Shown piece after piece: positions 1-64,000 of a DNA stretch of 64,000 nt. The position numbers and the translations under genes are program-made. The stretch spans positions 1,824,407 through 1,888,406 of the forward strand of contig NZ_CP026001.1 of NCBI RefSeq assembly GCF_003086775.1. Direction: 5' to 3'. Source of the DNA: Stenotrophomonas sp. ZAC14D1_NAIMI4_1 (GTDB taxonomy: Bacteria; Pseudomonadota; Gammaproteobacteria; Xanthomonadales; Xanthomonadaceae). How positions within the stretch are numbered: the first letter of the stretch is position 1; each line of letters opens with the position of its first letter. The notes under the pieces are model-generated. The model saw only the letters and a list, made by a program, of their open reading frames with translations, made no database searches and was not told where the DNA came from.

Positions 1-2243
1 TGAGCGCTGACATCCAGGGATCGGATGTGATCGTGCGTCGCGCACCGGACCGCCATGAAGATGACAGGACGGTCGGCACGCTGCGCGAAGTACGCGTGGA
101 GGCGCGGCGCCTTGGTGAAACCGAAGGTACCGGCTCCTACACCAGCGACGGCCTGACGATCGGTAAGACGGCGCAGGCCATGCGCGAACTGCCGCAGTCG
201 GTCTCGGTGCTGACCAAGCAGCGCCTGGAAGACCAGAACATCACTGACCTGGGCAAGGCCGCCGAGCAGATCGTCGGCCTGACCGTCCAGGACAGTGGCC
301 ATCGCCTGACTGATATCTATTCGCGCGGCTTCGCCATCGACAGCGTGCAGATCGATGGCGGTGCGCCGATGTCGACCTCCAGTGGCAATTACACCTTCAT
401 CTCCTACGACATGACCGAGTTCGACCGTGTCGAAGTGCTGCGTGGCGCGGCCGGCCTGCTCAACGGCACCGGGAACCCGGGCGGCGCGGTGAACCTGGTG
501 CGCAAGATGCCGACTGCGGTGCCGCAGTTCAAGATCACCGCCAGTGCCGGCAGCTGGGACAACTACCGTACCGAGATCGATGCCTCCGGCCCGCTCGCCT
601 TCGACGGCAAGCTGCGCGGTCGCGCGGTGGCTGCGTATGACGACCGGAAGTACTTCACCGACCTGCGTTCCACCCGCAAGCCGACTTTCTATGGCGTGCT
701 GGAAGCTGACGTCGGTCCCGATGCGGTGGTGGCGGTGGGCGCGCGCTACCAGCACGTCAAGGAAAACGGTACGCCCCAGGGCTTCCCGCGCTACAGCAAC
801 GGCGCCGACCTCGGCCTGCCGCGGCATACCGCGCTGACCTCGCCGTGGGCGTTCGAGGACACCACCTCGACCGAGTTCTTCGCCAAGCTGAGCTGGCGCG
901 TGGCGCCGCGCTGGACCATGCGGGTCAATGCGACGTTCACCGAGGAAGACCGCGACGTCAACGGCGGCTATGTCTCCGGTGCGGTCAATCCGACCACCCT
1001 GGCCGGCTCGCGCTGGGTCGGCTCGGACCAGCACAGCTGGAACCGCCAGCACATGATCGACCTCAACCTCAGCGGCGCGTTTGATCTGTTCGGGCGGACG
1101 CATGAGCTGCTGGTCGGCGCGGACATGCAGGACATCCGCAGCCGCTGGCAGAGCTTCGTCGTAGAACGTGCCACCGGCCAGGTGGCCAACCTGTTCGATA
1201 TCGGCTCGACGCCCTACGCGCCGGGCAACCTGGCGCGTGGCCAGCTGTTCCGCAGCTACGATCCCAACGACACCCGCCAGTACGGCGTCTACGGCACGCT
1301 GCGGCTGGAAGTGGCCGACAACACCAAGGTGGTCGTCGGTGCGCGCGCCAACAAGTACAAATTTGATCAGATCTACAGCACCTACCTGGATGCCAGCTGG
1401 CAGATGACCGATACCTGGCGCGTGGCCAGCGCCACCCAGTACAGCGAGCCGACCCAGGTCGTACCGTTCGGTGGCGTCATCTACGATCTCTCGCCGCAGT
1501 GGTCGGCGTATGCCAGCTACGCCGAGATCTTCAATCCGCAGGCCTATTACAAGTCCGGCCCGGCACCGGGCAGCGGCCTCAAGCCGATGCACGGCAGCAA
1601 TACGGAAGTGGGTGTGAAGGGCGAGCTGCTTGATGGCCGCCTCAACACGTCCTTCGCGCTGTACCGGGTGATCCAGAAGGATCGTGCGATCCAGGATGCG
1701 CGCTACCCGATCACCGAAACGCTGTTTGCCGGCACCTGCTGCTATGTCAATTCCGGCAAGGTGGTCAGCCAGGGCGTTGATATGGAGGTGAACGGCGAGG
1801 TCGCGCGTGGCTTGAACCTGTACGCCGGCTACACCTTCAACAGCAACCGCAACAAGACCGACAGCGCGGTGTTCAGCACGATCACGCCGAAGCACTCGCT
1901 GAAGTTCTTCGGCACCTGGCAGCTGCCGGGCGCGGCCTCGGCGTGGAAGATCGGCGGTGGCGCGACGATCAACAGCAACCAGTACGTAAAGGGCACTGCG
2001 GCGACCTGGAATGAGTCCGCGCAGAACTGGACTGGCCCGAGCACGGCTTTTGCCTATACCCAGGCCGGCTATGCGGTGTGGAATGCGATGGTGGAGTACC
2101 GGGTGAACCCGCACTGGCAGGTCGCCCTCAACGGCAACAACCTGTTCGACAAGTGGTACTACCGCACCGTGGGCTCGTCTACCCTGGGCAACTACTACGG
2201 CGAACCGCGCAACTGGATGCTGACCCTGCGGGGCAGCTACTGA
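1..2243 (+). CDS. TonB-dependent siderophore receptor (5' end outside window)
   Basis: This is an outer-membrane TonB-dependent receptor of the siderophore (FpvA/FhuE-like) type, probably importing a ferric siderophore. The reading frame is open to the first base, and the first visible residues (SADIQGSDVIVRR) look like the end of an N-terminal secretin/TonB short domain, so the true start lies upstream; the GTG at 27 is only the first internal start-like codon. A plug domain follows (RELPQSVSVLTKQRL; the motif DRVEVLRGAAGLLNGTGNPGG), then a long beta-barrel with alternating aromatic residues and a terminal ...LRGSY strand. The visible 747 codons fit most of a family protein of about 800 residues. 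The substrate cannot be read from the sequence. The next gene is convergent. Confidence 0.9.
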   Translation, partial: SADIQGSDVIVRRAPDRHEDDRTVGTLREVRVEARRLGETEGTGSYTSDGLTIGKTAQAMRELPQSVSVLTKQRLEDQNITDLGKAAEQIVGLTVQDSGHRLTDIYSRGFAIDSVQIDGGAPMSTSSGNYTFISYDMTEFDRVEVLRGAAGLLNGTGNPGGAVNLVRKMPTAVPQFKITASAGSWDNYRTEIDASGPLAFDGKLRGRAVAAYDDRKYFTDLRSTRKPTFYGVLEADVGPDAVVAVGARYQHVKENGTPQGFPRYSNGADLGLPRHTALTSPWAFEDTTSTEFFAKLSWRVAPRWTMRVNATFTEEDRDVNGGYVSGAVNPTTLAGSRWVGSDQHSWNRQHMIDLNLSGAFDLFGRTHELLVGADMQDIRSRWQSFVVERATGQVANLFDIGSTPYAPGNLARGQLFRSYDPNDTRQYGVYGTLRLEVADNTKVVVGARANKYKFDQIYSTYLDASWQMTDTWRVASATQYSEPTQVVPFGGVIYDLSPQWSAYASYAEIFNPQAYYKSGPAPGSGLKPMHGSNTEVGVKGELLDGRLNTSFALYRVIQKDRAIQDARYPITETLFAGTCCYVNSGKVVSQGVDMEVNGEVARGLNLYAGYTFNSNRNKTDSAVFSTITPKHSLKFFGTWQLPGAASAWKIGGGATINSNQYVKGTAATWNESAQNWTGPSTAFAYTQAGYAVWNAMVEYRVNPHWQVALNGNNLFDKWYYRTVGSSTLGNYYGEPRNWMLTLRGSY

Positions 2244-2262
2244 TGCGATAGGTGAGGAAGCC

Positions 2263-2291
2263 AGCGCCCGCAGATCACATCCGCGGGCGCT
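2263..2291. terminator. Hairpin between convergent receptor genes
   Basis: A perfect 9-bp inverted repeat (AGCGCCCGC at 2263-2271, GCGGGCGCT at 2283-2291) with an 11-nt loop lies in the 70-bp gap between the stop codons of two convergent receptor genes. There is no U-tract, so a bidirectional terminator is likely from position rather than proven. Confidence 0.5.
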
Positions 2292-2313
2292 GCGTGCATC
2301 GAAAAGAAACAGC

Positions 2314-4659
2314 TCAGAGCCGCACGGTCACGCCCACCTGGAAGCCACGCCCCGGCAGCGGCGCGATGTACTTCAGCGGCGAGTTGTGCGGGCGCGCCTC
2401 CTCGTTGAGCAGGTTGCTGCCGTTGATGAAGACCTCCATGCCCGCGACAGCGGTCGTGCGCAGCGGAATCTCGCGGCTCAGCTGCAGGTCGACCAGGTTG
2501 AACGCATCCAGCGGCACTTCTTCGCTGACGTTGCGGCCCAGGTACTTCTGCGTGTCGTAGTAGGTGCTCGACAGCTGCGCCTTCCAGCCTTCACGCTGCC
2601 ATTGCAGGCTCGCGCCATAGCGGTTGGTCGGCATGTTGGGCAGATACTCGCCGTCGTTGTGGGCACGCAGTGCGTCGGGATGGTCGGCCTTGTTCTTCAC
2701 CAGGTCGGCAAAGGCGGACATCTCCAGGCTGCCGAAGCGGCCGAGTGCCACCGACTGCGAGGCATCGATCTCGAAGCCCTTCACCGTGGTATCGGTCTGC
2801 TTCCAGTACTTCAGCGGCAGGCGGTTGGCCGTCTGTAGGCCGGAGTAGCCCAGGTACAGGTAGTTCTCGTAGCGCATCCGGTAGGCGGTGGCGGTGAGCT
2901 GGAAGCCGCCCAGGTGGAACACGCCGGCCAGCTCCAGGTTCTTCGCGCGTTCCGGTTCCAGGTTCTGGTTGCCTTCTTCCTGGGTCATCACCGAGTAGTG
3001 CGCGTTGCTGGCGTACAGCTCGTTGATCTCCGGCGCGCGCTGCGAGGAGGAATAGCGCAGCTTGGCGGCGAACAGCGGGCCGAGTTCAACGTAGGAGCCG
3101 ATGCTGTAGCTGTTGAGCCGGAAGTCGCGGTCCTGCAGCGTGGTGTTGGCGGAATTGCGCGCGGTCTTGAAGCTGCTGGGCCGCAGCGTGTGGTCCACGC
3201 GTTCGTGGCGCACGCCCGCGTCGAACGAGGCCCAGTCGAAGTCCAGCGTTTCCTTCAGGAACACCGCCTGGGTGCGGGTGTCGACGTTTGGCAGGTAGCG
3301 GTGCGGACCGCTGCCGGTGAGGTCGCGTGACTGCTGGCTGAGGCCGAGCAGGCCGCTCAGCGGGCCCACGCGGCGGTGGGCCAGCAGCAGTTCGGCCTGG
3401 CTGCTTTCGAAGTCGTAATCGTTGGCCTTGCGGGCACCCAGGCGTTCGCCGGAGGTGTTGTCCAGCTGCGAGACGCGCAGCTCGGCGCGTTCGATGCCCG
3501 GCACCGGATCGCGCAGCAGGGCTTCCAGTGCATAGCGCTCCTGCTTGATGACCACGCCCACCGGCAGGCCATCGGCGTAGTTGGCGCCGAAGGACAGGTT
3601 CTGCATCGAGAAGCCGGGTACGCCGTACTCGCTGTCCTTGGCGTCGATGCTGATGCCCACGTAACCGCGGTCGAAGAACAGGGTCGAGCCGAGCGCCACC
3701 TGCGAGCTGCGCGAGTAGCTGTTGCCGAGGCGATGGTGGTAATCCGGGGTGACGTCGTTGTTGATCCGCTTCTGCACATAGGACGGCGTGCCGGCGACAT
3801 AGTCCGGATTGGCCGGATTGACGTAGGTCTGGCGCTGCCAGACCGAGGTCGGGTTGCTGGTGTAGAAGGAGAACTCGCCATCGGCCCAGTCCGGGTTCTC
3901 GGTCATGAACTGGTCGATGTAGGGTTGCGATGCCTTGTTGTAGACCTGCTGTACCCGCGCCTCTTTCTGGCAGGCGTCGGCCAGTGCCGAGTTGACCCCG
4001 CCGGCGGCCGGGAACAGCTGCGTATTGCACGCGGCCGCCTTGCTGTTGCCGGGGATGTCGTAGTGCGAGATGCGCTGCCGCGAGACCTGCAGGTTGGTGG
4101 AGACGTTGCGCTGGTTGTTGAAGTTCATGCGGAAGCCCTGCGCATCGGCGGCGTTGAAGCCCTTGCGCAGCACCAGTTCCATCGACTGGTCCTTGTCTTC
4201 CATCGTGCGCGAAATCAGCCCGGAATCGACCTCGACGCTGCCGCCGATGGCATTGCCGCCATGGCGCACGGTATCGGAGGACTTGTTGACGGTGACGCTG
4301 CGCACGAACAGCGGGTCAAACGGAATGTTGATGTCGCCGCTGATTGCGTTCATGCCCAGGATCGACTGGCCGTCCTGCAGGATCTGCACGCGGCTGCCGC
4401 TGAGGCTGCGGATGACCGGGGCACCGGCGTTGGGCCCGAAGGCGCTGCTCTGCACGCCGGAAACGTGTTCGAGAAGGCCGCCGAGGGTGCGGTTCTGTGC
4501 CTGCGGGTTGTCGACGGTGACCCGGCTGTCGATGCGCGAGGGCTGGCTGGCTTCCACCTGCAGGGTGGGCAGGGTAGGCGCGTCCGCCGCCCGGGCGGAA
4601 TGGAGGGCGACGGACTGAAGGGCGAGGGGGATGGCTGCAGCTAGCAGGTGGCGACGCAT
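2314..4659 (-). CDS. ZnuD-like TonB-dependent receptor (probable zinc uptake)
   Basis: 781-residue outer-membrane TonB-dependent receptor. The start at 4659 gives a signal peptide (MRRHLLAAAIPLALQSVALH, cleaved near SARA|ADA). The plug domain contains the motifs LGGLLEHVSGVQSSAFGPNA, RSLSGSRVQILQDG and VNKSSDTVRHGGNAIGG, then a barrel ending in GVTVRL. The order RPSRID..TVDNPQAQNRTLGGLLEHV and the short plug resemble ZnuD-type zinc receptors. A possible Zur-type dyad sits 22 bases upstream, which supports zinc regulation. The long upstream extension of the frame (to 5733) runs through the lhr gene and is rejected. Zinc as substrate is inference; heme or copper remain possible. Confidence 0.82.
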   Translation of the reverse strand: MRRHLLAAAIPLALQSVALHSARAADAPTLPTLQVEASQPSRIDSRVTVDNPQAQNRTLGGLLEHVSGVQSSAFGPNAGAPVIRSLSGSRVQILQDGQSILGMNAISGDINIPFDPLFVRSVTVNKSSDTVRHGGNAIGGSVEVDSGLISRTMEDKDQSMELVLRKGFNAADAQGFRMNFNNQRNVSTNLQVSRQRISHYDIPGNSKAAACNTQLFPAAGGVNSALADACQKEARVQQVYNKASQPYIDQFMTENPDWADGEFSFYTSNPTSVWQRQTYVNPANPDYVAGTPSYVQKRINNDVTPDYHHRLGNSYSRSSQVALGSTLFFDRGYVGISIDAKDSEYGVPGFSMQNLSFGANYADGLPVGVVIKQERYALEALLRDPVPGIERAELRVSQLDNTSGERLGARKANDYDFESSQAELLLAHRRVGPLSGLLGLSQQSRDLTGSGPHRYLPNVDTRTQAVFLKETLDFDWASFDAGVRHERVDHTLRPSSFKTARNSANTTLQDRDFRLNSYSIGSYVELGPLFAAKLRYSSSQRAPEINELYASNAHYSVMTQEEGNQNLEPERAKNLELAGVFHLGGFQLTATAYRMRYENYLYLGYSGLQTANRLPLKYWKQTDTTVKGFEIDASQSVALGRFGSLEMSAFADLVKNKADHPDALRAHNDGEYLPNMPTNRYGASLQWQREGWKAQLSSTYYDTQKYLGRNVSEEVPLDAFNLVDLQLSREIPLRTTAVAGMEVFINGSNLLNEEARPHNSPLKYIAPLPGRGFQVGVTVRL

Positions 4660-4681
4660 GACACGCTCCGTAAAAATGGCG

Positions 4682-4700
4682 TGAAATGTTATAACGTAAC
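4682..4700. promoter_or_regulatory. Possible Zur box
   Basis: TGAAATGTTATAACGTAAC contains the perfect core dyad GTTATAAC and resembles the proteobacterial Zur consensus (GAAATGTTATA..TATAACATTTC), with the left half matching best. It lies between the divergent ZnuD-like receptor (22 bases upstream of its start) and lhr (51 bases upstream). The right half is degenerate, so this is a candidate only. Confidence 0.5.
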
Positions 4701-4750
4701 GATACGTAACGACAAACGATTTCTTCGCCGTATCATCGAAGCCATCATCG

Positions 4751-7700
4751 ATGGCGACCGGCCCTGCCTTGGATTCCCTGCAGCACTTCCATCCCGCCAC
4801 CCGTGACTGGTTCCATTCCGCGTTCGCGGCATCGACGCCGGTGCAGGACCAGGCATGGGCGTCGATCGCCGCAGGCCAGCACACGCTGGTGGTTGCGCCC
4901 ACCGGGTCGGGAAAGACGCTGGCGGCCTTCCTGCATGCAATCGACCAGGTGTTCGCCGAGCGCGATGGCGACGCACGCCGCGACCCGGCGGCCAGACCCG
5001 TGGCACGCACGCGCGTGCTGTACCTGTCGCCGATCAAGGCGCTGGGCAGCGATGTGCAGCGCAACCTGCAGGTGCCGCTGCAGGGCATCAGTGCGCGCCG
5101 CAGCGAACGCGGCGACCCGGCCGTTGCCCTGACCGTGGCCATGCGCACCGGCGATACCAGCAGCAGCGAGCGCGCGCGGCTGGTGCGGCGTCCGCCGGAC
5201 ATCCTGATCACAACACCCGAGTCGCTGTACCTGATGCTGACGTCACAGGCGCGGGAGATCCTGCGCGATGTGCATACGGTGATCCTCGATGAGATCCATG
5301 CGGTGGCCGGCGGCAAGCGCGGCTCGCACCTGGCCCTGAGCCTGGAGCGGCTCGACGCGCTGCTGCAGGTACCCGCACAGCGCATCGGCCTGTCCGCCAC
5401 GGTGCGCCCGGTCGAGGGCGTTGCGGCCTTCCTCGGCGGTGACCGCCCGGTGCAGGTGGTGCAGCCGCCTTCACAGCGGCAGCTGCAGCTGAAGATCGTG
5501 GTGCCGGTGGAGGACATGACCGACCTGGCCATGCACGGCCCGGCGGAAGGGCGGGGTGCCGGCACACGGGCGGGATCTATCTGGCCGCATGTGGAAGCCA
5601 GCATCCTCGACAACGTGATGCGGCATCGCTCCACGATTGTCTTTGCCAATTCGCGCGGCGTGGCGGAACGCCTGACGGCGCGGCTCAACGAGCTGCATGC
5701 CGAGCGCGCGGACGCTGGGCACGCGAGCGACACCGACGATGCAGCCGCAACCTCCTACGGCTCATTCACCGGCAGCACGGTGAACCGTGTCACTGCACCC
5801 GAGTCAGTGATCGCGCGCTCGCACCATGGCTCGGTGTCCAAGGAGCAGCGCGCCGCGATCGAGCAGGCGCTGAAGTCGGGCGAGCTGCGCTGCGTCGTCG
5901 CGACCTCCAGCCTCGAGCTGGGCATCGACATGGGCCTGGTGGATCTGGTCATCCAGGTGGCGGCGCCGCCGTCGGTGTCCAGTGCATTGCAGCGGGTGGG
6001 GCGGGCGGGACATCAGGTCGGCGGCATGTCGCGCGGCCTGCTCTACCCGCGGACACGGCGCGACCTGGTCGATGCCGCGGTGGTGGTGGACAGCATGCTG
6101 GATGGGCGCATTGAAGCCATCGATCCACCGCGCAACCCGCTGGATGTGCTGGCCCAGCAGACCGTTGCCGCCGTGGCGATGGAGCCACTCGATGTGGAGG
6201 CTTGGTTTGCGCGGGTCTGCCGCGCCGCGCCTTACCGCACGCTGCCGCGCAGTGCCTTTGACGCGGTGCTGGACATGCTGGCCGGGCGCTATCCGTCCGA
6301 CGAATTTGCTGGCTTCCGCCCCCGCCTGGTGTGGGACCGGAAAACGGGCACGCTGACCGCGCGCCCGGGTGCCCGGCAGTTGGCGGTCACCAGTGGCGGC
6401 ACCATCCCGGACCGCGGCATGTACGCGGTGGTGCTGCCTGAGGGCGAGGAGCAGGCCGGTTCGCGCCGGGTGGGCGAGCTGGACGAGGAGATGGTGCACG
6501 AGTCGCGGGTGAACGATGTCATCACCCTCGGCGCCACGTCCTGGCGCATCGACCAGATCACCCTTGACCAGGTCGTGGTGACGCCCGCACCCGGGCGCTC
6601 GGCGCGGCTGCCGTTCTGGCGTGGCGAGGGCATCGGTCGTCCGGCCGAGCTGGGACAGGCCACCGGCGCGTTCCTTGCCGAACTGGAGGCCGATCCGGGC
6701 GGCGCTGGCGAGCCGTCACCGCCGCTGCTCGCGCGCCTGCGCGAACGTGGCCTGGACGACAGCGCGATCGGCAACATGCTGGCGCTTGTTGCCGAGCAGC
6801 AGCAGGCGACCGGCGTGCTGCCGACCGACCTGCGCCTGGTGGTCGAGCGCTGCCGCGACGAACTGGGCGATTGGCGGGTGATGCTGCATTCGCCCTACGG
6901 ACGCCGCGTGCACGACCCCTGGGCCCTGGCGGTGGCCGCGCGGCTGCGCGAGCAGGTGGGCATCGACCCGGCCGTGGTGGCCAGCGACGACGGCATCATC
7001 GTGCGCATGCCTGACCGCAGCGGTACACCGCCAGGCGCAGAACTCTTCCTGTTCGATGCGTCCCACCTGCGCCAGGTCATCAATCGCTCCGTCGCCGGTT
7101 CCGCATTGTTTGCCGCCCGTTTCCGTGAGTGCGCCTCGCGTGCGCTGCTGCTGCCGCGGCGCACGCCGGGCAAGCGCTCGCCGCTGTGGCAGCAGCGCCT
7201 GCGTGCGGGGCAGTTGCTGGAGATCGCGCGCGGCCACGAGGATTTCCCCATCCTGGTCGAGACCGCGCGCGAATGCCTGCAGGATGTCTACGACCTGGAC
7301 GCGCTGGATGCGCTGATGCTGCGCGTGCAGGCCGGCCAGGTGCAGGTGGTGGAAGTGGAGACCGCCGTGCCGTCGCCCTTCGCGGCGAACCTGTTGTTCG
7401 GCTATGTCGCCGAGTTCATGTACGAGGCCGACGTGCCCCTGGCCGAACGGCGTGCCTCGGTGTTGTCGCTCGACAGTGGCCTGCTCGCCGAGCTGCTTGG
7501 CCAGGTCGACCTCGGTGAGCTGCTGGACGATGACGTGGTGGCCACCGTGGCGCGTGAGCTGCAGCGGTTGGATCCGCCCCGCCACGCGCGGGGCAGCGAA
7601 GGCGTGGCCGACCTGCTGCGTGAGCTTGGCCCGTTGCCGGCCAGCGACATCGCGCAGCGCATCACCGAACCCACGCAGGCGGCGGCCTGGCTGCAGGCGC

Positions 7701-9436
7701 TGCACGCCGCTGGCCGCGCCATCCGCGTGACCGTTGCCGGTGTTGAACAGTGGGCAGCGGTGGAAGACGCTGCGCGGCTGCGGGATGCCCTCGGCATCGA
7801 TCCGCCGGCAGGCATTGCCGAGGTATTCCTGGCACCGGTGCTTGATCCACTCGGTGACCTGCTCGGCCGCCATGCGCGCCACCATGGGCCCTTCAGCAGC
7901 GGCAGCGTGGCTGCCCGCTTCGGAGTGGGTGTGGCGGTGGTGGATGACGCGCTGCAGTTGTTGCAGGAGCAGGGCCGGATCATTCGTGGTCGCTTCGGCC
8001 TTGATCGCCGCCAGCTTCCCGACAACACCACACCGCCTGCCGCGCGCGCGGACCACGAATGGGTGGCGGCCGATGTGCTGCAGCGGCTGCGGCTGCGCTC
8101 GTTGCAGGCCGCCCGCGAGGCAACGCGCCCGGTACCGGTGGAAGCCTATGTCGGCGTGCTGCTGGAAGGGCAGGGCGTATTGCACGAGGCCGCGCCTGAT
8201 CGTGGCAGCGAGCGCGTGCTGCAGGTGATCGAACAACTGGCGGGGTTGCCACTGCCAGCCTCGCTGTGGGAGCAGCAGGTGCTGCCTGCGCGGGTGCCCG
8301 GTTACACGCCTGCGCTGCTGGATGAACTGCTGGCCACCGGTACGGTGCTCTGGGCCGGACACGGCCGGCTGGGCGACGATGACGGATGGGTGTCGCTGCA
8401 CCTGCGGGAGCATGCGGCCGAAACCCTGCCGCTCATGGACGCGGATGCCAACGCGTCGCCGATGCAGCTGGCGGTCCTGCAGGTGCTGGCCAAAGGCGGT
8501 GCGTTCTTCGCGCGCCAACTGGCGATGCAGGTACAGACTCAACTCGCGGATGCAGGCAATGCCGGCGAGGATTTCCAGACGGCGCTGTGGCAGCTGGCCT
8601 GGCGCGGTCAGATCAGCAGTGACCTGTGGGCCCCGTTGCGTGCGCTCGACGGCGTGCGCCCGGTTCGGGCGCGCGCGATGCCCGTGTCCCGCCGCCGCCG
8701 CGGCTTTGCCTTCGCGCCGCTGGCGGCGGGCAGTGCAGGACTGGAGCTGGCCAGCAGCGCGGGGCCAACGCAGGCCGGACGCTGGTCGCTGCTGCCACAG
8801 GAGCGGGCCAGTGACACGTTGCGCGCGCTGGCGCAGACCGAGGCGCTGCTGGACCGCTACACGGTGGTCACCCGCAGCGCGGCGATGAGCGAAGCCGTGG
8901 CCGGCGGCTTCCCGGCACTGCGCCCGGTGCTGCGCAGCATGGAAGACGCCGGTCAGTTGCTGCGCGGGCGCTTCGTGGAGGGCATGGGCGGCGCCCAGTT
9001 CGCCCAGCGCGAGGATATCGACCGCCTGCGGGCCTGTGCCGAGCGTGCCGGTGGCCCTGGCGGATGGGTTGCACTGTCCGCGCTGGATCCGGCCAGTCCG
9101 TTCGGCAGCCTGTTGCCCTGGCCGCAGACGACGGCCGGCGCCAGGCCAGTGCGCCGCGCGGGTGCGCTGGTGGTGATCGGTGGAGGCCGGCTTCAGCTGT
9201 ATCTGCCGCAGGGGGGCCGCCAGCTGTCCAGTTGGATCGATGAGACGGCCGACGACGTTGCGGCGCGCTGGACGGCGGCGGCGCAGGCGCTGGCAGTCGG
9301 CCTGCGGCGCGGCCGGCGCCTGTCCTTCACGCTGCAGCGGATCAATGAGGAGCCGGTCCACCGCGGGCCTGCCGTGGACGCCCTGCGCGCGGCAGGGTTC
9401 AGCAATGAGCCGCGCGGGCTGGGCTGGAACGGCTGA
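4751..9436 (+). CDS. lhr: Large ATP-dependent helicase Lhr
   Basis: 1561-residue superfamily 2 DNA helicase of the Lhr (large helicase-related) family, close to the 1538 residues of E. coli Lhr. Visible motifs: Q-like TPVQDQAW (29-36), Walker A TGSGKT (51-56), motif II DEIH (180-183), SATV (215-218), and the second RecA domain with HHGSVSKEQR and QRVGRAGHQ. The long C-terminal half includes the winged-helix and Lhr-CTD regions found in full-length members. Lhr-Core proteins are implicated in DNA repair, with strand-specific 3'-5' unwinding. The gene is monocistronic, divergent from the ZnuD-like receptor and followed by a cluster of GTAG hairpins. Confidence 0.95.
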   Translation: MATGPALDSLQHFHPATRDWFHSAFAASTPVQDQAWASIAAGQHTLVVAPTGSGKTLAAFLHAIDQVFAERDGDARRDPAARPVARTRVLYLSPIKALGSDVQRNLQVPLQGISARRSERGDPAVALTVAMRTGDTSSSERARLVRRPPDILITTPESLYLMLTSQAREILRDVHTVILDEIHAVAGGKRGSHLALSLERLDALLQVPAQRIGLSATVRPVEGVAAFLGGDRPVQVVQPPSQRQLQLKIVVPVEDMTDLAMHGPAEGRGAGTRAGSIWPHVEASILDNVMRHRSTIVFANSRGVAERLTARLNELHAERADAGHASDTDDAAATSYGSFTGSTVNRVTAPESVIARSHHGSVSKEQRAAIEQALKSGELRCVVATSSLELGIDMGLVDLVIQVAAPPSVSSALQRVGRAGHQVGGMSRGLLYPRTRRDLVDAAVVVDSMLDGRIEAIDPPRNPLDVLAQQTVAAVAMEPLDVEAWFARVCRAAPYRTLPRSAFDAVLDMLAGRYPSDEFAGFRPRLVWDRKTGTLTARPGARQLAVTSGGTIPDRGMYAVVLPEGEEQAGSRRVGELDEEMVHESRVNDVITLGATSWRIDQITLDQVVVTPAPGRSARLPFWRGEGIGRPAELGQATGAFLAELEADPGGAGEPSPPLLARLRERGLDDSAIGNMLALVAEQQQATGVLPTDLRLVVERCRDELGDWRVMLHSPYGRRVHDPWALAVAARLREQVGIDPAVVASDDGIIVRMPDRSGTPPGAELFLFDASHLRQVINRSVAGSALFAARFRECASRALLLPRRTPGKRSPLWQQRLRAGQLLEIARGHEDFPILVETARECLQDVYDLDALDALMLRVQAGQVQVVEVETAVPSPFAANLLFGYVAEFMYEADVPLAERRASVLSLDSGLLAELLGQVDLGELLDDDVVATVARELQRLDPPRHARGSEGVADLLRELGPLPASDIAQRITEPTQAAAWLQALHAAGRAIRVTVAGVEQWAAVEDAARLRDALGIDPPAGIAEVFLAPVLDPLGDLLGRHARHHGPFSSGSVAARFGVGVAVVDDALQLLQEQGRIIRGRFGLDRRQLPDNTTPPAARADHEWVAADVLQRLRLRSLQAAREATRPVPVEAYVGVLLEGQGVLHEAAPDRGSERVLQVIEQLAGLPLPASLWEQQVLPARVPGYTPALLDELLATGTVLWAGHGRLGDDDGWVSLHLREHAAETLPLMDADANASPMQLAVLQVLAKGGAFFARQLAMQVQTQLADAGNAGEDFQTALWQLAWRGQISSDLWAPLRALDGVRPVRARAMPVSRRRRGFAFAPLAAGSAGLELASSAGPTQAGRWSLLPQERASDTLRALAQTEALLDRYTVVTRSAAMSEAVAGGFPALRPVLRSMEDAGQLLRGRFVEGMGGAQFAQREDIDRLRACAERAGGPGGWVALSALDPASPFGSLLPWPQTTAGARPVRRAGALVVIGGGRLQLYLPQGGRQLSSWIDETADDVAARWTAAAQALAVGLRRGRRLSFTLQRINEEPVHRGPAVDALRAAGFSNEPRGLGWNG

Positions 9437-9437
9437 C

Positions 9438-9574
9438 GTCGAGCCATGCTCGACTGGCTTTGTAGAGCCGAGCCCACGCTCGGCTGTATTTCGTAGCGTC
9501 GAGCCAAGCTCGACTAAGCCGAGCATCGGCTCGGCTCTACAGGACCGCGCAGCCGAGCATCGGCTCGGCTCTAC
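9438..9574. repeat. Cluster of five SMAG-type GTAG hairpins
   Basis: Five short hairpins occupy the gap between lhr and the phospholipase gene: 9438-9454, 9462-9485 (GTAGAGCCGAGCCCACGCTC...), 9493-9515 (GTAGCGTCGAGCC...), and two inverted copies ending in CTAC at 9517-9540 and 9551-9574. The GTAG 5' tetranucleotide followed by a short stem-loop is the mark of the SMAG family of Stenotrophomonas REP-like repeats. Their position between convergent genes suggests RNA stabilisation or termination. Confidence 0.85.
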
Positions 9575-9582
9575 AGAAACCT

Positions 9583-11694
9583 TCAGCCGTGCTCGAAGCG
9601 CAGTGGCTGGCCACCCATCGCCGGGTCGCTGGTGCCGGGACGGCCGTCTTCGGCGCGGCCGGCCAGGCGCAGCTCGCTGTCACCGGCCACCACGTGCAGG
9701 TCATACCACCCGCTGGTGGGCGCAGCGTCCCAGGCCAGCGTGGTCTGCGCGCCCGCGGCCAGCATCAGCGTCTGCTCCGGCATGTGCCCGGCGTAGGCTC
9801 CGGCGCGCACGCGGATCGATTGCGCGGCGCTGCTTGAATTGCGCAGCTGCAACCGCAGCTGGCCCTCGACCGGGTCCACCTGCGCCTGCAGCACCGGCGC
9901 ACCGGCAACGCCACGGAAGTGGCGATGGAAGCCGTTGGGGCCGAGCAGCCACAGATCATAGCGACCCTGCGCATCCAGCGCCCAGCGGTCCTGCAGCGGC
10001 GCGCCGGGCAGCACCGTATAGCGGCGTGGCAGGGCGGCCAGCTGCAGGCGGTCGTAGACGTGCAGTACGCTGGCGGCACCTTCGCAGGCCAGGTGCAGGG
10101 CCACGCCGTCCGCGGCAATCGCCTGCACCTGCGCCTGCGGCCGATACGGCAACGCGCGCGATGGGCGCGTGCCCGCTTCCTGCCGCGCCGCCTGCAGGCC
10201 CTCGGGCAGTGCCGGCACGGTGCGGCCCGGCAGGGCCGCTGCGCGCGCGGCGGTGGCGCTCACATCGGGCAGCCCGCGCACGAACGGGCGGGTATCGCGC
10301 TGGGCGAAGTCGAAGGCGTTGACCAGGTCGCCACACACGGCGCGGCGCCACGGCGAAATGTCCGGCGCGGCCACGCCGAAGCGGCGTTCGATGAGGCGCA
10401 GCACCGAAGTGTGGTCGTACACCTGGGAATCGACCCAGCCGCCACGACTCCATGGCGAAATCACGTACAGCGGCACGCGCGGGCCCAATCCATACGGGCG
10501 GCCCCGCAGTCCGGCCTCGTCGTACTTCTCGTCGCCCGGTGCCGGGTGCTGGTGGTACTCGCCCTCGGTGCTCACCGATGAAGCGCCTGCCCAGCCGCCA
10601 CCGGGCTGTGCCGATGGAGGTGCCGGCGGCGGCACGTGGTCGAAGAAGCCGTCGTTCTCGTCGAACATCAGCAGCAGGGCAGTGCGGCTCCAGACATCCG
10701 GATCGGCCGTCAGCGCATCCAGCACGCGTGCGGTGTAGGCCGCGCCCTGCGCAGGGCTGGACGGGCCGGGGTGCTCGCTGCCAGCGGCGTCGGCAATGAT
10801 GAAGCTGACCTGCGGCAGCCGCCCCTCGATGGCGTCCTGGCGCAGCTGGGCCAGGCCCCGCGTGCTGACCCCGCGCTGGCGCAGCGCGGCATCGTGCCCC
10901 GGTGCGGCACTGTAGGCCTGGCGGAAGGTCTCGAAGCCGGCCAGCGGGTTGTCGGTGAAGTTGTCGGCCATGTCCTGGTAGATCTGCCAGGACACGCCCG
11001 CCTGCTGCAGGCGCTCGACATAGCTGGCCCAGCGGTACGAATCCGGATGGCCGCCGTGCTCGGGGAAATTGTCATGCGAGTTGGCGATCACCGGCCCGCC
11101 GGCGCGGGCGAAGGCATCGTTGTGGCCGGTCCACAGGAACACCCGGTTCGGGTTGGTGCCGGCCTGCATGGCGCAGTGGTACGCGTCGCAGATCGTGAAC
11201 GCTTCGGCCAGGGCGAACTGGAAGGGCAGGTCGGCACGCTGGAAATAGCCCATTGCGTGGTTCTGCTTGGCCATCGGCCAGTGCCCCATGCGGCCATGGT
11301 CCCACGCGCGCTGCGCATCGGGCCAGGTGTGCGGGGTGCCTTCCACGCGCATGTAGCCGAAGTGCGCGGCCGTATCCAGCGGGAACGGCGCGATCGCACG
11401 CTGGCCGCTCGCATCGGGCTGCAGCCACAGGCTGCGCGCGCTGTCCCCGCCGGCCAGGGGCGCGGCAGGGGCAACAAAGCGGTCGCCAAAACCACGTACG
11501 CCCGGCAGCGTGCCGAAGTAGTGGTCGAACGAGCGATTCTCCTGCATGAACACCACGATGTGCTGCAGGTCCTGCAGGCTGCGCGTCTGCGCGGCCGGGG
11601 CGATGGCCGCAGCGCGGGCGATGCTGGGCAGCAGCGGAGCCAGACCGGCGGCGACGCCGGCCTGCAACAACCGGCGTCGGCCGATATCAGTCAC
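9583..11694 (-). CDS. Phosphocholine-specific phospholipase C, Tat-exported
   Basis: 703-residue member of the acid-phosphatase-like phospholipase C family (PlcH/PlcN type), which hydrolyses phosphatidylcholine and related lipids outside the cell. The GTG start at 11694 is chosen because GAGG lies 5 bases upstream and it places a twin-arginine signal (GRRRLLQAGVAAGLAPLLPS) at the N-terminus; the frame extending to 11781 overlaps the upstream gene. Catalytic-domain motifs: HIVVFMQENRSFDHYFGTL, QAGTNPNRVFLWTGHNDAF and DENDGFFDHVPPP, followed by two C-terminal DUF756-type domains. It starts 7 bases after the stop of a TonB receptor gene, so the two are probably cotranscribed. The exact headgroup preference is not visible. 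Confidence 0.9.
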   Translation of the reverse strand: MTDIGRRRLLQAGVAAGLAPLLPSIARAAAIAPAAQTRSLQDLQHIVVFMQENRSFDHYFGTLPGVRGFGDRFVAPAAPLAGGDSARSLWLQPDASGQRAIAPFPLDTAAHFGYMRVEGTPHTWPDAQRAWDHGRMGHWPMAKQNHAMGYFQRADLPFQFALAEAFTICDAYHCAMQAGTNPNRVFLWTGHNDAFARAGGPVIANSHDNFPEHGGHPDSYRWASYVERLQQAGVSWQIYQDMADNFTDNPLAGFETFRQAYSAAPGHDAALRQRGVSTRGLAQLRQDAIEGRLPQVSFIIADAAGSEHPGPSSPAQGAAYTARVLDALTADPDVWSRTALLLMFDENDGFFDHVPPPAPPSAQPGGGWAGASSVSTEGEYHQHPAPGDEKYDEAGLRGRPYGLGPRVPLYVISPWSRGGWVDSQVYDHTSVLRLIERRFGVAAPDISPWRRAVCGDLVNAFDFAQRDTRPFVRGLPDVSATAARAAALPGRTVPALPEGLQAARQEAGTRPSRALPYRPQAQVQAIAADGVALHLACEGAASVLHVYDRLQLAALPRRYTVLPGAPLQDRWALDAQGRYDLWLLGPNGFHRHFRGVAGAPVLQAQVDPVEGQLRLQLRNSSSAAQSIRVRAGAYAGHMPEQTLMLAAGAQTTLAWDAAPTSGWYDLHVVAGDSELRLAGRAEDGRPGTSDPAMGGQPLRFEHG

Positions 11695-11701
11695 GAATGC
11701 C

Positions 11702-14080
11702 TCACAGATCCACGCGGAAGGAAATGCCGACGGTGCGCGGTGCGCCGATGAAGGCGGCGTTGGCACCGTCGACCCCTGCAAGATACCGCTTGTCGGTGAG
11801 GTTGCTCACGACCAGGTTGGCACCCATGCCCTTCAGGCGCGGCGACAGGCCCTGCAGATCGAAGCCGATGTTGGCGTTGAAGACGGTGGCCGAGGGCAGC
11901 TTGTTGACGTTGGCCGCGTCCAGGTAGCGGGTGCCGAGGTAGCGGCCGGACAGGCCGAAGTTCCAGTTCTCGCCCTGCCAGTCGGCCGAAAGCACCAGGA
12001 TCTGTTCGGGCTGGCCGATCACCTTGGCGCCATCGACGATGCCCAGCTGGGTGTCACGCGCGGCGTCGCCGCTGCCCAGGTACTTGGAACGGTTGTAGGT
12101 GTAGGCCGCGTTGACCCGCCAGCCGTTGTCCCAGCCATAGCCGAACGCGGCTTCCAGGCCGTTGCTTTCCACGCCACCGAAGTTCTCGTAGACGCCATCG
12201 GTCTCGCCCAGGTAGTCGATGCCGCTGACGAAGCCGGCCGGCAGGTAGACGATGCGGTTGTCGAACTTGATGTTGTACAGGGTGGCCGAGGCGGTCAGCG
12301 GCCAGCGGCTGATGCGCATGCCCACTTCGATGTTGTCGGCCGTTTCCGGTTCGACGTTGCGGAAGCGCTGCGGATCGGTCTCGCCAAGCACGCCGGAAGG
12401 AATCGCGGCGAAGTTCTGCGAGAAGCCGGCGAACAGCTCCATGCCTTCCACGCCCGGCGCCCAGGTGAAGCCGGTGGACAGCAGCGGATCGGACTTGGAA
12501 TCAGACGTGACGTGTTCGCTGGCGCCGATCACGCGGTTGCGCGACTGGTCGACGAAGAACTGCTTTACGCCCACGCGCGCACTGAAGGGGCCAAAGCGGG
12601 CCACGTCCTCGACGTAGTACATCTGCTCGTCCACCTTGTACTTGTCCTCGAACTGCACCCAGTACGGCTGGTGGTCGAAGCCGATGTCCTGGCCGACGTT
12701 GAGCAGGCGGTGCCAGTCGCGGCGCGCGGAGCGGTCCAGCTTCTCCACCCACAGGCCGCCGCGGATCGAGTTGTCGACGCCGCCGAAAGTCTGCCGCCAT
12801 TCGACATCGGCGGTCACGCCCATGCGGTCGTTGTCGTAGTGGGTGTGGCGATAGGACTGCGCACCCAGCACGTTGCCGGCGTAGCAGTTGGGATCGTACT
12901 CGGCGCTGAAGCCCACGCGCGGGGTGCAGCCGGCAATCGGCTGGGCGCTGCTGCCATCGGGGTTCACGAAGTAGATCTGGCCCAGGTTGCTGCCGCCGTA
13001 CACGGTGCTGCCGCCCAGGTATTCGGACTGCGGGCGACCGGCGCCATCATTCGTGACATCGGCCAGGTAAGGCGGCAGCCAGTCGCCGCGGCCCTGCATG
13101 CGGTGGCCATAGGCGGCCATCGAGGCCTTGAAGCCGTTGCCGGCGTCGAAGGCCGCGCGCAGGTAGCCGAAGGTGTTTTCGCGCAGCGCACGCGAACCCG
13201 AACGGTAGTTCTGGTCCAGGTAGGGGATGCCGGTGAGGGTGCCGACCAGGTTGTCGCGGTCGGGGTTGGTGGCGAAACCCTGCGGCGAGACGCTGGTGTA
13301 TTCCGGCTCGTCGGCATCGTTGTAGGACAGGTAGCCGGTCAGCGTCCAGCGGTCCAGTTCGGTGATGAACTTGCCGGCGATGTGGTCGTTGCTGGTCTTG
13401 CCGCTGCCGTCGATCCAGTCGCTCACCCGGGCCGAGGACGCACTGACCCAGGCGCGGGTGTGGCCGCCCAGCAGCCCGGTGTCGTAGCGCACGTAGTACT
13501 TGCGCGCATCGTTGTCACCGGCGCCGGCGACGAAACGCAGGCGGCTGTCCTGCAGCGGATCGCTGGTGAGGAAGTTGAGGGTGCCGCCGAGCGCCTCGTT
13601 CGAACGCGAGGAGATATCGGCCGTGCCCTGGCTCACTTCCACCGTCTCCAGGTCGAGCGTGTCGATGTAGCGGTTGGCCATCGAGCCGCCACCGTAGCCC
13701 GAGCCACCATTGGGCAGGCCATCGATGGTGGTGCCGATCTGCTGCGTGTCGCGGTTGGTGACGAAGCCGCGCATGCTGATCTGCGTGCCCCACACCGATG
13801 AACCGGTGGCGTCGGCTTCGCTGACCACCACGCCCGGCACTTCGTTGAGCGCACCATTGACGCTGCTGAGCACGGTCTGTCGGTTCAGCGTTTCGGCGCG
13901 CACAGAGGTCTTGGCGTAGCTGGTGGCCTGGCCGATCACCTGCACCTGGTCCAGGGTCCGTGCGTCGGTGCTGTGCGTTTCGGCGGCTTCGCCCTGCGGT
14001 GCTTCGGCCAGGGCGTCCAGCGCGGGGGCGATCAGCAGGGCAAGCAGCGAGACTCGGGGAAAACGCGCAATCGTTCGCAT
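11702..14080 (-). CDS. TonB-dependent receptor paired with phospholipase C
   Basis: 792-residue outer-membrane receptor. The start at 14080 gives a signal peptide (MRTIARFPRVSLLALLIAPA). Plug motifs: LNEVPGVVVSEADATGSS, WGTQISMRGFVTNRDT and TVEVSQGTADISSRSNEALGG; the barrel ends in GISFRVDL. The longer frame to 14344 is not needed. The gene is immediately upstream of phospholipase C in the same direction, which suggests a role in taking up a phospholipid-derived or phosphate-containing product; this is inference from context. It is not a typical siderophore receptor by sequence, since the siderophore-type plug signature seen in the first gene of the window is missing. Confidence 0.85.
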   Translation of the reverse strand: MRTIARFPRVSLLALLIAPALDALAEAPQGEAAETHSTDARTLDQVQVIGQATSYAKTSVRAETLNRQTVLSSVNGALNEVPGVVVSEADATGSSVWGTQISMRGFVTNRDTQQIGTTIDGLPNGGSGYGGGSMANRYIDTLDLETVEVSQGTADISSRSNEALGGTLNFLTSDPLQDSRLRFVAGAGDNDARKYYVRYDTGLLGGHTRAWVSASSARVSDWIDGSGKTSNDHIAGKFITELDRWTLTGYLSYNDADEPEYTSVSPQGFATNPDRDNLVGTLTGIPYLDQNYRSGSRALRENTFGYLRAAFDAGNGFKASMAAYGHRMQGRGDWLPPYLADVTNDGAGRPQSEYLGGSTVYGGSNLGQIYFVNPDGSSAQPIAGCTPRVGFSAEYDPNCYAGNVLGAQSYRHTHYDNDRMGVTADVEWRQTFGGVDNSIRGGLWVEKLDRSARRDWHRLLNVGQDIGFDHQPYWVQFEDKYKVDEQMYYVEDVARFGPFSARVGVKQFFVDQSRNRVIGASEHVTSDSKSDPLLSTGFTWAPGVEGMELFAGFSQNFAAIPSGVLGETDPQRFRNVEPETADNIEVGMRISRWPLTASATLYNIKFDNRIVYLPAGFVSGIDYLGETDGVYENFGGVESNGLEAAFGYGWDNGWRVNAAYTYNRSKYLGSGDAARDTQLGIVDGAKVIGQPEQILVLSADWQGENWNFGLSGRYLGTRYLDAANVNKLPSATVFNANIGFDLQGLSPRLKGMGANLVVSNLTDKRYLAGVDGANAAFIGAPRTVGISFRVDL

Positions 14081-14232
14081 CGAAACCGGACCTTGAGTGG
14101 GGGAAAGCCCGGGAGTTTCAGCAGCGCGAATGACATCACGGTGACGCGCGAACGCAGGAACGATGGCAATGTGTGGCCCGTCACGGCCATGGGCTATGCT
14201 CGGGCCCTTCTCAATGGACGTGAGGTGTGGCG

Positions 14233-15756
14233 ATGCAGGCATGGACGAAGATCTGGCTTGGGGCCGCGGTGCTGCTGGTACTGGCAGGCTGCGAACGGAC
14301 ACCCGTACCGGCGCCGGATGCGGCGACGGCGCCTGCAGACGCACCCGCGGCCCCTCCTGCCGCCGCCAGCGCTGTACCGGCTGCGGACGTCGTGCCGGGC
14401 CTCACCGACCGCGATGGCAAGCCCGTGCCGGTGCTGGCCTTCGACACCACCGCATTGTCGAGCAGCAGCGTGGCCCTGGGGGAACTGCCGTTCTTCAGCC
14501 TGCCGCAGGGCTATGCGCCGCAGAACAGCGCCAGCAAGCGTGCATGGGCGCGCTTCCCGTTCCGCATCGGTGATGGGGTGCACTGGGAGGAAGGCCCCAG
14601 CTGGTCGGCGCGCATCGTGGCAGACACCAGTGCTGCCGCGGACAAGACCTTCTCTGCGCTGGAAGTGCAGCGCAACTTCGACGGCGTGCTGGCGGCGGCC
14701 GGTGGGCACAAGGTGTTCGAAGGCAAGCTGCTGCGTGACATCTACTACGGCCCGCAGCTGGAAGACGAAATCGGTGGTGGCTTCATCGATGCGGTGAACA
14801 TGGACCAGGACGCGGCGACCACGGTGTACGTGGTGCGCCAGGCCGATCGCACGGTCTGGGTGCAGCTGGCAGTGGACAGCAACGGGGCCGGGCTGGTGGT
14901 GCTGGATGCGGTGCCGTTCAAGGCCACCGCGCAGTGGTCCGGCAGCTTCCCGCACCTGGCACTGCCGGCCGGCTACAGCGACCGCAATGCGCCGCAGAAG
15001 CGCGACTTCGACGCCTTCCCGTTCTGGAACGGCGAGCGCTTCGAACAGGTGGAAGGACGCACCTGGGCGCAGGATTTCGACAAGGGCGAGCACGCGTATT
15101 CGATGCACGAAGTGCGGCGCAACCTTGAGGCGATGATGGCGCAGGCCGGTGGCCACAAGGTGTTCGAAGGCCGCATCCCGCGCGAGGCGGCCGACGGTGT
15201 GCCGCAGGCGGTCAAGGCGGCCTACAGCCATGCCGCCGGCTTCAGCTGGCAGGACTACGACACCGTGGTCTACCAGGTTGACCTGGCCGATGGTCGCCAG
15301 CTCTGGGTCCATGCGCGGCTGGAATATCTCAGCGCCGGCTGGGTGGTGGTCGAACGCAAGGGCTTCACCCAGACCGCTGCGCTGCTGCCGGCCGATGCAC
15401 TGAAGAAGCAGTTGGACAGCGCTGGCCGGGTCGCCATCCAGGTCAACTTCGCCACCGACAAGGCGGACATCCTGCCCACGTCCGAACCCCAGCTGGCGCA
15501 GGTGCTGGAGCTGCTGCGTGCCGATCCCTCGCTGAAACTGTCCATTGAAGGCCACACCGACAACAGCGGTGCGGCGGCCCACAACCGCAGCCTGTCCGAA
15601 GCCCGGGCGGCATCGGTGGTGGCGGCGCTGGCCGGCAAGGGCATTGCGGCCGAGCGCCTGCAGGCAGCCGGTTTCGGTGCGGACAAACCGGTGGCCGACA
15701 ATGGCAGCGAAGAGGGCAAGGCACGCAATCGACGCGTCGAGCTGGTCAAGCGCTGA
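14233..15756 (+). CDS. OmpA-family lipoprotein with duplicated N-terminal domain
   Basis: 507-residue probable outer-membrane lipoprotein. ATG at 14233 is preferred over GTG at 14227 because GAGG (14222-14225) is then 7 bases away. The lipobox LAGC places the lipidated Cys at residue 20, followed by an Ala/Pro-rich linker. Two similar units follow: LPxGYxxxN..KR....FPF near residues 80-165 and again near 245-330, each ending in GGHKVFEG(K/R). The C-terminus is a peptidoglycan-binding OmpA domain (FATDKADILP, IEGHTDNSGAAAHN, RNRRVELVK). The role of the repeated unit is unknown to me; the OmpA domain implies cell-wall anchoring. The next gene is convergent, 4 bases away. Confidence 0.85.
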   Translation: MQAWTKIWLGAAVLLVLAGCERTPVPAPDAATAPADAPAAPPAAASAVPAADVVPGLTDRDGKPVPVLAFDTTALSSSSVALGELPFFSLPQGYAPQNSASKRAWARFPFRIGDGVHWEEGPSWSARIVADTSAAADKTFSALEVQRNFDGVLAAAGGHKVFEGKLLRDIYYGPQLEDEIGGGFIDAVNMDQDAATTVYVVRQADRTVWVQLAVDSNGAGLVVLDAVPFKATAQWSGSFPHLALPAGYSDRNAPQKRDFDAFPFWNGERFEQVEGRTWAQDFDKGEHAYSMHEVRRNLEAMMAQAGGHKVFEGRIPREAADGVPQAVKAAYSHAAGFSWQDYDTVVYQVDLADGRQLWVHARLEYLSAGWVVVERKGFTQTAALLPADALKKQLDSAGRVAIQVNFATDKADILPTSEPQLAQVLELLRADPSLKLSIEGHTDNSGAAAHNRSLSEARAASVVAALAGKGIAAERLQAAGFGADKPVADNGSEEGKARNRRVELVKR

Positions 15757-15760
15757 CGGG

Positions 15761-16684
15761 TCAGTAGCGCGCATCCTTGGGCTTGGGGTCGCGCGGCCAG
15801 TCCTTGCCCTTGCCGGCGAAATCCGGCCGCGGCTGGTGGATGAAGTAGTCGGCGATGTCCACCGCGTCCTGGTCGGGCATCACCTGCTGGCCCAGCGGTG
15901 GTTCGCGGCCCGCTGCCGGCGGCATGTTGTGCTTGACGAAGCTGGCCGCCTTGTACAGCCGTGCCATGCCCGCGCCGATGTTGAAGCTGCGCTCGCCCCA
16001 CAGCGGCGGGAAGGCGATATCGCCGCTGCCATCGCGGCGGCCCTCGCCGTTGCCGCCGTGGCAGGCGGCGCACTGCGCTGCATACAGGGCCTGGCCGCGC
16101 ACGCGGTCGGGCACCAGCGAGGAGTCGATCGGCCCTTCGCTTGGCGCCGCCACGCGCGCGCCGTCGGGTACGGGGCGGCTCAGCCAGGCCATGTATTCCA
16201 GCATCGCGCGCATTGGCGGTGCGTCGCGGGCCAGCGGCTTGCCGTTCATCGATCGCTGCAGGCAGCCGTTGATGCGTTCGACCAGGCCGATCTCCTTGCC
16301 GGGACGGGTCATGTAGCGCGGGTAGCTGCCGCCGCCGGTGTTGAGGTAGTGGTTGCCGAAAGGCCGCTTGCCCTCGGCCATGTGGCAGGAGTTGCAGTTC
16401 AGGTCATTGCCCACGTTGTCCGGCAGCAGGCGTGCGGTCTCGTTGAGCAGGCGGCGGCCGTACATCACTGCATCGCCATTGCCGAGGCTGGCGATCTCTT
16501 CGGCGCTGGGCATGTGGTACGCGCCGACCCGCGCGCCCTGTGCGTCGAGGATGTCCAACGTGGCGGGAGTGGCATCCAGCGACGGATGGCGGTACGCGTA
16601 CAGCAGTGCGGCGGCTGCGGCCACCACCAGTGCGCCGATGGCAATGACGATGGCCGCGCTTCTGCGCTTGCGTGAGGGCCTCAT
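15761..16684 (-). CDS. Diheme cytochrome c, TsdA-like
   Basis: 307-residue periplasmic cytochrome c with an N-terminal membrane anchor (residues about 9-30) and two heme sites, CNSCH and CAACH. Between them lies GCLQRSMNGKPL, which resembles the ERINGCxxRSMNG signature of TsdA thiosulfate dehydrogenases, where a cysteine between the hemes is an axial ligand of heme 1. It overlaps the upstream tri-heme cytochrome gene by ATGA, so they form one operon. Thiosulfate dehydrogenase activity is therefore a hypothesis; a generic electron-carrier subunit is the alternative. Confidence 0.75.
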   Translation of the reverse strand: MRPSRKRRSAAIVIAIGALVVAAAAALLYAYRHPSLDATPATLDILDAQGARVGAYHMPSAEEIASLGNGDAVMYGRRLLNETARLLPDNVGNDLNCNSCHMAEGKRPFGNHYLNTGGGSYPRYMTRPGKEIGLVERINGCLQRSMNGKPLARDAPPMRAMLEYMAWLSRPVPDGARVAAPSEGPIDSSLVPDRVRGQALYAAQCAACHGGNGEGRRDGSGDIAFPPLWGERSFNIGAGMARLYKAASFVKHNMPPAAGREPPLGQQVMPDQDAVDIADYFIHQPRPDFAGKGKDWPRDPKPKDARY

Positions 16685-18027
16685 GGTGCCACCTCCTGCG
16701 GAACCACATGCACCGGTTTGTCGCGCACCACCCTGCGCATGCGCGCGATGTCGGCTTCGCTCACCGCGCTGGCCTGGTTGCCCCAGCTGCTGCGGATGAA
16801 GGTCAGGATCTGCGCCAGCTGGGCGTTGGGCAGATGCTCGAAGCCGGGCATCGAGAAGGCCATCCGGTCGTGCGGCGTGTGCGGCGTGCGGCCACCGGCC
16901 AGGGTGACCTGCACCAGCGAACTCGGGTCATCGGCGAAGACGATGGAGTTGCCGGCCAGGGCAGGGTAGATGCGCGGCATGCCACGGCCATCGGCACGGT
17001 GGCAGGCCTGGCAGTGCTCGGCATAGGCCAGCGAACCCTCCACGCGGTAATCGCCGTCGCGCAGCGCGGTGGTGGTCGTGTCGGGGCCGGCAATCCACTG
17101 CGTGCTGCGGCCGGCGCGCGGCGGCAACTGCTTCAGGTAACGGGCCATGGCCAGCAGGTCGGCGTCGGTCAGGTACTGGGTGCTGTGTTCCACCACGTCG
17201 GCCATGCCGCCGAACGCGGCGGAGCGATCGGTGCGGCCGGTACGCAGGAACTCGACGATCTCGTCCTGGCTCCAGCTGGCCAGGCCGGTGGCTTCGTTGC
17301 GCAGGTTCTTCGCATACCAGCCTTCCAGTACCGAACCGGAGAGGAAGCGGCGGCTTTCGTCATCAGCCATGGCGGTTTCCTGGAAGGCCAGCCCGCGCGG
17401 GGTATGGCAGGCGCCACAGTGGGCCAGGCCCTCCACCAGTTCGGCGCCGCGCTGCTGGCCGGCATCCAGCGAAGGATCGGCAACGAAGCTGCGGGGGCGG
17501 GCAAACAGCAGTTGCCACCATGCCAGGGGCCAGCGCATGTTGGCCGGCCAGGGGATCGTGCTGTCGGCGTTGTGCTGGCGCACCGGCTGCACCGCGCCCA
17601 TGAAGTACGCGTACAGCGCCTGGACCTCGTCATCGCTGGCGATCACGTAGGAGGCGTAGGGCATGGCCGGGTACAGCGGCTGGCCGTCGTGGCGGACGCC
17701 GCGGCGGACCGCGCGCTCGAAATCCGCATAGTCGTAGCGACCGATGCCGGTATCCGCGTCCGGGGTGATGTTGGTGGAATAGATCGTGCCCATCGGCGTC
17801 TGCATGCCCAGCCCGCCGGCAAAGGCTTTGCCGCCGGGGGCCGTGTGGCAGGCGGCGCAGTCGGCCGCGCGCGACAGGTATTGGCCGCGGGCGATCAACG
17901 CGGGATCGTGGATGTCGACCACGGCGTGCTGGCGCGGCGCAAACCAGTACGGCGTGCTGCGGGCAATGCCCCAGGCCGCACCGGTGGCGGCGGCCAGGAC
18001 AAGGAGGAGCTTGAACGAGGTACGCAT
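16681..18027 (-). CDS. Tri-heme cytochrome c (alcohol/gluconate dehydrogenase subunit type)
   Basis: 448-residue membrane-anchored cytochrome c with three heme sites, CAACH, CGACH and CQACH, in the spacing of the cytochrome subunits of membrane-bound alcohol, aldehyde or gluconate dehydrogenases. Residues about 5-22 form the anchor. The start at 18027 is chosen because it gives the signal/anchor at the N-terminus; no good ribosome binding site is visible, and the frame also has an ATG farther upstream. No dehydrogenase subunit is adjacent, so its electron donor is unknown. It is first in an operon with the TsdA-like cytochrome, and an FNR-type box lies upstream. Confidence 0.8.
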   Translation of the reverse strand: MRTSFKLLLVLAAATGAAWGIARSTPYWFAPRQHAVVDIHDPALIARGQYLSRAADCAACHTAPGGKAFAGGLGMQTPMGTIYSTNITPDADTGIGRYDYADFERAVRRGVRHDGQPLYPAMPYASYVIASDDEVQALYAYFMGAVQPVRQHNADSTIPWPANMRWPLAWWQLLFARPRSFVADPSLDAGQQRGAELVEGLAHCGACHTPRGLAFQETAMADDESRRFLSGSVLEGWYAKNLRNEATGLASWSQDEIVEFLRTGRTDRSAAFGGMADVVEHSTQYLTDADLLAMARYLKQLPPRAGRSTQWIAGPDTTTTALRDGDYRVEGSLAYAEHCQACHRADGRGMPRIYPALAGNSIVFADDPSSLVQVTLAGGRTPHTPHDRMAFSMPGFEHLPNAQLAQILTFIRSSWGNQASAVSEADIARMRRVVRDKPVHVVPQEVAP

Positions 18028-18061
18028 GGGCGCACTGTCGGCAAACGCGCAGGCGCGTTCA

Positions 18062-18075
18062 TTGATCCGGATCAA
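18062..18075. promoter_or_regulatory. Perfect FNR/Anr-type box
   Basis: TTGATCCGGATCAA matches the FNR/Anr consensus TTGATnnnnATCAA at all ten fixed positions. Its centre is about 41 bases upstream of the tri-heme cytochrome start codon, and it also faces the divergent hydrolase gene. Oxygen-responsive control of the cytochrome operon is likely if the host has an FNR-class protein; none is encoded in this window. Confidence 0.7.
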
Positions 18076-18210
18076 TGCTTTGTCCATATGCGACATCGCA
18101 CGAAGCTGAATCGATCCCGGCTTGTCATCAACCCGTCATCGAGCTGCGATAGATGCGCCCGGCCGCGCCCGCTAACCTGCCACGCTGTCGCACCTTTTCC
18201 CTGATTGCCC

Positions 18211-19356
18211 ATGAAGCGCCCGCTGCTGCTGTTGCTGGCGTGCGCCGGCCTGTGGCTGGCTGCATGCTCATCCTCGATCACCGCCTCGTCCACCTCGCTC
18301 AGCGACCAGCTGGTCGCGCCCGGTGGCGTGTCCACCCTGCTGGACCAGCCGCGCATCGCCGCGGCCATCGCCGAGCTGCCCAACCGCCATGGCTTCCTGC
18401 CGGGGCGCGACAACGTGCCGATCTTCTGGCGCGTCTTCGACCCGGGCGATTACGGCGCCCGCTACCACTACCTGCCGCAGCGCCATGAAAACGGCCAGCC
18501 GTTGGATACCGGGCTGAGCCTGTCGGTGCCGCAGCCGTTCCATGCGCAGGCGCCGCGCGGCACCGTGGTGCTGCTGCACGGCTGGATGATGAATGGTGAT
18601 TCGATGCTGCCGTGGTCGTTGCAGCTGGCCGAGTCGGGCTACCGCGTGGTCACCCTGGACCTGCGCAACCACGGGCAGTCCGGGCGCGGCCCGTCGGGCT
18701 ACGGCACCTACGAATCGGATGACGTGGTCGATGTCATCGGCGAGCTGCGTGCGCGTGGTGAGGTCGCCGGGCCGCTGTACCTGTTCGGCGTGTCCTACGG
18801 CGCCGCGACGGCGGTGTTCACTGCAGACAAGCTGGGCGACCAGGTGGCCGGCGTGGTGGCGATGGAGTCGTTCGCCAATGCCGGCGTGGCGATCCGCACG
18901 ATGATCCCGCACCTGATGGCCTTGCAGCCGGAGGGGTTGAAGGCGCAGGCAGTGGCGTCCTACGCTCGCTGGCGTTATGGCGGCCAGGACATCAACCAGG
19001 TGATCGCCGCGGCCAGCCGCCGCATCGACGTCGACCTGGACCAGGTGGACGTCGCCCGCGCGCTGGCCGATACCCGCGCCTGCGTGCTGCTGCTGCACGG
19101 GCAGGGCGACCAGCACATCCCGGTCAGCCAGGGTCGCGAGCTCGCCCTGGCCAATCCGCGCGCGCACTACATCGAGATGCGCGGCGAAGACCACATCACC
19201 CTGCCGCTGCGGCTGGACCTGCTGGCCGGCGTGGTCGATGACTGGATGGCCCAGGACGAACACCATCCCCGCGCAACCTGCCCGGCGCCGCAGCTGCCGG
19301 CGCAGGCCGAGTGGCTGGTGCGCGATACCGCTGCCGCTGCGCCCACCCGCAGCTGA
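18211..19356 (+). CDS. Alpha/beta-hydrolase lipoprotein
   Basis: 381-residue predicted lipoprotein hydrolase. ATG at 18211 gives a signal with lipobox LAAC (Cys at residue about 19). The hydrolase fold shows an oxyanion strand VVLLHGWMM, the nucleophile elbow GVSYGAA, an acid in LLHGQGDQHIP and the catalytic His in GEDHITLPL. The substrate is not predictable; esterase or peptidase activity is possible. It is divergent from the cytochrome operon and convergent with the MFS gene. Confidence 0.8.
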   Translation: MKRPLLLLLACAGLWLAACSSSITASSTSLSDQLVAPGGVSTLLDQPRIAAAIAELPNRHGFLPGRDNVPIFWRVFDPGDYGARYHYLPQRHENGQPLDTGLSLSVPQPFHAQAPRGTVVLLHGWMMNGDSMLPWSLQLAESGYRVVTLDLRNHGQSGRGPSGYGTYESDDVVDVIGELRARGEVAGPLYLFGVSYGAATAVFTADKLGDQVAGVVAMESFANAGVAIRTMIPHLMALQPEGLKAQAVASYARWRYGGQDINQVIAAASRRIDVDLDQVDVARALADTRACVLLLHGQGDQHIPVSQGRELALANPRAHYIEMRGEDHITLPLRLDLLAGVVDDWMAQDEHHPRATCPAPQLPAQAEWLVRDTAAAAPTRS

Positions 19357-19365
19357 CGTTCTTCC

Positions 19366-20505
19366 TTACGGCAGGCGGCGTGCCAGCGCCCGGGCGGAGG
19401 CGGCCACGCCCAGCAGCAGCGCTGCCACGCACAGGAAGGCGAAGCCCAGGGTGGTGAGGTGGGCCAGCCCGCCGATCGCTGCCGGGCCGGCGAGGATGCC
19501 CGCATAGCCCAGCGTGGTCACGGCCGTGATCGCAATGCTCTCAGGCATCGCACGCTGCTGGCCGGCCATCGAGAACAGCGCCGGTACGATGTTGGCGCAG
19601 CCCAGGCCGACCATCACGTAGCCCGCCAGCGCCACCGCGAAGGAAGGCACCAGCGTGGCCAGGGCGAAGCCCGTGGCTGCGGTGATGCCCCCCAGCACGA
19701 TCGTGCGCGTACGGCCCAGGCGCTCGACGATGCCGTCGCCGAACAGGCGCATCGCGGTCATCGCCAGGGTGAACACCGCGAAGCCGGCGCCGGCCTGGTC
19801 GCGCGGCACCTGCCGCACTTCGGCCAGGAACACCGCGCTCCAGTCCAGCATCGAGCCTTCGGCGAGGAACACGATGAAGGCCAGCACGCTGATGAACAGC
19901 ACCACGCCATGCGGAACGGCCAGCATCGGTCCGTCATGGGCGATGCGCTGCGGGCGCCAGTGCGGTGCCGACAGCAATGCCACCACGAGCATGGCTGCCA
20001 CCGACAGCAGGGCCGCCATCCACAGCGGCGTGCCCAGCAACAGCAGGCCGGTCATGCAGCCGGCACCGACGAAGCCGCCGATGCTGTAGAACGCGTGGAA
20101 GCCGGACATCATCGCGCGACCGGCATCGCGTTCGACCGCGACGGCCTGCATGTTCATCGTGCAGTCCATCGCGCCAACGCCGGCACCGAACAGGAACAGG
20201 GCCGCACCCAGTGCCAGCGGCGATGGCGCGAGCGCCAGCAGTGGCAGGGCCAGCAGGATCAACGCCGTGGTGATGACCATCAGGCGACGGCACCCCAGGC
20301 GTCCACTCAACGCGCCGGCCAAGGGCATCGCCAGCAGCGAGCCCAGGCCCAGGCAGAGCAGCACCGCGCCCAGGCTGGCATCGGACAGGCCGGCCTTGGC
20401 CTTGGCATAGGGCACCATCGGCGCCCAGGCGGCGGTGGCAAAGCCGGGAATGAAGAAGGCGGCGCGGGTGGCGTGCTGCTGGGCACGCGGGGAAGAAGGC
20501 GTCAT
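19366..20505 (-). CDS. MFS transporter, YbjJ-like
   Basis: 379-residue 12-helix major facilitator protein. Motifs include GSLLAMPLAGALSGRLGCRR (motif A-like after helix 2) and a conserved acidic/Asn patch GAMDCTMNMQAVAVER typical of the YbjJ/fucose-permease-like branch. The substrate is unknown. A perfect LacI-type palindrome lies 32 bases upstream of the start codon, suggesting regulation by a sugar-responsive repressor and hence possible sugar transport. Confidence 0.8.
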   Translation of the reverse strand: MTPSSPRAQQHATRAAFFIPGFATAAWAPMVPYAKAKAGLSDASLGAVLLCLGLGSLLAMPLAGALSGRLGCRRLMVITTALILLALPLLALAPSPLALGAALFLFGAGVGAMDCTMNMQAVAVERDAGRAMMSGFHAFYSIGGFVGAGCMTGLLLLGTPLWMAALLSVAAMLVVALLSAPHWRPQRIAHDGPMLAVPHGVVLFISVLAFIVFLAEGSMLDWSAVFLAEVRQVPRDQAGAGFAVFTLAMTAMRLFGDGIVERLGRTRTIVLGGITAATGFALATLVPSFAVALAGYVMVGLGCANIVPALFSMAGQQRAMPESIAITAVTTLGYAGILAGPAAIGGLAHLTTLGFAFLCVAALLLGVAASARALARRLP

Positions 20506-20536
20506 GCGCAGGGAAGGCTCCGGAGGATCCCGGCCA

Positions 20537-20550
20537 TGAAAACGTTTTCA
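20537..20550. promoter_or_regulatory. LacI-family type operator
   Basis: TGAAAACGTTTTCA is a perfect 14-bp palindrome with the central CG typical of LacI/GalR-family operators. It lies 32 bases upstream of the MFS transporter start. A 13/14 match occurs at 52824-52837 in front of the sugar ATPase. Confidence 0.65.
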
Positions 20551-20623
20551 GATCGGCCGGGCAAGTGCCATTTGTGTCATTCCAGTGCGAATACGAATGC
20601 AGCGTCGCCCGTCGCACACGCAA

Positions 20624-20655
20624 AGGCCCGCGATACCGATGGGTATCGCGGGCCT
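20624..20655 (-). terminator. Terminator of the pirin gene
   Basis: A perfect 14-bp stem (AGGCCCGCGATACC at 20624-20637, GGTATCGCGGGCCT at 20642-20655) with a 4-nt loop lies 23 bases after the pirin stop codon, followed on the minus strand by a short TTT run. Confidence 0.65.
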
Positions 20656-20678
20656 CGCGGCAGGGTACTGCCTGGTGC

Positions 20679-21380
20679 TTACAGCGGCAGGTCGAACACC
20701 AGCACTTCAGCGTCGTTGCCGTTCTCCAGGGTCAGCTGGGCCTCGTCGCTGACCTGCAGCGCATCACCGGCGTCGAGGGTGATGCCGTTGACCTGCAGCT
20801 GGCCACGGGCGACCTGCACATAGGCGCCACGGCCGTTGCCCAGTGCGTGGTGCAGCTTCTGGCTGCCATCGAGGATGGTGGCGTAGATGCGGGCGTCCTG
20901 CTGGATGCGCAGCGAACCGTCGGCGCCATCGGGCGAGGCGATCAGGCGCAGCTGGCCGCGCTTGGTCTCCGGCGCGAAGTGGGTCTCGCGGTACGACGGC
21001 TCGATGTTCTCGCTGGCCGGGAAGACCCAGATCTGCAGGAAGTGCACCGGATCAGTGGCCGAGTGGTTGAACTCGCTGTGGCTGACACCGCTGCCGGCAC
21101 TCATCACCTGCACGTCGCCGTAGCGCAGCACCGAGCCGGTGCCCATCGAGTCCTTGTGCTCCAGCGCACCGCCCAGCACGTAGGAAATGATTTCCATGTT
21201 GCTGTGGCTGTGGGTGCCGAAGCCCTGGCCGCCGATGACCTTGTCTTCGTTGATGACGCGCAGCGGGCCGAAGCTGACGTAGCGCGGATCGTAGTAGCCG
21301 GCGAAGGAGAAGGTGTGGCGGGAAGACAGCCAGCCATGCTCGGCCAGGCCACGGGTAGCGCTCTTGCGGATCTGCAGCAT
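20679..21380 (-). CDS. Pirin family protein
   Basis: 233-residue bicupin of the pirin family (YhhW-like; some members are quercetin 2,3-dioxygenases). ATG at 21380 follows GGAGAAAT at good spacing; the longer frame to 21470 has no such support. The N-terminal cupin carries the metal-binding signature GFGTHSHSNMEIISYVLGG with further ligands in GSGVSHSEFN. It is divergent from a LysR regulator that probably controls it. Confidence 0.88.
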   Translation of the reverse strand: MLQIRKSATRGLAEHGWLSSRHTFSFAGYYDPRYVSFGPLRVINEDKVIGGQGFGTHSHSNMEIISYVLGGALEHKDSMGTGSVLRYGDVQVMSAGSGVSHSEFNHSATDPVHFLQIWVFPASENIEPSYRETHFAPETKRGQLRLIASPDGADGSLRIQQDARIYATILDGSQKLHHALGNGRGAYVQVARGQLQVNGITLDAGDALQVSDEAQLTLENGNDAEVLVFDLPL

Positions 21381-21507
21381 GATGATTTCTCCTTGTTCGA
21401 TGGTTTCGATGGGGCGGGGTGGGCCGGTGGCCGCTGTGTTTCCCCGTTGGAGAGAAGTATCCGCTTGCACCCCGGGTTTGAAAAACGGATAGTTTTGACA
21501 GCCATCA

Positions 21508-21520
21508 TCGAAAATTTCGA
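21508..21520. promoter_or_regulatory. Palindrome at the LysR gene start
   Basis: TCGAAAATTTCGA is a perfect inverted repeat ending directly before the LysR ATG at 21521, in the 140-bp region between the divergent pirin and LysR genes. It may be an autoregulatory operator; its overlap with the ribosome-binding region fits repression. Confidence 0.4.
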
Positions 21521-22435
21521 ATGCTCAAGCTCAGCCTCGACGCCCTGCAGATCCTGGACGCCATCGACCGCCGCGGCTCGTTTGCCGGCGCCGGCAAGGC
21601 CCTGCACAAGGTGCCCTCGACCATCTCTTACACCGTGGCCAAGCTGGAGGAGGACCTGGGCGTGCAGCTGTTCGATCGGGTCGGCCCCCGTGCGGAGCCG
21701 ACCGAGGCCGGCCGCGCCCTGCTGGACGAGGGCCGCCACCTGCTGCGTGCCGCCCGCGAACTGGAGCTGCGGGTGCGCCGGGTGGCCTCCGGCTGGGAGG
21801 CTGAGCTGACCCTGGCGGTGGATTCGATGTTCCCGACCTGGCTGCTTGGGCCGGACATCGCTGCGTTTCGTGGGATTGAAGCGCCGACGCGCCTGCGGCT
21901 GTTCGGTGAAGCGCTGTCAGGTACCTGGGAAGCGCTGCTGGATCGCCGTGCCGACCTGCTGGTGGGTGCCGCGGGCGAAGGCCCCAGTGGTGGTGGCTAT
22001 GTCGTGGAACCGCTGGGCAGCGTCGATTTCGTGTTTGCGGTAGCGCCGGATCATCCGTTGGCGCAGGTGCCGGGCGTGCTGGGCCGCGAGCAGCTGGCCG
22101 AGCATTGCGCGATCGCGGTGTCCGATTCCGCGCGCCGCTTGCTGCCGCGGACGGTGGGCTTGTTGATGGGCCAGGAAATGCTGACGGTGCCGGACATGGC
22201 CAGCAAGTTGAAGCTGCAGTGCCAGGGCGTGGGCTTCGGTTTCCTGCCCGGGCCGTGTGCACGCGCGGCGGTAGCGCGCGGCCAGCTGGTGATCCGCGAG
22301 GTGGAGGAACCCAAGCCGGAGGAGACATTCTGGCTGGCGTGGCGCACGGGTGAGGATGGTGCGGCATTGCGCTGGTGGCGCGAGCGGTTGCGCAGGCCGG
22401 AGCTGCTGGCGCAGTGGTGGCAGGCGGTGGGGTAG
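21521..22435 (+). CDS. LysR-family transcriptional regulator
   Basis: 304 residues. N-terminal winged helix-turn-helix (residues about 4-63: LQILDAIDRRGSFAGAGKAL, SYTVAKLEEDLGVQLFDR) and a C-terminal effector domain. This is the YhaJ-like branch judging by the SLDALQILDAID start. It is divergent from pirin, the usual arrangement of a LysR activator with its target. The stop codon TAG is part of the GTAG of a repeat that begins at 22432. Confidence 0.9.
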   Translation: MLKLSLDALQILDAIDRRGSFAGAGKALHKVPSTISYTVAKLEEDLGVQLFDRVGPRAEPTEAGRALLDEGRHLLRAARELELRVRRVASGWEAELTLAVDSMFPTWLLGPDIAAFRGIEAPTRLRLFGEALSGTWEALLDRRADLLVGAAGEGPSGGGYVVEPLGSVDFVFAVAPDHPLAQVPGVLGREQLAEHCAIAVSDSARRLLPRTVGLLMGQEMLTVPDMASKLKLQCQGVGFGFLPGPCARAAVARGQLVIREVEEPKPEETFWLAWRTGEDGAALRWWRERLRRPELLAQWWQAVG

Positions 22436-22808
22436 ATCCACGCCATGCGTGGATGAGGGTCTTGTTTGCAGGGCTTGCAGCCCTGCACCTGCCGAAGCCG
22501 AAGCAACAGCAACAGCTGGTTATCCGTGGGATGGCGGGGTGGGTCCGGTTGAGGGGGACGCCGTAAATACGTCCATGTAGGCTCGGTCGCCGCATCCATG
22601 CGGCTCACGCCCCCTCAACCGGCCCCACCCCGCCTTCGACAGACTTCCGCGATCTGTTGGAGCCTGCTGTTGATGGTGGTGGGTGCCGACCGTTGGTCGG
22701 CACGGGGTTGGATCTGGTAGGTGTCGACCTTGGTCGACACAGTAGAGCCACGCCATGCGTGGATGATTCATTCGATATCTGACAGATGTGCCGACCAACG
22801 GTCGGCAC
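22432..22808. repeat. SMAG-type hairpins in a repeat-filled gap
   Basis: The 633 bases between the LysR gene and the tRNA-Arg array hold no gene. GTAG-type or related hairpins are seen at 22432-22456, 22683-22703, 22717-22740, 22742-22765 and 22788-22808. The whole block is also arranged as a large inverted repeat: 22635-22703 resembles the reverse complement of 22788-22850, and outside these lie two copies of a longer palindrome described separately. Confidence 0.8.
22533..22634. repeat. Long palindromic element, copy A
   Basis: Arms 22533-22557 and 22610-22634 pair over 25 positions with one mismatch. The core between them begins GACGCCGTAAA and contains a second hairpin (CCGCATCCATGCGG). 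The core and the flanks (GTGGGATGGCGGGG... and ...CCCCGCCTTCGACAG) match copy B, but the inner arm sequence does not. Confidence 0.75.
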
Positions 22809-22849
22809 CCACCACCAGCAGGTTCCAACAGCCGAGGGGATCTGTCGAA

Positions 22850-22951
22850 GGCGGGGCACTGTGGGTTTGCGGCGTGTGAGCCGCATGGATGCGGCGACCA
22901 AGCCCCCATGGATGGCTTTACGGCGTCCCCGCACACCCACAGTGCCCCGCC
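22850..22951. repeat. Long palindromic element, copy B
   Basis: It lies in opposite orientation to copy A. Arms 22850-22872 and 22929-22951 pair over 23 positions with one mismatch. Read on the minus strand, the core is GACGCCGTAAAGCCATCCAT followed by the CCGCATCCATGCGG hairpin. Flanks and core are those of copy A; the arms are a different sequence. Confidence 0.75.
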
Positions 22952-23028
22952 ATCCCACGGAATGCCGCTTCGGCTTTTGAAGTTGACGTTGCCTCTGCAG
23001 GTGCAGGGCGCAGCCCTGCCGAAAACAC

Positions 23029-23060
23029 AAAAAAAAACAGCAGGCCGGAGCCTGCTGTTT
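23029..23060 (-). terminator. Terminator of the tRNA-Arg array
   Basis: On the minus strand the stem AAACAGCAGGC/GCCTGCTGTTT is followed by a run of nine T. It starts 9 bases after the CCA end of the last tRNA-Arg and is a typical intrinsic terminator. Confidence 0.9.
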
Positions 23061-23068
23061 CGGTGTAA

Positions 23069-23145
23069 TGGTGCGCCCGGAGAGATTCGAACTCCCGACC
23101 GCCTGGTTCGTAGCCAGGTACTCTATCCAACTGAGCTACGGGCGC
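23069..23145 (-). tRNA. tRNA-Arg(ACG), third of three
   Basis: 77 nt including the encoded CCA. The minus strand starts GCGCCCGTAGCTCAGTTGGA; the anticodon stem CCTGG/CCAGG encloses CTACGAA (anticodon ACG), the T-arm has GGTTCGAATC-type sequence and the acceptor stem is GCGCCCG/CGGGCGC. It is the promoter-distal copy, followed by the terminator, and is identical to the other two copies. Confidence 0.97.
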
Positions 23146-23177
23146 CAATTACATAAACTTGTTGTGTTGATCGTGTG

Positions 23178-23254
23178 TGGTGCGCCCGGAGAGATTCGAA
23201 CTCCCGACCGCCTGGTTCGTAGCCAGGTACTCTATCCAACTGAGCTACGGGCGC
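23178..23254 (-). tRNA. tRNA-Arg(ACG), second of three
   Basis: Identical in sequence to the copies at 23069-23145 and 23326-23402, with encoded CCA. Spacers of 32 and 71 bases separate the copies and differ in sequence, so the array probably arose by tandem duplication with older spacers. Confidence 0.97.
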
Positions 23255-23325
23255 GCGGTACACAATCAATTTTGTTACTACATTTTACTGCATCTTCCAG
23301 CGGCGGATGCTGGAAGCCTGTCGAG

Positions 23326-23402
23326 TGGTGCGCCCGGAGAGATTCGAACTCCCGACCGCCTGGTTCGTAGCCAGGTACTCTATCCAACTGAGCTACGGGC
23401 GC
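23326..23402 (-). tRNA. tRNA-Arg(ACG), first of three
   Basis: Promoter-proximal copy, identical to the others. Its first ten bases overlap the last codons and TAG stop of the upstream hydrolase gene (stop at 23393-23395). Confidence 0.97.
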
Positions 23403-24315
23403 CCTGCGACAGGAGCGGAATTATGCGGATGTCGGCGGCTGCCGTCAACGCTTTTGTGAAAATTTTCATTCAACTGAATGAAAAAGTGCTCAGCCACGGC
23501 ATCCGGCGCCTTCATCCAGGCGAAGTGATCCGCACGCGTACCCAGTTCCTGCGCGGAAAGCACGCGCACGCGTGAGGCCACATTCGGCAGCTTCGCCAGC
23601 AGCGCCTGCATCGACCCGAGGGGCGCGAACCAGTCATCGGCCATCAGTACCGCCTGCGCGCTGCCATGGATGCGCGTCAACTGCGCATCGAGGTCTTCGT
23701 GCATGCCGACGGCGGCGTAATGGTTGTTCAGGCCCACGCGCGCCCAGTCGGCGATCAGCCCGCGTGCCTCGGTGCCGCCAAAGCCGAGGCGGCGGCCGTG
23801 CAGTACCCCTTGCCGGCGCGCGATCCACGGCAGGAAGCGGTAGAACAGCGGCAGCAGCCAGCCGCGCGGCGGCGGGAACACGCGCCAGAACGGCGTGCCG
23901 CTGGCCGCCAGCCACAAGCGCTGGAATCGATCCGCAGTGCGGCCCGCATGCAGGCAGGCCAGCTGCCCGCCCAGGCTGTGCCCGCCGATGATCCACGGGA
24001 GCGCAGCCTCTGCTTCGTCTTCGCGGCCCAGCACGGCCTGGCTGGCCGGCAGGTCCTGTTCGAGGATCTCGCGGTAACCCCAGTCCGCCGTGCGCGAAGG
24101 GCGCAGGGAACTGCTGCCGTTGCCGCGCCACTCATGCAGGTAGACAGCGATCCCACGCGCTGCCAGTGCCTGCGCCAGCGGCACGTAGTGGCGTGCGGCC
24201 ACGCCCAGTGCCGGCAGCCACAGCAGGCGGGCCAGTGGCCGTGGCGGCACGCAGGCGATGATTTCGTAACGGTGGCCATCGCCGCTGTCCACGGCGATCG
24301 TGCGCGGCGTATCGC

Positions 24316-24319
<4 letters not shown>
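23393..24319 (-). CDS. Alpha/beta-fold hydrolase
   Basis: 308-residue cytoplasmic hydrolase. ATG at 24319 overlaps the thiD stop as ATGA, which fixes the start. Nucleophile elbow GGHSLGGQ near residue 115, acid region LMADDWFAPLGS and the His region RADHFAWMK. The last 20 or so residues (…HPHNSAPVAGRP) are encoded across the tRNA-Arg promoter and end inside the first tRNA, so the tail probably has little function. Cotranscribed with thiD; its substrate is unknown. Confidence 0.8.
23420..23448 (-). promoter_or_regulatory. Promoter of the tRNA-Arg array
   Basis: On the minus strand TTGACG (23448-23443) and CATAAT (23425-23420) are separated by 17 bases, with the predicted start about 10 bases before the first tRNA. 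The promoter lies inside the 3' coding end of the hydrolase gene. Confidence 0.75.
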
Positions 24320-25125
<806 letters not shown>

Positions 25126-25157
25126 GCCTCGATTGTGCCGTGGTCCCGCCTGTGAAA

Positions 25158-25182
25158 GTAGATCCACGCCATGCGCGGATGC
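25158..25182 (+). repeat. SMAG-type hairpin
   Basis: GTAGATCCACGCCATGCGCGGATG lies in the 64-base gap between thiD and the DUF1275 gene; it is a near-copy of the repeat at 22432. Confidence 0.8.
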
Positions 25183-25189
25183 CCCCGGT

Positions 25190-25858
25190 TCAATGCCGCC
25201 AGCGCGCCCACTGCTGGTAGAGCACATAGACGATACCGGTCAGCCCGGTCAGCAGGGCGGGGGCGAGCAGGGCGTCGTAGCGGAAATGCATGAACAACCA
25301 GGCACCGAGAATGCCGCCGCCGAGGAAGCCGCTGATGATCAGCCCGCTCAGGGTCAGCCGGCGGACCTGCAGCGGCAGGCCGCGCAGCAGGTGGCCCAGG
25401 CCGATGCCGAGATCGGTGAACATGCCGCTCAGATGGGTGGTGCGCACCACGGCGCCGCTGAAGGTGGTGGCCATCGCGTTCTGCAGGCCGCACGCCATGG
25501 CAGCGGCCAGCGCACCCCAGATCTGCTGCTGTTCGAACAGCGGAATGGCCACCAGCAGCAGCGCCGATTCGATCGCCAGGGCCACGCCGTAGCGCCGGCC
25601 CAGCTGCAGCGTGTTGTCCTGGATCAGCAGGCCGCTGAGCATCGCGCCCAGCGAGAACGCGATCAGCAGGCCCCACAGGTGGCCGACCGCGCGCCAGTCA
25701 CCCTGGGCGATGGCCATGCCCAGCTGGCTCGTGCTGCCGGTCATGTGGCTCACCGCCTGGTGCTCGAAGCCCAGGAAGCCCACCACGTTGACCATGCCGG
25801 CCACGCTGGACAGCGCCACCGCGCCGATCCAGACCCAGGTGGGCAGGCGTATTCCCAT
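25190..25858 (-). CDS. DUF1275 (YoaK-like) membrane protein
   Basis: 222-residue inner-membrane protein with about six predicted helices. The family signature is visible: [27 protein letters not shown] near the N-terminus and [22 protein letters not shown] in the middle. The function of the family is not established. It is closely followed upstream by a lipoprotein gene on the same strand (9-base gap). Confidence 0.88.
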
Positions 25859-25867
25859 GCCGCCGCC

Positions 25868-26377
25868 TCAGGGCGACGGCACTTTGCCGCCGTTGAACTG
25901 CAGGTCGCTGAAGGTGCCGGTGGCCGGATCGAACACCGCACCCCAGAACTGCCGGCCGCCATCGCAGACGCGGATCGCTTCGCGGGCGGGGTTGCTGCCG
26001 GCGCCTTCAGGCAGGTGGAAAGCGTTGATGTAGATCAGCTGCTGGCCGCCGCTTTCGATGCCCACGTACTGGCGGTCGAAATCCAGTACGTGCGGCACCT
26101 GGGCTTCCAGCGAGGACAGCTTGGCTTCCATCTGGTCCACCTGCTGCCGGCTGGGTGCCCAGTAGCCGCTTACCCGCCCGGCCTCGCGGCCGGGGCTGGT
26201 GCGCGAGCAGGTGTCCAGCACCTGCGCGGCGATGGCGGGGCGGGTCACCACCCACGATTGGCCGGTACGCTCGGCGGTCGGCACGCTGGCCGGGCCGCGC
26301 GTGGTGGTGCAGGCGGCCAGTGCGGCTGCGAGGGTGATCGCAGCCGTGGGCAGCAGCAGGCGGGTGCAACGTTTCAC
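25868..26377 (-). CDS. Hypothetical lipoprotein
   Basis: 169 residues with lipobox LAAC (Cys near residue 23). The GTG start at 26377 overlaps the PhoH stop and follows GGAGG at 5 bases, which decides the start. The mature part has two further cysteines ([10 protein letters not shown] and IRVCDGG) that could form a disulfide. I recognise no domain with certainty. It is translationally coupled to the PhoH-family gene. Confidence 0.7.
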
Positions 26378-27774
26378 AACACCTCCGAAGCGTAATCGGC
26401 CAGGCGCGAACGTTCGCCGCGGCGCAGGGTGATGTGCGCACTATGCGGCCAGTTCTTGAAGCGGTCCACCGCGTAGGTCAGGCCAGAGGTGGTTTCGGTC
26501 AGGTACGGGGTGTCGATCTGCTCGACGTTGCCCAGGCAGACGATCTTGGTGCCGGGGCCGGCACGGGTGATCAACGTCTTCATCTGCTTCGGGGTGAGGT
26601 TCTGCGCTTCATCCAGGATCAGGTAGCGCGACAGGAAGGTGCGCCCGCGCATGAAGTTCATCGAGCGGATCTTGATGCGGCTGGCCAGCAGGTCGTTGGT
26701 GGCCTGGCGGCCCCAGGTGCCGCCTTCCTGGTTGTGGGTGAGCACTTCCAGGTTGTCGGTCAGCGCGCCCATCCACGGCGTCATCTTTTCTTCTTCGGTA
26801 CCCGGCAGGAAGCCGATGTCCTCGCCCACGCTGACCGTGGCGCGGGTCATGATGATCTCGCGGTAACGCTGCTGGTCCATCGTCTGCGCCAAGCCGGCGG
26901 CCAGCGCCAGCAGGGTCTTGCCGGTGCCGGCGGTGCCGAGCAGGGTGACGAAGTCGATCTCCGGGTCCATCAGTGCGTTGAGCGCGAAGTTCTGCTCGCG
27001 GTTGCGCGCGCTGATACCCCACACGGCGTGGCTGCCGTGGCGGAAATCATCGACCAGCGACAGCACCACCTTGCCATCGCCGACCACGCGGCTCACGCGC
27101 AGTTCGACCTCGTCTTCGCCGGGCAGGTAGACGTACTGGTTCGGGTACCACTCCTCGCCATCCTGCGCGAGGATCTCGTAATGCGTGCGGCCCTTGTCGC
27201 TCCAGCTGCGCAGGTCCTCGCCGTGGCGCTTCCAGAAGTCTTCCGGCAGCTCGGTGGCGCCGGTGTAGAGCAGGCTGAAATCGTCCAGCGCGCGGTCGTT
27301 TTCGTAGTCCTCGGACACGATGCCGGCGATGGCGGCCTTGATCCGCAGGTTGATGTCCTTGGAAACGAACACCACCGGCAGGTCGGGGGTTTCTTCCTTC
27401 AGCGCCAGGATCGCGCCAAGGATGGCGTTGTCCGGGATGACCTTGCCGAAGCTCTTGCCCGCATCGAAATGGCTGGTCTGGAAGCGCAGCTTGCCGGCGC
27501 TCTGCTTGCCGCGCAGCTGCAGGCCGTTCGGGCGCTCCAGCGGAATGCCGTCGGCCAGGTTGTCCAGGCCCGATTCCTGCACCAGCTCATTGAGGAAGCG
27601 GCTCACCTGGCGGGCGTTGCGGCTCGCTTCGGAGGTGCCCTTCTTGCCGTTGTCCAGCTCCTCGATCACCTGCATGGGCAGGTAGACGTCATGTTCCTCG
27701 AACTTGAACAGCGCGGTGGGATCGTGCATCAGCACGTTGGTATCCAGCACGTAGATGCGCTTGCCTCGGGTCAT
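26374..27774 (-). CDS. PhoH family protein with N-terminal PIN domain
   Basis: 466 residues. N-terminal PIN nuclease domain ([16 protein letters not shown], residues about 6-150, with further acidic residues such as [11 protein letters not shown]) and a C-terminal PhoH ATPase (Walker A GTAGTGKT, Walker B-like YLILDEAQN). PIN-PhoH proteins act as RNA helicase/ribonucleases in toxin-antitoxin or stress settings. ATG at 27774 is preferred over 27780 because AGGAA is then 6 bases away. No antitoxin gene is adjacent. Confidence 0.92.
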
Positions 27775-27799
27775 CGTCATTTCCTGGTTACGGACAGGG

Positions 27800-27836
27800 A
27801 AAAACCACCACGACCTGCTGCAGGGCAGGGTGGTGG
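27800..27836 (-). terminator. Terminator of the peroxiredoxin gene
   Basis: On the minus strand CCACCAC (27836-27830) pairs with GTGGTGG (27811-27805), with an inner CCTGC/GCAGG stem, and is followed by TTTTT, 22 bases after the bcp stop. Confidence 0.8.
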
Positions 27837-27858
27837 CGGACACAGTGGGCGTTGGAAC

Positions 27859-28338
27859 TCACTTGGATTGGGCGGCCTTCAGTTCGGCAAGCACGGCGTC
27901 GGCATGGCCGGCGACCTTGACCTTGCGCCAGGACTGCACGAGTTGGCTGTCGGGAGAAATCAGGAAGGTGCTGCGTTCGATGCCACGTACCTGCTTGCCG
28001 TACATGTTCTTCATCTTGATGACGTCGAAGGCGGTGCACAGCGCTTCGTCGGCATCGCTGACCAGCGGGAAGTTGAAGCCCTGCTTGGCGCAGAAGTTGT
28101 CGTGCGACTTCACCGAGTCGCGGGAGACGCCGAGCACGACCGCGCCGGCCTTCTTGAGTTCCGGCAGCAGCGCGTTGAAGTCGATGCCTTCGGTGGTGCA
28201 GCCGGGGGTGCTGTCCTTGGGGTAGAAGTACAGCACCAGCCACTGGCCTGCGTAATCGCCGAGGGTGGTCTGGTCACCGCCGGACAGTGCCAGCGGGAGG
28301 GAAAGGGTGGTGCTGTCCAGGGTATCGCCGTTGTTCAT
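27859..28338 (-). CDS. bcp: Thiol peroxidase of the Bcp/PrxQ family
   Basis: 159-residue thioredoxin-dependent peroxiredoxin that reduces H2O2 and organic peroxides in the cytoplasm. Peroxidatic Cys47 in YPKDSTPGCTTE; the second cysteine is Cys83 (NFCAKQGF), not the Cys+5 position of E. coli Bcp (here Gly-Ile-Asp follows). The Cys47/Cys83 pair is the arrangement known for Xylella PrxQ. ATG at 28338 is chosen (AGGAC upstream); the frame to 28392 lacks support. A strong terminator follows. Confidence 0.93.
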   Translation of the reverse strand: MNNGDTLDSTTLSLPLALSGGDQTTLGDYAGQWLVLYFYPKDSTPGCTTEGIDFNALLPELKKAGAVVLGVSRDSVKSHDNFCAKQGFNFPLVSDADEALCTAFDVIKMKNMYGKQVRGIERSTFLISPDSQLVQSWRKVKVAGHADAVLAELKAAQSK

Positions 28339-28429
28339 GAGGTCCTTCTGTCGAGCCTGGGTTGTTTCTACGACAATTGCATGAAACGCCACGCGCCCGT
28401 GAGAGGCGCGCGAAAATCCGCACGTCCGA

Positions 28430-28990
28430 TCAGAATTTCATCGGGTCCATGATCGCGTCCAGGTTCAGGTGGTCGCAGAATTCGAGGAAATCGTCGCGCA
28501 GCGCGGCGATGTGCATGTTGGCCGGCACGCCGATGGTGACCTGCGCGCTGAACATTTCAGCACCGGTCTGCATGGCGCGGTAACGCGTGCTCTGCAGGCT
28601 CTCGATGGTGATGCCCTGGCGGTCGAAGAAATCGGCCAGCTGGAACAGGATGCCCGGCTTGTCGGCGGCGATCACTTCGACGATGTACGGCAGCAGGTTG
28701 GACTGCGCCTGCTTGGCCTCGGTGCGGTACCAGACCAGCTTCAGGCCTTCCTCGCGCTCGAGCCGGGTCAGCATCGCTTCCAGCTTGGCCACCGAATCCC
28801 AGGAGCCGGTGGCCAGGGCGGTGACCGAGACATCGCGGCCGACCGTGGCCAGCCGAGCGTCCACCAGATTGCAGCCACTGTCGGCAATGCGGCGGGTGAC
28901 GGACAGCAGGGGGGACTCCGGATGCGTCGTGTAGGCGTTGATCAGGAGGTGGTTTTCGCTCGGCGCGGGGCGCGGGGTGGTGTCGGTCAA
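28430..28990 (-). CDS. gcvR: ACT-domain protein, glycine cleavage repressor (GcvR) family
   Basis: 186 residues with two ACT domains: [33 protein letters not shown] and [32 protein letters not shown]. GcvR-type proteins bind glycine and antagonise GcvA in control of the gcv operon. The start is taken as TTG at 28990 with GGAA 6 bases upstream, because no ATG is in frame before the first ACT domain; this is less sure than the protein call. Divergent from dapA. Confidence 0.8.
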
Positions 28991-29153
28991 GGCGATTCCG
29001 GGTAATGCATGGGTGAGTCTGAATGCCCGCCGGGGGCGGGAATCCACCGGTGTCCAGCATACTTGCCCGTGCTTTCGCGCCGCAAGTAACATTCAGGTGC
29101 CCCCGGCCTGTCGTGGCGGGCGTTTTCCCTCCCCAGCCAAGAGCAGCACGTCC

Positions 29154-30047
29154 TTGTCCCTTTCCGGCCTCATCACCGCGCTGGCGACCCCGTTCCGGGC
29201 CGACGGCTCCCTCGACCCCGACGGTTGGCAGCGCCTGCTGCACCTGCAGCTGGAGGGCGGCGTCCAGGGCGTCGTCGTTGCCGGCTCGACCGGCGAAGCA
29301 GCCACCCTGTCCGATGCGGAGTACGACCAGCTGCTGGCCAGCGCCGTCGAGCGCATCGCCGGCCGCGTCCCGGTCCTGGCCGGCACCGGCCTGTCCGGTA
29401 CCGCCAAGACCATTGAACAGACCCGCCGCGCCGCCGCGCTCGGCGCCACCCACGCCCTGGTGGTGACCCCGCCGTACGTGCGGCCCACCCAGGCCGGCCT
29501 GATCGCGCATTACCGCGCCGTGGCCGACCAGGGCGGCCTGCCGGTGGTGCTGTACAACGTGCCCGGCCGCACCGGCTGCGACATGCTGCCGGAGACCGTG
29601 TCCGAGCTCGCCAGCCACCCGAACATCGTCGCCATCAAGGAAGCGGTGGGCGACATGGGGCGCGTGCAGGCCCTGCTGGCCCTGGCGGGTCCGGAGTTCG
29701 CCGTGCTCAGTGGCGATGACGGCACCGCCGCCCGCTCGATCCAGGCCGGCATGGCCGGGCTGATCTCGGTCGGTTCCAACGTGCTGCCCGGTGCCTACCG
29801 TCGCATGTGCGCGCTGGCTGCCGCCCACGAACATGACGCCACTGAATCCTGGGATGCGCGCCTGCAGCCGTTCCATGATTTCTGCGGCGTCGAACCCAAC
29901 CCGATCCCGGTCAAGGCGCTGCTGCGCCGCATCGGCATCGGCCATGACCTGCGCCTGCCGCTGCTGCCGCTTTCGGCCGCACACCAGCCCGCGGCCGACC
30001 ATCTCGCCGGTGACATCGCCGCCCTTGAAGCCCTTTCCAGCCACTGA
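29154..30047 (+). CDS. dapA: 4-hydroxy-tetrahydrodipicolinate synthase DapA
   Basis: 297-residue enzyme of lysine and peptidoglycan-precursor synthesis condensing pyruvate with aspartate semialdehyde. Signatures: GSTGEAATL (pyruvate-binding Thr pair), [14 protein letters not shown] (catalytic Tyr) and the Schiff-base Lys in [13 protein letters not shown]. The TTG start at 29154 places LITALATPF at the N-terminus as in the family; the frame extends upstream without conserved sequence. Followed by a BamC-like lipoprotein gene, the same order as dapA-bamC in E. coli. Confidence 0.95.
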
Positions 30048-30079
30048 CCTGTTGTCGTGGCCTGATCCAGGAGATCCAC

Positions 30080-30595
30080 ATGCGTCAATCCGTTTCCACT
30101 GTCCGCGTGCTGTCCTACGCCCTGCTTGCCATCGCCGTCGCTGCCGGCACCACCGGTTGCTTCAAGCGTGGCGCCAAGGGTGATTACGCCCTGGCGCCCG
30201 AAATGCGCCCGCTGGAAGTGCCGCCGGATCTGAACGTCCCGGCCGGTGCCGGTGGCAACCAGGTGCCGGCGCTGAGCTCGGCCACCAAGCCGGCCGCTCC
30301 GGCCGCCGCCGCCCCGGCCGCTGGCAACAGCGGTTTCACCATCCCGGGCAGCAAGGAAGAGGCCTTCGGCAAGGTCGGCACCGCGCTGGAAGGCGTGGAG
30401 GGCCTGACCATCGCCAGCCGCGCGCAGCTGCTGGGTTCGTATGACGTGGCCTATGAAGGCAGCAACTTCCTGGTCCGCGTGGTCGCCGTCGATGCCGGTG
30501 CCTACATCTCCGCGGTCGACCCGCGTGGCCTGCCGGCCACCGCCGAAGCCCCGGTGAAGCTGATTGCCGCACTGAAGGCGAAGCTGGCGCAGTAA
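30080..30595 (+). CDS. Short BamC-like lipoprotein
   Basis: 171-residue lipoprotein with lipobox TTGC (Cys about 27) and the segment MRPLEVPPDL, which is the N-terminal signature of BamC (NlpB), the lipoprotein of the outer-membrane assembly complex that binds BamD. An Ala/Pro linker and one globular domain (FTIPGSKEEAFGKVGTALEG) follow. E. coli BamC has about 344 residues and two globular domains, so this protein seems to hold only one. Its position after dapA supports the assignment. Confidence 0.75.
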   Translation: MRQSVSTVRVLSYALLAIAVAAGTTGCFKRGAKGDYALAPEMRPLEVPPDLNVPAGAGGNQVPALSSATKPAAPAAAAPAAGNSGFTIPGSKEEAFGKVGTALEGVEGLTIASRAQLLGSYDVAYEGSNFLVRVVAVDAGAYISAVDPRGLPATAEAPVKLIAALKAKLAQ

Positions 30596-30610
30596 GCGCG
30601 GTCGAGGTTC

Positions 30611-30669
30611 CGCCGGGCATTGCCCGGCGCTACCCTTCGCTCTGGTAGACGCCAACCTTGGTTGGCGCC
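30611..30669. repeat. Two SMAG-type hairpins
   Basis: CGCCGGGCATTGCCCGGCGC...CTAC (30611-30634, minus orientation) and GTAGACGCCAACCTTGGTTG (30645-30669, plus) form an inverted pair after the BamC-like gene. Confidence 0.85.
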
Positions 30670-30675
30670 ACCCAC

Positions 30676-30703
30676 AAAAAAGGGCGCCCAGGGCGCCCTT
30701 TTT
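30676..30703. terminator. Bidirectional intrinsic terminator
   Basis: AAAAAA-GGGCGCCC-A-GGGCGCCC-TTTTT between the convergent BamC-like gene and fdxA serves both strands. Confidence 0.9.
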
Positions 30704-30724
30704 CGTTGCCGCAACAGGCGCTTC

Positions 30725-31048
30725 TCAGCGCTCCAGCAGCGGCAGCTTGTCCGGCTTGCCGTCCCACTCGCCGGCATCGGCGGGCGGATCCTTGCGCACG
30801 GTCAGCACCGGCCACTCCTTGGCGAGCTCGGCATTGAGGCCCACGAACACTTCCTGGCCGGCCGGGACATCGTCCTCCGGGAAGATCGCGTTGACCGGGC
30901 ACTCCGGCTCACAGAGGGTGCAGTCGATGCACTCGTCCGGGTCGATCACCAGGAAGTTCGGGCCTTCGTGGAAGCAGTCCACGGGGCACACTTCCACGCA
31001 ATCGGTGTGTTTGCACTTGATGCAGTTTTCGGTGACGACAAAGGGCAT
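30725..31048 (-). CDS. fdxA: Seven-iron ferredoxin FdxA
   Basis: 107-residue [3Fe-4S][4Fe-4S] ferredoxin of the Azotobacter FdI type. Cysteines at about 9, 12 is followed by the extended spacing to 17, then 21 and 25 in the first half, and [12 protein letters not shown] (about 40-50) in the second. The long C-terminal tail after the clusters is typical of this class. Electron partner unknown. Monocistronic, with terminators shared with the convergent gene. Confidence 0.95.
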
Positions 31049-31235
31049 AAGGGGGGAGGCAGATCCGTCTTCAAGCGGACAATTCTAGAACAGGTTGAAC
31101 GCGCGCGCTGCCGTTGGACCAACCGGCACCGTGCGCAGTGGCGATTCTGGACAGGTGGCGAGGGTGTGCGGCCACCGCGCAGCGGCACTTTGCGGCACTG
31201 CACATTGCCAAGCCGGGGAAGCCCCCGGCAGACTC

Positions 31236-31255
31236 GTTGTCCATCGGTGGACAAC
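31236..31255. promoter_or_regulatory. Inverted repeat upstream of xylB
   Basis: GTTGTCCA-tcgg-TGGACAAC is a perfect 8-bp inverted repeat centred about 50 bases before the xylB start. It has the symmetry of a repressor operator and does not start with GTAG like the repeats. No regulator gene is nearby. The rest of 31049-31294 shows nothing recognisable. Confidence 0.45.
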
Positions 31256-31294
31256 GGGCGGTGAAGCGGTGCGGATCGCAGGGATGGGCAGAGC

Positions 31295-32788
31295 ATGAGC
31301 GTGTATCTGGGCATCGACGCCGGCACGCAGAGCGTGAAAGTGATCGCCTACGACGCGGCGGCACGCGCGGTGCTGGCGCAGCAGGCCCGGCCGCTGGAGC
31401 TGTCGGCGACAGCCGACGGTGGCCGCGAGCAGAACGCCGCCGATTGGGTAAAGGCGCTGGTGGAGGCGATCCAGGCCCTGCCCGGGCCGGTGCGCGCGCA
31501 GGTGCGAGGGCTGGCGGTGTCCGGCCAGCAGCACGGCTTCGTGCCGTTGGGGCGCGACAACCGCGCGCTGGGCCCGGTCAAGCTCTGGTGCGACACCAGC
31601 ACCAGCGCCGAATGCGAGGACATCACCGCCACCCTGGGCGGGGCGGCAGCGTGCATTGCCGAGGCGGGCAACGACCTGCGGGTGGGCTACACCGCATCCA
31701 AACTGCGCTGGACCCGCCAGCACCGGCCCGAGGTGGATGCGGCCCTGGACGGCATCGCCCTGCCGCACGACTACCTGAACCTGTGGCTGACCGGACAGCG
31801 CTTCATGGAGGCCGGTGACGCCTCCGGCACGGGCTGGCTGGATGTGCGCCGGCGCGACTGGTCACCGGCAATGCTGGCCGCCACGGATGAGCGCCGTGAT
31901 CTGGCGGCGCTGCTGCCGCCGCTGGTCGGCCCGGAGCAGGGCTACACGCTGCTGCCGGCGATCGCCGCACTGCTGGGGCTGCCGCCCGGCATCCGCGTGG
32001 CAGTCGGTGGCGGCGACAACATGATGGCGGCGATCGGCACTGGTGCGGTGCGCGAGGGGCGGCTGAGCATGAGCCTGGGCACCTCCGGCACGTTGTTCGC
32101 CTGGAGCGCCACGCCCTGCGTCGATGCGCAAGGGCGCTGGGCCGCGTTCTGCGCTTCCGACGGCGGCTGGCTGCCGTTGATCTGCACGATGAACTGCACG
32201 ATCGCCACCGGCCAGGTCGCCGCGCTGCTGGGCCAGTCGCCCGCGCAGTGCGAAGACCTGCTGGCACAGAGCACGCCCGGTGCCGATGGGCTGGTGATGC
32301 TGCCGTTCTTCAATGGCGAGCGCAGCCCCGACCTGCCACTGGCGCGCGGCGCCCTGCATGGGCTGGACCTGCACAACCTGACCCCGGCCAACCTCTACCG
32401 CGCCGCGATGGAGGGCGCCAGCTACAGCCTGCGGCTGGGCCATGACGCGCTGGTCGAAGGTGGCCTGCATGGGCAACGCCTGGTGCTGACCGGCGGCGGC
32501 GCCAACAGCTCAGCGTGGCGACAGCTGATTGCCGACCTGTTCCAGCTGCCGGTGGTCGTGCCGGTGCAGGCCGAAGGTGCAGCCTTCGGTGCCGCGCTGC
32601 AGGCGCTGTGGCTGTGCGAAGGGCAGGGCCGGGCGCTGGCCGATCTGGTTGATGAGCACCTGCAGTTCGACGCCGCCCTTGCCGCCCGGCCCGATCCCAC
32701 GCGCGCCGCCGCCTACGAGGCCGGCTACCAGCGTTTCGTCCACCACCTGCAGGCGTTGACGCCGCTGTTCCAGCAGCGCCTGCCCTGA
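31295..32788 (+). CDS. xylB: Xylulokinase XylB
   Basis: 497-residue FGGY-family sugar kinase that phosphorylates D-xylulose to xylulose 5-phosphate. N-terminal phosphate loop [17 protein letters not shown], substrate region [14 protein letters not shown], and the C-terminal ATP-binding region [20 protein letters not shown]. First gene of the xylB-xylA-porter cluster, 23 bases before xylA. The pairing with xylA decides xylulose over other pentuloses. Confidence 0.95.
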
Positions 32789-32811
32789 TCCCGAAGAAGG
32801 AAGCATCGTCC

Positions 32812-34152
32812 ATGGCAACCCCGTTCCATGTTGGTCAGCGTGAGTACTTCCCCGGCATCGGCCGCATCCCCTTCGAGGGCCGCGATTCCGACAATCCCCT
32901 GGCCTTCAAGGTCTACGACGCACAGAAGCAGATCGGCGGGTGCAGCATGGCCGAGCACCTGCGCTTTGCCGTGGCCTACTGGCACAGTTTCTGCGGCGCC
33001 GGCCAGGACCCCTTCGGGCCGGGCACCCGGGCCTACCCGTGGGACCACGGCGCTACCGCGCTGGCCCGCGCCGAAGCGCGCTGCGACGCCGCGTTCGAGT
33101 TCTTCACCAAGCTGGGCGTGCCGTACTGGTGCTTCCATGACGTGGACCTGGCGCCGGATGCGGACGACATCGGCGAATACCGCGCCAACCTCGCGCACAT
33201 GGTCGAGCTGGCCGGCCAGCGCCAGCAGCAGACCGGCATGCAGCTGCTGTGGGGCACGGCCAACCTGTTCTCGCACCCGCGCTACATGAATGGTGCGGCC
33301 ACCAACCCGGACTTCGCCGTGGTCGCGCGCGCGGCGGTGCAGGTGCGTGCGGCGCTGGAGGCCACCGTGGCATTGGGTGGCAGCAACTACGTGTTCTGGG
33401 GCGGTCGCGAAGGCTATGCCTGCCTGCTCAACACCGACATGAAGCGCGAACAGGCGCATCTGGCGCGGTTCCTTGCCGCGGCCCGCGACCATGGCCGCAG
33501 CATCGGCTTCCAGGGCACCTTCCTGATCGAGCCCAAGCCGATGGAGCCGATGCACCACCAGTACGACTTCGACAGCGCCACCGTGGTCGGCTTCCTGCGC
33601 GAGCACGGCCTGGACGCCGATTTCAAGCTGAACATCGAGGCCAACCACGCCACCCTGTCCGGGCATACCTTCGCACACGACCTGCAGGTGGCTGCCGATG
33701 CCGGCCTGCTGGGCAGCATCGACGCCAACCGCGGCAACCCGCAGAACGGCTGGGATACCGACCAGTTCCCGACCGACCTGTACGACGCCACCGGCGCCAT
33801 GCTGGTGGTGCTGCGGCAGGGCGGGCTGGGCCATGGCGGCCTGAACTTCGATGCCAAGGTGCGCCGCGAGTCGAGCGACCCGCAGGACCTGTTCCTGGCC
33901 CATATCGGCGGCATGGATGCCTTCGCCCGCGGCCTGGAAGTGGCCCATGCGCTGCTGCAGGCCTCGCCGCTGGAGACGTGGCGGCGCGAGCGCTATGCCA
34001 GCTTCGACCATGGCCCGGGCCAGGCCTTTGCCGCCGGCCAGCTCAGCCTGGACGACCTCTGCGCGCATGCCCAGCAGGCCGGCGAACCGCGCCAGCGTAG
34101 CGGCCGGCAGGAAGCCTATGAGAACCTGCTGAACCAGTACCTGCTGCGCTGA
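32812..34152 (+). CDS. xylA: Xylose isomerase XylA
   Basis: 446-residue class II xylose isomerase interconverting D-xylose and D-xylulose with two divalent metals. Signature [20 protein letters not shown] and [17 protein letters not shown] with metal-ligand Glu, plus [14 protein letters not shown] and the C-terminal [16 protein letters not shown]. Length and order match the family. It follows xylB and precedes a sugar porter in the same operon. Confidence 0.97.
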
Positions 34153-34184
34153 GCGGCCGGCCCACCCCTTTCGCGGAAGACCCA

Positions 34185-35609
34185 ATGTCCACAGCGATTC
34201 CTGCAAACGCCGGCACGCGCGGCGAAAACACCGCCTTCATCGTCCTGATCAGTTGCGTGGCCACCCTGGGGGGCTTCCTGTTCGGCTTCGACAGCGGCGT
34301 GATCAACGGTACAGTCGACGGCCTGCGCCAGGCGTTCAATTCCAGCGAGGCCGCGCTGGGCTTCGAGGTGGCGTCGATGCTGCTGGGCTGCGCGATCGGT
34401 GCATTCGTGGCCGGGCGGCTGGGCGACCTGCTGGGCCGGCGCAGCGTGCTGATCATTTCGGCGGTGCTGTTCCTGCTGTCGGCGCTGGGCGCGGGCGCGG
34501 CGCATGCCTCGTGGCTGTTCGTGGCCGCGCGCATGGTCGGCGGCTTCGCGGTGGGCGCGGCCAGCGTGATGTCGCCGGCCTACATCGCCGAAGTGGCCTC
34601 GGCGCGCTACCGCGGCAAGCTGGCGACGGTGCAGCAGATGGCCATCATCAGCGGCCTGTTCGCGGCGTTCCTCAGCAATTTCCTGCTGGCGCGCGCCGCC
34701 GGTGCTTCCACCGAGGTGCTGTGGCTGGGGCAGGAGGCGTGGCGCTGGATGTTCTGGATGCAGGCGATTCCGTCGCTGCTGTTCCTGGTGCTGCTGCTGG
34801 CCATCCCGGAAAGCCCGCGCTTCCTGGTGGCCAAGGGGCGCCAGGCGCAGGCCGAGGCGGTGCTGGTGAAGCTGTACGGTGCGGGCGAGGCGCGGACCAA
34901 GCGCAGCGAGATCGAGGGCAGCCTGGCCCAGGACCAGCACCGGCCGAGCTTCGCCGACCTGAAGGACAAGGCCACCGGCCGCCTGCGCAGCATCGTCTGG
35001 GTGGGTATCGGCCTGGCGGTGCTGCAGCAGCTGGTGGGCATCAACGTGGTGTTCTACTACGGCGCGGTGCTGTGGCAGGCAGTGGGCTTCTCGGAGAACG
35101 ATGCGCTGCTGATCAACGTGCTGTCCGGCGCGCTCAGCATCGGTGCCTGCCTGGTGACGGTGCTGCTGATCGACCGCATCGGCCGCAAGCCGCTGCTGTG
35201 GGTCGGCTCGGTGGGCATGGCCGTTGCGCTGGCGCTGATGGTGGTGGCCTTTGCCAGTGGCAGCCTGGTCGATGGCAGGCTGCAGCTGTCCGACGGCATG
35301 GGCCGGCTGGCGCTGGTGGCCGCCAATGTCTACGTGGTGTTCTTCAACATGTCGTGGGGCCCGGTGATGTGGGTGATGCTGGGTGAGATGTTCCCGAACC
35401 AGATCCGCGGCTCGGCGCTGGCGGTGGCCGGCGCGGCGCAGTGGACGTCGAACTTCGCCATCACCGTCACCTTCCCGATGCTGCTGGCCGGCATCGGCCT
35501 GGCCGGTGCGTACGGCATCTACACCGTGGCGGCCTTCCTCTCGATCTTCTTCGTGGTCCGCTACGTCCGCGAGACCAAGGGCAAGGAACTGGAGCAGATG
35601 GAAGGCTGA
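34185..35609 (+). CDS. MFS sugar porter (xylose/proton symporter-like)
   Basis: 474-residue sugar porter family protein with 12 helices. Signatures: GFLFGFDSGVINGT in helix 1, GRLGDLLGRRSVL (motif A) , PESPRFLVAKGR at the end of the N-terminal half, QQLVGINVVFYYGA in helix 7 and PVMWVMLGEMFPNQIRG near helix 10. It lies 32 bases after xylA in the same direction, so xylose uptake is the likely role. Related XylE/GalP proteins carry other hexoses and pentoses. Confidence 0.9.
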   Translation: MSTAIPANAGTRGENTAFIVLISCVATLGGFLFGFDSGVINGTVDGLRQAFNSSEAALGFEVASMLLGCAIGAFVAGRLGDLLGRRSVLIISAVLFLLSALGAGAAHASWLFVAARMVGGFAVGAASVMSPAYIAEVASARYRGKLATVQQMAIISGLFAAFLSNFLLARAAGASTEVLWLGQEAWRWMFWMQAIPSLLFLVLLLAIPESPRFLVAKGRQAQAEAVLVKLYGAGEARTKRSEIEGSLAQDQHRPSFADLKDKATGRLRSIVWVGIGLAVLQQLVGINVVFYYGAVLWQAVGFSENDALLINVLSGALSIGACLVTVLLIDRIGRKPLLWVGSVGMAVALALMVVAFASGSLVDGRLQLSDGMGRLALVAANVYVVFFNMSWGPVMWVMLGEMFPNQIRGSALAVAGAAQWTSNFAITVTFPMLLAGIGLAGAYGIYTVAAFLSIFFVVRYVRETKGKELEQMEG

Positions 35610-35671
35610 CGGCCGGCCTGCGTTTCAGCGCCTCCTTTCTCCGTGGGGGAGGCGGCAGGCCAGCCGATCCA

Positions 35672-35783
35672 GGACACGCCGTAAACCCATCCATGGGGGC
35701 TCGATGGCGCCTTGCTCGCGTGCGCTGTCCTGCGCACACGAGCAAGGCGCCATCGAGCACCATGGATGGGCTTTTGCGTGTCC
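35672..35783. repeat. Long palindromic element, copy C
   Basis: One nearly continuous hairpin: GGACACGC/GCGTGTCC outside, CCCATCCATG/CATGGATGGG next, and a perfect 20-bp inner stem (35699-35718 with 35739-35758). The left side reads ACGCCGTAAACCCATCCATG, the core shared with copies A, B and D. It fills most of the gap between the sugar porter and tRNA-Glu; the flanking sequence is only weakly paired. Confidence 0.75.
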
Positions 35784-35871
35784 AGGCCAGGGTGGCCCGC
35801 CCCCTCAAACGCAGGAACAGGCGGGCGCCACAGCGACCAACCCACCGCAGCCATCAAACCCCGGAAAACAG

Positions 35872-35897
35872 AAAAGCCCGCACAAAGGCGGGCTTTT
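35872..35897 (-). terminator. Terminator between the porter gene and tRNA-Glu
   Basis: AAAAGCCCG ... CGGGCTTTT with flanking A and T runs; it can end transcription of tRNA-Glu on the minus strand and of the xyl operon on the plus strand. Confidence 0.85.
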
Positions 35898-35917
35898 TCG
35901 GTTCCTGCTGCGGCGAC

Positions 35918-35992
35918 TGGTGCTCCCTAGGGGACTCGAACCCCTGTTTTAGCCTTGAGAGGGCCACGTCCTAACCACTAGACGAAGGGAGC
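35918..35992 (-). tRNA. tRNA-Glu(CTC)
   Basis: 75 nt with encoded CCA. The minus strand begins GCTCCCTTCGTCTAGTGGTT; the anticodon loop CTCTCAA gives anticodon CTC (codon GAG), the T-arm is CAGGGGTTCGAGTCCCCT and the acceptor stem GCTCCCT/AGGGAGC. The D-arm GTCTAGTGGTTAGGAC is typical of tRNA-Glu. Confidence 0.96.
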
Positions 35993-36020
35993 AGTGTGTC
36001 GCTGCCGGGGCAGGAGCGCT

Positions 36021-36049
36021 AGTATATGCACCTCGATGCCATTGGGCAA
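36021..36049 (-). promoter_or_regulatory. Promoter of tRNA-Glu
   Basis: Minus-strand TTGCCC (36049-36044) and TATACT (36026-36021) with a 17-base spacer, predicted start about 20 bases before the tRNA. It overlaps the region where the divergent pcnB begins. Confidence 0.7.
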
Positions 36050-37421
36050 TCCCGAAACTTCAACCGGAAGCGCCAACATCATTTCCTCTGCTCCATCACC
36101 GTTCAGCCTGCGCGTCATCCCGCGCGACCAGCACACGATCTCCCGCAAGGACATCAGCCCCAATGCTTTGCGCGTGCTGTACCGCCTGCGCGATGCCGGC
36201 TTCGGCGCCTACCTTGTCGGTGGCGCGGTGCGCGACCTGCTGGTCAATGGCCAACCCAAGGATTTCGACGTGGCCACCGACGCCACGCCCGAACAGGTCA
36301 AGCAGCTGTTCCGCAACTGCCGCCTGATCGGCCGCCGTTTCCGCCTGGCCCACGTGGTCTTCGGCCGCGAGATCATCGAAGTCGCCACCTTCCGCGCCAA
36401 CAGCGATGACGGCAGCGGCGACCGCGAAATGGAAAACGGCATGCTCGTGCGCGACAACGTGTACGGCACCATCGAAGACGATGCCGTCCGCCGCGACTTC
36501 ACCTGCAACGCCCTGTACTACGCCATCGAGGATTTCTCGGTGCGTGATTACACCGGCGGCTTCGAGGACGTGCAGGCACGCCTGATGAAGCTCATCGGCG
36601 ATCCGGTGCAGCGCTACCAGGAAGACCCCGTGCGCATGCTGCGTGCGGTGCGCCTGGCCGCCAAGCTCGGTTTCCAGATCGAAGAAGGCACCGCCGCACC
36701 GATCCCGCACCTGGCCAACCTGCTCAACGAGGCCGCCCCGGCGCGCCTGTTCGAGGAAGTGCTCAAGCTGTTCCTGTCCGGGCACGGCGTGGCCAGCTTC
36801 GAAGGCCTGGAACGCTACGGCCTGTTCGACGTGCTGTTCCCGGAAAGCGGCAAGGCACTGAAGTCCAACCGCACCGGCGCGCTGCGCCGCATGCTGGTGG
36901 AAGGCCTGGCCAATACCGATGCACGCGTGGCCAACGACGAGCCCGTCTCGCCGGCGTTCCTGTTCGCGCTGCTGCTGTGGCCGGCCTACTGCCGCGCCCA
37001 GGCCAGCCTGCTCAAGCAGGGCGTGGCTCCGGAAGAAGCGCAGCGTCGCGCCGCCGACCGGGTCACCGTGCAGCAGCTGAGCACCATCGCCCTGCCGCGC
37101 CGCTTCTCGCTGCCGATGCAGGAGATCTGGCTTCTGCAGGCGCGCTTCAGCTCGCGCCAGCGCAAGCGCGTGTTCCGCACGCTCACCCACCCGCGCTTCC
37201 GCGCCGCCTTCGATTTCCTGGCCCTGCGCCAGGTCGCCTCGGCCGAGCACGAAGCCGACGTGGCGTTCTGGCGCGAGGCACAGGCGCAGTCCGGGCATGA
37301 GCTGGAATCCTCGCTGGATGCCATGCACACCGATGGTGGCGACGAGGAGGGTGGGGCACCGCGCAAGCGTCGCCGCCGTCGTCGTCGCACCGGTGCTGCC
37401 GGCGGCGGCGCTGCCGAGTAA
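36036..37421 (+). CDS. pcnB: Poly(A) polymerase I PcnB
   Basis: About 461-residue polymerase that adds 3' poly(A) tails to RNA and promotes decay. Nucleotidyltransferase signature LVGGAVRDLLVNGQPKDFDVATDA with the catalytic Asp pair, GRRFRLAHV, RRDFTCNALYY and RxxEDPVRMLRAVRLAAKLGF, and a basic C-terminus (RKRRRRRRR type). The upstream frame is open to 35994. ATG at 36036 has no visible Shine-Dalgarno; homology to E. coli only begins at RVIPRDQHTISRKDIS, and an in-frame ATC/ATT pair at 36078-36083 lies after GGAAG. Followed 3 bases later by folK. Confidence 0.92.
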   Translation: MPLGNPETSTGSANIISSAPSPFSLRVIPRDQHTISRKDISPNALRVLYRLRDAGFGAYLVGGAVRDLLVNGQPKDFDVATDATPEQVKQLFRNCRLIGRRFRLAHVVFGREIIEVATFRANSDDGSGDREMENGMLVRDNVYGTIEDDAVRRDFTCNALYYAIEDFSVRDYTGGFEDVQARLMKLIGDPVQRYQEDPVRMLRAVRLAAKLGFQIEEGTAAPIPHLANLLNEAAPARLFEEVLKLFLSGHGVASFEGLERYGLFDVLFPESGKALKSNRTGALRRMLVEGLANTDARVANDEPVSPAFLFALLLWPAYCRAQASLLKQGVAPEEAQRRAADRVTVQQLSTIALPRRFSLPMQEIWLLQARFSSRQRKRVFRTLTHPRFRAAFDFLALRQVASAEHEADVAFWREAQAQSGHELESSLDAMHTDGGDEEGGAPRKRRRRRRRTGAAGGGAAE

Positions 37422-37424
37422 GCC

Positions 37425-37910
37425 ATGACCCTTGCCTGGATCGGCCTGGGGGCCAACCTGGGCGACGCGGCCAGCACCGTCCGCGCGGCCATCGCCGCGC
37501 TGGATGGGCTGCCCGGCACGCAGCTGCGCCAGGCGTCGCGCCTGTACGCCACGCCGGCCTGGGGCAATGAAGACCAGCCACCGTTCGTCAACGCGGTGGC
37601 TGCGGTCGAGACCACCCTGGCCGCCAGCGATCTGCTGCAGGCGATGCTGGCGCTGGAGCAGCAGTTCGGACGCGTGCGCGACCCTGCCGTGCACTGGGGC
37701 CCGCGCGCGCTGGACCTGGACCTGCTGCTGTACGGCGCGCAGGTGCTGGACGAGCCCGGCCTGCAGGTGCCGCATCCGTACCTGCACGAGCGCGCCTTCG
37801 TGCTGGTGCCGCTGGCCGAAATCGCACCGGAGCTGGTGATTCCCGGCCATGGACGCGTGCAGGATGCAGTGGTGCGGGTCGATGCCTGCGGGATCGCGCC
37901 GATAGGGTGA
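37425..37910 (+). CDS. folK: HPPK, 6-hydroxymethyl-7,8-dihydropterin pyrophosphokinase
   Basis: 161-residue folate-pathway enzyme. Signatures: [11 protein letters not shown] at the N-terminus and the diagnostic [13 protein letters not shown], then [21 protein letters not shown]. Starts 3 bases after the pcnB stop, the conserved pcnB-folK arrangement, and is followed by panB. Confidence 0.96.
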
Positions 37911-37944
37911 TAATGGCCGGGTTATCTCCCCCGGTTATCAGCAC

Positions 37945-38760
37945 ATGAGCACCCACGCAGACAGCAAGCCCTGGACCGTTCCCGCCCTGGCCGAGGCCAA
38001 GCGCAATGGCCAGAAGCTGGTCATGTTGACCGCCTACGACGCTGGCTTCGCCCGCACTTTCGACGCCAATGGCGTGGACCTGATCCTGATCGGCGATTCG
38101 CTGGGCATGGTCGTGCAGGGTCATGATTCGACCCTGCCGGTGACGGTGGCCGACATGGTCTATCACACCCGTGCGGTATCCCGCGTGCTGCAGCGTGCGC
38201 TGCTGGTGGCGGACCTGCCGTTCGGCGCCGACGCCACCCCGGAACGCGCGCTGGACGCTTCGCTGCAGCTGCTGCAGGCCGGTGCGGAGATGGTCAAGAT
38301 CGAAGGTGCCGGCTTCAAGGTCGACATCGTGCGCTACCTGGTCGAGCGCGAGATTCCGGTCTGCTCGCACCTGGGCCTGACCCCGCAGTCGGTGCTGCGC
38401 CTGGGTGGCTTCAAGATCCAGGGCCGTGGCGATGCCGCGCGCCAGCTGGTGGAAGACGCCAAGGCCGTGGCCGCGGCGGGTGCCACGCTGATCGTGCTCG
38501 AATGCATGCCGACCCCGGTGGCCGCGGAAGTGACCGCCGCCGTCGACGTGCCGACCATCGGTATCGGTGCCGGCCCGCACTGCGATGGCCAGGTGCTGGT
38601 GCTGCACGATTTCATCGGCCTGGACAGCGGCCACCGCCGTCCGAAGTTCGTCAAGGACTTCCTGGCCGAAGGCGGCTCGGTGGCCGGTGCCACCCGCGCC
38701 TACGCCGACGCCGTGCGCGACGGCAGCTTCCCCGACGAACAGCACGCGTACGCACAATGA
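37945..38760 (+). CDS. panB: Ketopantoate hydroxymethyltransferase PanB
   Basis: 271-residue enzyme that transfers a one-carbon unit from methylene-tetrahydrofolate to alpha-ketoisovalerate in pantothenate synthesis. Signatures: [46 protein letters not shown] and [20 protein letters not shown]. Overlaps panC by ATGA. Confidence 0.97.
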
Positions 38761-39596
38761 TCCAGACCTTCAACGAGCTCGGCGCGCTGCGCGAGCAGAT
38801 TGCGCAGTGGAAGCAGCAGGGCCTGCGCGTGGCACTGGTGCCGACCATGGGCAACCTGCACGGCGGCCACCATTCGCTGGTGAGCCTGGCGCGCCAGTAT
38901 GCCGACAAGGTGGTGGCCAGCATCTTCGTCAACCCGACCCAGTTCGGGCCGAACGAGGACTTCAGCCGCTACCCGCGCACGCCCGAGGCCGACGTGGCCG
39001 GGCTGGAGCAGGTCGGCTGCGATGCCGTATGGCTGCCCAGCGTCGAGGCGATGTACCCGCTGGGCGTGGACAAGACCACGCAAATGCACGCCCCGGGCGT
39101 GAGTGAAGTGCTGGAGGGCGCCAGCCGCCCGGGCCACTTCGATGGCGTCTGCACGGTGGTGGCGCGCCTGTTCCTGCAGGTGCAGCCGGACGTGGCCGTG
39201 TTCGGCCGCAAGGATTACCAGCAGCTGGCCGTGATCAAGCAGATGGTGGCCGAGCTGTCGTTCCCGATCCAGATCGTCGGTGCCGAGATCGTGCGTGACG
39301 ACGATGGCCTGGCCAAGAGCTCGCGCAACCAGTACCTGGACGCCAGCCAGCGCCCGCTGGCGACCACCCTCCACCGCACCCTGCTGGGCATGCGCGAAGG
39401 TTACGTGGCCGGGCAGGCGCGCGCGCAGATCGAGGCTGATGCCACAGCCGCGCTGCAGGCCGCCGGCTTCCAGGTCGACTACGCGGTGCTGCGCACCCCT
39501 GAGCTGGCTGAGCCGACCTTCGACGGCGGTGGCCGGGTGGCGCTGATCGCCGCCCGCCTGGGCAGCACCCGGTTGATCGACAACCTGGAATTCTGA
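38757..39596 (+). CDS. panC: Pantothenate synthetase PanC
   Basis: 279-residue ligase joining pantoate and beta-alanine through a pantoyl-adenylate. ATG at 38757 overlaps the panB stop. Signatures: [50 protein letters not shown] and the KSSRNQYL motif near the catalytic Lys. Confidence 0.97.
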
Positions 39597-39610
39597 GTTC
39601 CGCCTGCGGG

Positions 39611-39635
39611 AGCGCCGGGCCTGGCCTGGCGCTAC
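39611..39635 (-). repeat. SMAG-type hairpin
   Basis: AGCGCCGGGCCTGGCCTGGC...CTAC hairpin between panC and panD, minus orientation. Confidence 0.75.
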
Positions 39636-39675
39636 CTGAACGGGTTGCCGGCCGTGATGCCCCGCGCTGCGCGGG

Positions 39676-39684
39676 TGCTAGAAT
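39676..39684 (+). promoter_or_regulatory. Possible extended -10 of panD
   Basis: TGCTAGAAT combines an extended TGn with TAGAAT, about 30 bases before the panD start. With the hairpin after panC it suggests panD-pgi has its own promoter. No clear -35 was identified. Confidence 0.4.
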
Positions 39685-39713
39685 CCCCGCTTTCCTTTGC
39701 GTTGTGCCGTGCC

Positions 39714-40094
39714 ATGCATCTGTCCCTGCTGAAGACCAAGATCCACCGCGCCACCGTCACCCATTCCGAGCTGAACTACGAAGGCTCGATCGCCATCGAC
39801 GACAACCTGCTGGCTGCCACGGGCATCCGCGAGTTCGAGCAGGTGCACATCTGGGACGTGACCAACGGTGCGCGCTTCTCGACCTACGCCATCCGTGCCG
39901 AAGCCGGCAGCGGCGTGGTGTCGCTCAACGGTGGCGCTGCACGCCACGTGCAGGTCGGTGACATCATCATCATCGCGGCGTTTGCCAGCATGACCGAGCA
40001 GGAAGCCGACAGCTTCAAGCCGAAGCTGGTGTACGTGGACGGCAACAACCAGATCACCCACACCAACGACACGATCCCGACCCAGGCCGCATGA
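39714..40094 (+). CDS. panD: Aspartate 1-decarboxylase PanD
   Basis: 126-residue pyruvoyl enzyme making beta-alanine for pantothenate. The self-cleavage site Gly24-Ser25 is visible in [11 protein letters not shown], along with the early catalytic Lys in [11 protein letters not shown] and the GARFSTYAI region. ATG at 39714 gives the family N-terminus. Overlaps pgi by ATGA. Confidence 0.97.
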
Positions 40095-41605
40095 CAACGA
40101 ACAACGGATTCGACTCGCTGCATTCCCACGCCCAGCGCCTGAAGGGCGCAAGCATCCCCAGCCTCCTCGCCGCCGAACCCGGCCGCGTGCAGGACCTGGC
40201 GCTGCGGGTCGGTCCGTTGTACGTCAATTTCGCCCGGCAGAAATACGATGCCGCGGCGTTGCAGGCGTTGCTGGCACTGGCCGCCGACCGTGATGTCGGC
40301 GGTGCCATCACCCGCCTGTTCCGTGGCGAGCAGGTCAACCTGACCGAAGGCCGCGCCGCGCTGCACACCGCGCTGCGCGGCGATGTGGTCGATGCGCCGG
40401 TGGCGGCCGAGGCCTATGCCACCGCGCGCGAAATCCGCCAGCGCATGGGCGTGCTGGTCCGCGCGCTGGAAGACAGCGGCGTGACCGACGTGGTCAGCGT
40501 CGGCATCGGCGGTTCCGATCTGGGCCCGCGCCTGGTGGCCGATGCGCTGCGCCCGGTCAGCGGTGCACGCCTGCGCGTGCATTTCGTGTCGAACGTGGAC
40601 GGCGCCGCCATGCAGCGCACGCTGGCCACGCTGGATCCGGCAAAGACTGCCGGCATCCTCATTTCCAAGACCTTTGGTACCCAGGAAACCCTGCTCAACG
40701 GGCAGATCCTGCACGACTGGCTGGGTGGCAGCGATCGCCTGTACGCGGTCAGTGCCAACCCCGAGCGTGCGGCCAAGGCCTTCGCCATCGCCGCCGATCG
40801 CGTGCTGCCGATGTGGGACTGGGTCGGGGGGCGCTATTCGCTGTGGTCGGCCGTTGGTTTCCCGATCGCGCTGGCAATCGGCTTCGAGCGTTTCGAGCAG
40901 CTGCTGGACGGCGCCGCGCAGATGGACGCGCACGCGCTGGACGCGCCGCTGGAGCGCAACCTGCCGGTGCTGCACGGCCTGACCGACATCTGGAACCGCA
41001 ACGTGCTGGGCCATGCCACGCACGCGGTGATGACCTACGACCAGCGCCTGGCGCTGCTGCCGGCCTACCTGCAGCAGCTGGTGATGGAAAGCCTGGGCAA
41101 GCGCGTGCAGCGCGATGGCCAGCCGGTCACCACCGACACCGTGCCGGTGTGGTGGGGCGGGGCGGGCACCGATGTGCAGCACAGCTTCTTCCAGGCGCTG
41201 CACCAGGGCACCAGCATCATCCCGGCCGATTTCATCGGCTGCGTGCACAACGATGATCCGTACACGGTCAACCACCAGGCGCTGCTGGCCAACCTGCTGG
41301 CGCAGACCGAGGCGCTGGCCAACGGCCAGGCCAGCGACGACCCGCACCGTGATTACCCGGGCGGCCGCCCGAGCACGCTGATCCTGCTGGATGCACTGAC
41401 CCCGCAGGCGCTGGGCGCCCTGATTGCCATGTACGAACACGCCGTGTACGTGCAGTCGGTCATCTGGAACATCAACGCCTTCGACCAGTTCGGCGTCGAG
41501 CTGGGCAAGCAGCTGGCCAGCGGCCTGCTGCCGGCACTGCAGGGCGAAGACGTGGCGATTGCCGATCCGATGACCCGCGAGATCCTGGCGCAGCTGAAGG
41601 GCTGA
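40091..41605 (+). CDS. pgi: Glucose-6-phosphate isomerase Pgi
   Basis: 504-residue enzyme interconverting glucose 6-phosphate and fructose 6-phosphate. Signatures: [48 protein letters not shown], and the C-terminal [11 protein letters not shown]. Translationally coupled to panD, an unexpected functional pairing that places pgi with coenzyme A precursors. It supplies the Entner-Doudoroff pathway encoded further on. Confidence 0.97.
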
Positions 41606-41612
41606 TGCTCTG

Positions 41613-41688
41613 GTAGTGCCGGCCGCTGGCCGGCATCCAGGCGATGCTTCCGTCGTTCATGAGGTTGCCGGCCAGCGGCCGGCACTAC
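41613..41688. repeat. Inverted pair of SMAG hairpins
   Basis: GTAGTGCCGGCCGCTGGCCG... (41613-41635) and its inverted counterpart ending CTAC (41666-41688) fill the gap between the convergent pgi and regA genes. Confidence 0.9.
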
Positions 41689-41708
41689 CGTTGCACGGCG
41701 ACACCGCG

Positions 41709-42272
41709 TCAGCGGCTCGGGTCGCGTTCCGGGCTCGGCCGCTTGGCCAGCTTGCGCTGCAGCGAACGCCGGTGCATGCCCAGCAGGCGCGCAGCGGCCG
41801 ACACATTGCCGCCGGTCTCGTGCATCGCCTGCTGGATGTGTTCCCACTGCAGGCGGCTGATCGGCGTCATCGCGTCGGGCACTTCCATTTCGCCGTCATC
41901 GGCCGGGCCATCATCTTCCTCGCCCAGCGCGCGCAGGATCATCGGCACCGTGGCCGGCTTCGGCAGGTAATCATCCGCACCCAGCTTGATCGCCTCCACC
42001 GCGGTGGCGATGCTGGCGTAGCCGGTCACCAGCAGGATCCGCATGTCCGCGCGCAGGGCGCGCAGCGGCTGGATCAGCGCCAGGCCCGAATCGCTGCCCA
42101 GTTTCAGATCGATCAGCGCGAACGCCGGCGGGTGCTGGCGGGCCAGTGCCAGCGCGCTGGCGGCATCCTGCGCCGTCTGCGTTTCCAGCCCCTTGCGGGC
42201 CAGGCTGCGCTGCAGGGTGCGCAGGTACAGTTCGTCGTCGTCGACCAGCAGGCCGAGGGTTGAGGCGCTCAT
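41709..42272 (-). CDS. regA: Redox response regulator RegA/PrrA/ActR family
   Basis: 187-residue response regulator. Receiver domain with LLVDDDELYL, phosphoacceptor Asp in ALIDLKLGSDSG and LLVTGYAS; a short linker; then a Fis-type helix-turn-helix NVSAAARLLGMHRRSLQRKL as in RegA/PrrA. ATG at 42272 overlaps the kinase stop (ATGA). With RegB it should control respiratory or redox-responsive genes. Confidence 0.9.
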   Translation of the reverse strand: MSASTLGLLVDDDELYLRTLQRSLARKGLETQTAQDAASALALARQHPPAFALIDLKLGSDSGLALIQPLRALRADMRILLVTGYASIATAVEAIKLGADDYLPKPATVPMILRALGEEDDGPADDGEMEVPDAMTPISRLQWEHIQQAMHETGGNVSAAARLLGMHRRSLQRKLAKRPSPERDPSR

Positions 42273-43495
42273 GGGGTTTCCTCGCGTGGAGCCAGGGGCA
42301 GGCGGAAGCCGACGCGGCTGCCGGCCCCCTGGGCCGGGCGCATCCACATTTCGCCGTGCAGGCGTTCGATGGTGGCGTGGGACAGGGCCAGGCCCACGCC
42401 CATGCCTTCACTCTTGCTGCTGCCGAACAGCTTGCCCGGCAGCACGGCGGCGCGCGCGTTGAAGCCATGACCGTAGTCGCGGACTTCGCCGATCAGGTCC
42501 TCGCCGTCGATGCGCAGCTCCAGATCCACGCGTGGCCGGCCGGCCTGTTCGCCGGCGTCGGCAGCATTGTTCAGCAGCACCATCAGCAGGTGGCCCACGC
42601 CGGGGTCGAGTGGCAGGCGCAGTGGCGCGTCGTCATTGCGGTGCAGGTCGATGGTCGGGCGGACCAGGCGCCACTGTTCCAGCACCTGCTGGGCGCTGGA
42701 ATGGCTGCGGCCCGGGCCATCAGTGGCGGCTGGCGCGGCCAGCGCCAGCACGCGCTCGCGGCATTGCACCAGCAGTTCGCGCAGGGTTTCCATGTCCTCG
42801 CGCACTTCCGGCTCTTCGCTGCGCTCGGCCACGTCGTCGGCCAGCAGGGTCATGGTCGCCAGCGGGGTGTTCAGTTCGTGCGCCACCGAGGCGGCGTGCG
42901 TGGCCAGGGCGACGATGCCTTCGTTGCGGGCAAACCGCTCGCGCAGCGCCGACAGTTCCAGTTCGCGCACGCGCAGGGCCATCGCCAGGCGGGTGGAGAA
43001 GGTCAGCACTACGGCGGCCGACAGCAGGAAGTTGGCCACCACGCCCCAGCGGTTGAGGTCCACCGTATGGAAGTAGCCGGTCGGCAGCGGCTGCCCGAAC
43101 AGGCCGCTGGCGGCGTAGCCGAGCAGGCAGGCGGTGGCCACGGCCAGCGCCCAGCGCAGGGGCAGGGCGAAGGCGGCCAGCGCGATCAGGATCAGGAACA
43201 GCGAGCCGAACGGGTTGGCGATGCCGCCGCTCCAGCCGACCATCCAGGTCAGGATGATCACATCGACCAGGATATGGCCGAAGGCAGTCAGTGGCGCGGT
43301 GTCATCCGGCTCCGGGCGCAGCTGCGTATACAGGTTGAACACGGCCAGCACGGCCACGCCCGCCCACAGCGGCAGCTGCGGCAGCGGCAGGCCCAGCACC
43401 CACGTGGCGACCAGGATCGTCGCGGCCTGGCCGGCCACGGCCAGCCAGCGCAGGCTGCAGAGGGTGCGTAGGAAGGGGGCGTCGGGACCGGTCAT
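42269..43495 (-). CDS. regB: Redox sensor kinase RegB/PrrB/ActS family
   Basis: 408-residue membrane histidine kinase with six predicted helices (residues about 15-170). The family-specific quinone-linked motif GGIANPF is at residues 90-96, the H-box HELNTPLATMT has His206, and Cys245 in LLVQCRERVL corresponds in position to the redox-active cysteine of RegB. N and G boxes: LLNNAADAG, DYGHGF, SKSEGMGVGLALS. Start at 43495 is the first ATG in frame with the helices. Confidence 0.9.
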   Translation of the reverse strand: MTGPDAPFLRTLCSLRWLAVAGQAATILVATWVLGLPLPQLPLWAGVAVLAVFNLYTQLRPEPDDTAPLTAFGHILVDVIILTWMVGWSGGIANPFGSLFLILIALAAFALPLRWALAVATACLLGYAASGLFGQPLPTGYFHTVDLNRWGVVANFLLSAAVVLTFSTRLAMALRVRELELSALRERFARNEGIVALATHAASVAHELNTPLATMTLLADDVAERSEEPEVREDMETLRELLVQCRERVLALAAPAATDGPGRSHSSAQQVLEQWRLVRPTIDLHRNDDAPLRLPLDPGVGHLLMVLLNNAADAGEQAGRPRVDLELRIDGEDLIGEVRDYGHGFNARAAVLPGKLFGSSKSEGMGVGLALSHATIERLHGEMWMRPAQGAGSRVGFRLPLAPREETP

Positions 43496-43609
43496 TCCCG
43501 ACCATCGTATGCGTTCACCGGGCAACCTGCCTGCGACAATCGGCCGCAGACGTGCCGATGGCTGAATGGGAATCGCCCGGAATGCAGGGCCGGGCGGTAG
43601 AATGCGCCC

Positions 43610-44875
43610 ATGCACGACGCCGTCACCCGCCCGACCCAACCCTCCGATGCCACCGCCTGGTCCCGTCGCCAGACCCATGCCGTCCAGATCGGCGGGGTCA
43701 CCGTAGGTGGCGGCAAGCCCGTGGTGGTGCAGTCGATGACCAACACCGACACCTCCGACGTGGCCTCCAGCGTGAAGCAGGTGGCCGAGTTGTGGCGGGC
43801 CGGTTCGGAAATGGTGCGCCTGACCGTCAACACCGTGGAAGCGGCTGCGGCCATCCCGCGTATCGTCGACAAGCTGGCGATGATGGGCATCGACGTACCG
43901 CTGATCGGCGACTTCCACTACAACGGCCATCAGCTGCTGACGGCCGAGCCGGCCTGTGCCGAGGCGCTGGCCAAGTACCGCATCAACCCGGGCAACGTCG
44001 GCTTCGGCAAGAAGAAGGACCTGCAGTTCGCCCAGCTGATCGAGTTCGCCATCCGCTACAACAAGCCGGTGCGCATCGGCGCCAACTGGGGCTCGCTGGA
44101 CCAGGCCCTGGCGGCGAAGCTGATGGACGAGAACAACCATCGCGAACAGCCCTGGGACGCCGGCCGCGTGCTGCGCGAGGCGCTGATCCGCTCGGCGCTG
44201 GATTCGGCCGAGCAGGCGGTGGAGATCGGCCTGCCGCGCGATCGCATCATCCTCTCGGCCAAGGTCAGCGGCGTGCAGGAACTGATCGCGGTCTACCGCG
44301 ATCTGGCCCAGCGTTCGGATTTCGCCCTGCACCTGGGCCTGACCGAAGCCGGCATCGGCAGCAAGGGCATCGTCGCCTCGGCGGCAGCGCTGAGCGTGCT
44401 GCTGCAGGAAGGCATCGGCGACACCATCCGCATTTCGCTGACCCCCGAGCCGGGCCAGTCGCGAACGCAGGAAGTGATCGTCGCCCAGGAACTGCTGCAG
44501 ACCACCGGCCAGCGTGCGTTTACTCCGCTGGTCACCGCCTGCCCGGGCTGCGGCCGCACCACGTCCGAGTTCTTCCAGGAACTGGCCAAGGTCGTGCAGA
44601 ACCACGTCCGCGAGAAGATGCCGGTCTGGAAGGTGCAGCACCCCGGTGCGGAGAACATGACCCTTGCGGTGATGGGCTGCATCGTCAACGGGCCGGGCGA
44701 GTCGCGCCACGCCAACATCGGCATTTCCCTGCCGGGTACCGGCGAAACGCCGGCCGCGCCGGTGTTTGTCGATGGCGAGAAGAAGGTGACCCTGCGCGGC
44801 GACAACATCGCCCAGGAATTCGTTGCCCTCATCGACGAATACGTCGAACAGAAGTATGTCCGGATCGCCGGGTAA
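43610..44875 (+). CDS. ispG: (E)-4-hydroxy-3-methylbut-2-enyl-diphosphate synthase IspG
   Basis: 421-residue [4Fe-4S] enzyme of the MEP isoprenoid pathway. Signatures: [24 protein letters not shown], cluster cysteines in TACPGCGRT and [10 protein letters not shown]. Length matches the longer bacterial form with an insert. Its last 20 bases overlap the start of the PAP2 gene. Confidence 0.96.
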
Positions 44876-45605
44876 GCCGGCGATCCTGGCCGCGCCGGAA
44901 CCGGCGTCCGGCTTCCGACACTGGATGGGGCGCAACGCGTGGCGCCTGGTGCTGCTGTTTGCCGGTGTGCTGCTGCCGCTGGCCGGCTTCGTCGCCCTGG
45001 CCGACGAGGTGCACGAATTCGAGTCGTTCCATTTCGATGCCCCACTGCTGTGGCAGATGCACGGGCTGCATTCGCCGTGGCTGGACCGGTGCTTCGTGCT
45101 GCTGTCGAAACTGGGCTACGAGTGGTTCCTGATCCCGGCCGACGTGCTGATCGTCGGTGCGCTGCTGTGGCGGCGGCGATGGCGCGAGGCGACCTTCGTG
45201 GCGGTGTGCTTCGTCGGCTCGGCGCTGCTGAACCTGGGCAGCAAGCAGTTTTTCCAGCGTGACCGCCCGAGCCTGTGGGAATCGATCGCGCCCGAGTCAA
45301 CGTTCAGCTTCCCCAGTGGCCATGCGATGGGCACCATGACCCTGGCGGCGACCGTGGTACTGCTGGCCTGGAACACCCGCTGGCGCTGGCCGGTACTGGT
45401 GCTGGCGCCGCTGTTCAGCCTGCTGGTCAGCCTTTCCCGGGTCTACCTGGGGGTGCATTACCCCTCCGATATCCTCGCCGGATGGTGTGCGGCGCTGGTT
45501 TGGGTGGTAGGGTGCTATCTGGTCATGTTCAGTCGCCGGCAACCCTGGCGACACCGCGGTTCGCCGCCAGCAGCGGCCAGCGAAGCGATCGCAACAGGGG
45601 AGTGA
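44856..45605 (+). CDS. PAP2-family membrane phosphatase
   Basis: 249-residue inner-membrane phosphatidic acid phosphatase-type enzyme. All three catalytic motifs are visible: [34 protein letters not shown]. About six helices. ATG at 44856 lies inside ispG with AGAAG nearby; a later ATG at 44988 region would remove helix 1. Overlap with ispG suggests undecaprenyl-pyrophosphate or other isoprenoid-phosphate substrate, but lipid A or phosphatidylglycerophosphate phosphatase is equally possible. Confidence 0.85.
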
Positions 45606-45805
45606 CGTGGATGCCCCTCCGGGGACGTCCATGAAAGAGCAGGTTGTTTCGTTGTAACGGGTTCTGTGGGACAGGGGGCTACATCGATGTGCGAAGAATG
45701 TGATGCGCAAGGCAGAACGCCGTTTTTGCGCAGTCGTCGTGCTTGCGATGGTCGGATGCCCTGCCTAGCGTGGCCCGCAATGGCCGCATTCGAAGAGGTA
45801 CGTGA

Positions 45806-46453
45806 ATGACGATTCGAGTCTACCTGGTGGACGACCACGCGCTGGTCCGCACCGGTATGAAGATGATCCTGTCGGGTGAAGCCGACATCGAGGTGGTGGG
45901 CGAAGCCGAGACCGGTGAGGACGGCCTGCGCGAGATCCGCCAGCTGCTGCCGGACGTGGTGCTGTGTGACCTGCACCTGCCGGGCGTCAGTGGCATGGAA
46001 GTGACCGAGCGCATCGTGCGTGGACACCGTGCCACGCGCGTGGTGATCGTCTCCGTGCTGGAAGATGGCCCGCTGCCGAAGCGCCTGCTGGAAGCGGGCG
46101 CGGCCGGTTACATCGGCAAGGGTTGTGACGCGCAGGAGCTGCTGCGTGCGGTTCGTGACGTGGCCGCCGGCCGCCGTTACCTCGGCACCAGCATCGCGCA
46201 GAACCTTGCGCTGTCCACGGTGGAAGGCAATGCCTCGCCATTCGACACGCTCTCGCCGCGCGAGCTGGAAGTGGCGCTGCTGTTGACCCAGGGCCTGCGC
46301 CAGGAAGACATCGCACGGCGGCTCAGCCTGAGTGCGAAGACGGTGAACACGCACAAGGCGCGGTTGTTCGAGAAGATGGGGATCAGCGACAACATCGCGT
46401 TGGCGCGCATGGCCAGCCAGTACGGGCTGGTGGATCCGGCGCGGCCGCTGTAA
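45806..46453 (+). CDS. NarL/FixJ-family response regulator, GacA-like
   Basis: 215 residues. Receiver domain VYLVDDHALVRTGMKMIL with phosphoacceptor Asp in VVLCDLHLPGVSG and a LuxR-type helix-turn-helix (LSPRELEVALLLTQGLRQEDIARRLSLSAKTVNTHKARLFEKM). Sequence and length fit GacA/UvrY, which controls small RNAs and CsrA-dependent genes. No cognate kinase or uvrC follows. The 200-bp gap upstream holds its promoter region; no sRNA was recognised in it. Confidence 0.85.
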   Translation: MTIRVYLVDDHALVRTGMKMILSGEADIEVVGEAETGEDGLREIRQLLPDVVLCDLHLPGVSGMEVTERIVRGHRATRVVIVSVLEDGPLPKRLLEAGAAGYIGKGCDAQELLRAVRDVAAGRRYLGTSIAQNLALSTVEGNASPFDTLSPRELEVALLLTQGLRQEDIARRLSLSAKTVNTHKARLFEKMGISDNIALARMASQYGLVDPARPL

Positions 46454-46470
46454 CAGCGTCGCCTAAAGCC

Positions 46471-46568
46471 GGGTCAGAGCCCTTTCCTGCGGAAAGGGAT
46501 CTGACCCAGGACAGGTTGCAGGCGTTTCGGGGGCGGATCCCTTTCCCGGCGGGAAAGGGCTCTGACCC
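46471..46568. repeat. GGGTCAGA-type inverted repeats
   Basis: A perfect-looking hairpin GGGTCAGAGCCCTTTCC..GGAAAGGGATCTGACCC (46471-46507) and a second related copy (46531-46568) in opposite polarity lie between the convergent gacA-like and eda genes. The motif differs from the GTAG family. Confidence 0.75.
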
Positions 46569-46595
46569 CTGATGACGCCGGAGCGCGGCTTGGGC

Positions 46596-47255
46596 TTAGT
46601 GGCCGCGGACGCGCTTGATGATCTTCGCGGCGTCGGCGGCGCTGGCGCGCACCTTGTCCCACTCGCCGTCGGCGATCCAGTTGCCCGGCACCATCCACGA
46701 ACCACCGATGCAGACCACGTTCTTCTGTTCGAGGTATTCGGCGGCGGTGTTTTCGGTGATGCCACCGGTCGGGCACAGCTTCAGGTCGGCCATCGGGCCA
46801 GCCAGGCCCTTGATCATCGCCAGGCCACCCACGGCCGTGGCCGGGAACAGCTTGCACACGCGGAAGCCGCGCGCGTAGAGCGACAGCAGCTCGGTCGGCG
46901 TAGCCGCACCCGGCACCACCGGCAGCGGTGCCGCCGCCAGCGCATCGGCCAGCACCGGCGGCGTACCCGGCGTCACCAGGAAATCCGCGCCCGCATCGAT
47001 GGACTGCTGCATCTGCTCCACGGTCAGCACCGTGCCCGCGCCCACCACCACATCGGGCAGCTCGCGCTTGAGCATCGCCAGCGCTTCCATCGCCACCGGC
47101 GTACGCAGCGTCAGCTCGATGGCCGGCAGGCCACCTTCCAGCAGCGCCGCACTCACCGCACGCGCCTGGTCCAGCGTATGAATCGTCACCACCGGCAGAA
47201 TCCCCGCCGCATGCAGCAGCTCCGCCGCCTTCACCTGATGTTGTTCGATACCCAT
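46596..47255 (-). CDS. eda: KHG/KDPG aldolase Eda
   Basis: 219-residue class I aldolase cleaving KDPG to pyruvate and glyceraldehyde 3-phosphate. Signatures: AIELTLRTPVAMEAL, VVGAGTVLT with catalytic Glu region, and the Schiff-base Lys in FRVCKLFPATAVGG; CPTGGITENTAAEYL closes the phosphate site. Last gene of the zwf-glk-pgl-edd-eda cluster, but separated from edd by 227 bases containing palindrome D. Confidence 0.97.
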   Translation of the reverse strand: MGIEQHQVKAAELLHAAGILPVVTIHTLDQARAVSAALLEGGLPAIELTLRTPVAMEALAMLKRELPDVVVGAGTVLTVEQMQQSIDAGADFLVTPGTPPVLADALAAAPLPVVPGAATPTELLSLYARGFRVCKLFPATAVGGLAMIKGLAGPMADLKLCPTGGITENTAAEYLEQKNVVCIGGSWMVPGNWIADGEWDKVRASAADAAKIIKRVRGH

Positions 47256-47327
47256 GCTTTTGCCCTTGCTCTTGTTTGTGCTTTTCAGTGATCACTTCGC
47301 GGCGCGAGGGCGCCAGCAAACTGTCCG

Positions 47328-47433
47328 GAGGCGGCGGATAGCCCCCACCAGGACCGCAGGCGCCATGGATGGCGCCTACGAGCCCCCATGGATGGGTTCA
47401 CGGCGTGTCCTGGTGGGGGCTATCCGCCGCCTC
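47328..47433. repeat. Long palindromic element, copy D
   Basis: Arms 47328-47354 and 47407-47433 are perfectly complementary over 27 bp. The 52-base core read on the minus strand starts ACGCCGTGAACCCATCCATG and carries an inner hairpin AGGCGCCAT/ATGGCGCCT. It lies between edd and eda within the operon, where a strong hairpin could reduce or protect transcripts. Confidence 0.85.
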
Positions 47434-47482
47434 AACCAGGACACTGACCGCCAACGCGAACCCGCAGCGCTCTTCCAACAAC

Positions 47483-49399
47483 TCAGGCGTCCTTCGCCTC
47501 ATGCGGCGCCGCCGCCGCCGCGGCATCATGCCCCAGCTCATATTCCGAATCGTAATCCCACGGCCCACCATCCGCCGCCGCCGGCCCGCACGAAATCGAA
47601 ATCGCCCCCTGGTCCGCCGGACCCACCACGCGGCGATTGATCGCGAACAGGTTGCGGCCCAGATCGTGCGCCGCCGGTGCCGTGTTCGGCGCCAGCGAAC
47701 GTGCCGCCCACTCGGCCGCATCCACCAGCACTTCCAGCGTGCCGGCTTCACCGTCCAGGCGGATCATGTCGCCCTCGCGCACCTTGGCCAGCGGGCCACC
47801 GCGCGCCGCTTCCGGCGTCACGTGGATCGCCGCCGGGATCTTGCCCGACGCACCGGACAGGCGACCATCGGTGACCAGCGCCACGCGACGGCCCTGGTTC
47901 TGCAGCAGGCCCAGCAGCGGCGCCAGCGAATGCAGTTCCGGCATGCCGTTCGCACGCGGGCCCTGGTAACGCACCACCGCCACGAAATGCTCAGGCAGCA
48001 GGCCACCGGCGTGCAGCTTGTTCAGCACCTGCGGCGCATCGACCACCACGGCCGGCGCTTCAATGGTGCGGTACTGCGGCTTCACCGCCGACAGCTTGAT
48101 CAGCGACTTGCCCAGGTTGCCGCGCAGCAGGCGCAGGCCGCCCTGGCTTTCGAACGGGTTGTCGACGCTGCGCACCACTTCTTCATCGGCGCTGCGTTCC
48201 AGGCCCGGCAGGTAGACCAGCTTGCCGTCGCGCAGCTGCGGTTCGCGCGCGTAGTCGGCCATGCCGCCACGGGCCACGCTGACCAGGTCACCGTGCATCA
48301 GGCCGGCCTTGATCAGCTCGCCGAACACGAACGCCGGGCCACCAGCAGCGGCGAAGCGGTTCACGTCGGCCTCGCCGTTCGGATAGACGCGGGCCAGCAG
48401 CGGAATCAGCTGCGACAGTTCGTCGAAATCGTCCCAGGTCAGCACGATGCCGGCGGCGCGGGCCACGGCAATCCAGTGGATGGTGTGGTTGGTCGAACCG
48501 CCGGTGGCCATCAGCGCGATGACCGCGTTGATGATCGCGCGCTCGTCGATGATGCGGCCCAGCGGGCGGAAATCATCGCCCAGTGCGGTGATGTCCAGCG
48601 CACGCTCGGTGGCTTCGCGGGTCAGCGCATCGCGCAGCGGCGTATCCGGGTTGACGAAGGAGGCGCCCGGCAGCTGCACGCCCATCGCTTCCAGCAGCAC
48701 CTGGTTGGAATTGGCGGTGCCGTAGAAGGTGCAGGTGCCGACGCCATGGTACGAGGCGGACTCGGCTTCCAGCAGTTCCTCGCGGGTGGCTTCGCCGGCG
48801 GCGTAGCGCTCGCGCACTTCGGCCTTCTGCTTGTTGGGAATGCCCGGGGTCATCGGGCCGGCCGGCACGAACACCGCCGGCAGGTGGCCGAAGGCCAGTG
48901 CGCCGATCAGCAGGCCGGGCACGATCTTGTCGCACACGCCGAGGTGGATGGTGGTGTCGAACATGTCGTGGCTGAGGCCGATGGCCGTGGCCTGCGCGAT
49001 CACATCGCGCGAGAACAGCGACAGTTCCATGCCGCCGCGGCCCTGGGTCACGCCGTCGCACATCGCCGGCACCGCGCCGGCCACCTGTGCGGTCGCGCCG
49101 AGTTCGCGGGCGACCGCACGGATCTGCTCCGGGTAGGTCTCGAACGGCTGGTGCGCCGACAGCATGTCGTTGTACGCGGTGATGATGCCCAGGTTCGGGG
49201 TCACGCCGCCGCGCAGCCGGCTCTTGTCGGTGGTGCCACAGGCGGCGAAGCCGTGGGCGAGGTTGCCGCAGCTCAGGCGGCTGCGGAACGGGCCATCGCG
49301 CAGGGCGGCGTCGATCGCGGCCAGGTAGGCGGCGCGCGAAGCCGCGCTGCGGGCGATGATGCGATCGGTGATGGCTTGCAGTTGCGGATGGAGGCTCAT
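47483..49399 (-). CDS. edd: 6-phosphogluconate dehydratase Edd
   Basis: 638-residue [4Fe-4S] dehydratase converting 6-phosphogluconate to KDPG. Signatures: [57 protein letters not shown] and [20 protein letters not shown] with cluster cysteines. Length matches the family. It follows pgl by 57 bases. Confidence 0.97.
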
Positions 49400-49456
49400 T
49401 GGCTACCAGCGTTCAAGGTGGCGAGAGGCTGGCGGCGGCGGGCGCCGCCGCCGACG

Positions 49457-50179
49457 TCAATCAGCCCAGTGCACGCGCAGGCGCGCGCCGTCCAGGTTGA
49501 TTGCATTGAGGATCGGGTACAGCTGTGCGTCGTTGCTGTCCAGCGCCTGGCGCAGCACCTGCAGCTTCTGCTTGCCGCGCAGCAGCAGCAGGCGCTGGCG
49601 GCACTGGCCCAGGCCACGCGGGGTCAGGGTGATGCGCAGCGGCCACTGGTTGGCGCCAGGGCAGCCGGTGGCATCCAGCGAGGCATAGGGCAGGGTGCTT
49701 TCCAGGGCGCGGGCCAGATCCTTCGAGCCCGGGAACAGCGAGGCGGTGTGGCCATCGTTGCCCATGCCCAGGGCGACCACGCTCGGCGCCTGGCTGTGCT
49801 GGGCCTGCAGGTTGGCGGTGTACACGCATTCGGCCAGCGGCTTGCCGACGCGCACCAGCGGATCGAAGTGCGCCCCTTCGGCACGCTTGAGCAGATGCTC
49901 GCGCACCAGCCAGGCATTGCTGTCGCGATCCTGCGGCGAGAGCCAGCGCTCATCGGCCAGGCTCACTTCCACCCGGTCCCAATGCACGTCCAGCTCGGCC
50001 AGCGCCTGGTACACCGGCGCCGGCGTGGTCCCGCCGGAGAGCAGGATGCGGGCGCGGCCAACTTCGTTGATGTCGTGGTTGATGGCCTGGGCCATTTCGG
50101 CGGCCACCGCTTCGATCCAGCCATCGGCATCGCCGTGGCTGATGAAATCGATGCGGTCGTCGTGGAAGGTCTGGCTCAT
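49457..50179 (-). CDS. pgl: 6-phosphogluconolactonase Pgl (DevB type)
   Basis: 240-residue lactonase hydrolysing 6-phosphogluconolactone. Signatures: LLSGGTTPAPVYQAL, VEVSLADERWL and VVALGMGNDGHTASLFPGS. Overlaps glk by ATGA. Its position between glk and edd fits the pathway order. Confidence 0.96.
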   Translation of the reverse strand: MSQTFHDDRIDFISHGDADGWIEAVAAEMAQAINHDINEVGRARILLSGGTTPAPVYQALAELDVHWDRVEVSLADERWLSPQDRDSNAWLVREHLLKRAEGAHFDPLVRVGKPLAECVYTANLQAQHSQAPSVVALGMGNDGHTASLFPGSKDLARALESTLPYASLDATGCPGANQWPLRITLTPRGLGQCRQRLLLLRGKQKLQVLRQALDSNDAQLYPILNAINLDGARLRVHWAD

Positions 50180-51183
50180 GCGGCAACTCCTTGGGCGTCA
50201 CGTTCGGCGTCGGCGGCATAGGCGGCGGCGCCCAGCAGCCCGGGGCAGGGGTGCATGATCGCCAGCGACGGCACCCGCGCCATGATCGAAGAGAACCGGC
50301 CCTTGTGTTCGAAGCGCTGGCGGAAACCCGAATGCTGCAGCGAATCGAGCATCTTCGGCACCAGGCCGCCGGTCAGGAACACGCCATCCCAGGCGCCCTG
50401 CACCAGCACCAGGTCACCGGCGATGGCACCGAACACGGCACAGAACACATCCACGGTGCGCATCGCCTGCGGGTCGCCCAGCGCAGCACGCGCGGTGACG
50501 TCGACCGGCTGCAGCTGGCCCGGATCGAAGCCGGCCATCTCGCATACGGCGCGATGGATGTTGACCAGGCCCGGGCCGCAGATCAGGCGCTCATTGGATA
50601 CGCGGCCGAACTGCTCGGAGAGGATTTCCAGGATGCGGATTTCCTCCGGCGTGCCGGGCGGGAAGCTGACGTGGCCGCCTTCGGTTTCCAGCGGGTAGCT
50701 GCGGCCGTGGCGCACGATCAGCCCGCCGACGCCCAGGCCTGTGCCAGGACCGATCACGCCGTAGTTGCGCGGCTCGCCCGGTGCGGCCGGGGTCCAGTGC
50801 GCGCCGCCGATCTGGATCACGTCCTGCGGCTGCAGCAGGGCCACGGCCATCGCCTGTGCGGCGAAGTCGTTGATCAGGTGCAGCTCGTCGAAGCCGAGCA
50901 TGGCGGCGGTGCGGCTGCGCGAGATCACCCACGGGTGGTTGGTGATGCGTGCCTCATCGCCGTCGACGCGGCCGGCCACCGCGAACACGCCGCGGCGCGC
51001 GGTGGCGCCGGCCTGTTCCAGGTAGTGGCGCGCGGCATCGCCCAGCGAGGGGAACTCGGCCACCGCGTATTCGCGGATGCTGTCCTTCTGCAGGGGCGCG
51101 TTCAGCGAGGTGTCGGCCAGGGCGAAGCGGGCGTTGGTGCCGCCGATGTCGGCGACCAGCACAGGCTGGCTGCCGACACTCAT
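50176..51183 (-). CDS. glk: Glucokinase Glk
   Basis: 335-residue bacterial glucokinase. ATP-binding start LVADIGGTNARFAL, sugar site HLINDFAAQAMAVALL, and GPGTGLGVGGLI. ATG at 51183 overlaps the zwf stop (ATGA), which decides it over the longer frame to 51252. Feeds zwf product flow in the Entner-Doudoroff operon. Confidence 0.96.
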   Translation of the reverse strand: MSVGSQPVLVADIGGTNARFALADTSLNAPLQKDSIREYAVAEFPSLGDAARHYLEQAGATARRGVFAVAGRVDGDEARITNHPWVISRSRTAAMLGFDELHLINDFAAQAMAVALLQPQDVIQIGGAHWTPAAPGEPRNYGVIGPGTGLGVGGLIVRHGRSYPLETEGGHVSFPPGTPEEIRILEILSEQFGRVSNERLICGPGLVNIHRAVCEMAGFDPGQLQPVDVTARAALGDPQAMRTVDVFCAVFGAIAGDLVLVQGAWDGVFLTGGLVPKMLDSLQHSGFRQRFEHKGRFSSIMARVPSLAIMHPCPGLLGAAAYAADAERDAQGVAA

Positions 51184-52616
51184 GCCGATGCTCCGCTGTC
51201 CGGTGCGTCCACGCCCTGCGGCAGGAAATCGGTGGCGTTGTCCGGGCCCCACTGGCCGGCCGGGTAGGGCTCCAGCGGCAGGTTGGCGGCCTTCCAGGCA
51301 TCGGCCACGCTGTCGATCCAGGCCCAGGCCGCGCGCACTTCGTCATCGCGCACGAACAGGGTGTGGTTGCCGTTGAAGGCATCCAGGAACAGGCGTTCGT
51401 AGGCGATGCGGCGGTGCAGGCCGGTCGGCACGGACAGTTCCAGTTCCAGCGGGTGCAGTTCCAGCGCGCCCCATTCCGGGCCGGCCAGGCTGCTCATCAG
51501 GCCCAGCTCGATGTTTTCCTGCGGCTGCAGCTGGAACACCAGGCGGTTCGGCGCGGCCTGCGCACGCTGCGGGCGCTCGAACAGCCAGTGGGTGACCGGC
51601 TTCAGCGTGACCACCACGCGGGTGGTGCGCTCGGGCAGGCGCTTGCCGGTCACCAGGTGGAACGGCACGCCGCTCCAGCGCCAGTTGTCGATGTGCGCGG
51701 TGACGCCGGCGAAGGTTTCCACGTCGCTGCCTTCCGGCGGCTGGTAGGCCTGGGCGGGCTGGCCGTTGATACTGCCGGCGGTGTAGCGGCCACGGATGCT
51801 GTCACGCGCCGCGTGCCTGGCATCGAGCGGGCGCAGGGCGCGCAGCACCTTGACCTTCTCGTCGCGGATGCGGTCGGCTTCGAGCGAGGCCGGCGGCTCC
51901 ATCGCCACCATGCACAGCAGCTGCAGGATGTGGCTCTGCACCATGTCGCGCAGGGCGCCGGAGCGGGCGTAGTAGGCATCGCGGCCGTCCACGCCTTCGC
52001 TCTCGGCCACCAGGATGTGCACCGATTCGATGTAGTTGCGGTTCCACACCGCTTCCAGCAGCGTGTTGCCGAAGCGCAGGGCGATCAGGTTCTGCACCGC
52101 CGCCTTGCCCAGGTAATGGTCCAGGCGGAACACGCGGTCTTCGTCGATCCACTGGCCGATGGTGGAGATGATCTCCTCGGCGCTTTCGCTGTCGCTGCCG
52201 ATCGGCTTTTCCAGCATCAGGCGCGACGGTGCTGCCAGGGCGCCGCCCTTGGCCAGGCCTTCGCAGGTGGAGATGTACAGGCCCGGCGGGATGGCCAGGT
52301 AGCTGACGCAGCGGCGGTCGACCAGGTCGGACACCGCGGCGGCGACCGAGTCGACGTCGCGCAGGTCCACCGAGCGGTAGTCGATGCGGCGCAGCAGGGA
52401 GGCGATGTCCTCCTGGCTGGCCATCGGCATGGCCTGCTGCAGGCGCGGCCGCAGGATGTCATGGAAGGCTTCGGTGTCATGGCCGGACAGGGCCAGCGCA
52501 CGGATGCGGAAGTCCTCCGGCAGCAGGCCGTCGCCAAGCAGGCGCAGCAGCGAAGGGAACAGGTAGCGCTGGGCCAGATCACCTGTGGCACCAAACAGGA
52601 AGAGGGTGTCGTGCAT
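51180..52616 (-). CDS. zwf: Glucose-6-phosphate 1-dehydrogenase Zwf
   Basis: 478-residue NADP-linked dehydrogenase. Dinucleotide site LFLFGATGDLAQRYLFPSL, active site VFRLDHYLGKAAVQN with catalytic His region, and EKPIGSD. Start at 52616 gives the family N-terminus; the frame extends to 52661 without conserved residues. First gene of the zwf-glk-pgl-edd-eda operon; all junctions before edd overlap by four bases. Confidence 0.97.
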   Translation of the reverse strand: MHDTLFLFGATGDLAQRYLFPSLLRLLGDGLLPEDFRIRALALSGHDTEAFHDILRPRLQQAMPMASQEDIASLLRRIDYRSVDLRDVDSVAAAVSDLVDRRCVSYLAIPPGLYISTCEGLAKGGALAAPSRLMLEKPIGSDSESAEEIISTIGQWIDEDRVFRLDHYLGKAAVQNLIALRFGNTLLEAVWNRNYIESVHILVAESEGVDGRDAYYARSGALRDMVQSHILQLLCMVAMEPPASLEADRIRDEKVKVLRALRPLDARHAARDSIRGRYTAGSINGQPAQAYQPPEGSDVETFAGVTAHIDNWRWSGVPFHLVTGKRLPERTTRVVVTLKPVTHWLFERPQRAQAAPNRLVFQLQPQENIELGLMSSLAGPEWGALELHPLELELSVPTGLHRRIAYERLFLDAFNGNHTLFVRDDEVRAAWAWIDSVADAWKAANLPLEPYPAGQWGPDNATDFLPQGVDAPDSGASA

Positions 52617-52823
52617 CGCTCGAGTTTCAGATCCGGGTGACATCGTTGTCAATCGCTTCATGGCTGGGTTCAGGGGACATCCGCGCTACTGTCTGTCCGA
52701 GGCTCGCTGGGGTCGGATTTCCGGCGAACCGGAAGACCGTTCCATGCGTAACCACTACGACGATGACCTTTCGTCTGGTCGTCGAAGCAGATCGGCGCGC
52801 ACCGACGTTCGGATAGTGCCACG

Positions 52824-52837
52824 TGAAAACGTTTACA
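52824..52837. promoter_or_regulatory. LacI-family type operator
   Basis: TGAAAACGTTTACA differs from the perfect palindrome at 20537-20550 by one base. It overlaps the -35 of the promoter below and lies 134 bases before the sugar ATPase and 208 before zwf. Confidence 0.6.
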
Positions 52838-52859
52838 TGGCAGAATGGGCAACTGTATT
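52832..52859 (+). promoter_or_regulatory. Possible promoter of the sugar ATPase gene
   Basis: TTTACA (52832-52837) and TGTATT (52854-52859) with a 16-base spacer. The -35 shares bases with the LacI-type operator, a repressible arrangement. The predicted leader is about 105 bases. Confidence 0.5.
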
Positions 52860-52970
52860 CGATTGCAGTGGTCGCCGTCATGCGGCAGCTGCGCAATCAT
52901 CACTGCCATCGGGAGGGCCGAGGCAGTCCCCAATGACAGCCCGGGCGTCGGGCGGACTGGATAGATTGAT

Positions 52971-54053
52971 ATGGCAAAAGTGCAGTTGCAGGGTGTGCGC
53001 AAGGTCTACGACAACGGCCAGGTCGCGGTGAAGGACGCCACCTTCGAGGTCGCCGATGGCGAGCTCATGGTGCTGGTCGGACCGTCCGGCTGTGGCAAGT
53101 CGACCCTGCTGCGGATGGTGGCCGGCCTTGAGGAGATCAGTGGCGGCACGCTGACCATCGGCGACCGGGTGGTCAACGATGTGGCGCCGAAGGACCGCGA
53201 CATCGCCATGGTGTTCCAGAGTTATGCGCTGTACCCGCACATGACCGTGGCCGAGAACCTGGCCTTCGGCCTGAAGCTGCGTGGCCACGACAAGGCGACC
53301 ATCGACAAGCGCATCGCCGAGGCGGCGCAGACGCTGGGCCTGACCGAAATGATGGACAAGCTGCCAAAGGCGATGTCCGGCGGCCAGCGCCAGCGCGTGG
53401 CCCTGGGCCGTGCACTGGTGCGCGAACCGGCGGTGTTCCTGCTGGACGAGCCACTGTCCAACCTGGATGCCAAGCTTCGCCACAGCGTGCGTACCGAGAT
53501 CGCGCAGCTGCACCGCAAGCTGGGCACCACCATGATCTACGTGACGCATGACCAGGTGGAAGCAATGACCTTGGGCCAGCGCATCGTGGTGCTGAAGGAC
53601 GGCATCATCCAGCAGATCGACACGCCGATGGCGCTGTATGACCGCCCGGCCAACCTGTTCGTGGCCGGCTTCCTCGGCAGCCCCGCGATGAACGTGCTGC
53701 GCGGCACGCTGCAGGGCGATGCTGCAGGTGTGTCGGTGCTCGACGGCGAATGGCGCGCGCCGCTGGGCCAGGCCACCATCGACCCGGCGTGGCTGCAGAA
53801 GCCGATTGCCGTGGGCGTGCGTCCGGAGCACCTGCAGCCGGCGGGTGCCGACGATACGCATGCGTTCACCGCACGCATCGAGGGCATCGAGCCGGTCGGC
53901 AACGAGATCTTCGTCAACATGAGCAGCGGCAAGCATGCCCTGACCATGCGCGTGGCGCCGCAGTCGCTGCCGGGCGTGGGCGAGGACATCCGCGTGGCGA
54001 TCCACCCGCAGGGCCTGCATTTCTTCAATGCCGATACCGGCGAGCGCCTGTAA
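52971..54053 (+). CDS. Carbohydrate ABC transporter ATPase (MalK/UgpC/MsmK type)
   Basis: 360-residue ATP-binding protein. Walker A GPSGCGKST, Q-loop YALYPHM, ABC signature SGGQRQRVALGRALV, Walker B VFLLDEPLSNLDA, H-loop VTHDQVEAMT, then a C-terminal TOBE/regulatory domain (VGVRPEHLQP). No permease or binding-protein gene is adjacent, so it probably energises one or more sugar importers encoded elsewhere. Divergent from the zwf operon. Confidence 0.92.
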   Translation: MAKVQLQGVRKVYDNGQVAVKDATFEVADGELMVLVGPSGCGKSTLLRMVAGLEEISGGTLTIGDRVVNDVAPKDRDIAMVFQSYALYPHMTVAENLAFGLKLRGHDKATIDKRIAEAAQTLGLTEMMDKLPKAMSGGQRQRVALGRALVREPAVFLLDEPLSNLDAKLRHSVRTEIAQLHRKLGTTMIYVTHDQVEAMTLGQRIVVLKDGIIQQIDTPMALYDRPANLFVAGFLGSPAMNVLRGTLQGDAAGVSVLDGEWRAPLGQATIDPAWLQKPIAVGVRPEHLQPAGADDTHAFTARIEGIEPVGNEIFVNMSSGKHALTMRVAPQSLPGVGEDIRVAIHPQGLHFFNADTGERL

Positions 54054-54059
54054 GGGGCG

Positions 54060-54150
54060 GTAGCGCCGGGCCATGCCCGGCGTCATGACCGGAGTGCGGA
54101 CCAACGGTCCGCACCCACCCGATTTTGTAGAGCCGAGCCCACGCTCGGCT
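54060..54150 (+). repeat. Three SMAG-type hairpins
   Basis: GTAGCGCCGGGCCATGCCCGGC... (54060-54084), GTGCGGACCAACGGTCCGCA... (54094-54114) and GTAGAGCCGAGCCCACGCTC... (54127-54150) lie between the convergent sugar ATPase and ygfZ genes. Confidence 0.85.
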
Positions 54151-54157
54151 GCGGACC

Positions 54158-55033
54158 TCAGCGCGCCAGGCCGTCCAGCAGCGGCATGCGCTGCGCGGCC
54201 ACGCCGCCCACCTGCAGTTCGGCGTCGCTGGTTTCCAGTGGCAGCACGGCCAGGGCCAGGTCGGCGGCCACGCTGGCAATGCTGCCCAGCGCCGCACCGT
54301 CCTGCTGCACGCCATCGCCGGCCTGTGCCGGGGCGGCGGTATGCAGCAGCTGCACCGCACGCTTGGCCTTGCCGAGGAAATGGGTGCGGGCCACGATTTC
54401 CTGGCCCGGGTAGCAGCCCTTCTTCACGCTGTAGCCGTTCAGCCGGTCCAGGCCCAGCTGCTGCGGCGTCCACACTTCGCGCTGGCTTTCGTCCAGGCGG
54501 GGCAGGCCGAAGCGCAGGTCGGCCTGGCGCCAGGCCAGGGCGAACGCGGCTTCATCGGCCTCGCTGCCGGCCGCAAATCCCTCAGCCGGCCCAATGCGCA
54601 GAGTGCGCGGCAGGGCATCGCTGCCCAGGTCCAGCTCCCAGCCCGCCTCGCCACCCCCGGCGATCGCTGCGCCACTGGCCGCTTCCGGTGCAGTGAAGGC
54701 ACCGGCCACGGCCAGATCCGCGTGCACCTGCAGCTTCACCTTGCGGCGGAACACGAAGCGCTGCAGTTGCGACGCAATCGCATCTGCATCGCCATCGGCC
54801 AGCACCAGCATCACGTGATCCTCGGCCAGCCGCAGCAGCTGGAACACCGCCAGGGTGCGGCCCTTGGCGCTCAGCCACGCGCTCCATTGCCAGTGCTGCA
54901 GGGGCAGGGCGGTGACGTCGCTGCTGAACTGGGCATGGGCGAAAACGGCCGCATCCACGCCCTGCAGGCTCAGCAACTGGTGGCCGGGCAGGCGCGGATA
55001 TGCGACGAAAGCAGGGGGAAGGTTGTCAGGCAC
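54158..55033 (-). CDS. ygfZ: Folate-dependent Fe-S cluster protein YgfZ
   Basis: 291-residue GcvT-fold protein needed for maintenance of certain Fe-S enzymes through tetrahydrofolate. The family signature with its reactive cysteine, KKGCYPGQEIVARTHFLGK, is near residue 215. GTG at 55033 is the likely start (VPDNLPPAFV...); the frame runs to 55084 and no clear ribosome binding site was found. It is divergent from the sdh operon, a plausible client since SdhB is an Fe-S protein. Confidence 0.88.
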   Translation of the reverse strand: MPDNLPPAFVAYPRLPGHQLLSLQGVDAAVFAHAQFSSDVTALPLQHWQWSAWLSAKGRTLAVFQLLRLAEDHVMLVLADGDADAIASQLQRFVFRRKVKLQVHADLAVAGAFTAPEAASGAAIAGGGEAGWELDLGSDALPRTLRIGPAEGFAAGSEADEAAFALAWRQADLRFGLPRLDESQREVWTPQQLGLDRLNGYSVKKGCYPGQEIVARTHFLGKAKRAVQLLHTAAPAQAGDGVQQDGAALGSIASVAADLALAVLPLETSDAELQVGGVAAQRMPLLDGLAR

Positions 55034-55050
55034 GTGAACGAGGTCTAAAA
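55023..55050 (+). promoter_or_regulatory. Promoter of the sdh operon
   Basis: TTGTCA (55023-55028) and TAAAAT (55045-55050) with a 16-base spacer; the predicted start is about 16 bases before the SDHAF4-like ATG. It overlaps the beginning of ygfZ on the other strand. Confidence 0.6.
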
Positions 55051-55072
55051 TTTGTGCGTTGCGAGACCGAAC

Positions 55073-55246
55073 ATGATAGGCCAAACAACCCCCACTCCCG
55101 ACGACGAAACTGAAGCCCCGCTGGTTCCCGCGGCACCTGTGCCCGTGGAAAAACCAGAGGCGGAAGAAGAATTCGGCGGCCGCGGCGGACTTGATCCGGT
55201 GCGGTATGGCGATTGGGAGAAAAACGGACGCTGCATCGATTTCTGA
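55073..55246 (+). CDS. SDHAF4-like (DUF1674) protein
   Basis: 57-residue protein with an acidic, proline-rich N-terminus and the conserved C-terminal motif EFGGRGGLDPVRYGDWEKNG. This is the DUF1674/SDHAF4 signature. In eukaryotes SDHAF4 binds flavinylated SdhA and aids assembly of complex II. Here the gene is first in the sdh operon, 57 bases before sdhC, supporting the same role in a bacterium. ATG at 55073 is used. Confidence 0.85.
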   Translation: MIGQTTPTPDDETEAPLVPAAPVPVEKPEAEEEFGGRGGLDPVRYGDWEKNGRCIDF

Positions 55247-55303
55247 TCAGCATTGAGCCAACGCGGCATCGTGCCGCCCAGCCGAGACAACGAGCCCAGC
55301 GAA

Positions 55304-55696
55304 ATGGCGACCAGACAACGCCCCCTATCCCCGCACCTTCAGGTGTATCGCTGGCAGATTCAGATGGCCACCTCGATCCTGCATCGAGCCACTGGCGTCT
55401 TTCTGTCCGTGGGTGCCCTCATCATCGCCGCTGGCCTGCTGGCCCTGATGATGGGACCCGATTCCTGGAACTGCTTCACCGGTCATGCCGGGGCCTGGTA
55501 TGGCCGCGTGTTCCTGTTTGCGTGGACATGGTCGTTCGCCTATCACCTGTGCAATGGCATCCGCCATGTCGTGCAGGACTTCGCCGTCGGCTTCAGCATC
55601 CCGGCCTTCGTCCGCAGCAGCTGGATCTCGGTCTTCGGCAGCCTGGTGATCACCGCGCTGGTCTGGGCCTACGTGTTGTTCGGAGGTGCCGCATGA
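55304..55696 (+). CDS. sdhC: Succinate dehydrogenase cytochrome b556 subunit SdhC
   Basis: 130-residue membrane subunit with three helices. N-terminal RPLSPHLQVYRWQIQMATSI includes the quinone-site SPH..Y and S-IxHRxTG signature (SILHRATGVFL), and the heme ligand region FAYHLCNGIRHVVQD. ATG at 55304 is preferred over TTG at 55253. Overlaps sdhD by ATGA. Confidence 0.94.
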   Translation: MATRQRPLSPHLQVYRWQIQMATSILHRATGVFLSVGALIIAAGLLALMMGPDSWNCFTGHAGAWYGRVFLFAWTWSFAYHLCNGIRHVVQDFAVGFSIPAFVRSSWISVFGSLVITALVWAYVLFGGAA

Positions 55697-56079
55697 GCAA
55701 GTTCCGTACCCCGCTGAAGAACGTGCGCGGCCTTGGCTCGGCCAAGACCGGCACCGAGCACTTCGTGCACCAGCGCCTGACCGCCGCCGCCCTGGTGGTG
55801 CTGGGCCTGTGGTTCCTGGTGTTCGTGGTGCGCATGGCCGGCGCCGACTACGCCACGGCCGTGGCCACCATCGCCAAGCCGTGGAATGCCGTGCCGCTGA
55901 TCGGCCTGCTGATCACCATGTTCTGGCACGCACAGCTCGGCATGCAGGTCGTGCTGGAAGATTACATCCACGAATCGCTGCTGGCCCTGGTGCTGCAGAC
56001 CGCGGTGAAGTTCGTCGCCGTGCTCGGCATGATCGTCAGTGTGTTTGCGGTGGGCCGCATCGCCCTCGGCGTTGCCTGA
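55693..56079 (+). CDS. sdhD: Succinate dehydrogenase membrane anchor SdhD
   Basis: 128-residue anchor with three helices (about 30-50, 60-80, 95-120). Conserved start RTPLKNVRGLGSAKTGTEHF, and FWHAQLGMQVVLEDYIHE carrying the quinone-site Asp-Tyr. ATG follows GGAGG and overlaps the sdhC stop. Confidence 0.94.
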   Translation: MSKFRTPLKNVRGLGSAKTGTEHFVHQRLTAAALVVLGLWFLVFVVRMAGADYATAVATIAKPWNAVPLIGLLITMFWHAQLGMQVVLEDYIHESLLALVLQTAVKFVAVLGMIVSVFAVGRIALGVA

Positions 56080-56110
56080 GCCCAGGCACCAAGACAGGAA
56101 TCCAGACTAG

Positions 56111-57901
56111 ATGTCCGCTTACAAGATCACCGAACACAAGTACGACATGGTCGTGGTGGGCGCCGGCGGCGCCGGCCTGCGCGCCACGTTCGGCCTTGCC
56201 GCCAAGGGCCTGCAGACCGTGTGCCTGACCAAGGTCTTCCCGACCCGTTCGCACACCGTCGCTGCCCAGGGCGGTATTTCCGCGGCGCTCGCCAACATGG
56301 GCGAAGACGATTGGCGCTACCACTTCTACGACACCATCAAGGGCTCGGACTGGCTGGGCGACCAGGACGCCATCGAGTACATGTGCCGTGAGGCCATCCC
56401 GGCCATCATCGAGCTCGAGCACTACGGCGTGCCGTTCAGCCGCACCGCCGAAGGCAAGATCTACCAGCGCCCGTTCGGCGGCATGACCACCAAGTACGGC
56501 GAAGGCCCGGCGGCGCAGCGTACCTGCGCGGCGGCCGACCGTACCGGTCACGCCATGCTGCACACCCTGTACCAGCAGTCGCTCAAGCACGACGCGCGCT
56601 TCATGATCGAGTACTTCGCACTCGACCTGATCTTCGATGACGAAGGCGTGTGCCGTGGCGTGCTGGCCCTGGACATGTCCGACGGCACGCTGCACCTGTT
56701 CCGCGCCCAGGGCGTGGTGCTGGCCACCGGCGGCTACGGCCGTGCGTACTTCAGCGCCACCTCGGCGCACACCTGCACCGGCGACGGTGGCGGCCTGGCC
56801 ATGCGCGCCGGCATCGCCATGCAGGACATGGAGTTCGTGCAGTTCCACCCGACCGGCATCTACGGCGCCGGCTGCCTGATCACCGAGGGTGTCCGCGGTG
56901 AAGGCGGCATCCTGCGCAACAGCAGCGGCGAGCGCTTCATGGAGCGCTACGCACCGCACTACAAGGATCTGGCCTCGCGTGACGTGGTGGCCCGTTCGAT
57001 GACCATCGAGATCCGCGAAGGCCGCGGCGTCGGCGAGCACAAGGATCACATCCTGCTCGACCTGACCCACCTGGGCCCGGGCGTGATCGACGAGAAGCTG
57101 CCGGGCATCGCCGAGAGCGCCCGCATCTTCGCCGGCGTCGACGTGCACAAGCAGCCGATCCCGGTCATCCCGACCGTGCACTACAACATGGGTGGCATCC
57201 CGACCAACTTCCACGGCGAAGTCGTGCGCAAGGATGGCGACAACCCCGATGCCGTGGTGCCGGGCCTGTACGCCATCGGCGAAGCGGCCTGCGTGTCCGT
57301 GCACGGCGCCAACCGCCTGGGCTCGAACTCGCTGCTCGACCTGGTGGTGTTCGGTCGTGCGGTGGCCAACCGCTGCGCCGAAACCATCAAGCCGGGCGCG
57401 GCGCACAAGCCGCTGCCGGCCGATGCCTGCGACAAGGCGCTGGGCCTGCTGGACAAGCTGCGCCATGCCAATGGCGATACGCCGACCTCGGTCATCCGCG
57501 ACAACATGCAGCGCACGATGCAGGCCGACGCCGCCGTCTTCCGTACCAGCCAGACGCTGAAGGAAGGCTGCGAAAAGATGGCGACCGTGTTCGACTCGTT
57601 CCAGGACGTGAAGGTCAGCGACCGTTCGCTGGTCTGGAACTCGGACCTGATCGAGACCTACGAGCTGAACAACCTGCTGCTGAACGCGGTGGCGACGATC
57701 AACTCGGCGGAACAGCGCAAGGAAAGCCGTGGTGCGCACGCGCACGAGGACTTCCCGGACCGCGACGACGTCAACTGGCACAAGCACACGCTGGTCACCG
57801 TCGACGAGAAGGGCAAGTGCAGCTTCGACTACCGTCCGGTGCACATGTACACGCTGACCGACGAGGTCGACGTGGTGCCGCCGAAGCCGCGCGTGTACTG
57901 A
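56111..57901 (+). CDS. sdhA: Succinate dehydrogenase flavoprotein SdhA
   Basis: 596-residue catalytic subunit. FAD-binding [16 protein letters not shown], covalent-FAD His in [10 protein letters not shown], active site [26 protein letters not shown], and [15 protein letters not shown]. Length and motif order match the family. Confidence 0.98.
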
Positions 57902-57970
57902 TCGCGACCCCCGCCTACCATGCAATCCGCGCCTTGATGGCGCGGGCCGCCTGAGCCAACGAGAGCAGCC

Positions 57971-58756
57971 ATGGCCGAGTTTTCACTCCCCAAGAATTCC
58001 AAGGTCACGAAGGGCCAGCACTTCCCCGCCAAGAGCGGTGGCAAGAACCTGCGCACCTTCAAGATCTACCGCTGGAGTCCGGACGACGACAGCAATCCGC
58101 GCACCGATACCTATGAGATCGATCTGGACGCCTGCGGCCCGATGGTCCTGGACGCGCTGATCAAGATCAAGAACGAGATCGATCCGACCCTGACCTTCCG
58201 TCGCTCCTGCCGCGAAGGTATCTGCGGTTCGTGCGCGATGAACATCGACGGCACCAACACCCTGGCCTGCACCCGCGCCATCGCGGACTGCGGCAAGAAG
58301 GAAGTGCCGATCTACCCGCTGCCGCACATGAGCGTGGTCAAGGATCTGGTTCCGGACCTGACCCACTTCTACGCGCAGTACGCGTCGATCAAGCCGTGGA
58401 TCCGCACGCAGACCCCGGCACCGCCGGACCGCGAGCGCCTGCAGTCGCCGGAAGACCGCAAGAAGCTCGACGGCCTGTACGAGTGCATCCTGTGCGCCTG
58501 CTGCTCGACCAGCTGCCCGAGCTACTGGTGGAACGGCGAGCGTTACCTGGGCCCGGCGATCCTGCTGCAGGCCTACCGCTGGATCATCGACTCGCGCGAT
58601 GAGGACACCGGTGCGCGCCTGGACGATCTGGAAGATCCGTTCAAGCTCTACCGCTGCCACACCATCATGAACTGTGCCCGGACCTGCCCGAAGGGCCTGA
58701 ACCCGGCGCTGGCGATCGCCGAGATCAAGAAGCTGATGATGGAACGCCGCGCCTGA
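57971..58756 (+). CDS. sdhB: Succinate dehydrogenase iron-sulfur subunit SdhB
   Basis: 261-residue subunit with [2Fe-2S] ([15 protein letters not shown]...LAC), [4Fe-4S] ([16 protein letters not shown]) and [3Fe-4S] ([17 protein letters not shown]) ligands. Last structural gene of sdhCDAB; sdhE follows after a SMAG hairpin. Confidence 0.98.
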
Positions 58757-58784
58757 TACGGCGCCGCGTTGTTGCATGACCCCA

Positions 58785-58808
58785 GTAGAGCCACGCCATG
58801 CGTGGCTT
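58785..58808 (+). repeat. SMAG-type hairpin
   Basis: GTAGAGCCACGCCATGCGTG... between sdhB and sdhE, inside the operon. Confidence 0.85.
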
Positions 58809-58829
58809 TGCTGTATCTGGAGAAACACG

Positions 58830-59078
58830 ATGGACGAAGACACCCTGCTGAAGAAGCTGCGCTGGCGCTGCCGCCGCGGCATGCGCGAGCTGGACCAGCT
58901 GTTCGGGCGCTACCTGGACCGCGAATGGAGCACTGCGCCGACCGAAGAGCGCGAGGTTTTCCTGTTCCTGCTCGAGTGCGAGGACGATAAGTTGTGGCGC
59001 TGGTTCATGGGCTACGAGGCCTGCCCGCATGCCCACGCCATCCCCCTCATGCAGAAGATCCTCGCCCTCAAGGCTTGA
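58830..59078 (+). CDS. sdhE: FAD assembly factor SdhE
   Basis: 82-residue protein (YgfY/CptB, mitochondrial SDHAF2 family) that promotes covalent flavinylation of SdhA. The conserved [15 protein letters not shown] is near residue 15. ATG at 58830 follows GGAGA at 6 bases. Overlaps ygfX, as in other proteobacteria. Confidence 0.94.
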
Positions 59079-59478
59079 GTGGCGACCCTCGCGGCTGCAG
59101 GCCGGCACCCAGGCGCTGGTGCTGCTGGCCGCGCCCTGGCTGCTGCGCGCCTCGGCCCTTCCCGAAGACCGGTACTGGCCGGTACTTGCCGGCGTCTGGC
59201 TGCTGGGCCTGATCCAGCTGGGCTGGCGCCTGCGCCGGCCGGTGCGCCGGCTCGAACTACCGCCAGTGCCGGCACCGCTGCGGCTGGATGGGGCCGATCT
59301 CGAGGTGCCGCGGCTGGTGGTGCGTGGCCCCTGGCTGCTGCTGCACTGGCGCTGCGAAGGGCGGCGCGGGCGCCTGCTGTTCTGGCCGGACGTGCTCGCC
59401 CACCGGCAGCGACGTGAACTGCGACTGGCCGTATCCGCACGCAGCGTTTCACGTCGACCCCGTACGATGGCACCATAG
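59029..59478 (+). CDS. ygfX: YgfX/CptA-like small membrane protein
   Basis: 149-residue protein with one or two N-terminal helices (about 28-63) and a small cytoplasmic domain. Its start would overlap sdhE by 50 bases; ATG at 59029 is the only ATG in frame (GAGG 9 bases upstream). EWRPSRLQ matches the loose N-terminal pattern of YgfX. E. coli YgfX interacts with SdhE. Assignment rests mainly on position and topology. Confidence 0.65.
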
Positions 59479-59501
59479 ACTGAATCGACTGGCGTGCCTG
59501 C

Positions 59502-60743
59502 ATGTTCAAACCCATCCCCGTGGCCATTGGCCTGCGCTACCTGCGCGCCAAACGCCGCAACGGCTTCATCTCCTTCATTTCGATGGCATCGATCCTGGGC
59601 ATCGCGCTCGGCGTCACGGTGCTGATCACCACCCTGGCGGTGATGAGCGGTTTCCAGAAGGAAATCCGCAGCCGCCTGCTGCAGATGACCGCGCATACCA
59701 CCATCAGCCGCGATGGCGAGCCCATGCCCGACTGGATGCGCGTGGTCGACGTGGCCAACAAGGACCCGCGTGTGGCCGGTGCTGCGCCGTACATCGAGAT
59801 CCAGTCGATGATCAGCGGCCCGCGCGTGCAGGGCGCGATCATCCAGGGCATCGACCCGGCGCTGGAGCCGAAGGTGTCGGTGATCGACAAGAAGATCACC
59901 AAGGGCAGCTATGACAGCCTCAAGCCGGGCAGCTTCAACGTGCTGCTGGGCAAGGAGCTGGCCATGTGGCTGGGCGTGGACGTGGGCGACCAGGTGCTGG
60001 TGACCTTTGCCGAAGTGCAGGGCACGCCGGCCGGTGCGGTGCCACGGATGAAACGCTTTACGGTCAGCGGCCTGTTCGAGGCCGGCTACAACGAGGTCGA
60101 CCGCGGCGTCGGCTTCGCCAACATGAAAGACCTCGAGCGCGTGCTGCGCTCGGACGGCGCCACCGGCGTGCGCCTGAAACTGCACGACATGGACCGCTCG
60201 CTGGAAGTGGGCGTGGACCTGGCGCAGAACCTCGGCGGCGCGTACCGCGTGAGCGACTGGACCCAGCAGAACGCCAACCTCTACCACTCGCTGCGCATGG
60301 AGAAGGTGGTGATGGGCATCCTGCTGTCGCTGATCATCGCGATGGGCGCCTTCAACCTGGTCTCCTCGCAGGTGATGCTGGTGACCGACAAGCAGGCCGA
60401 CATCGCCATCCTGCGCACGCTGGGCCTGACCCCGGGCGGGGTGATGCAGGTGTTCATGGTGCAGGGCTCGCTGATCGGCATCTTCGGCACGCTGGCCGGC
60501 CTGATCGGCGGCATCACCCTGACCTTGAACCTGGAGCGCATCCTCGGCGCCATCGAGTCGCTGTTCAACGTCAAGCTGCTGCCGGAGGACGTGTACTACA
60601 TCACCGGCCTGCCGACCGACATGCAGCCCCGCGACATCGTCGTCATCACCCTGGTTGCCTTGTTGATGAGCTTCCTGGCCACCCTGTATCCCGCCTGGCG
60701 GGCAGCACGCACCCAGCCGGCGGAGGCCCTGCGCTATGAATAA
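59502..60743 (+). CDS. lolC: Lipoprotein-releasing permease LolC/LolE family
   Basis: 413-residue inner-membrane permease with four helices (about 25-45, 265-290, 320-350, 375-400) and a large periplasmic domain. It begins [26 protein letters not shown] and ends [13 protein letters not shown], as in LolC/E. It extracts outer-membrane lipoproteins from the inner membrane with LolD. Overlaps lolD by 8 bases. Only one permease gene is present here, so it may be a single-gene LolF type. Confidence 0.92.
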
Positions 60744-61449
60744 GGTCTTCAATCGCGGCGATGAAGTGATCCGTGCCGAGACGCTGGCCAAGACCTACGC
60801 CGAAGGCCGCATGCAGACCCCGGTATTCGACGGCCTCGACCTGAAGGTCACGGCCGGCGAGACGGTGGCGATCATTGGCGCCTCCGGTGCCGGCAAGAGC
60901 ACCCTGCTGCACCTGCTGGGCGGCCTGGACGTGCCGACCGCAGGCGAGGTGTACGTCACCGGCCAGCGCATGTCGGCACTGTCGGACACCGAGCGCGGCC
61001 TGCTGCGCAACCAGGCGCTGGGGTTCGTCTACCAGTTCCACCACCTGCTGCCGGAATTCACCGCGCTGGAAAACGTGATGATGCCGGTGATGCTGGCCGG
61101 TATTGGCGTGCCGGAGGCCAGCCAGCGCGCTACCGCGCTGCTGGAAGCGGTCGGCCTGGGCCATCGCCTGGATCACAAGCCGGGCGAGCTGTCCGGTGGC
61201 GAGCGCCAGCGTGCCGCCGTGGCGCGTGCGCTGGTCAACCACCCGGCCTGCGTGCTCGGCGATGAGCCGACCGGCAACCTGGATGACCGCACCGCCGCCA
61301 CCGTGTTCGAGCTGATGCTGGAACTCAACCGTGCGCGCCATACCAGCCTGGTGCTGGTGACCCACGACCGCAGCCTGGCGCGGCGCCTGGATCGCGTGCT
61401 GGAACTGCGCGAAGGGCGGCTGCACGCGCTGGCCCACGCCGACGTCTGA
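60736..61449 (+). CDS. lolD: Lipoprotein-releasing ATPase LolD
   Basis: 237-residue ABC ATPase. Walker [11 protein letters not shown]-loop [21 protein letters not shown] with the LolD motif, signature [16 protein letters not shown], Walker [13 protein letters not shown]. Translationally coupled to the LolC/E-type permease. Confidence 0.96.
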
Positions 61450-61563
61450 GGCGCCGGATCCCGGCGGGCACCGCCGACCGGCGGCTGAATCGGGCCGCCG
61501 GCCGTTGCGCCGGCGTTGCCCGGCCGGGCGCATGATGTGCGCAGTGCCCCGCTGGAGATCGCC

Positions 61564-62010
61564 ATGAAAACCCCGTTGCTGATCGCCGGCCTGTGCCTGG
61601 CCCTGGCCGGCTGTGCCACCACTGGCCTGACCAGTGCCGACCGGCTGGAACTGTACCGCGCACACGCCGGCCCGCCGCAGAAGGACATGCAGTTCTTCGG
61701 CACGCTCAATGGTTGGACCGAGCTGGGAGACAGCGCGCTGGCGGTCTGGACCCGGCCCAGCGAAGCCTACCTGCTGGAGCTGGCCGGGCCGTGCACGGAC
61801 CTGTCCAGTGCTCCTGCCATCGGCCTGACCAGCCGGATGGGGCGCGTCAGCGCGCCCTTCGACAAGGTGCTTGTGCGCGACCCGACAGGCGGCCCGCGCG
61901 TGCCGTGTTTCATCAAAACGATCCGCAAGCTGGATGTGAAATCGCTGCGCGCAGAGGAAAAGGAAATGCGGCAGGCGCAGGTGCAGGAGCGCGAGGAATC
62001 CGCGAACTGA
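61564..62010 (+). CDS. Hypothetical lipoprotein (DUF6491-like)
   Basis: 148 residues with a signal and lipobox ALAGC (Cys near 18). The mature domain has LNGWTELGDSALAVWTRPSEAYLLEL and two cysteines (GPCTDL, VPCFIK), a pattern I associate with DUF6491 proteins. C-terminal charged coiled-coil-like tail. Function unknown. Confidence 0.7.
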   Translation: MKTPLLIAGLCLALAGCATTGLTSADRLELYRAHAGPPQKDMQFFGTLNGWTELGDSALAVWTRPSEAYLLELAGPCTDLSSAPAIGLTSRMGRVSAPFDKVLVRDPTGGPRVPCFIKTIRKLDVKSLRAEEKEMRQAQVQEREESAN

Positions 62011-62014
62011 TCGG

Positions 62015-62042
62015 GTAGCGCCGGGCATGGCCCGGCGCTACC
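62015..62042. repeat. SMAG-type perfect hairpin
   Basis: GTAGCGCCGGGC-ATG-GCCCGGCGCTAC-like hairpin between the convergent lipoprotein and yggX genes. Confidence 0.85.
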
Positions 62043-62045
62043 GGC

Positions 62046-62315
62046 TCAGGCTTCCGGGGTGAAGCCGGCCGGCTTTTCGGCGTCCTTCTCGAACAGGAAC
62101 TTCACCAGCTCCGCTTCCAGCATCGCGCGGTGCTCCGGCTTGCGCGGCGACAGGCGGTTTTCGTTGATCAGCATGGTCTGGTGCGCCAGCCAGGCCGACC
62201 AGGCCGGCTTGCCGATGTGGTTGAACACGCGCTGGCCCAGGTCGCCGGGGTAGGGCACGAAGTCCAGGCCCTCGGCATCGCGTTGTTCGTACTGGCAGAA
62301 GACGGTTCGGGGCAT
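62046..62315 (-). CDS. yggX: YggX-type Fe(2+)-trafficking protein
   Basis: 89-residue protein linked to iron handling and protection of Fe-S clusters. Family start [19 protein letters not shown] with the conserved cysteine, then [24 protein letters not shown] at 62315 is chosen; an in-frame GTG at 62324 overlaps the mutY stop and is possible. Cotranscribed with mutY, a conserved arrangement. Confidence 0.94.
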
Positions 62316-62320
62316 GGCAC

Positions 62321-63445
62321 TCACTCGTGGTTGCGGGGTTTCGTAGATCTGCGTTTCGGCGCCTTCACCGGCGTGCCATCCAGCAGCTTGCGGATCGGCG
62401 CGGGCAGGCCCAGCGCCGGGAGTTCATCAGCGGCCACCCAGCGCAGCGCGGGTTCGTCCACGCGCAGGCCGCGCACCTGCCGCGACAATACCTGCAGGTG
62501 CAGCCGATAGTGGCTGAAAGTGTGCTGCAGCACGGGCAGTTCGTCGGCCTCTTCCAGCGAACCGTCGACGTGCGTGTCGAACCAGTCCTGCAGGTCGCTG
62601 CCGGCCTCGGCCTGCGGCAGGGTCCACAGCTGGGCCCAGATGCCGGTATCGGGCCGCTTCTGCAGCAGCACGCGCTGCTGCGGATCGCGCAGCAGCAGGG
62701 CCACCGCTTCGCGCTCGGGCAGGGTCTTGCCGGGTTTCGGCGTGGGCAGTTCGGCGGTGCGGCCTTCGCGGCGAGCCACGCAGTCTTCCTGCATCGGGCA
62801 GATCACGCAGGCCGGCCTGGCGCGGCTGCACACGGTCGCGCCCAGGTCCATCTGTGCCTGGGTGTAGTCGGCCATGCGCCCGGCGGGTACCTGTGCCACA
62901 TGTGCTTCGGCCAGCGCCCAGAGTTGCTTCTCGATGGCCGGCAGGCCGGGAAAGCCCTCGATGCCGTGGTAGCGGCTCAGCACGCGCTTGACGTTGCCAT
63001 CGAGGATCGCGAACGGGTCGTTCCAGGCCTGGCTGAGGATGGCGCCAGCGGTGCTGCGGCCGATGCCGGGCAGGGCATGCAGCGCATCGAAATCGCGCGG
63101 CAGGTCGCCGTCGTGCAGTTCCACGCAGCGCTTGGCCGCAGCATGCAGGTTGCGTGCACGGGCGTAATAGCCCAGGCCGGCCCACTGCGCCATCACTTCG
63201 TCGTTGCTGGCGGCGGCCAGGTCGGGCAGGCTCGGGAAATGCTGCAGGAAACGCTGGAAATACGGGATGACCGTGGTCACCTGGGTCTGCTGCAGCATGA
63301 TCTCCGACAGCCAGACCCGGTAGGGACTGCGCGGGTGCTGCCAGGGCAGGTCGTGGCGGCCGTGGTCGTCGAACCAGTGCAGCAGGTGGGCGACGAAGTC
63401 GTCTGCGGGGGCGGTTCCGGCGCTGGCGTGCGGCTGGCGGGGCAT
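62321..63445 (-). CDS. mutY: Adenine DNA glycosylase MutY
   Basis: 374-residue glycosylase removing adenine mispaired with 8-oxoguanine. Catalytic Glu region [12 protein letters not shown], helix-hairpin-helix [13 protein letters not shown], catalytic Asp in [11 protein letters not shown], [4Fe-4S] [17 protein letters not shown] and a C-terminal NUDIX-like domain ([13 protein letters not shown]). Confidence 0.96.
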
Positions 63446-63464
63446 GGGTATTCCGGGGAAGGGC

Positions 63465-63519
63465 AGCCACCCATGGGGTGGCTCTACCAGATTTCAGTAG
63501 AGCCACGCCATGCGTGGCT
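63465..63519. repeat. Inverted pair of SMAG hairpins
   Basis: AGCCACCCATGGGGTGGCTC..TAC (63465-63487) and GTAGAGCCACGCCATGCGTG... (63497-63519) between ftsY and mutY. Confidence 0.85.
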
Positions 63520-63529
63520 GCACGGCGTA

Positions 63530-64000
63530 TCAGGCGCCCAGCGCTTCAGGCAGCAGGGCGTCGACGAAGGCTTCCGGATCGAATACGCGCAGGTCTTCCG
63601 GGCGCTCGCCGATGCCGGCGAAGCGGATCGGAATGCCGAACTCGCGGGCCAGGGCGAAGACCACGCCGCCCTTGGCGGTGCCGTCCAGCTTGGTCACCAC
63701 CAGGCCGGTCACCTTCACTGCGGCATTGAACTGGCGCAGTTGCGACAGCGCGTTCTGGCCCGTGGTGCCGTCGATCACCATCAGCACTTCGTGCGGCGCG
63801 GTTTCGTCGATCTTGCCGAGCACGCGGCGGATCTTGCCCAGCTCGTTCATCAGGCCGGACTGGGTATGCAGGCGGCCAGCGGTGTCGGCAATCAGCACCG
63901 AGGTGCCGCGCGCCTTGCCGGCCTGCAGCGCGTCGTAGGCCACCGAAGCGGCGTCGGCGTTCTGCCCCTGGGCGACCACGGCCACGCCGTTGCGCTCGCC
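63530..64000 (-). CDS. ftsY: Signal recognition particle receptor FtsY (3' part)
   Basis: C-terminal 156 codons of the SRP receptor GTPase; the 5' part lies beyond the right edge. Visible G-domain motifs: ADTAGRLHTQSGLMNEL (G3), TKLDGTAKGG (G4) and the closing GIPIRFAGIGERPEDLRVFD. FtsY delivers ribosomes with SRP to the translocon. Confidence 0.96.
   Translation of the reverse strand, partial: GERNGVAVVAQGQNADAASVAYDALQAGKARGTSVLIADTAGRLHTQSGLMNELGKIRRVLGKIDETAPHEVLMVIDGTTGQNALSQLRQFNAAVKVTGLVVTKLDGTAKGGVVFALAREFGIPIRFAGIGERPEDLRVFDPEAFVDALLPEALGA

Follow-up and report, generated by a model that had tools for sequence, protein, structure and literature searches.

We found that the two palindromic elements at positions 22533 to 22951 of the 64,000-nucleotide stretch analysed here (the window), which was taken from a Stenotrophomonas chromosome of 4.70 Mb, belong to a large family of dispersed elements under selection for their folded form. 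That the element is a folded structure is, taken by itself, a conclusion that we hold with very high confidence, and it works as a single-stranded nucleic acid, most likely RNA, on one defined strand. More tentatively, its sequence features suggest a dispersed structured RNA element presenting two putative RsmA/CsrA sites, a reading that we favour as quite possible rather than as probable. The family is absent from Rfam 15 and, as an RNA or RsmA-site element, is apparently new to the literature. A search of titles and abstract openings, with subscription papers mostly outside its range, gave no description of the elements as RNA or RsmA sites, and the literature search on CsrA sponges in repeats found no paper combining all search concepts.

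Read on the strand that carries its GGA motifs (the GGA strand), an intact copy of about 102 nt has the order P1 - P3 hairpin - AGCY - P2 hairpin - YTYRCRGC - P1', in which a P1 stem of approximately 25-30 bp closes a junction of three helices with the hairpins P2 and P3. Element A (22533-22634) has its GGA strand on the minus strand, with arms at 22533-22557 and 22610-22634 that pair at 24 of 25 positions around a 52-nt core, and it was scored at 102.8 bits on the minus strand against 36.8 bits on the plus strand by R2, a covariance model built from relatives, which recovers A, B and a third copy in the window. On the minus strand, its P2 hairpin (22568-22579; sequence and R2 alignment) has the loop AUGGAC and its P3 hairpin (22589-22604; R2 alignment) the loop AUGGAU. 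Element B (22850-22951; 88.5 bits on the plus strand) lies in the opposite orientation with its GGA strand on the plus strand, and its arms, at 22850-22872 and 22929-22951, pair at 22 of 23 positions over the outer 23, with a 56-nt core. It is slightly decayed, with mismatches at a few positions of P1 and at one of P2: P3 (22880-22895; R2 alignment) and P2 (22905-22916; sequence and R2 alignment) both have the loop AUGGAU, and the outermost of the three inner pairs of P2 is broken.

The arm pairing agrees with that given in the first-pass annotation, as do the identities of core and flanks between the two copies; the strand that it had treated as the core strand is the opposite of the one on which pairing is preserved, as judged by the G-U/A-C polarity described below. 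The larger inverted repeat that it had placed between the copies (22671-22703 and 22788-22820; 33 nt, 97%) turns out to consist of two REP (SMAG) units, spanning 22671-22820 and matching Stenotrophomonas REP sequences among those listed in PMC2817692. The tRNA array that it had noted beyond the copies consists of three tRNA-Arg (acg) genes on the minus strand (23069-23402, starting at 23069, 23178 and 23326), which adjoin element B and lie outside it; this neighbourhood looks incidental. The genome's one csrA/rsmA gene (G000:C1:1821581-1821736) lies about 2.7 kb before the start of the window and about 25 kb from A and B, a nearness that is probably coincidence.

The third copy (47330-47431, plus strand; R2 108.9 bits) is solitary and lies between edd and eda, with its GGA strand antisense to both genes. 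Its P1 arms (47328-47433) are paired at 27 of 27 positions, unique to the site and unlike the arms of the other copies compared. A weak match at 35651-35758, near a tRNA-Glu gene (30.9 bits on the minus strand, 24.0 bits on the plus strand), is probably a degenerate or decayed copy. Nine inverted repeats of the A/B kind, several of which are other repeats, were counted in the window, compared with 0, 0, 3, 4 and 0 in five triplet-shuffled windows. A search of the whole window against Rfam matched tRNAs alone at the gathering threshold; a search at E <= 5 returned just miRNA-type families and Ysr224, all far under their own gathering scores. Single-sequence folding did not distinguish the two strands, which fold about equally well (third copy -93.0 and -93.9 kcal/mol), and did not produce P2 and P3 in copy B.

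Covariation was assessed in 57 non-redundant elements (<93% identity), drawn from the 165 of 203 elements that have at least 18 of 25 P1 pairs in a fixed register; the pairing of P2 and P3 played no part in the choice of elements. Both sides had changed in 34 of 41 pairs, and the covariation score was 0.696, far above the 0.174 of shuffles and the values of at most 0.116 in slid registers. Paired cells made up 94.9%, against 66.5% in shuffles, a percentage that for P1 is conditioned because elements were chosen partly by their P1 pairing. The letters of P1 are nearly free and in many copies peculiar to one site, with 88 distinct 5' arms among the 165 elements and 68 among 75 outside the genus, and in some distant genomes the P3 stems are wholly different (GCGAC/GTCGC, AAAAC/GTTTT) around an unchanged loop. 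The junction strands are also strongly conserved. Together with the strand-specific asymmetry of G-U and A-C and the fold kept at an orthologous site, this covariation strongly supports the earlier proposal that the folded form is under selection.

A transition in one arm leaves either an A-C or a G-T mispair on a given strand, and strand-symmetric mutation yields the two in equal numbers. In P1, mispair events on the GGA strand, counted as distinct local contexts in the fixed register at loci located through the core and not the arms, comprised 55 G-U and 7 A-C; the G-U:A-C split was 28:2 in the own genome and 33:5 in others. Other genera (75 elements, after 4 of 79 had been dropped for length) gave 54:1, in a set for which choice by the covariance model favours G-U, and the 35 intact orthologues at edd-eda contain 9 G-U, 1 A-C and 9 other mispaired cells. 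As a control, four REP families from the same genomes (element loci and 400 kb of the own chromosome), read from the tagged end, gave 16 G-T and 13 A-C (Fisher p=1.7e-5 against the elements), and chance or a plain REP was rejected on this ground. The G-U excess on the GGA strand therefore means that the fold matters as a single strand, and on one strand. The same polarity contradicts a 3'-UTR element on the core strand, at which the order of the pairs had hinted. Counts in a fitted register (79:7 cells, 37:6 events) were replaced by the fixed-register count, from which 38 of the 203 elements, those with fewer than 18 of 25 pairs, are excluded.

The edd-eda site allowed orthologous copies to be compared. 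Among 60 genomes of the genus with a gene match, 56 loci were viewed, of which 35 have an intact P1 and core in the same orientation, with the GGA strand antisense in all 35; 7 are damaged (L361, L371, L373, L379, L380, L383, L395), 11 have no element (L397, L399-L408) and 3 were unusable (L377, L393, L398). Several of the loci without an element bear, by eye, a short GC hairpin of variable sequence at the same spot after edd. P1 occurs there in several haplotypes, most of them near-perfectly paired, and within haplotypes about 7 compensated and about 5 single changes were counted by eye. The own copy differs from L354 by C-G to T-A and C-G to G-C, with no single change. Some compensated changes are transversion flips for which no intermediate was seen (L353/L354), and L386 and L387 differ by a 1-nt insertion in both arms; G-U intermediates occur in L357, L366 and L374, and an A-G mismatch is left in L360, L365 and L376. 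Because the P1 haplotypes disagree with the edd tree, alleles seem to have been exchanged between species, and a tree-based count of 94 double changes, inflated by this exchange, was set aside. As to whether both arms change together between orthologues, compensated changes occur within haplotypes, single changes and G-U intermediates occur as well, and whole-allele exchange between species accounts for much of the apparent joint change. Since a copy with arms of its own has kept its fold for this long, it is probably under selection in place, as a decaying mobile end would not be.

The two hairpins present GGA in their loops. When the search expression did not specify its loop, P2 reads ANGGAY on the GGA strand in 198 of 200 elements, its second position taking all four bases, in a set of which about 30 loci were fetched by a loop-fixing pattern and to which 3 more of the 203 elements, with a shorter middle, do not contribute; as a check, allowing 2 mismatches genome-wide adds only 4 copies to 133. 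The P3 loop matched in 189 of 203, a figure that is not independent because the fetching pattern fixed this loop for many own-genome copies. In other genera, the P2 and P3 loops follow ANGGAN in 149 of 150 cases, with positions 2 and 6 variable, and in the P2 loops both N positions take all four bases. A spacing of 23 nt separates the GGA motifs of P2 and P3 in 163 of 165 elements.

These features are those of RsmA/CsrA sites, in which GGA stands in a hairpin loop of consensus ANGGAN closed by C-G. The accessible text of PMC7652899 describes an ANGGAN hexaloop with variable N and the bridging of two sites at 10-63 nt, with an optimum above 18; by that range, the two loops of the element, at 23 nt, lie at a distance that one CsrA dimer can span. 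ANGGAN also occurs in RsmZ (PMC3791407), and in the RsmE and RsmZ targets, as far as described in the parts consulted of PMC3791407 and PMC7652899, the A and GGA are contacted and N may vary.

Copies remodelled at the hairpin tips often retain a GGA loop. L384 has the pentaloop AGGAC in place of AUGGAU, and L385 has lost the GGA of P3 (loop ACGAC) in a copy that is otherwise intact. Where a three-hairpin insert replaces the P3 loop (L390, L060, L061, L063), its first hairpin lacks GGA and the other two carry it on the functional (GGA) strand, as AGGAC together with AGGAUC, AGGAAA or GGAC, and the variant partner at L177 has GGA loops in both hairpins. The P2-loop insert in L056, L058, L054 and L059, by contrast, removes the GGA loop, and its hairpins are without GGA. 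These multi-hairpin inserts are nested palindromes at the tips, found in the P3 loop of L052, L060, L061, L063 and L390 and in the P2 loop of L056, L058, L063, L054 and L059. In element B of L046, an insert of about 215 nt with TGAAGTGACCCCC inverted ends lies inside the P2 loop and resembles an IS3-type remnant.

Among known systems, the element is most readily compared with RsmX/Y/Z, CsrB/C and RsmU of Xanthomonas campestris, which share ANGGAN hexaloops on hairpins with variable stems and two sites at bridging distance. In contrast to those RNAs, it is a dispersed repeat of more than 100 copies in the own genome, in which a long stem closes one fixed junction of two hairpins, and it is often antisense to its neighbours. 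RsmU is described as a single 3'-UTR-derived sRNA and RsmA antagonist, reported only in Xanthomonas, in the text consulted of PMC7694677. SMAG/GTAG REPs and BIMEs resemble the elements as intergenic palindromes and are interspersed with them, whereas REPs are single hairpins of 20-40 nt with a GTAG-like tag and without mispair polarity (A-C 13, G-T 16). Integron attC sites are, like the elements, strand-specific folded sites with variable stems; recombination boxes were not recognised in the element by eye. The REP definition given in the part of PMC3733652 available to us, a single hairpin of 20-40 nt with a GTAG or CGTC tag, does not cover a 102-nt three-helix element.

If the element is an RNA with two RsmA/CsrA sites, its GGA strand would be transcribed as part of a 3' UTR, by read-through between convergent genes, or as an antisense or small RNA; P1 would hold P2 and P3 in place, and one RsmA/CsrA dimer could bridge both GGA loops. 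Many copies together might then titrate RsmA, or might mark their host transcripts for RsmA-dependent control of stability, and duplication or mobilisation may have multiplied the family within Stenotrophomonas, in the form of outward-facing pairs that surround REP arrays. The main difficulty for such an RNA is that between co-directional genes the GGA strand lies antisense and sense about equally often, and is antisense at edd-eda; moreover, in outward pairs one of the two copies has the GGA orientation per transcript, and the junction is conserved beyond the need of RsmA decoys.

The family is abundant and widely scattered. In the own genome, a core pattern centred on P2 has 133 exact copies, and 137 with at most 2 mismatches, with none for the reversed-pattern control in either case. 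The exact pattern occurs in 45 of 61 genomes of the genus and is missing from 16. Within the bacterial family, R2 detected the elements in 36 of 149 genomes, in 15 of 54 genera (E<=1e-6), under stricter filters and with scoring limited for most genomes to 27 candidates or fewer. Across the class, a core pattern was present in 14 of 274 sampled genomes (the own genome included) and 13 of 221 genera, and two distant families in this sample have 50 and 54 copies. A scan for one P3 variant in named genomes gave, among the 80 of 93 stretches listed, Stenotrophomonas panacihumi, Stenotrophomonas sp. HITSZ_GD, Xanthomonas euvesicatoria, X. arboricola, Arenimonas composti, a Lysobacter bin, Chromatocurvus halotolerans and a Halieaceae bin; this set overlaps with the R2 set, and some genomes counted as other genera carry the name Stenotrophomonas at NCBI. 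In draft genomes (e.g. G226, G145, G071), many contigs break off no more than a few dozen bases from an element, so that drafts probably undercount the elements. CsrA was found in 24 of the 25 genomes with elements that were tested and in 23 of 25 others, so its presence does not discriminate and was rejected as a test of the RsmA reading. The exception among those with elements is G445, which has a match to the element and none to CsrA.

Neighbouring copies show a fixed polarity. Among 103 copies examined in the own genome, neighbours at most 1 kb apart point outward in 37 of 38 pairs and inward in none, and elsewhere 36 of 43 are outward and 2 inward. Alternating arrays of four (L189; -,+,-,+) and five (L191; -,+,-,+,-) elements were also observed. 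Many elements, in L044-L070 and among the own-genome copies, form a composite module with a variable (CAACAG)n-like tract and a GGCAGGGCTGCGCCCTGCACC hairpin. The pair polarity, and the REP arrays between the pairs, favour an alternative that we regard as possible, on the unlikely side, namely a palindromic DNA repeat associated with a Y1 (HUH) transposase, the GGA strand of which would fold as single-stranded DNA and be the recognised end of a REP- or TIR-like mobile element, with outward pairs being miniature elements that lost their transposase. Hairpins of single-stranded DNA, too, tolerate G-T better than A-C. The long, self-complementary TIRs of the tyrosine transposase gene 1152 in S. 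maltophilia K279a, mostly close together, resemble the pairs and come from the same organism group (PMC3733652). This likeness is drawn from the description of those repeats: the accessible part of PMC3733652 mentions neither a strand polarity nor a loop motif nor hairpins inside the repeat, and the TIR motif GGGGWSAS was matched just loosely by eye.

Against a transposase-associated origin, a motif scan of 409 sequences revealed no convincing Y1 transposase (hits in L246 and L350 were judged spurious by eye), and the only Y1 gene recognised in a further 400 kb of the genome (L412) encodes a REP-associated transposase and has GTGCCGACC REPs, rather than elements, on its flanks. According to the portion consulted of PMC6006769, most TIR-associated tyrosine transposases belong to a subclass of Y1 enzymes that carry helix-turn-helix domains at the C-terminus. 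The two members differed in arm type in the 18 pairs inspected, and the maintenance by compensation of a site-unique P1 at the orthologous edd-eda site is unexpected for decaying transposon ends. The long-spaced pairs L137, L116 and L074 were considered as transposase carriers and rejected, since their inner frames look like translations of REP arrays and have no Y1 motif. A structured RNA and a Y1-associated repeat can both hold, as a mobile repeat carrying an RNA, and even if the elements act as single-stranded DNA, they would be a rare example from nature of numerous unrelated stems that reveal the functional strand letter by letter.

The position of solitary copies relative to genes was examined in three partly overlapping sets, in which 1 of 53, 3 of 40 and 1 of 24 lie between divergent genes and 18 of 53, 18 of 40 and 9 of 24 between convergent genes. 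Between co-directional genes, the GGA strand was sense:antisense to both in ratios of 10:7, 7:8 and 5:5 in these sets, where gene strands were taken from a home-made codon-based caller in which strand errors are possible, and 4:5 among 18 copies class-wide. In 11 distant gammaproteobacterial genomes with 1-2 copies each, the element lies 12-84 nt after an open frame of the same direction in 8 of 13 loci (L241, L242, L244, L245, L249, L250, L251, L252), and Pfam identifies 6 of these frames as genes (L241, L244, L245, L249, L250, L251); this placement speaks for the RNA reading. The scarcity of solitary copies between divergent genes and their frequency between convergent ones would suit a 3'-end hairpin, in which P1 stops exonucleases or assists termination where genes converge and the loops are incidental; we consider this improbable, as it accounts neither for the ANGGAN loops and the covariation of the inner hairpins nor for the conserved junction and the strand polarity, and no U-tract was seen by eye after P1.

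Template switching or arm conversion within a cruciform, which the first-pass annotation had offered besides selection and which would keep the arms complementary without selection on the fold, draws some support from the transversion flips and the two-arm insertion, both seen at the edd-eda site, and from the core inverted between its arms in L064, but it predicts equal numbers of G-T and A-C, where the core strand shows 7:55, and no conservation of loops and inner hairpins, so that as the sole cause it is very improbable and already disfavoured; arm homogenisation by template switching may still have contributed.

Returning to the RNA with two RsmA/CsrA sites, its furthest-reaching form, which we rate as unlikely, would be a distributed RsmA/CsrA titration system in Stenotrophomonas and scattered gammaproteobacteria. 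Up to 100 or more two-site RNA modules, borne on repeats and paired outward, would fill the missing role of an RsmB/CsrB-type antagonist, and new copies would rewire the regulon. Read-through of an outward pair in either direction would then yield one docking module. Should the elements bind RsmA, a whole class of 'junk' repeats would amount to a regulatory network spanning the genome, and it would become possible to test directly what antagonises RsmA in this lineage.

Rearranged copies were observed at the site between a LysR gene and tRNA-Arg. By eye, unrelated arm types replace each other there, and L059 has arms of two types. In L064, from the same intergenic region, the arms around the inverted core are ordinary, as if the core had been flipped by arm recombination (by eye). 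In L062, a deletion has seemingly merged A and B, bringing their outer halves together.
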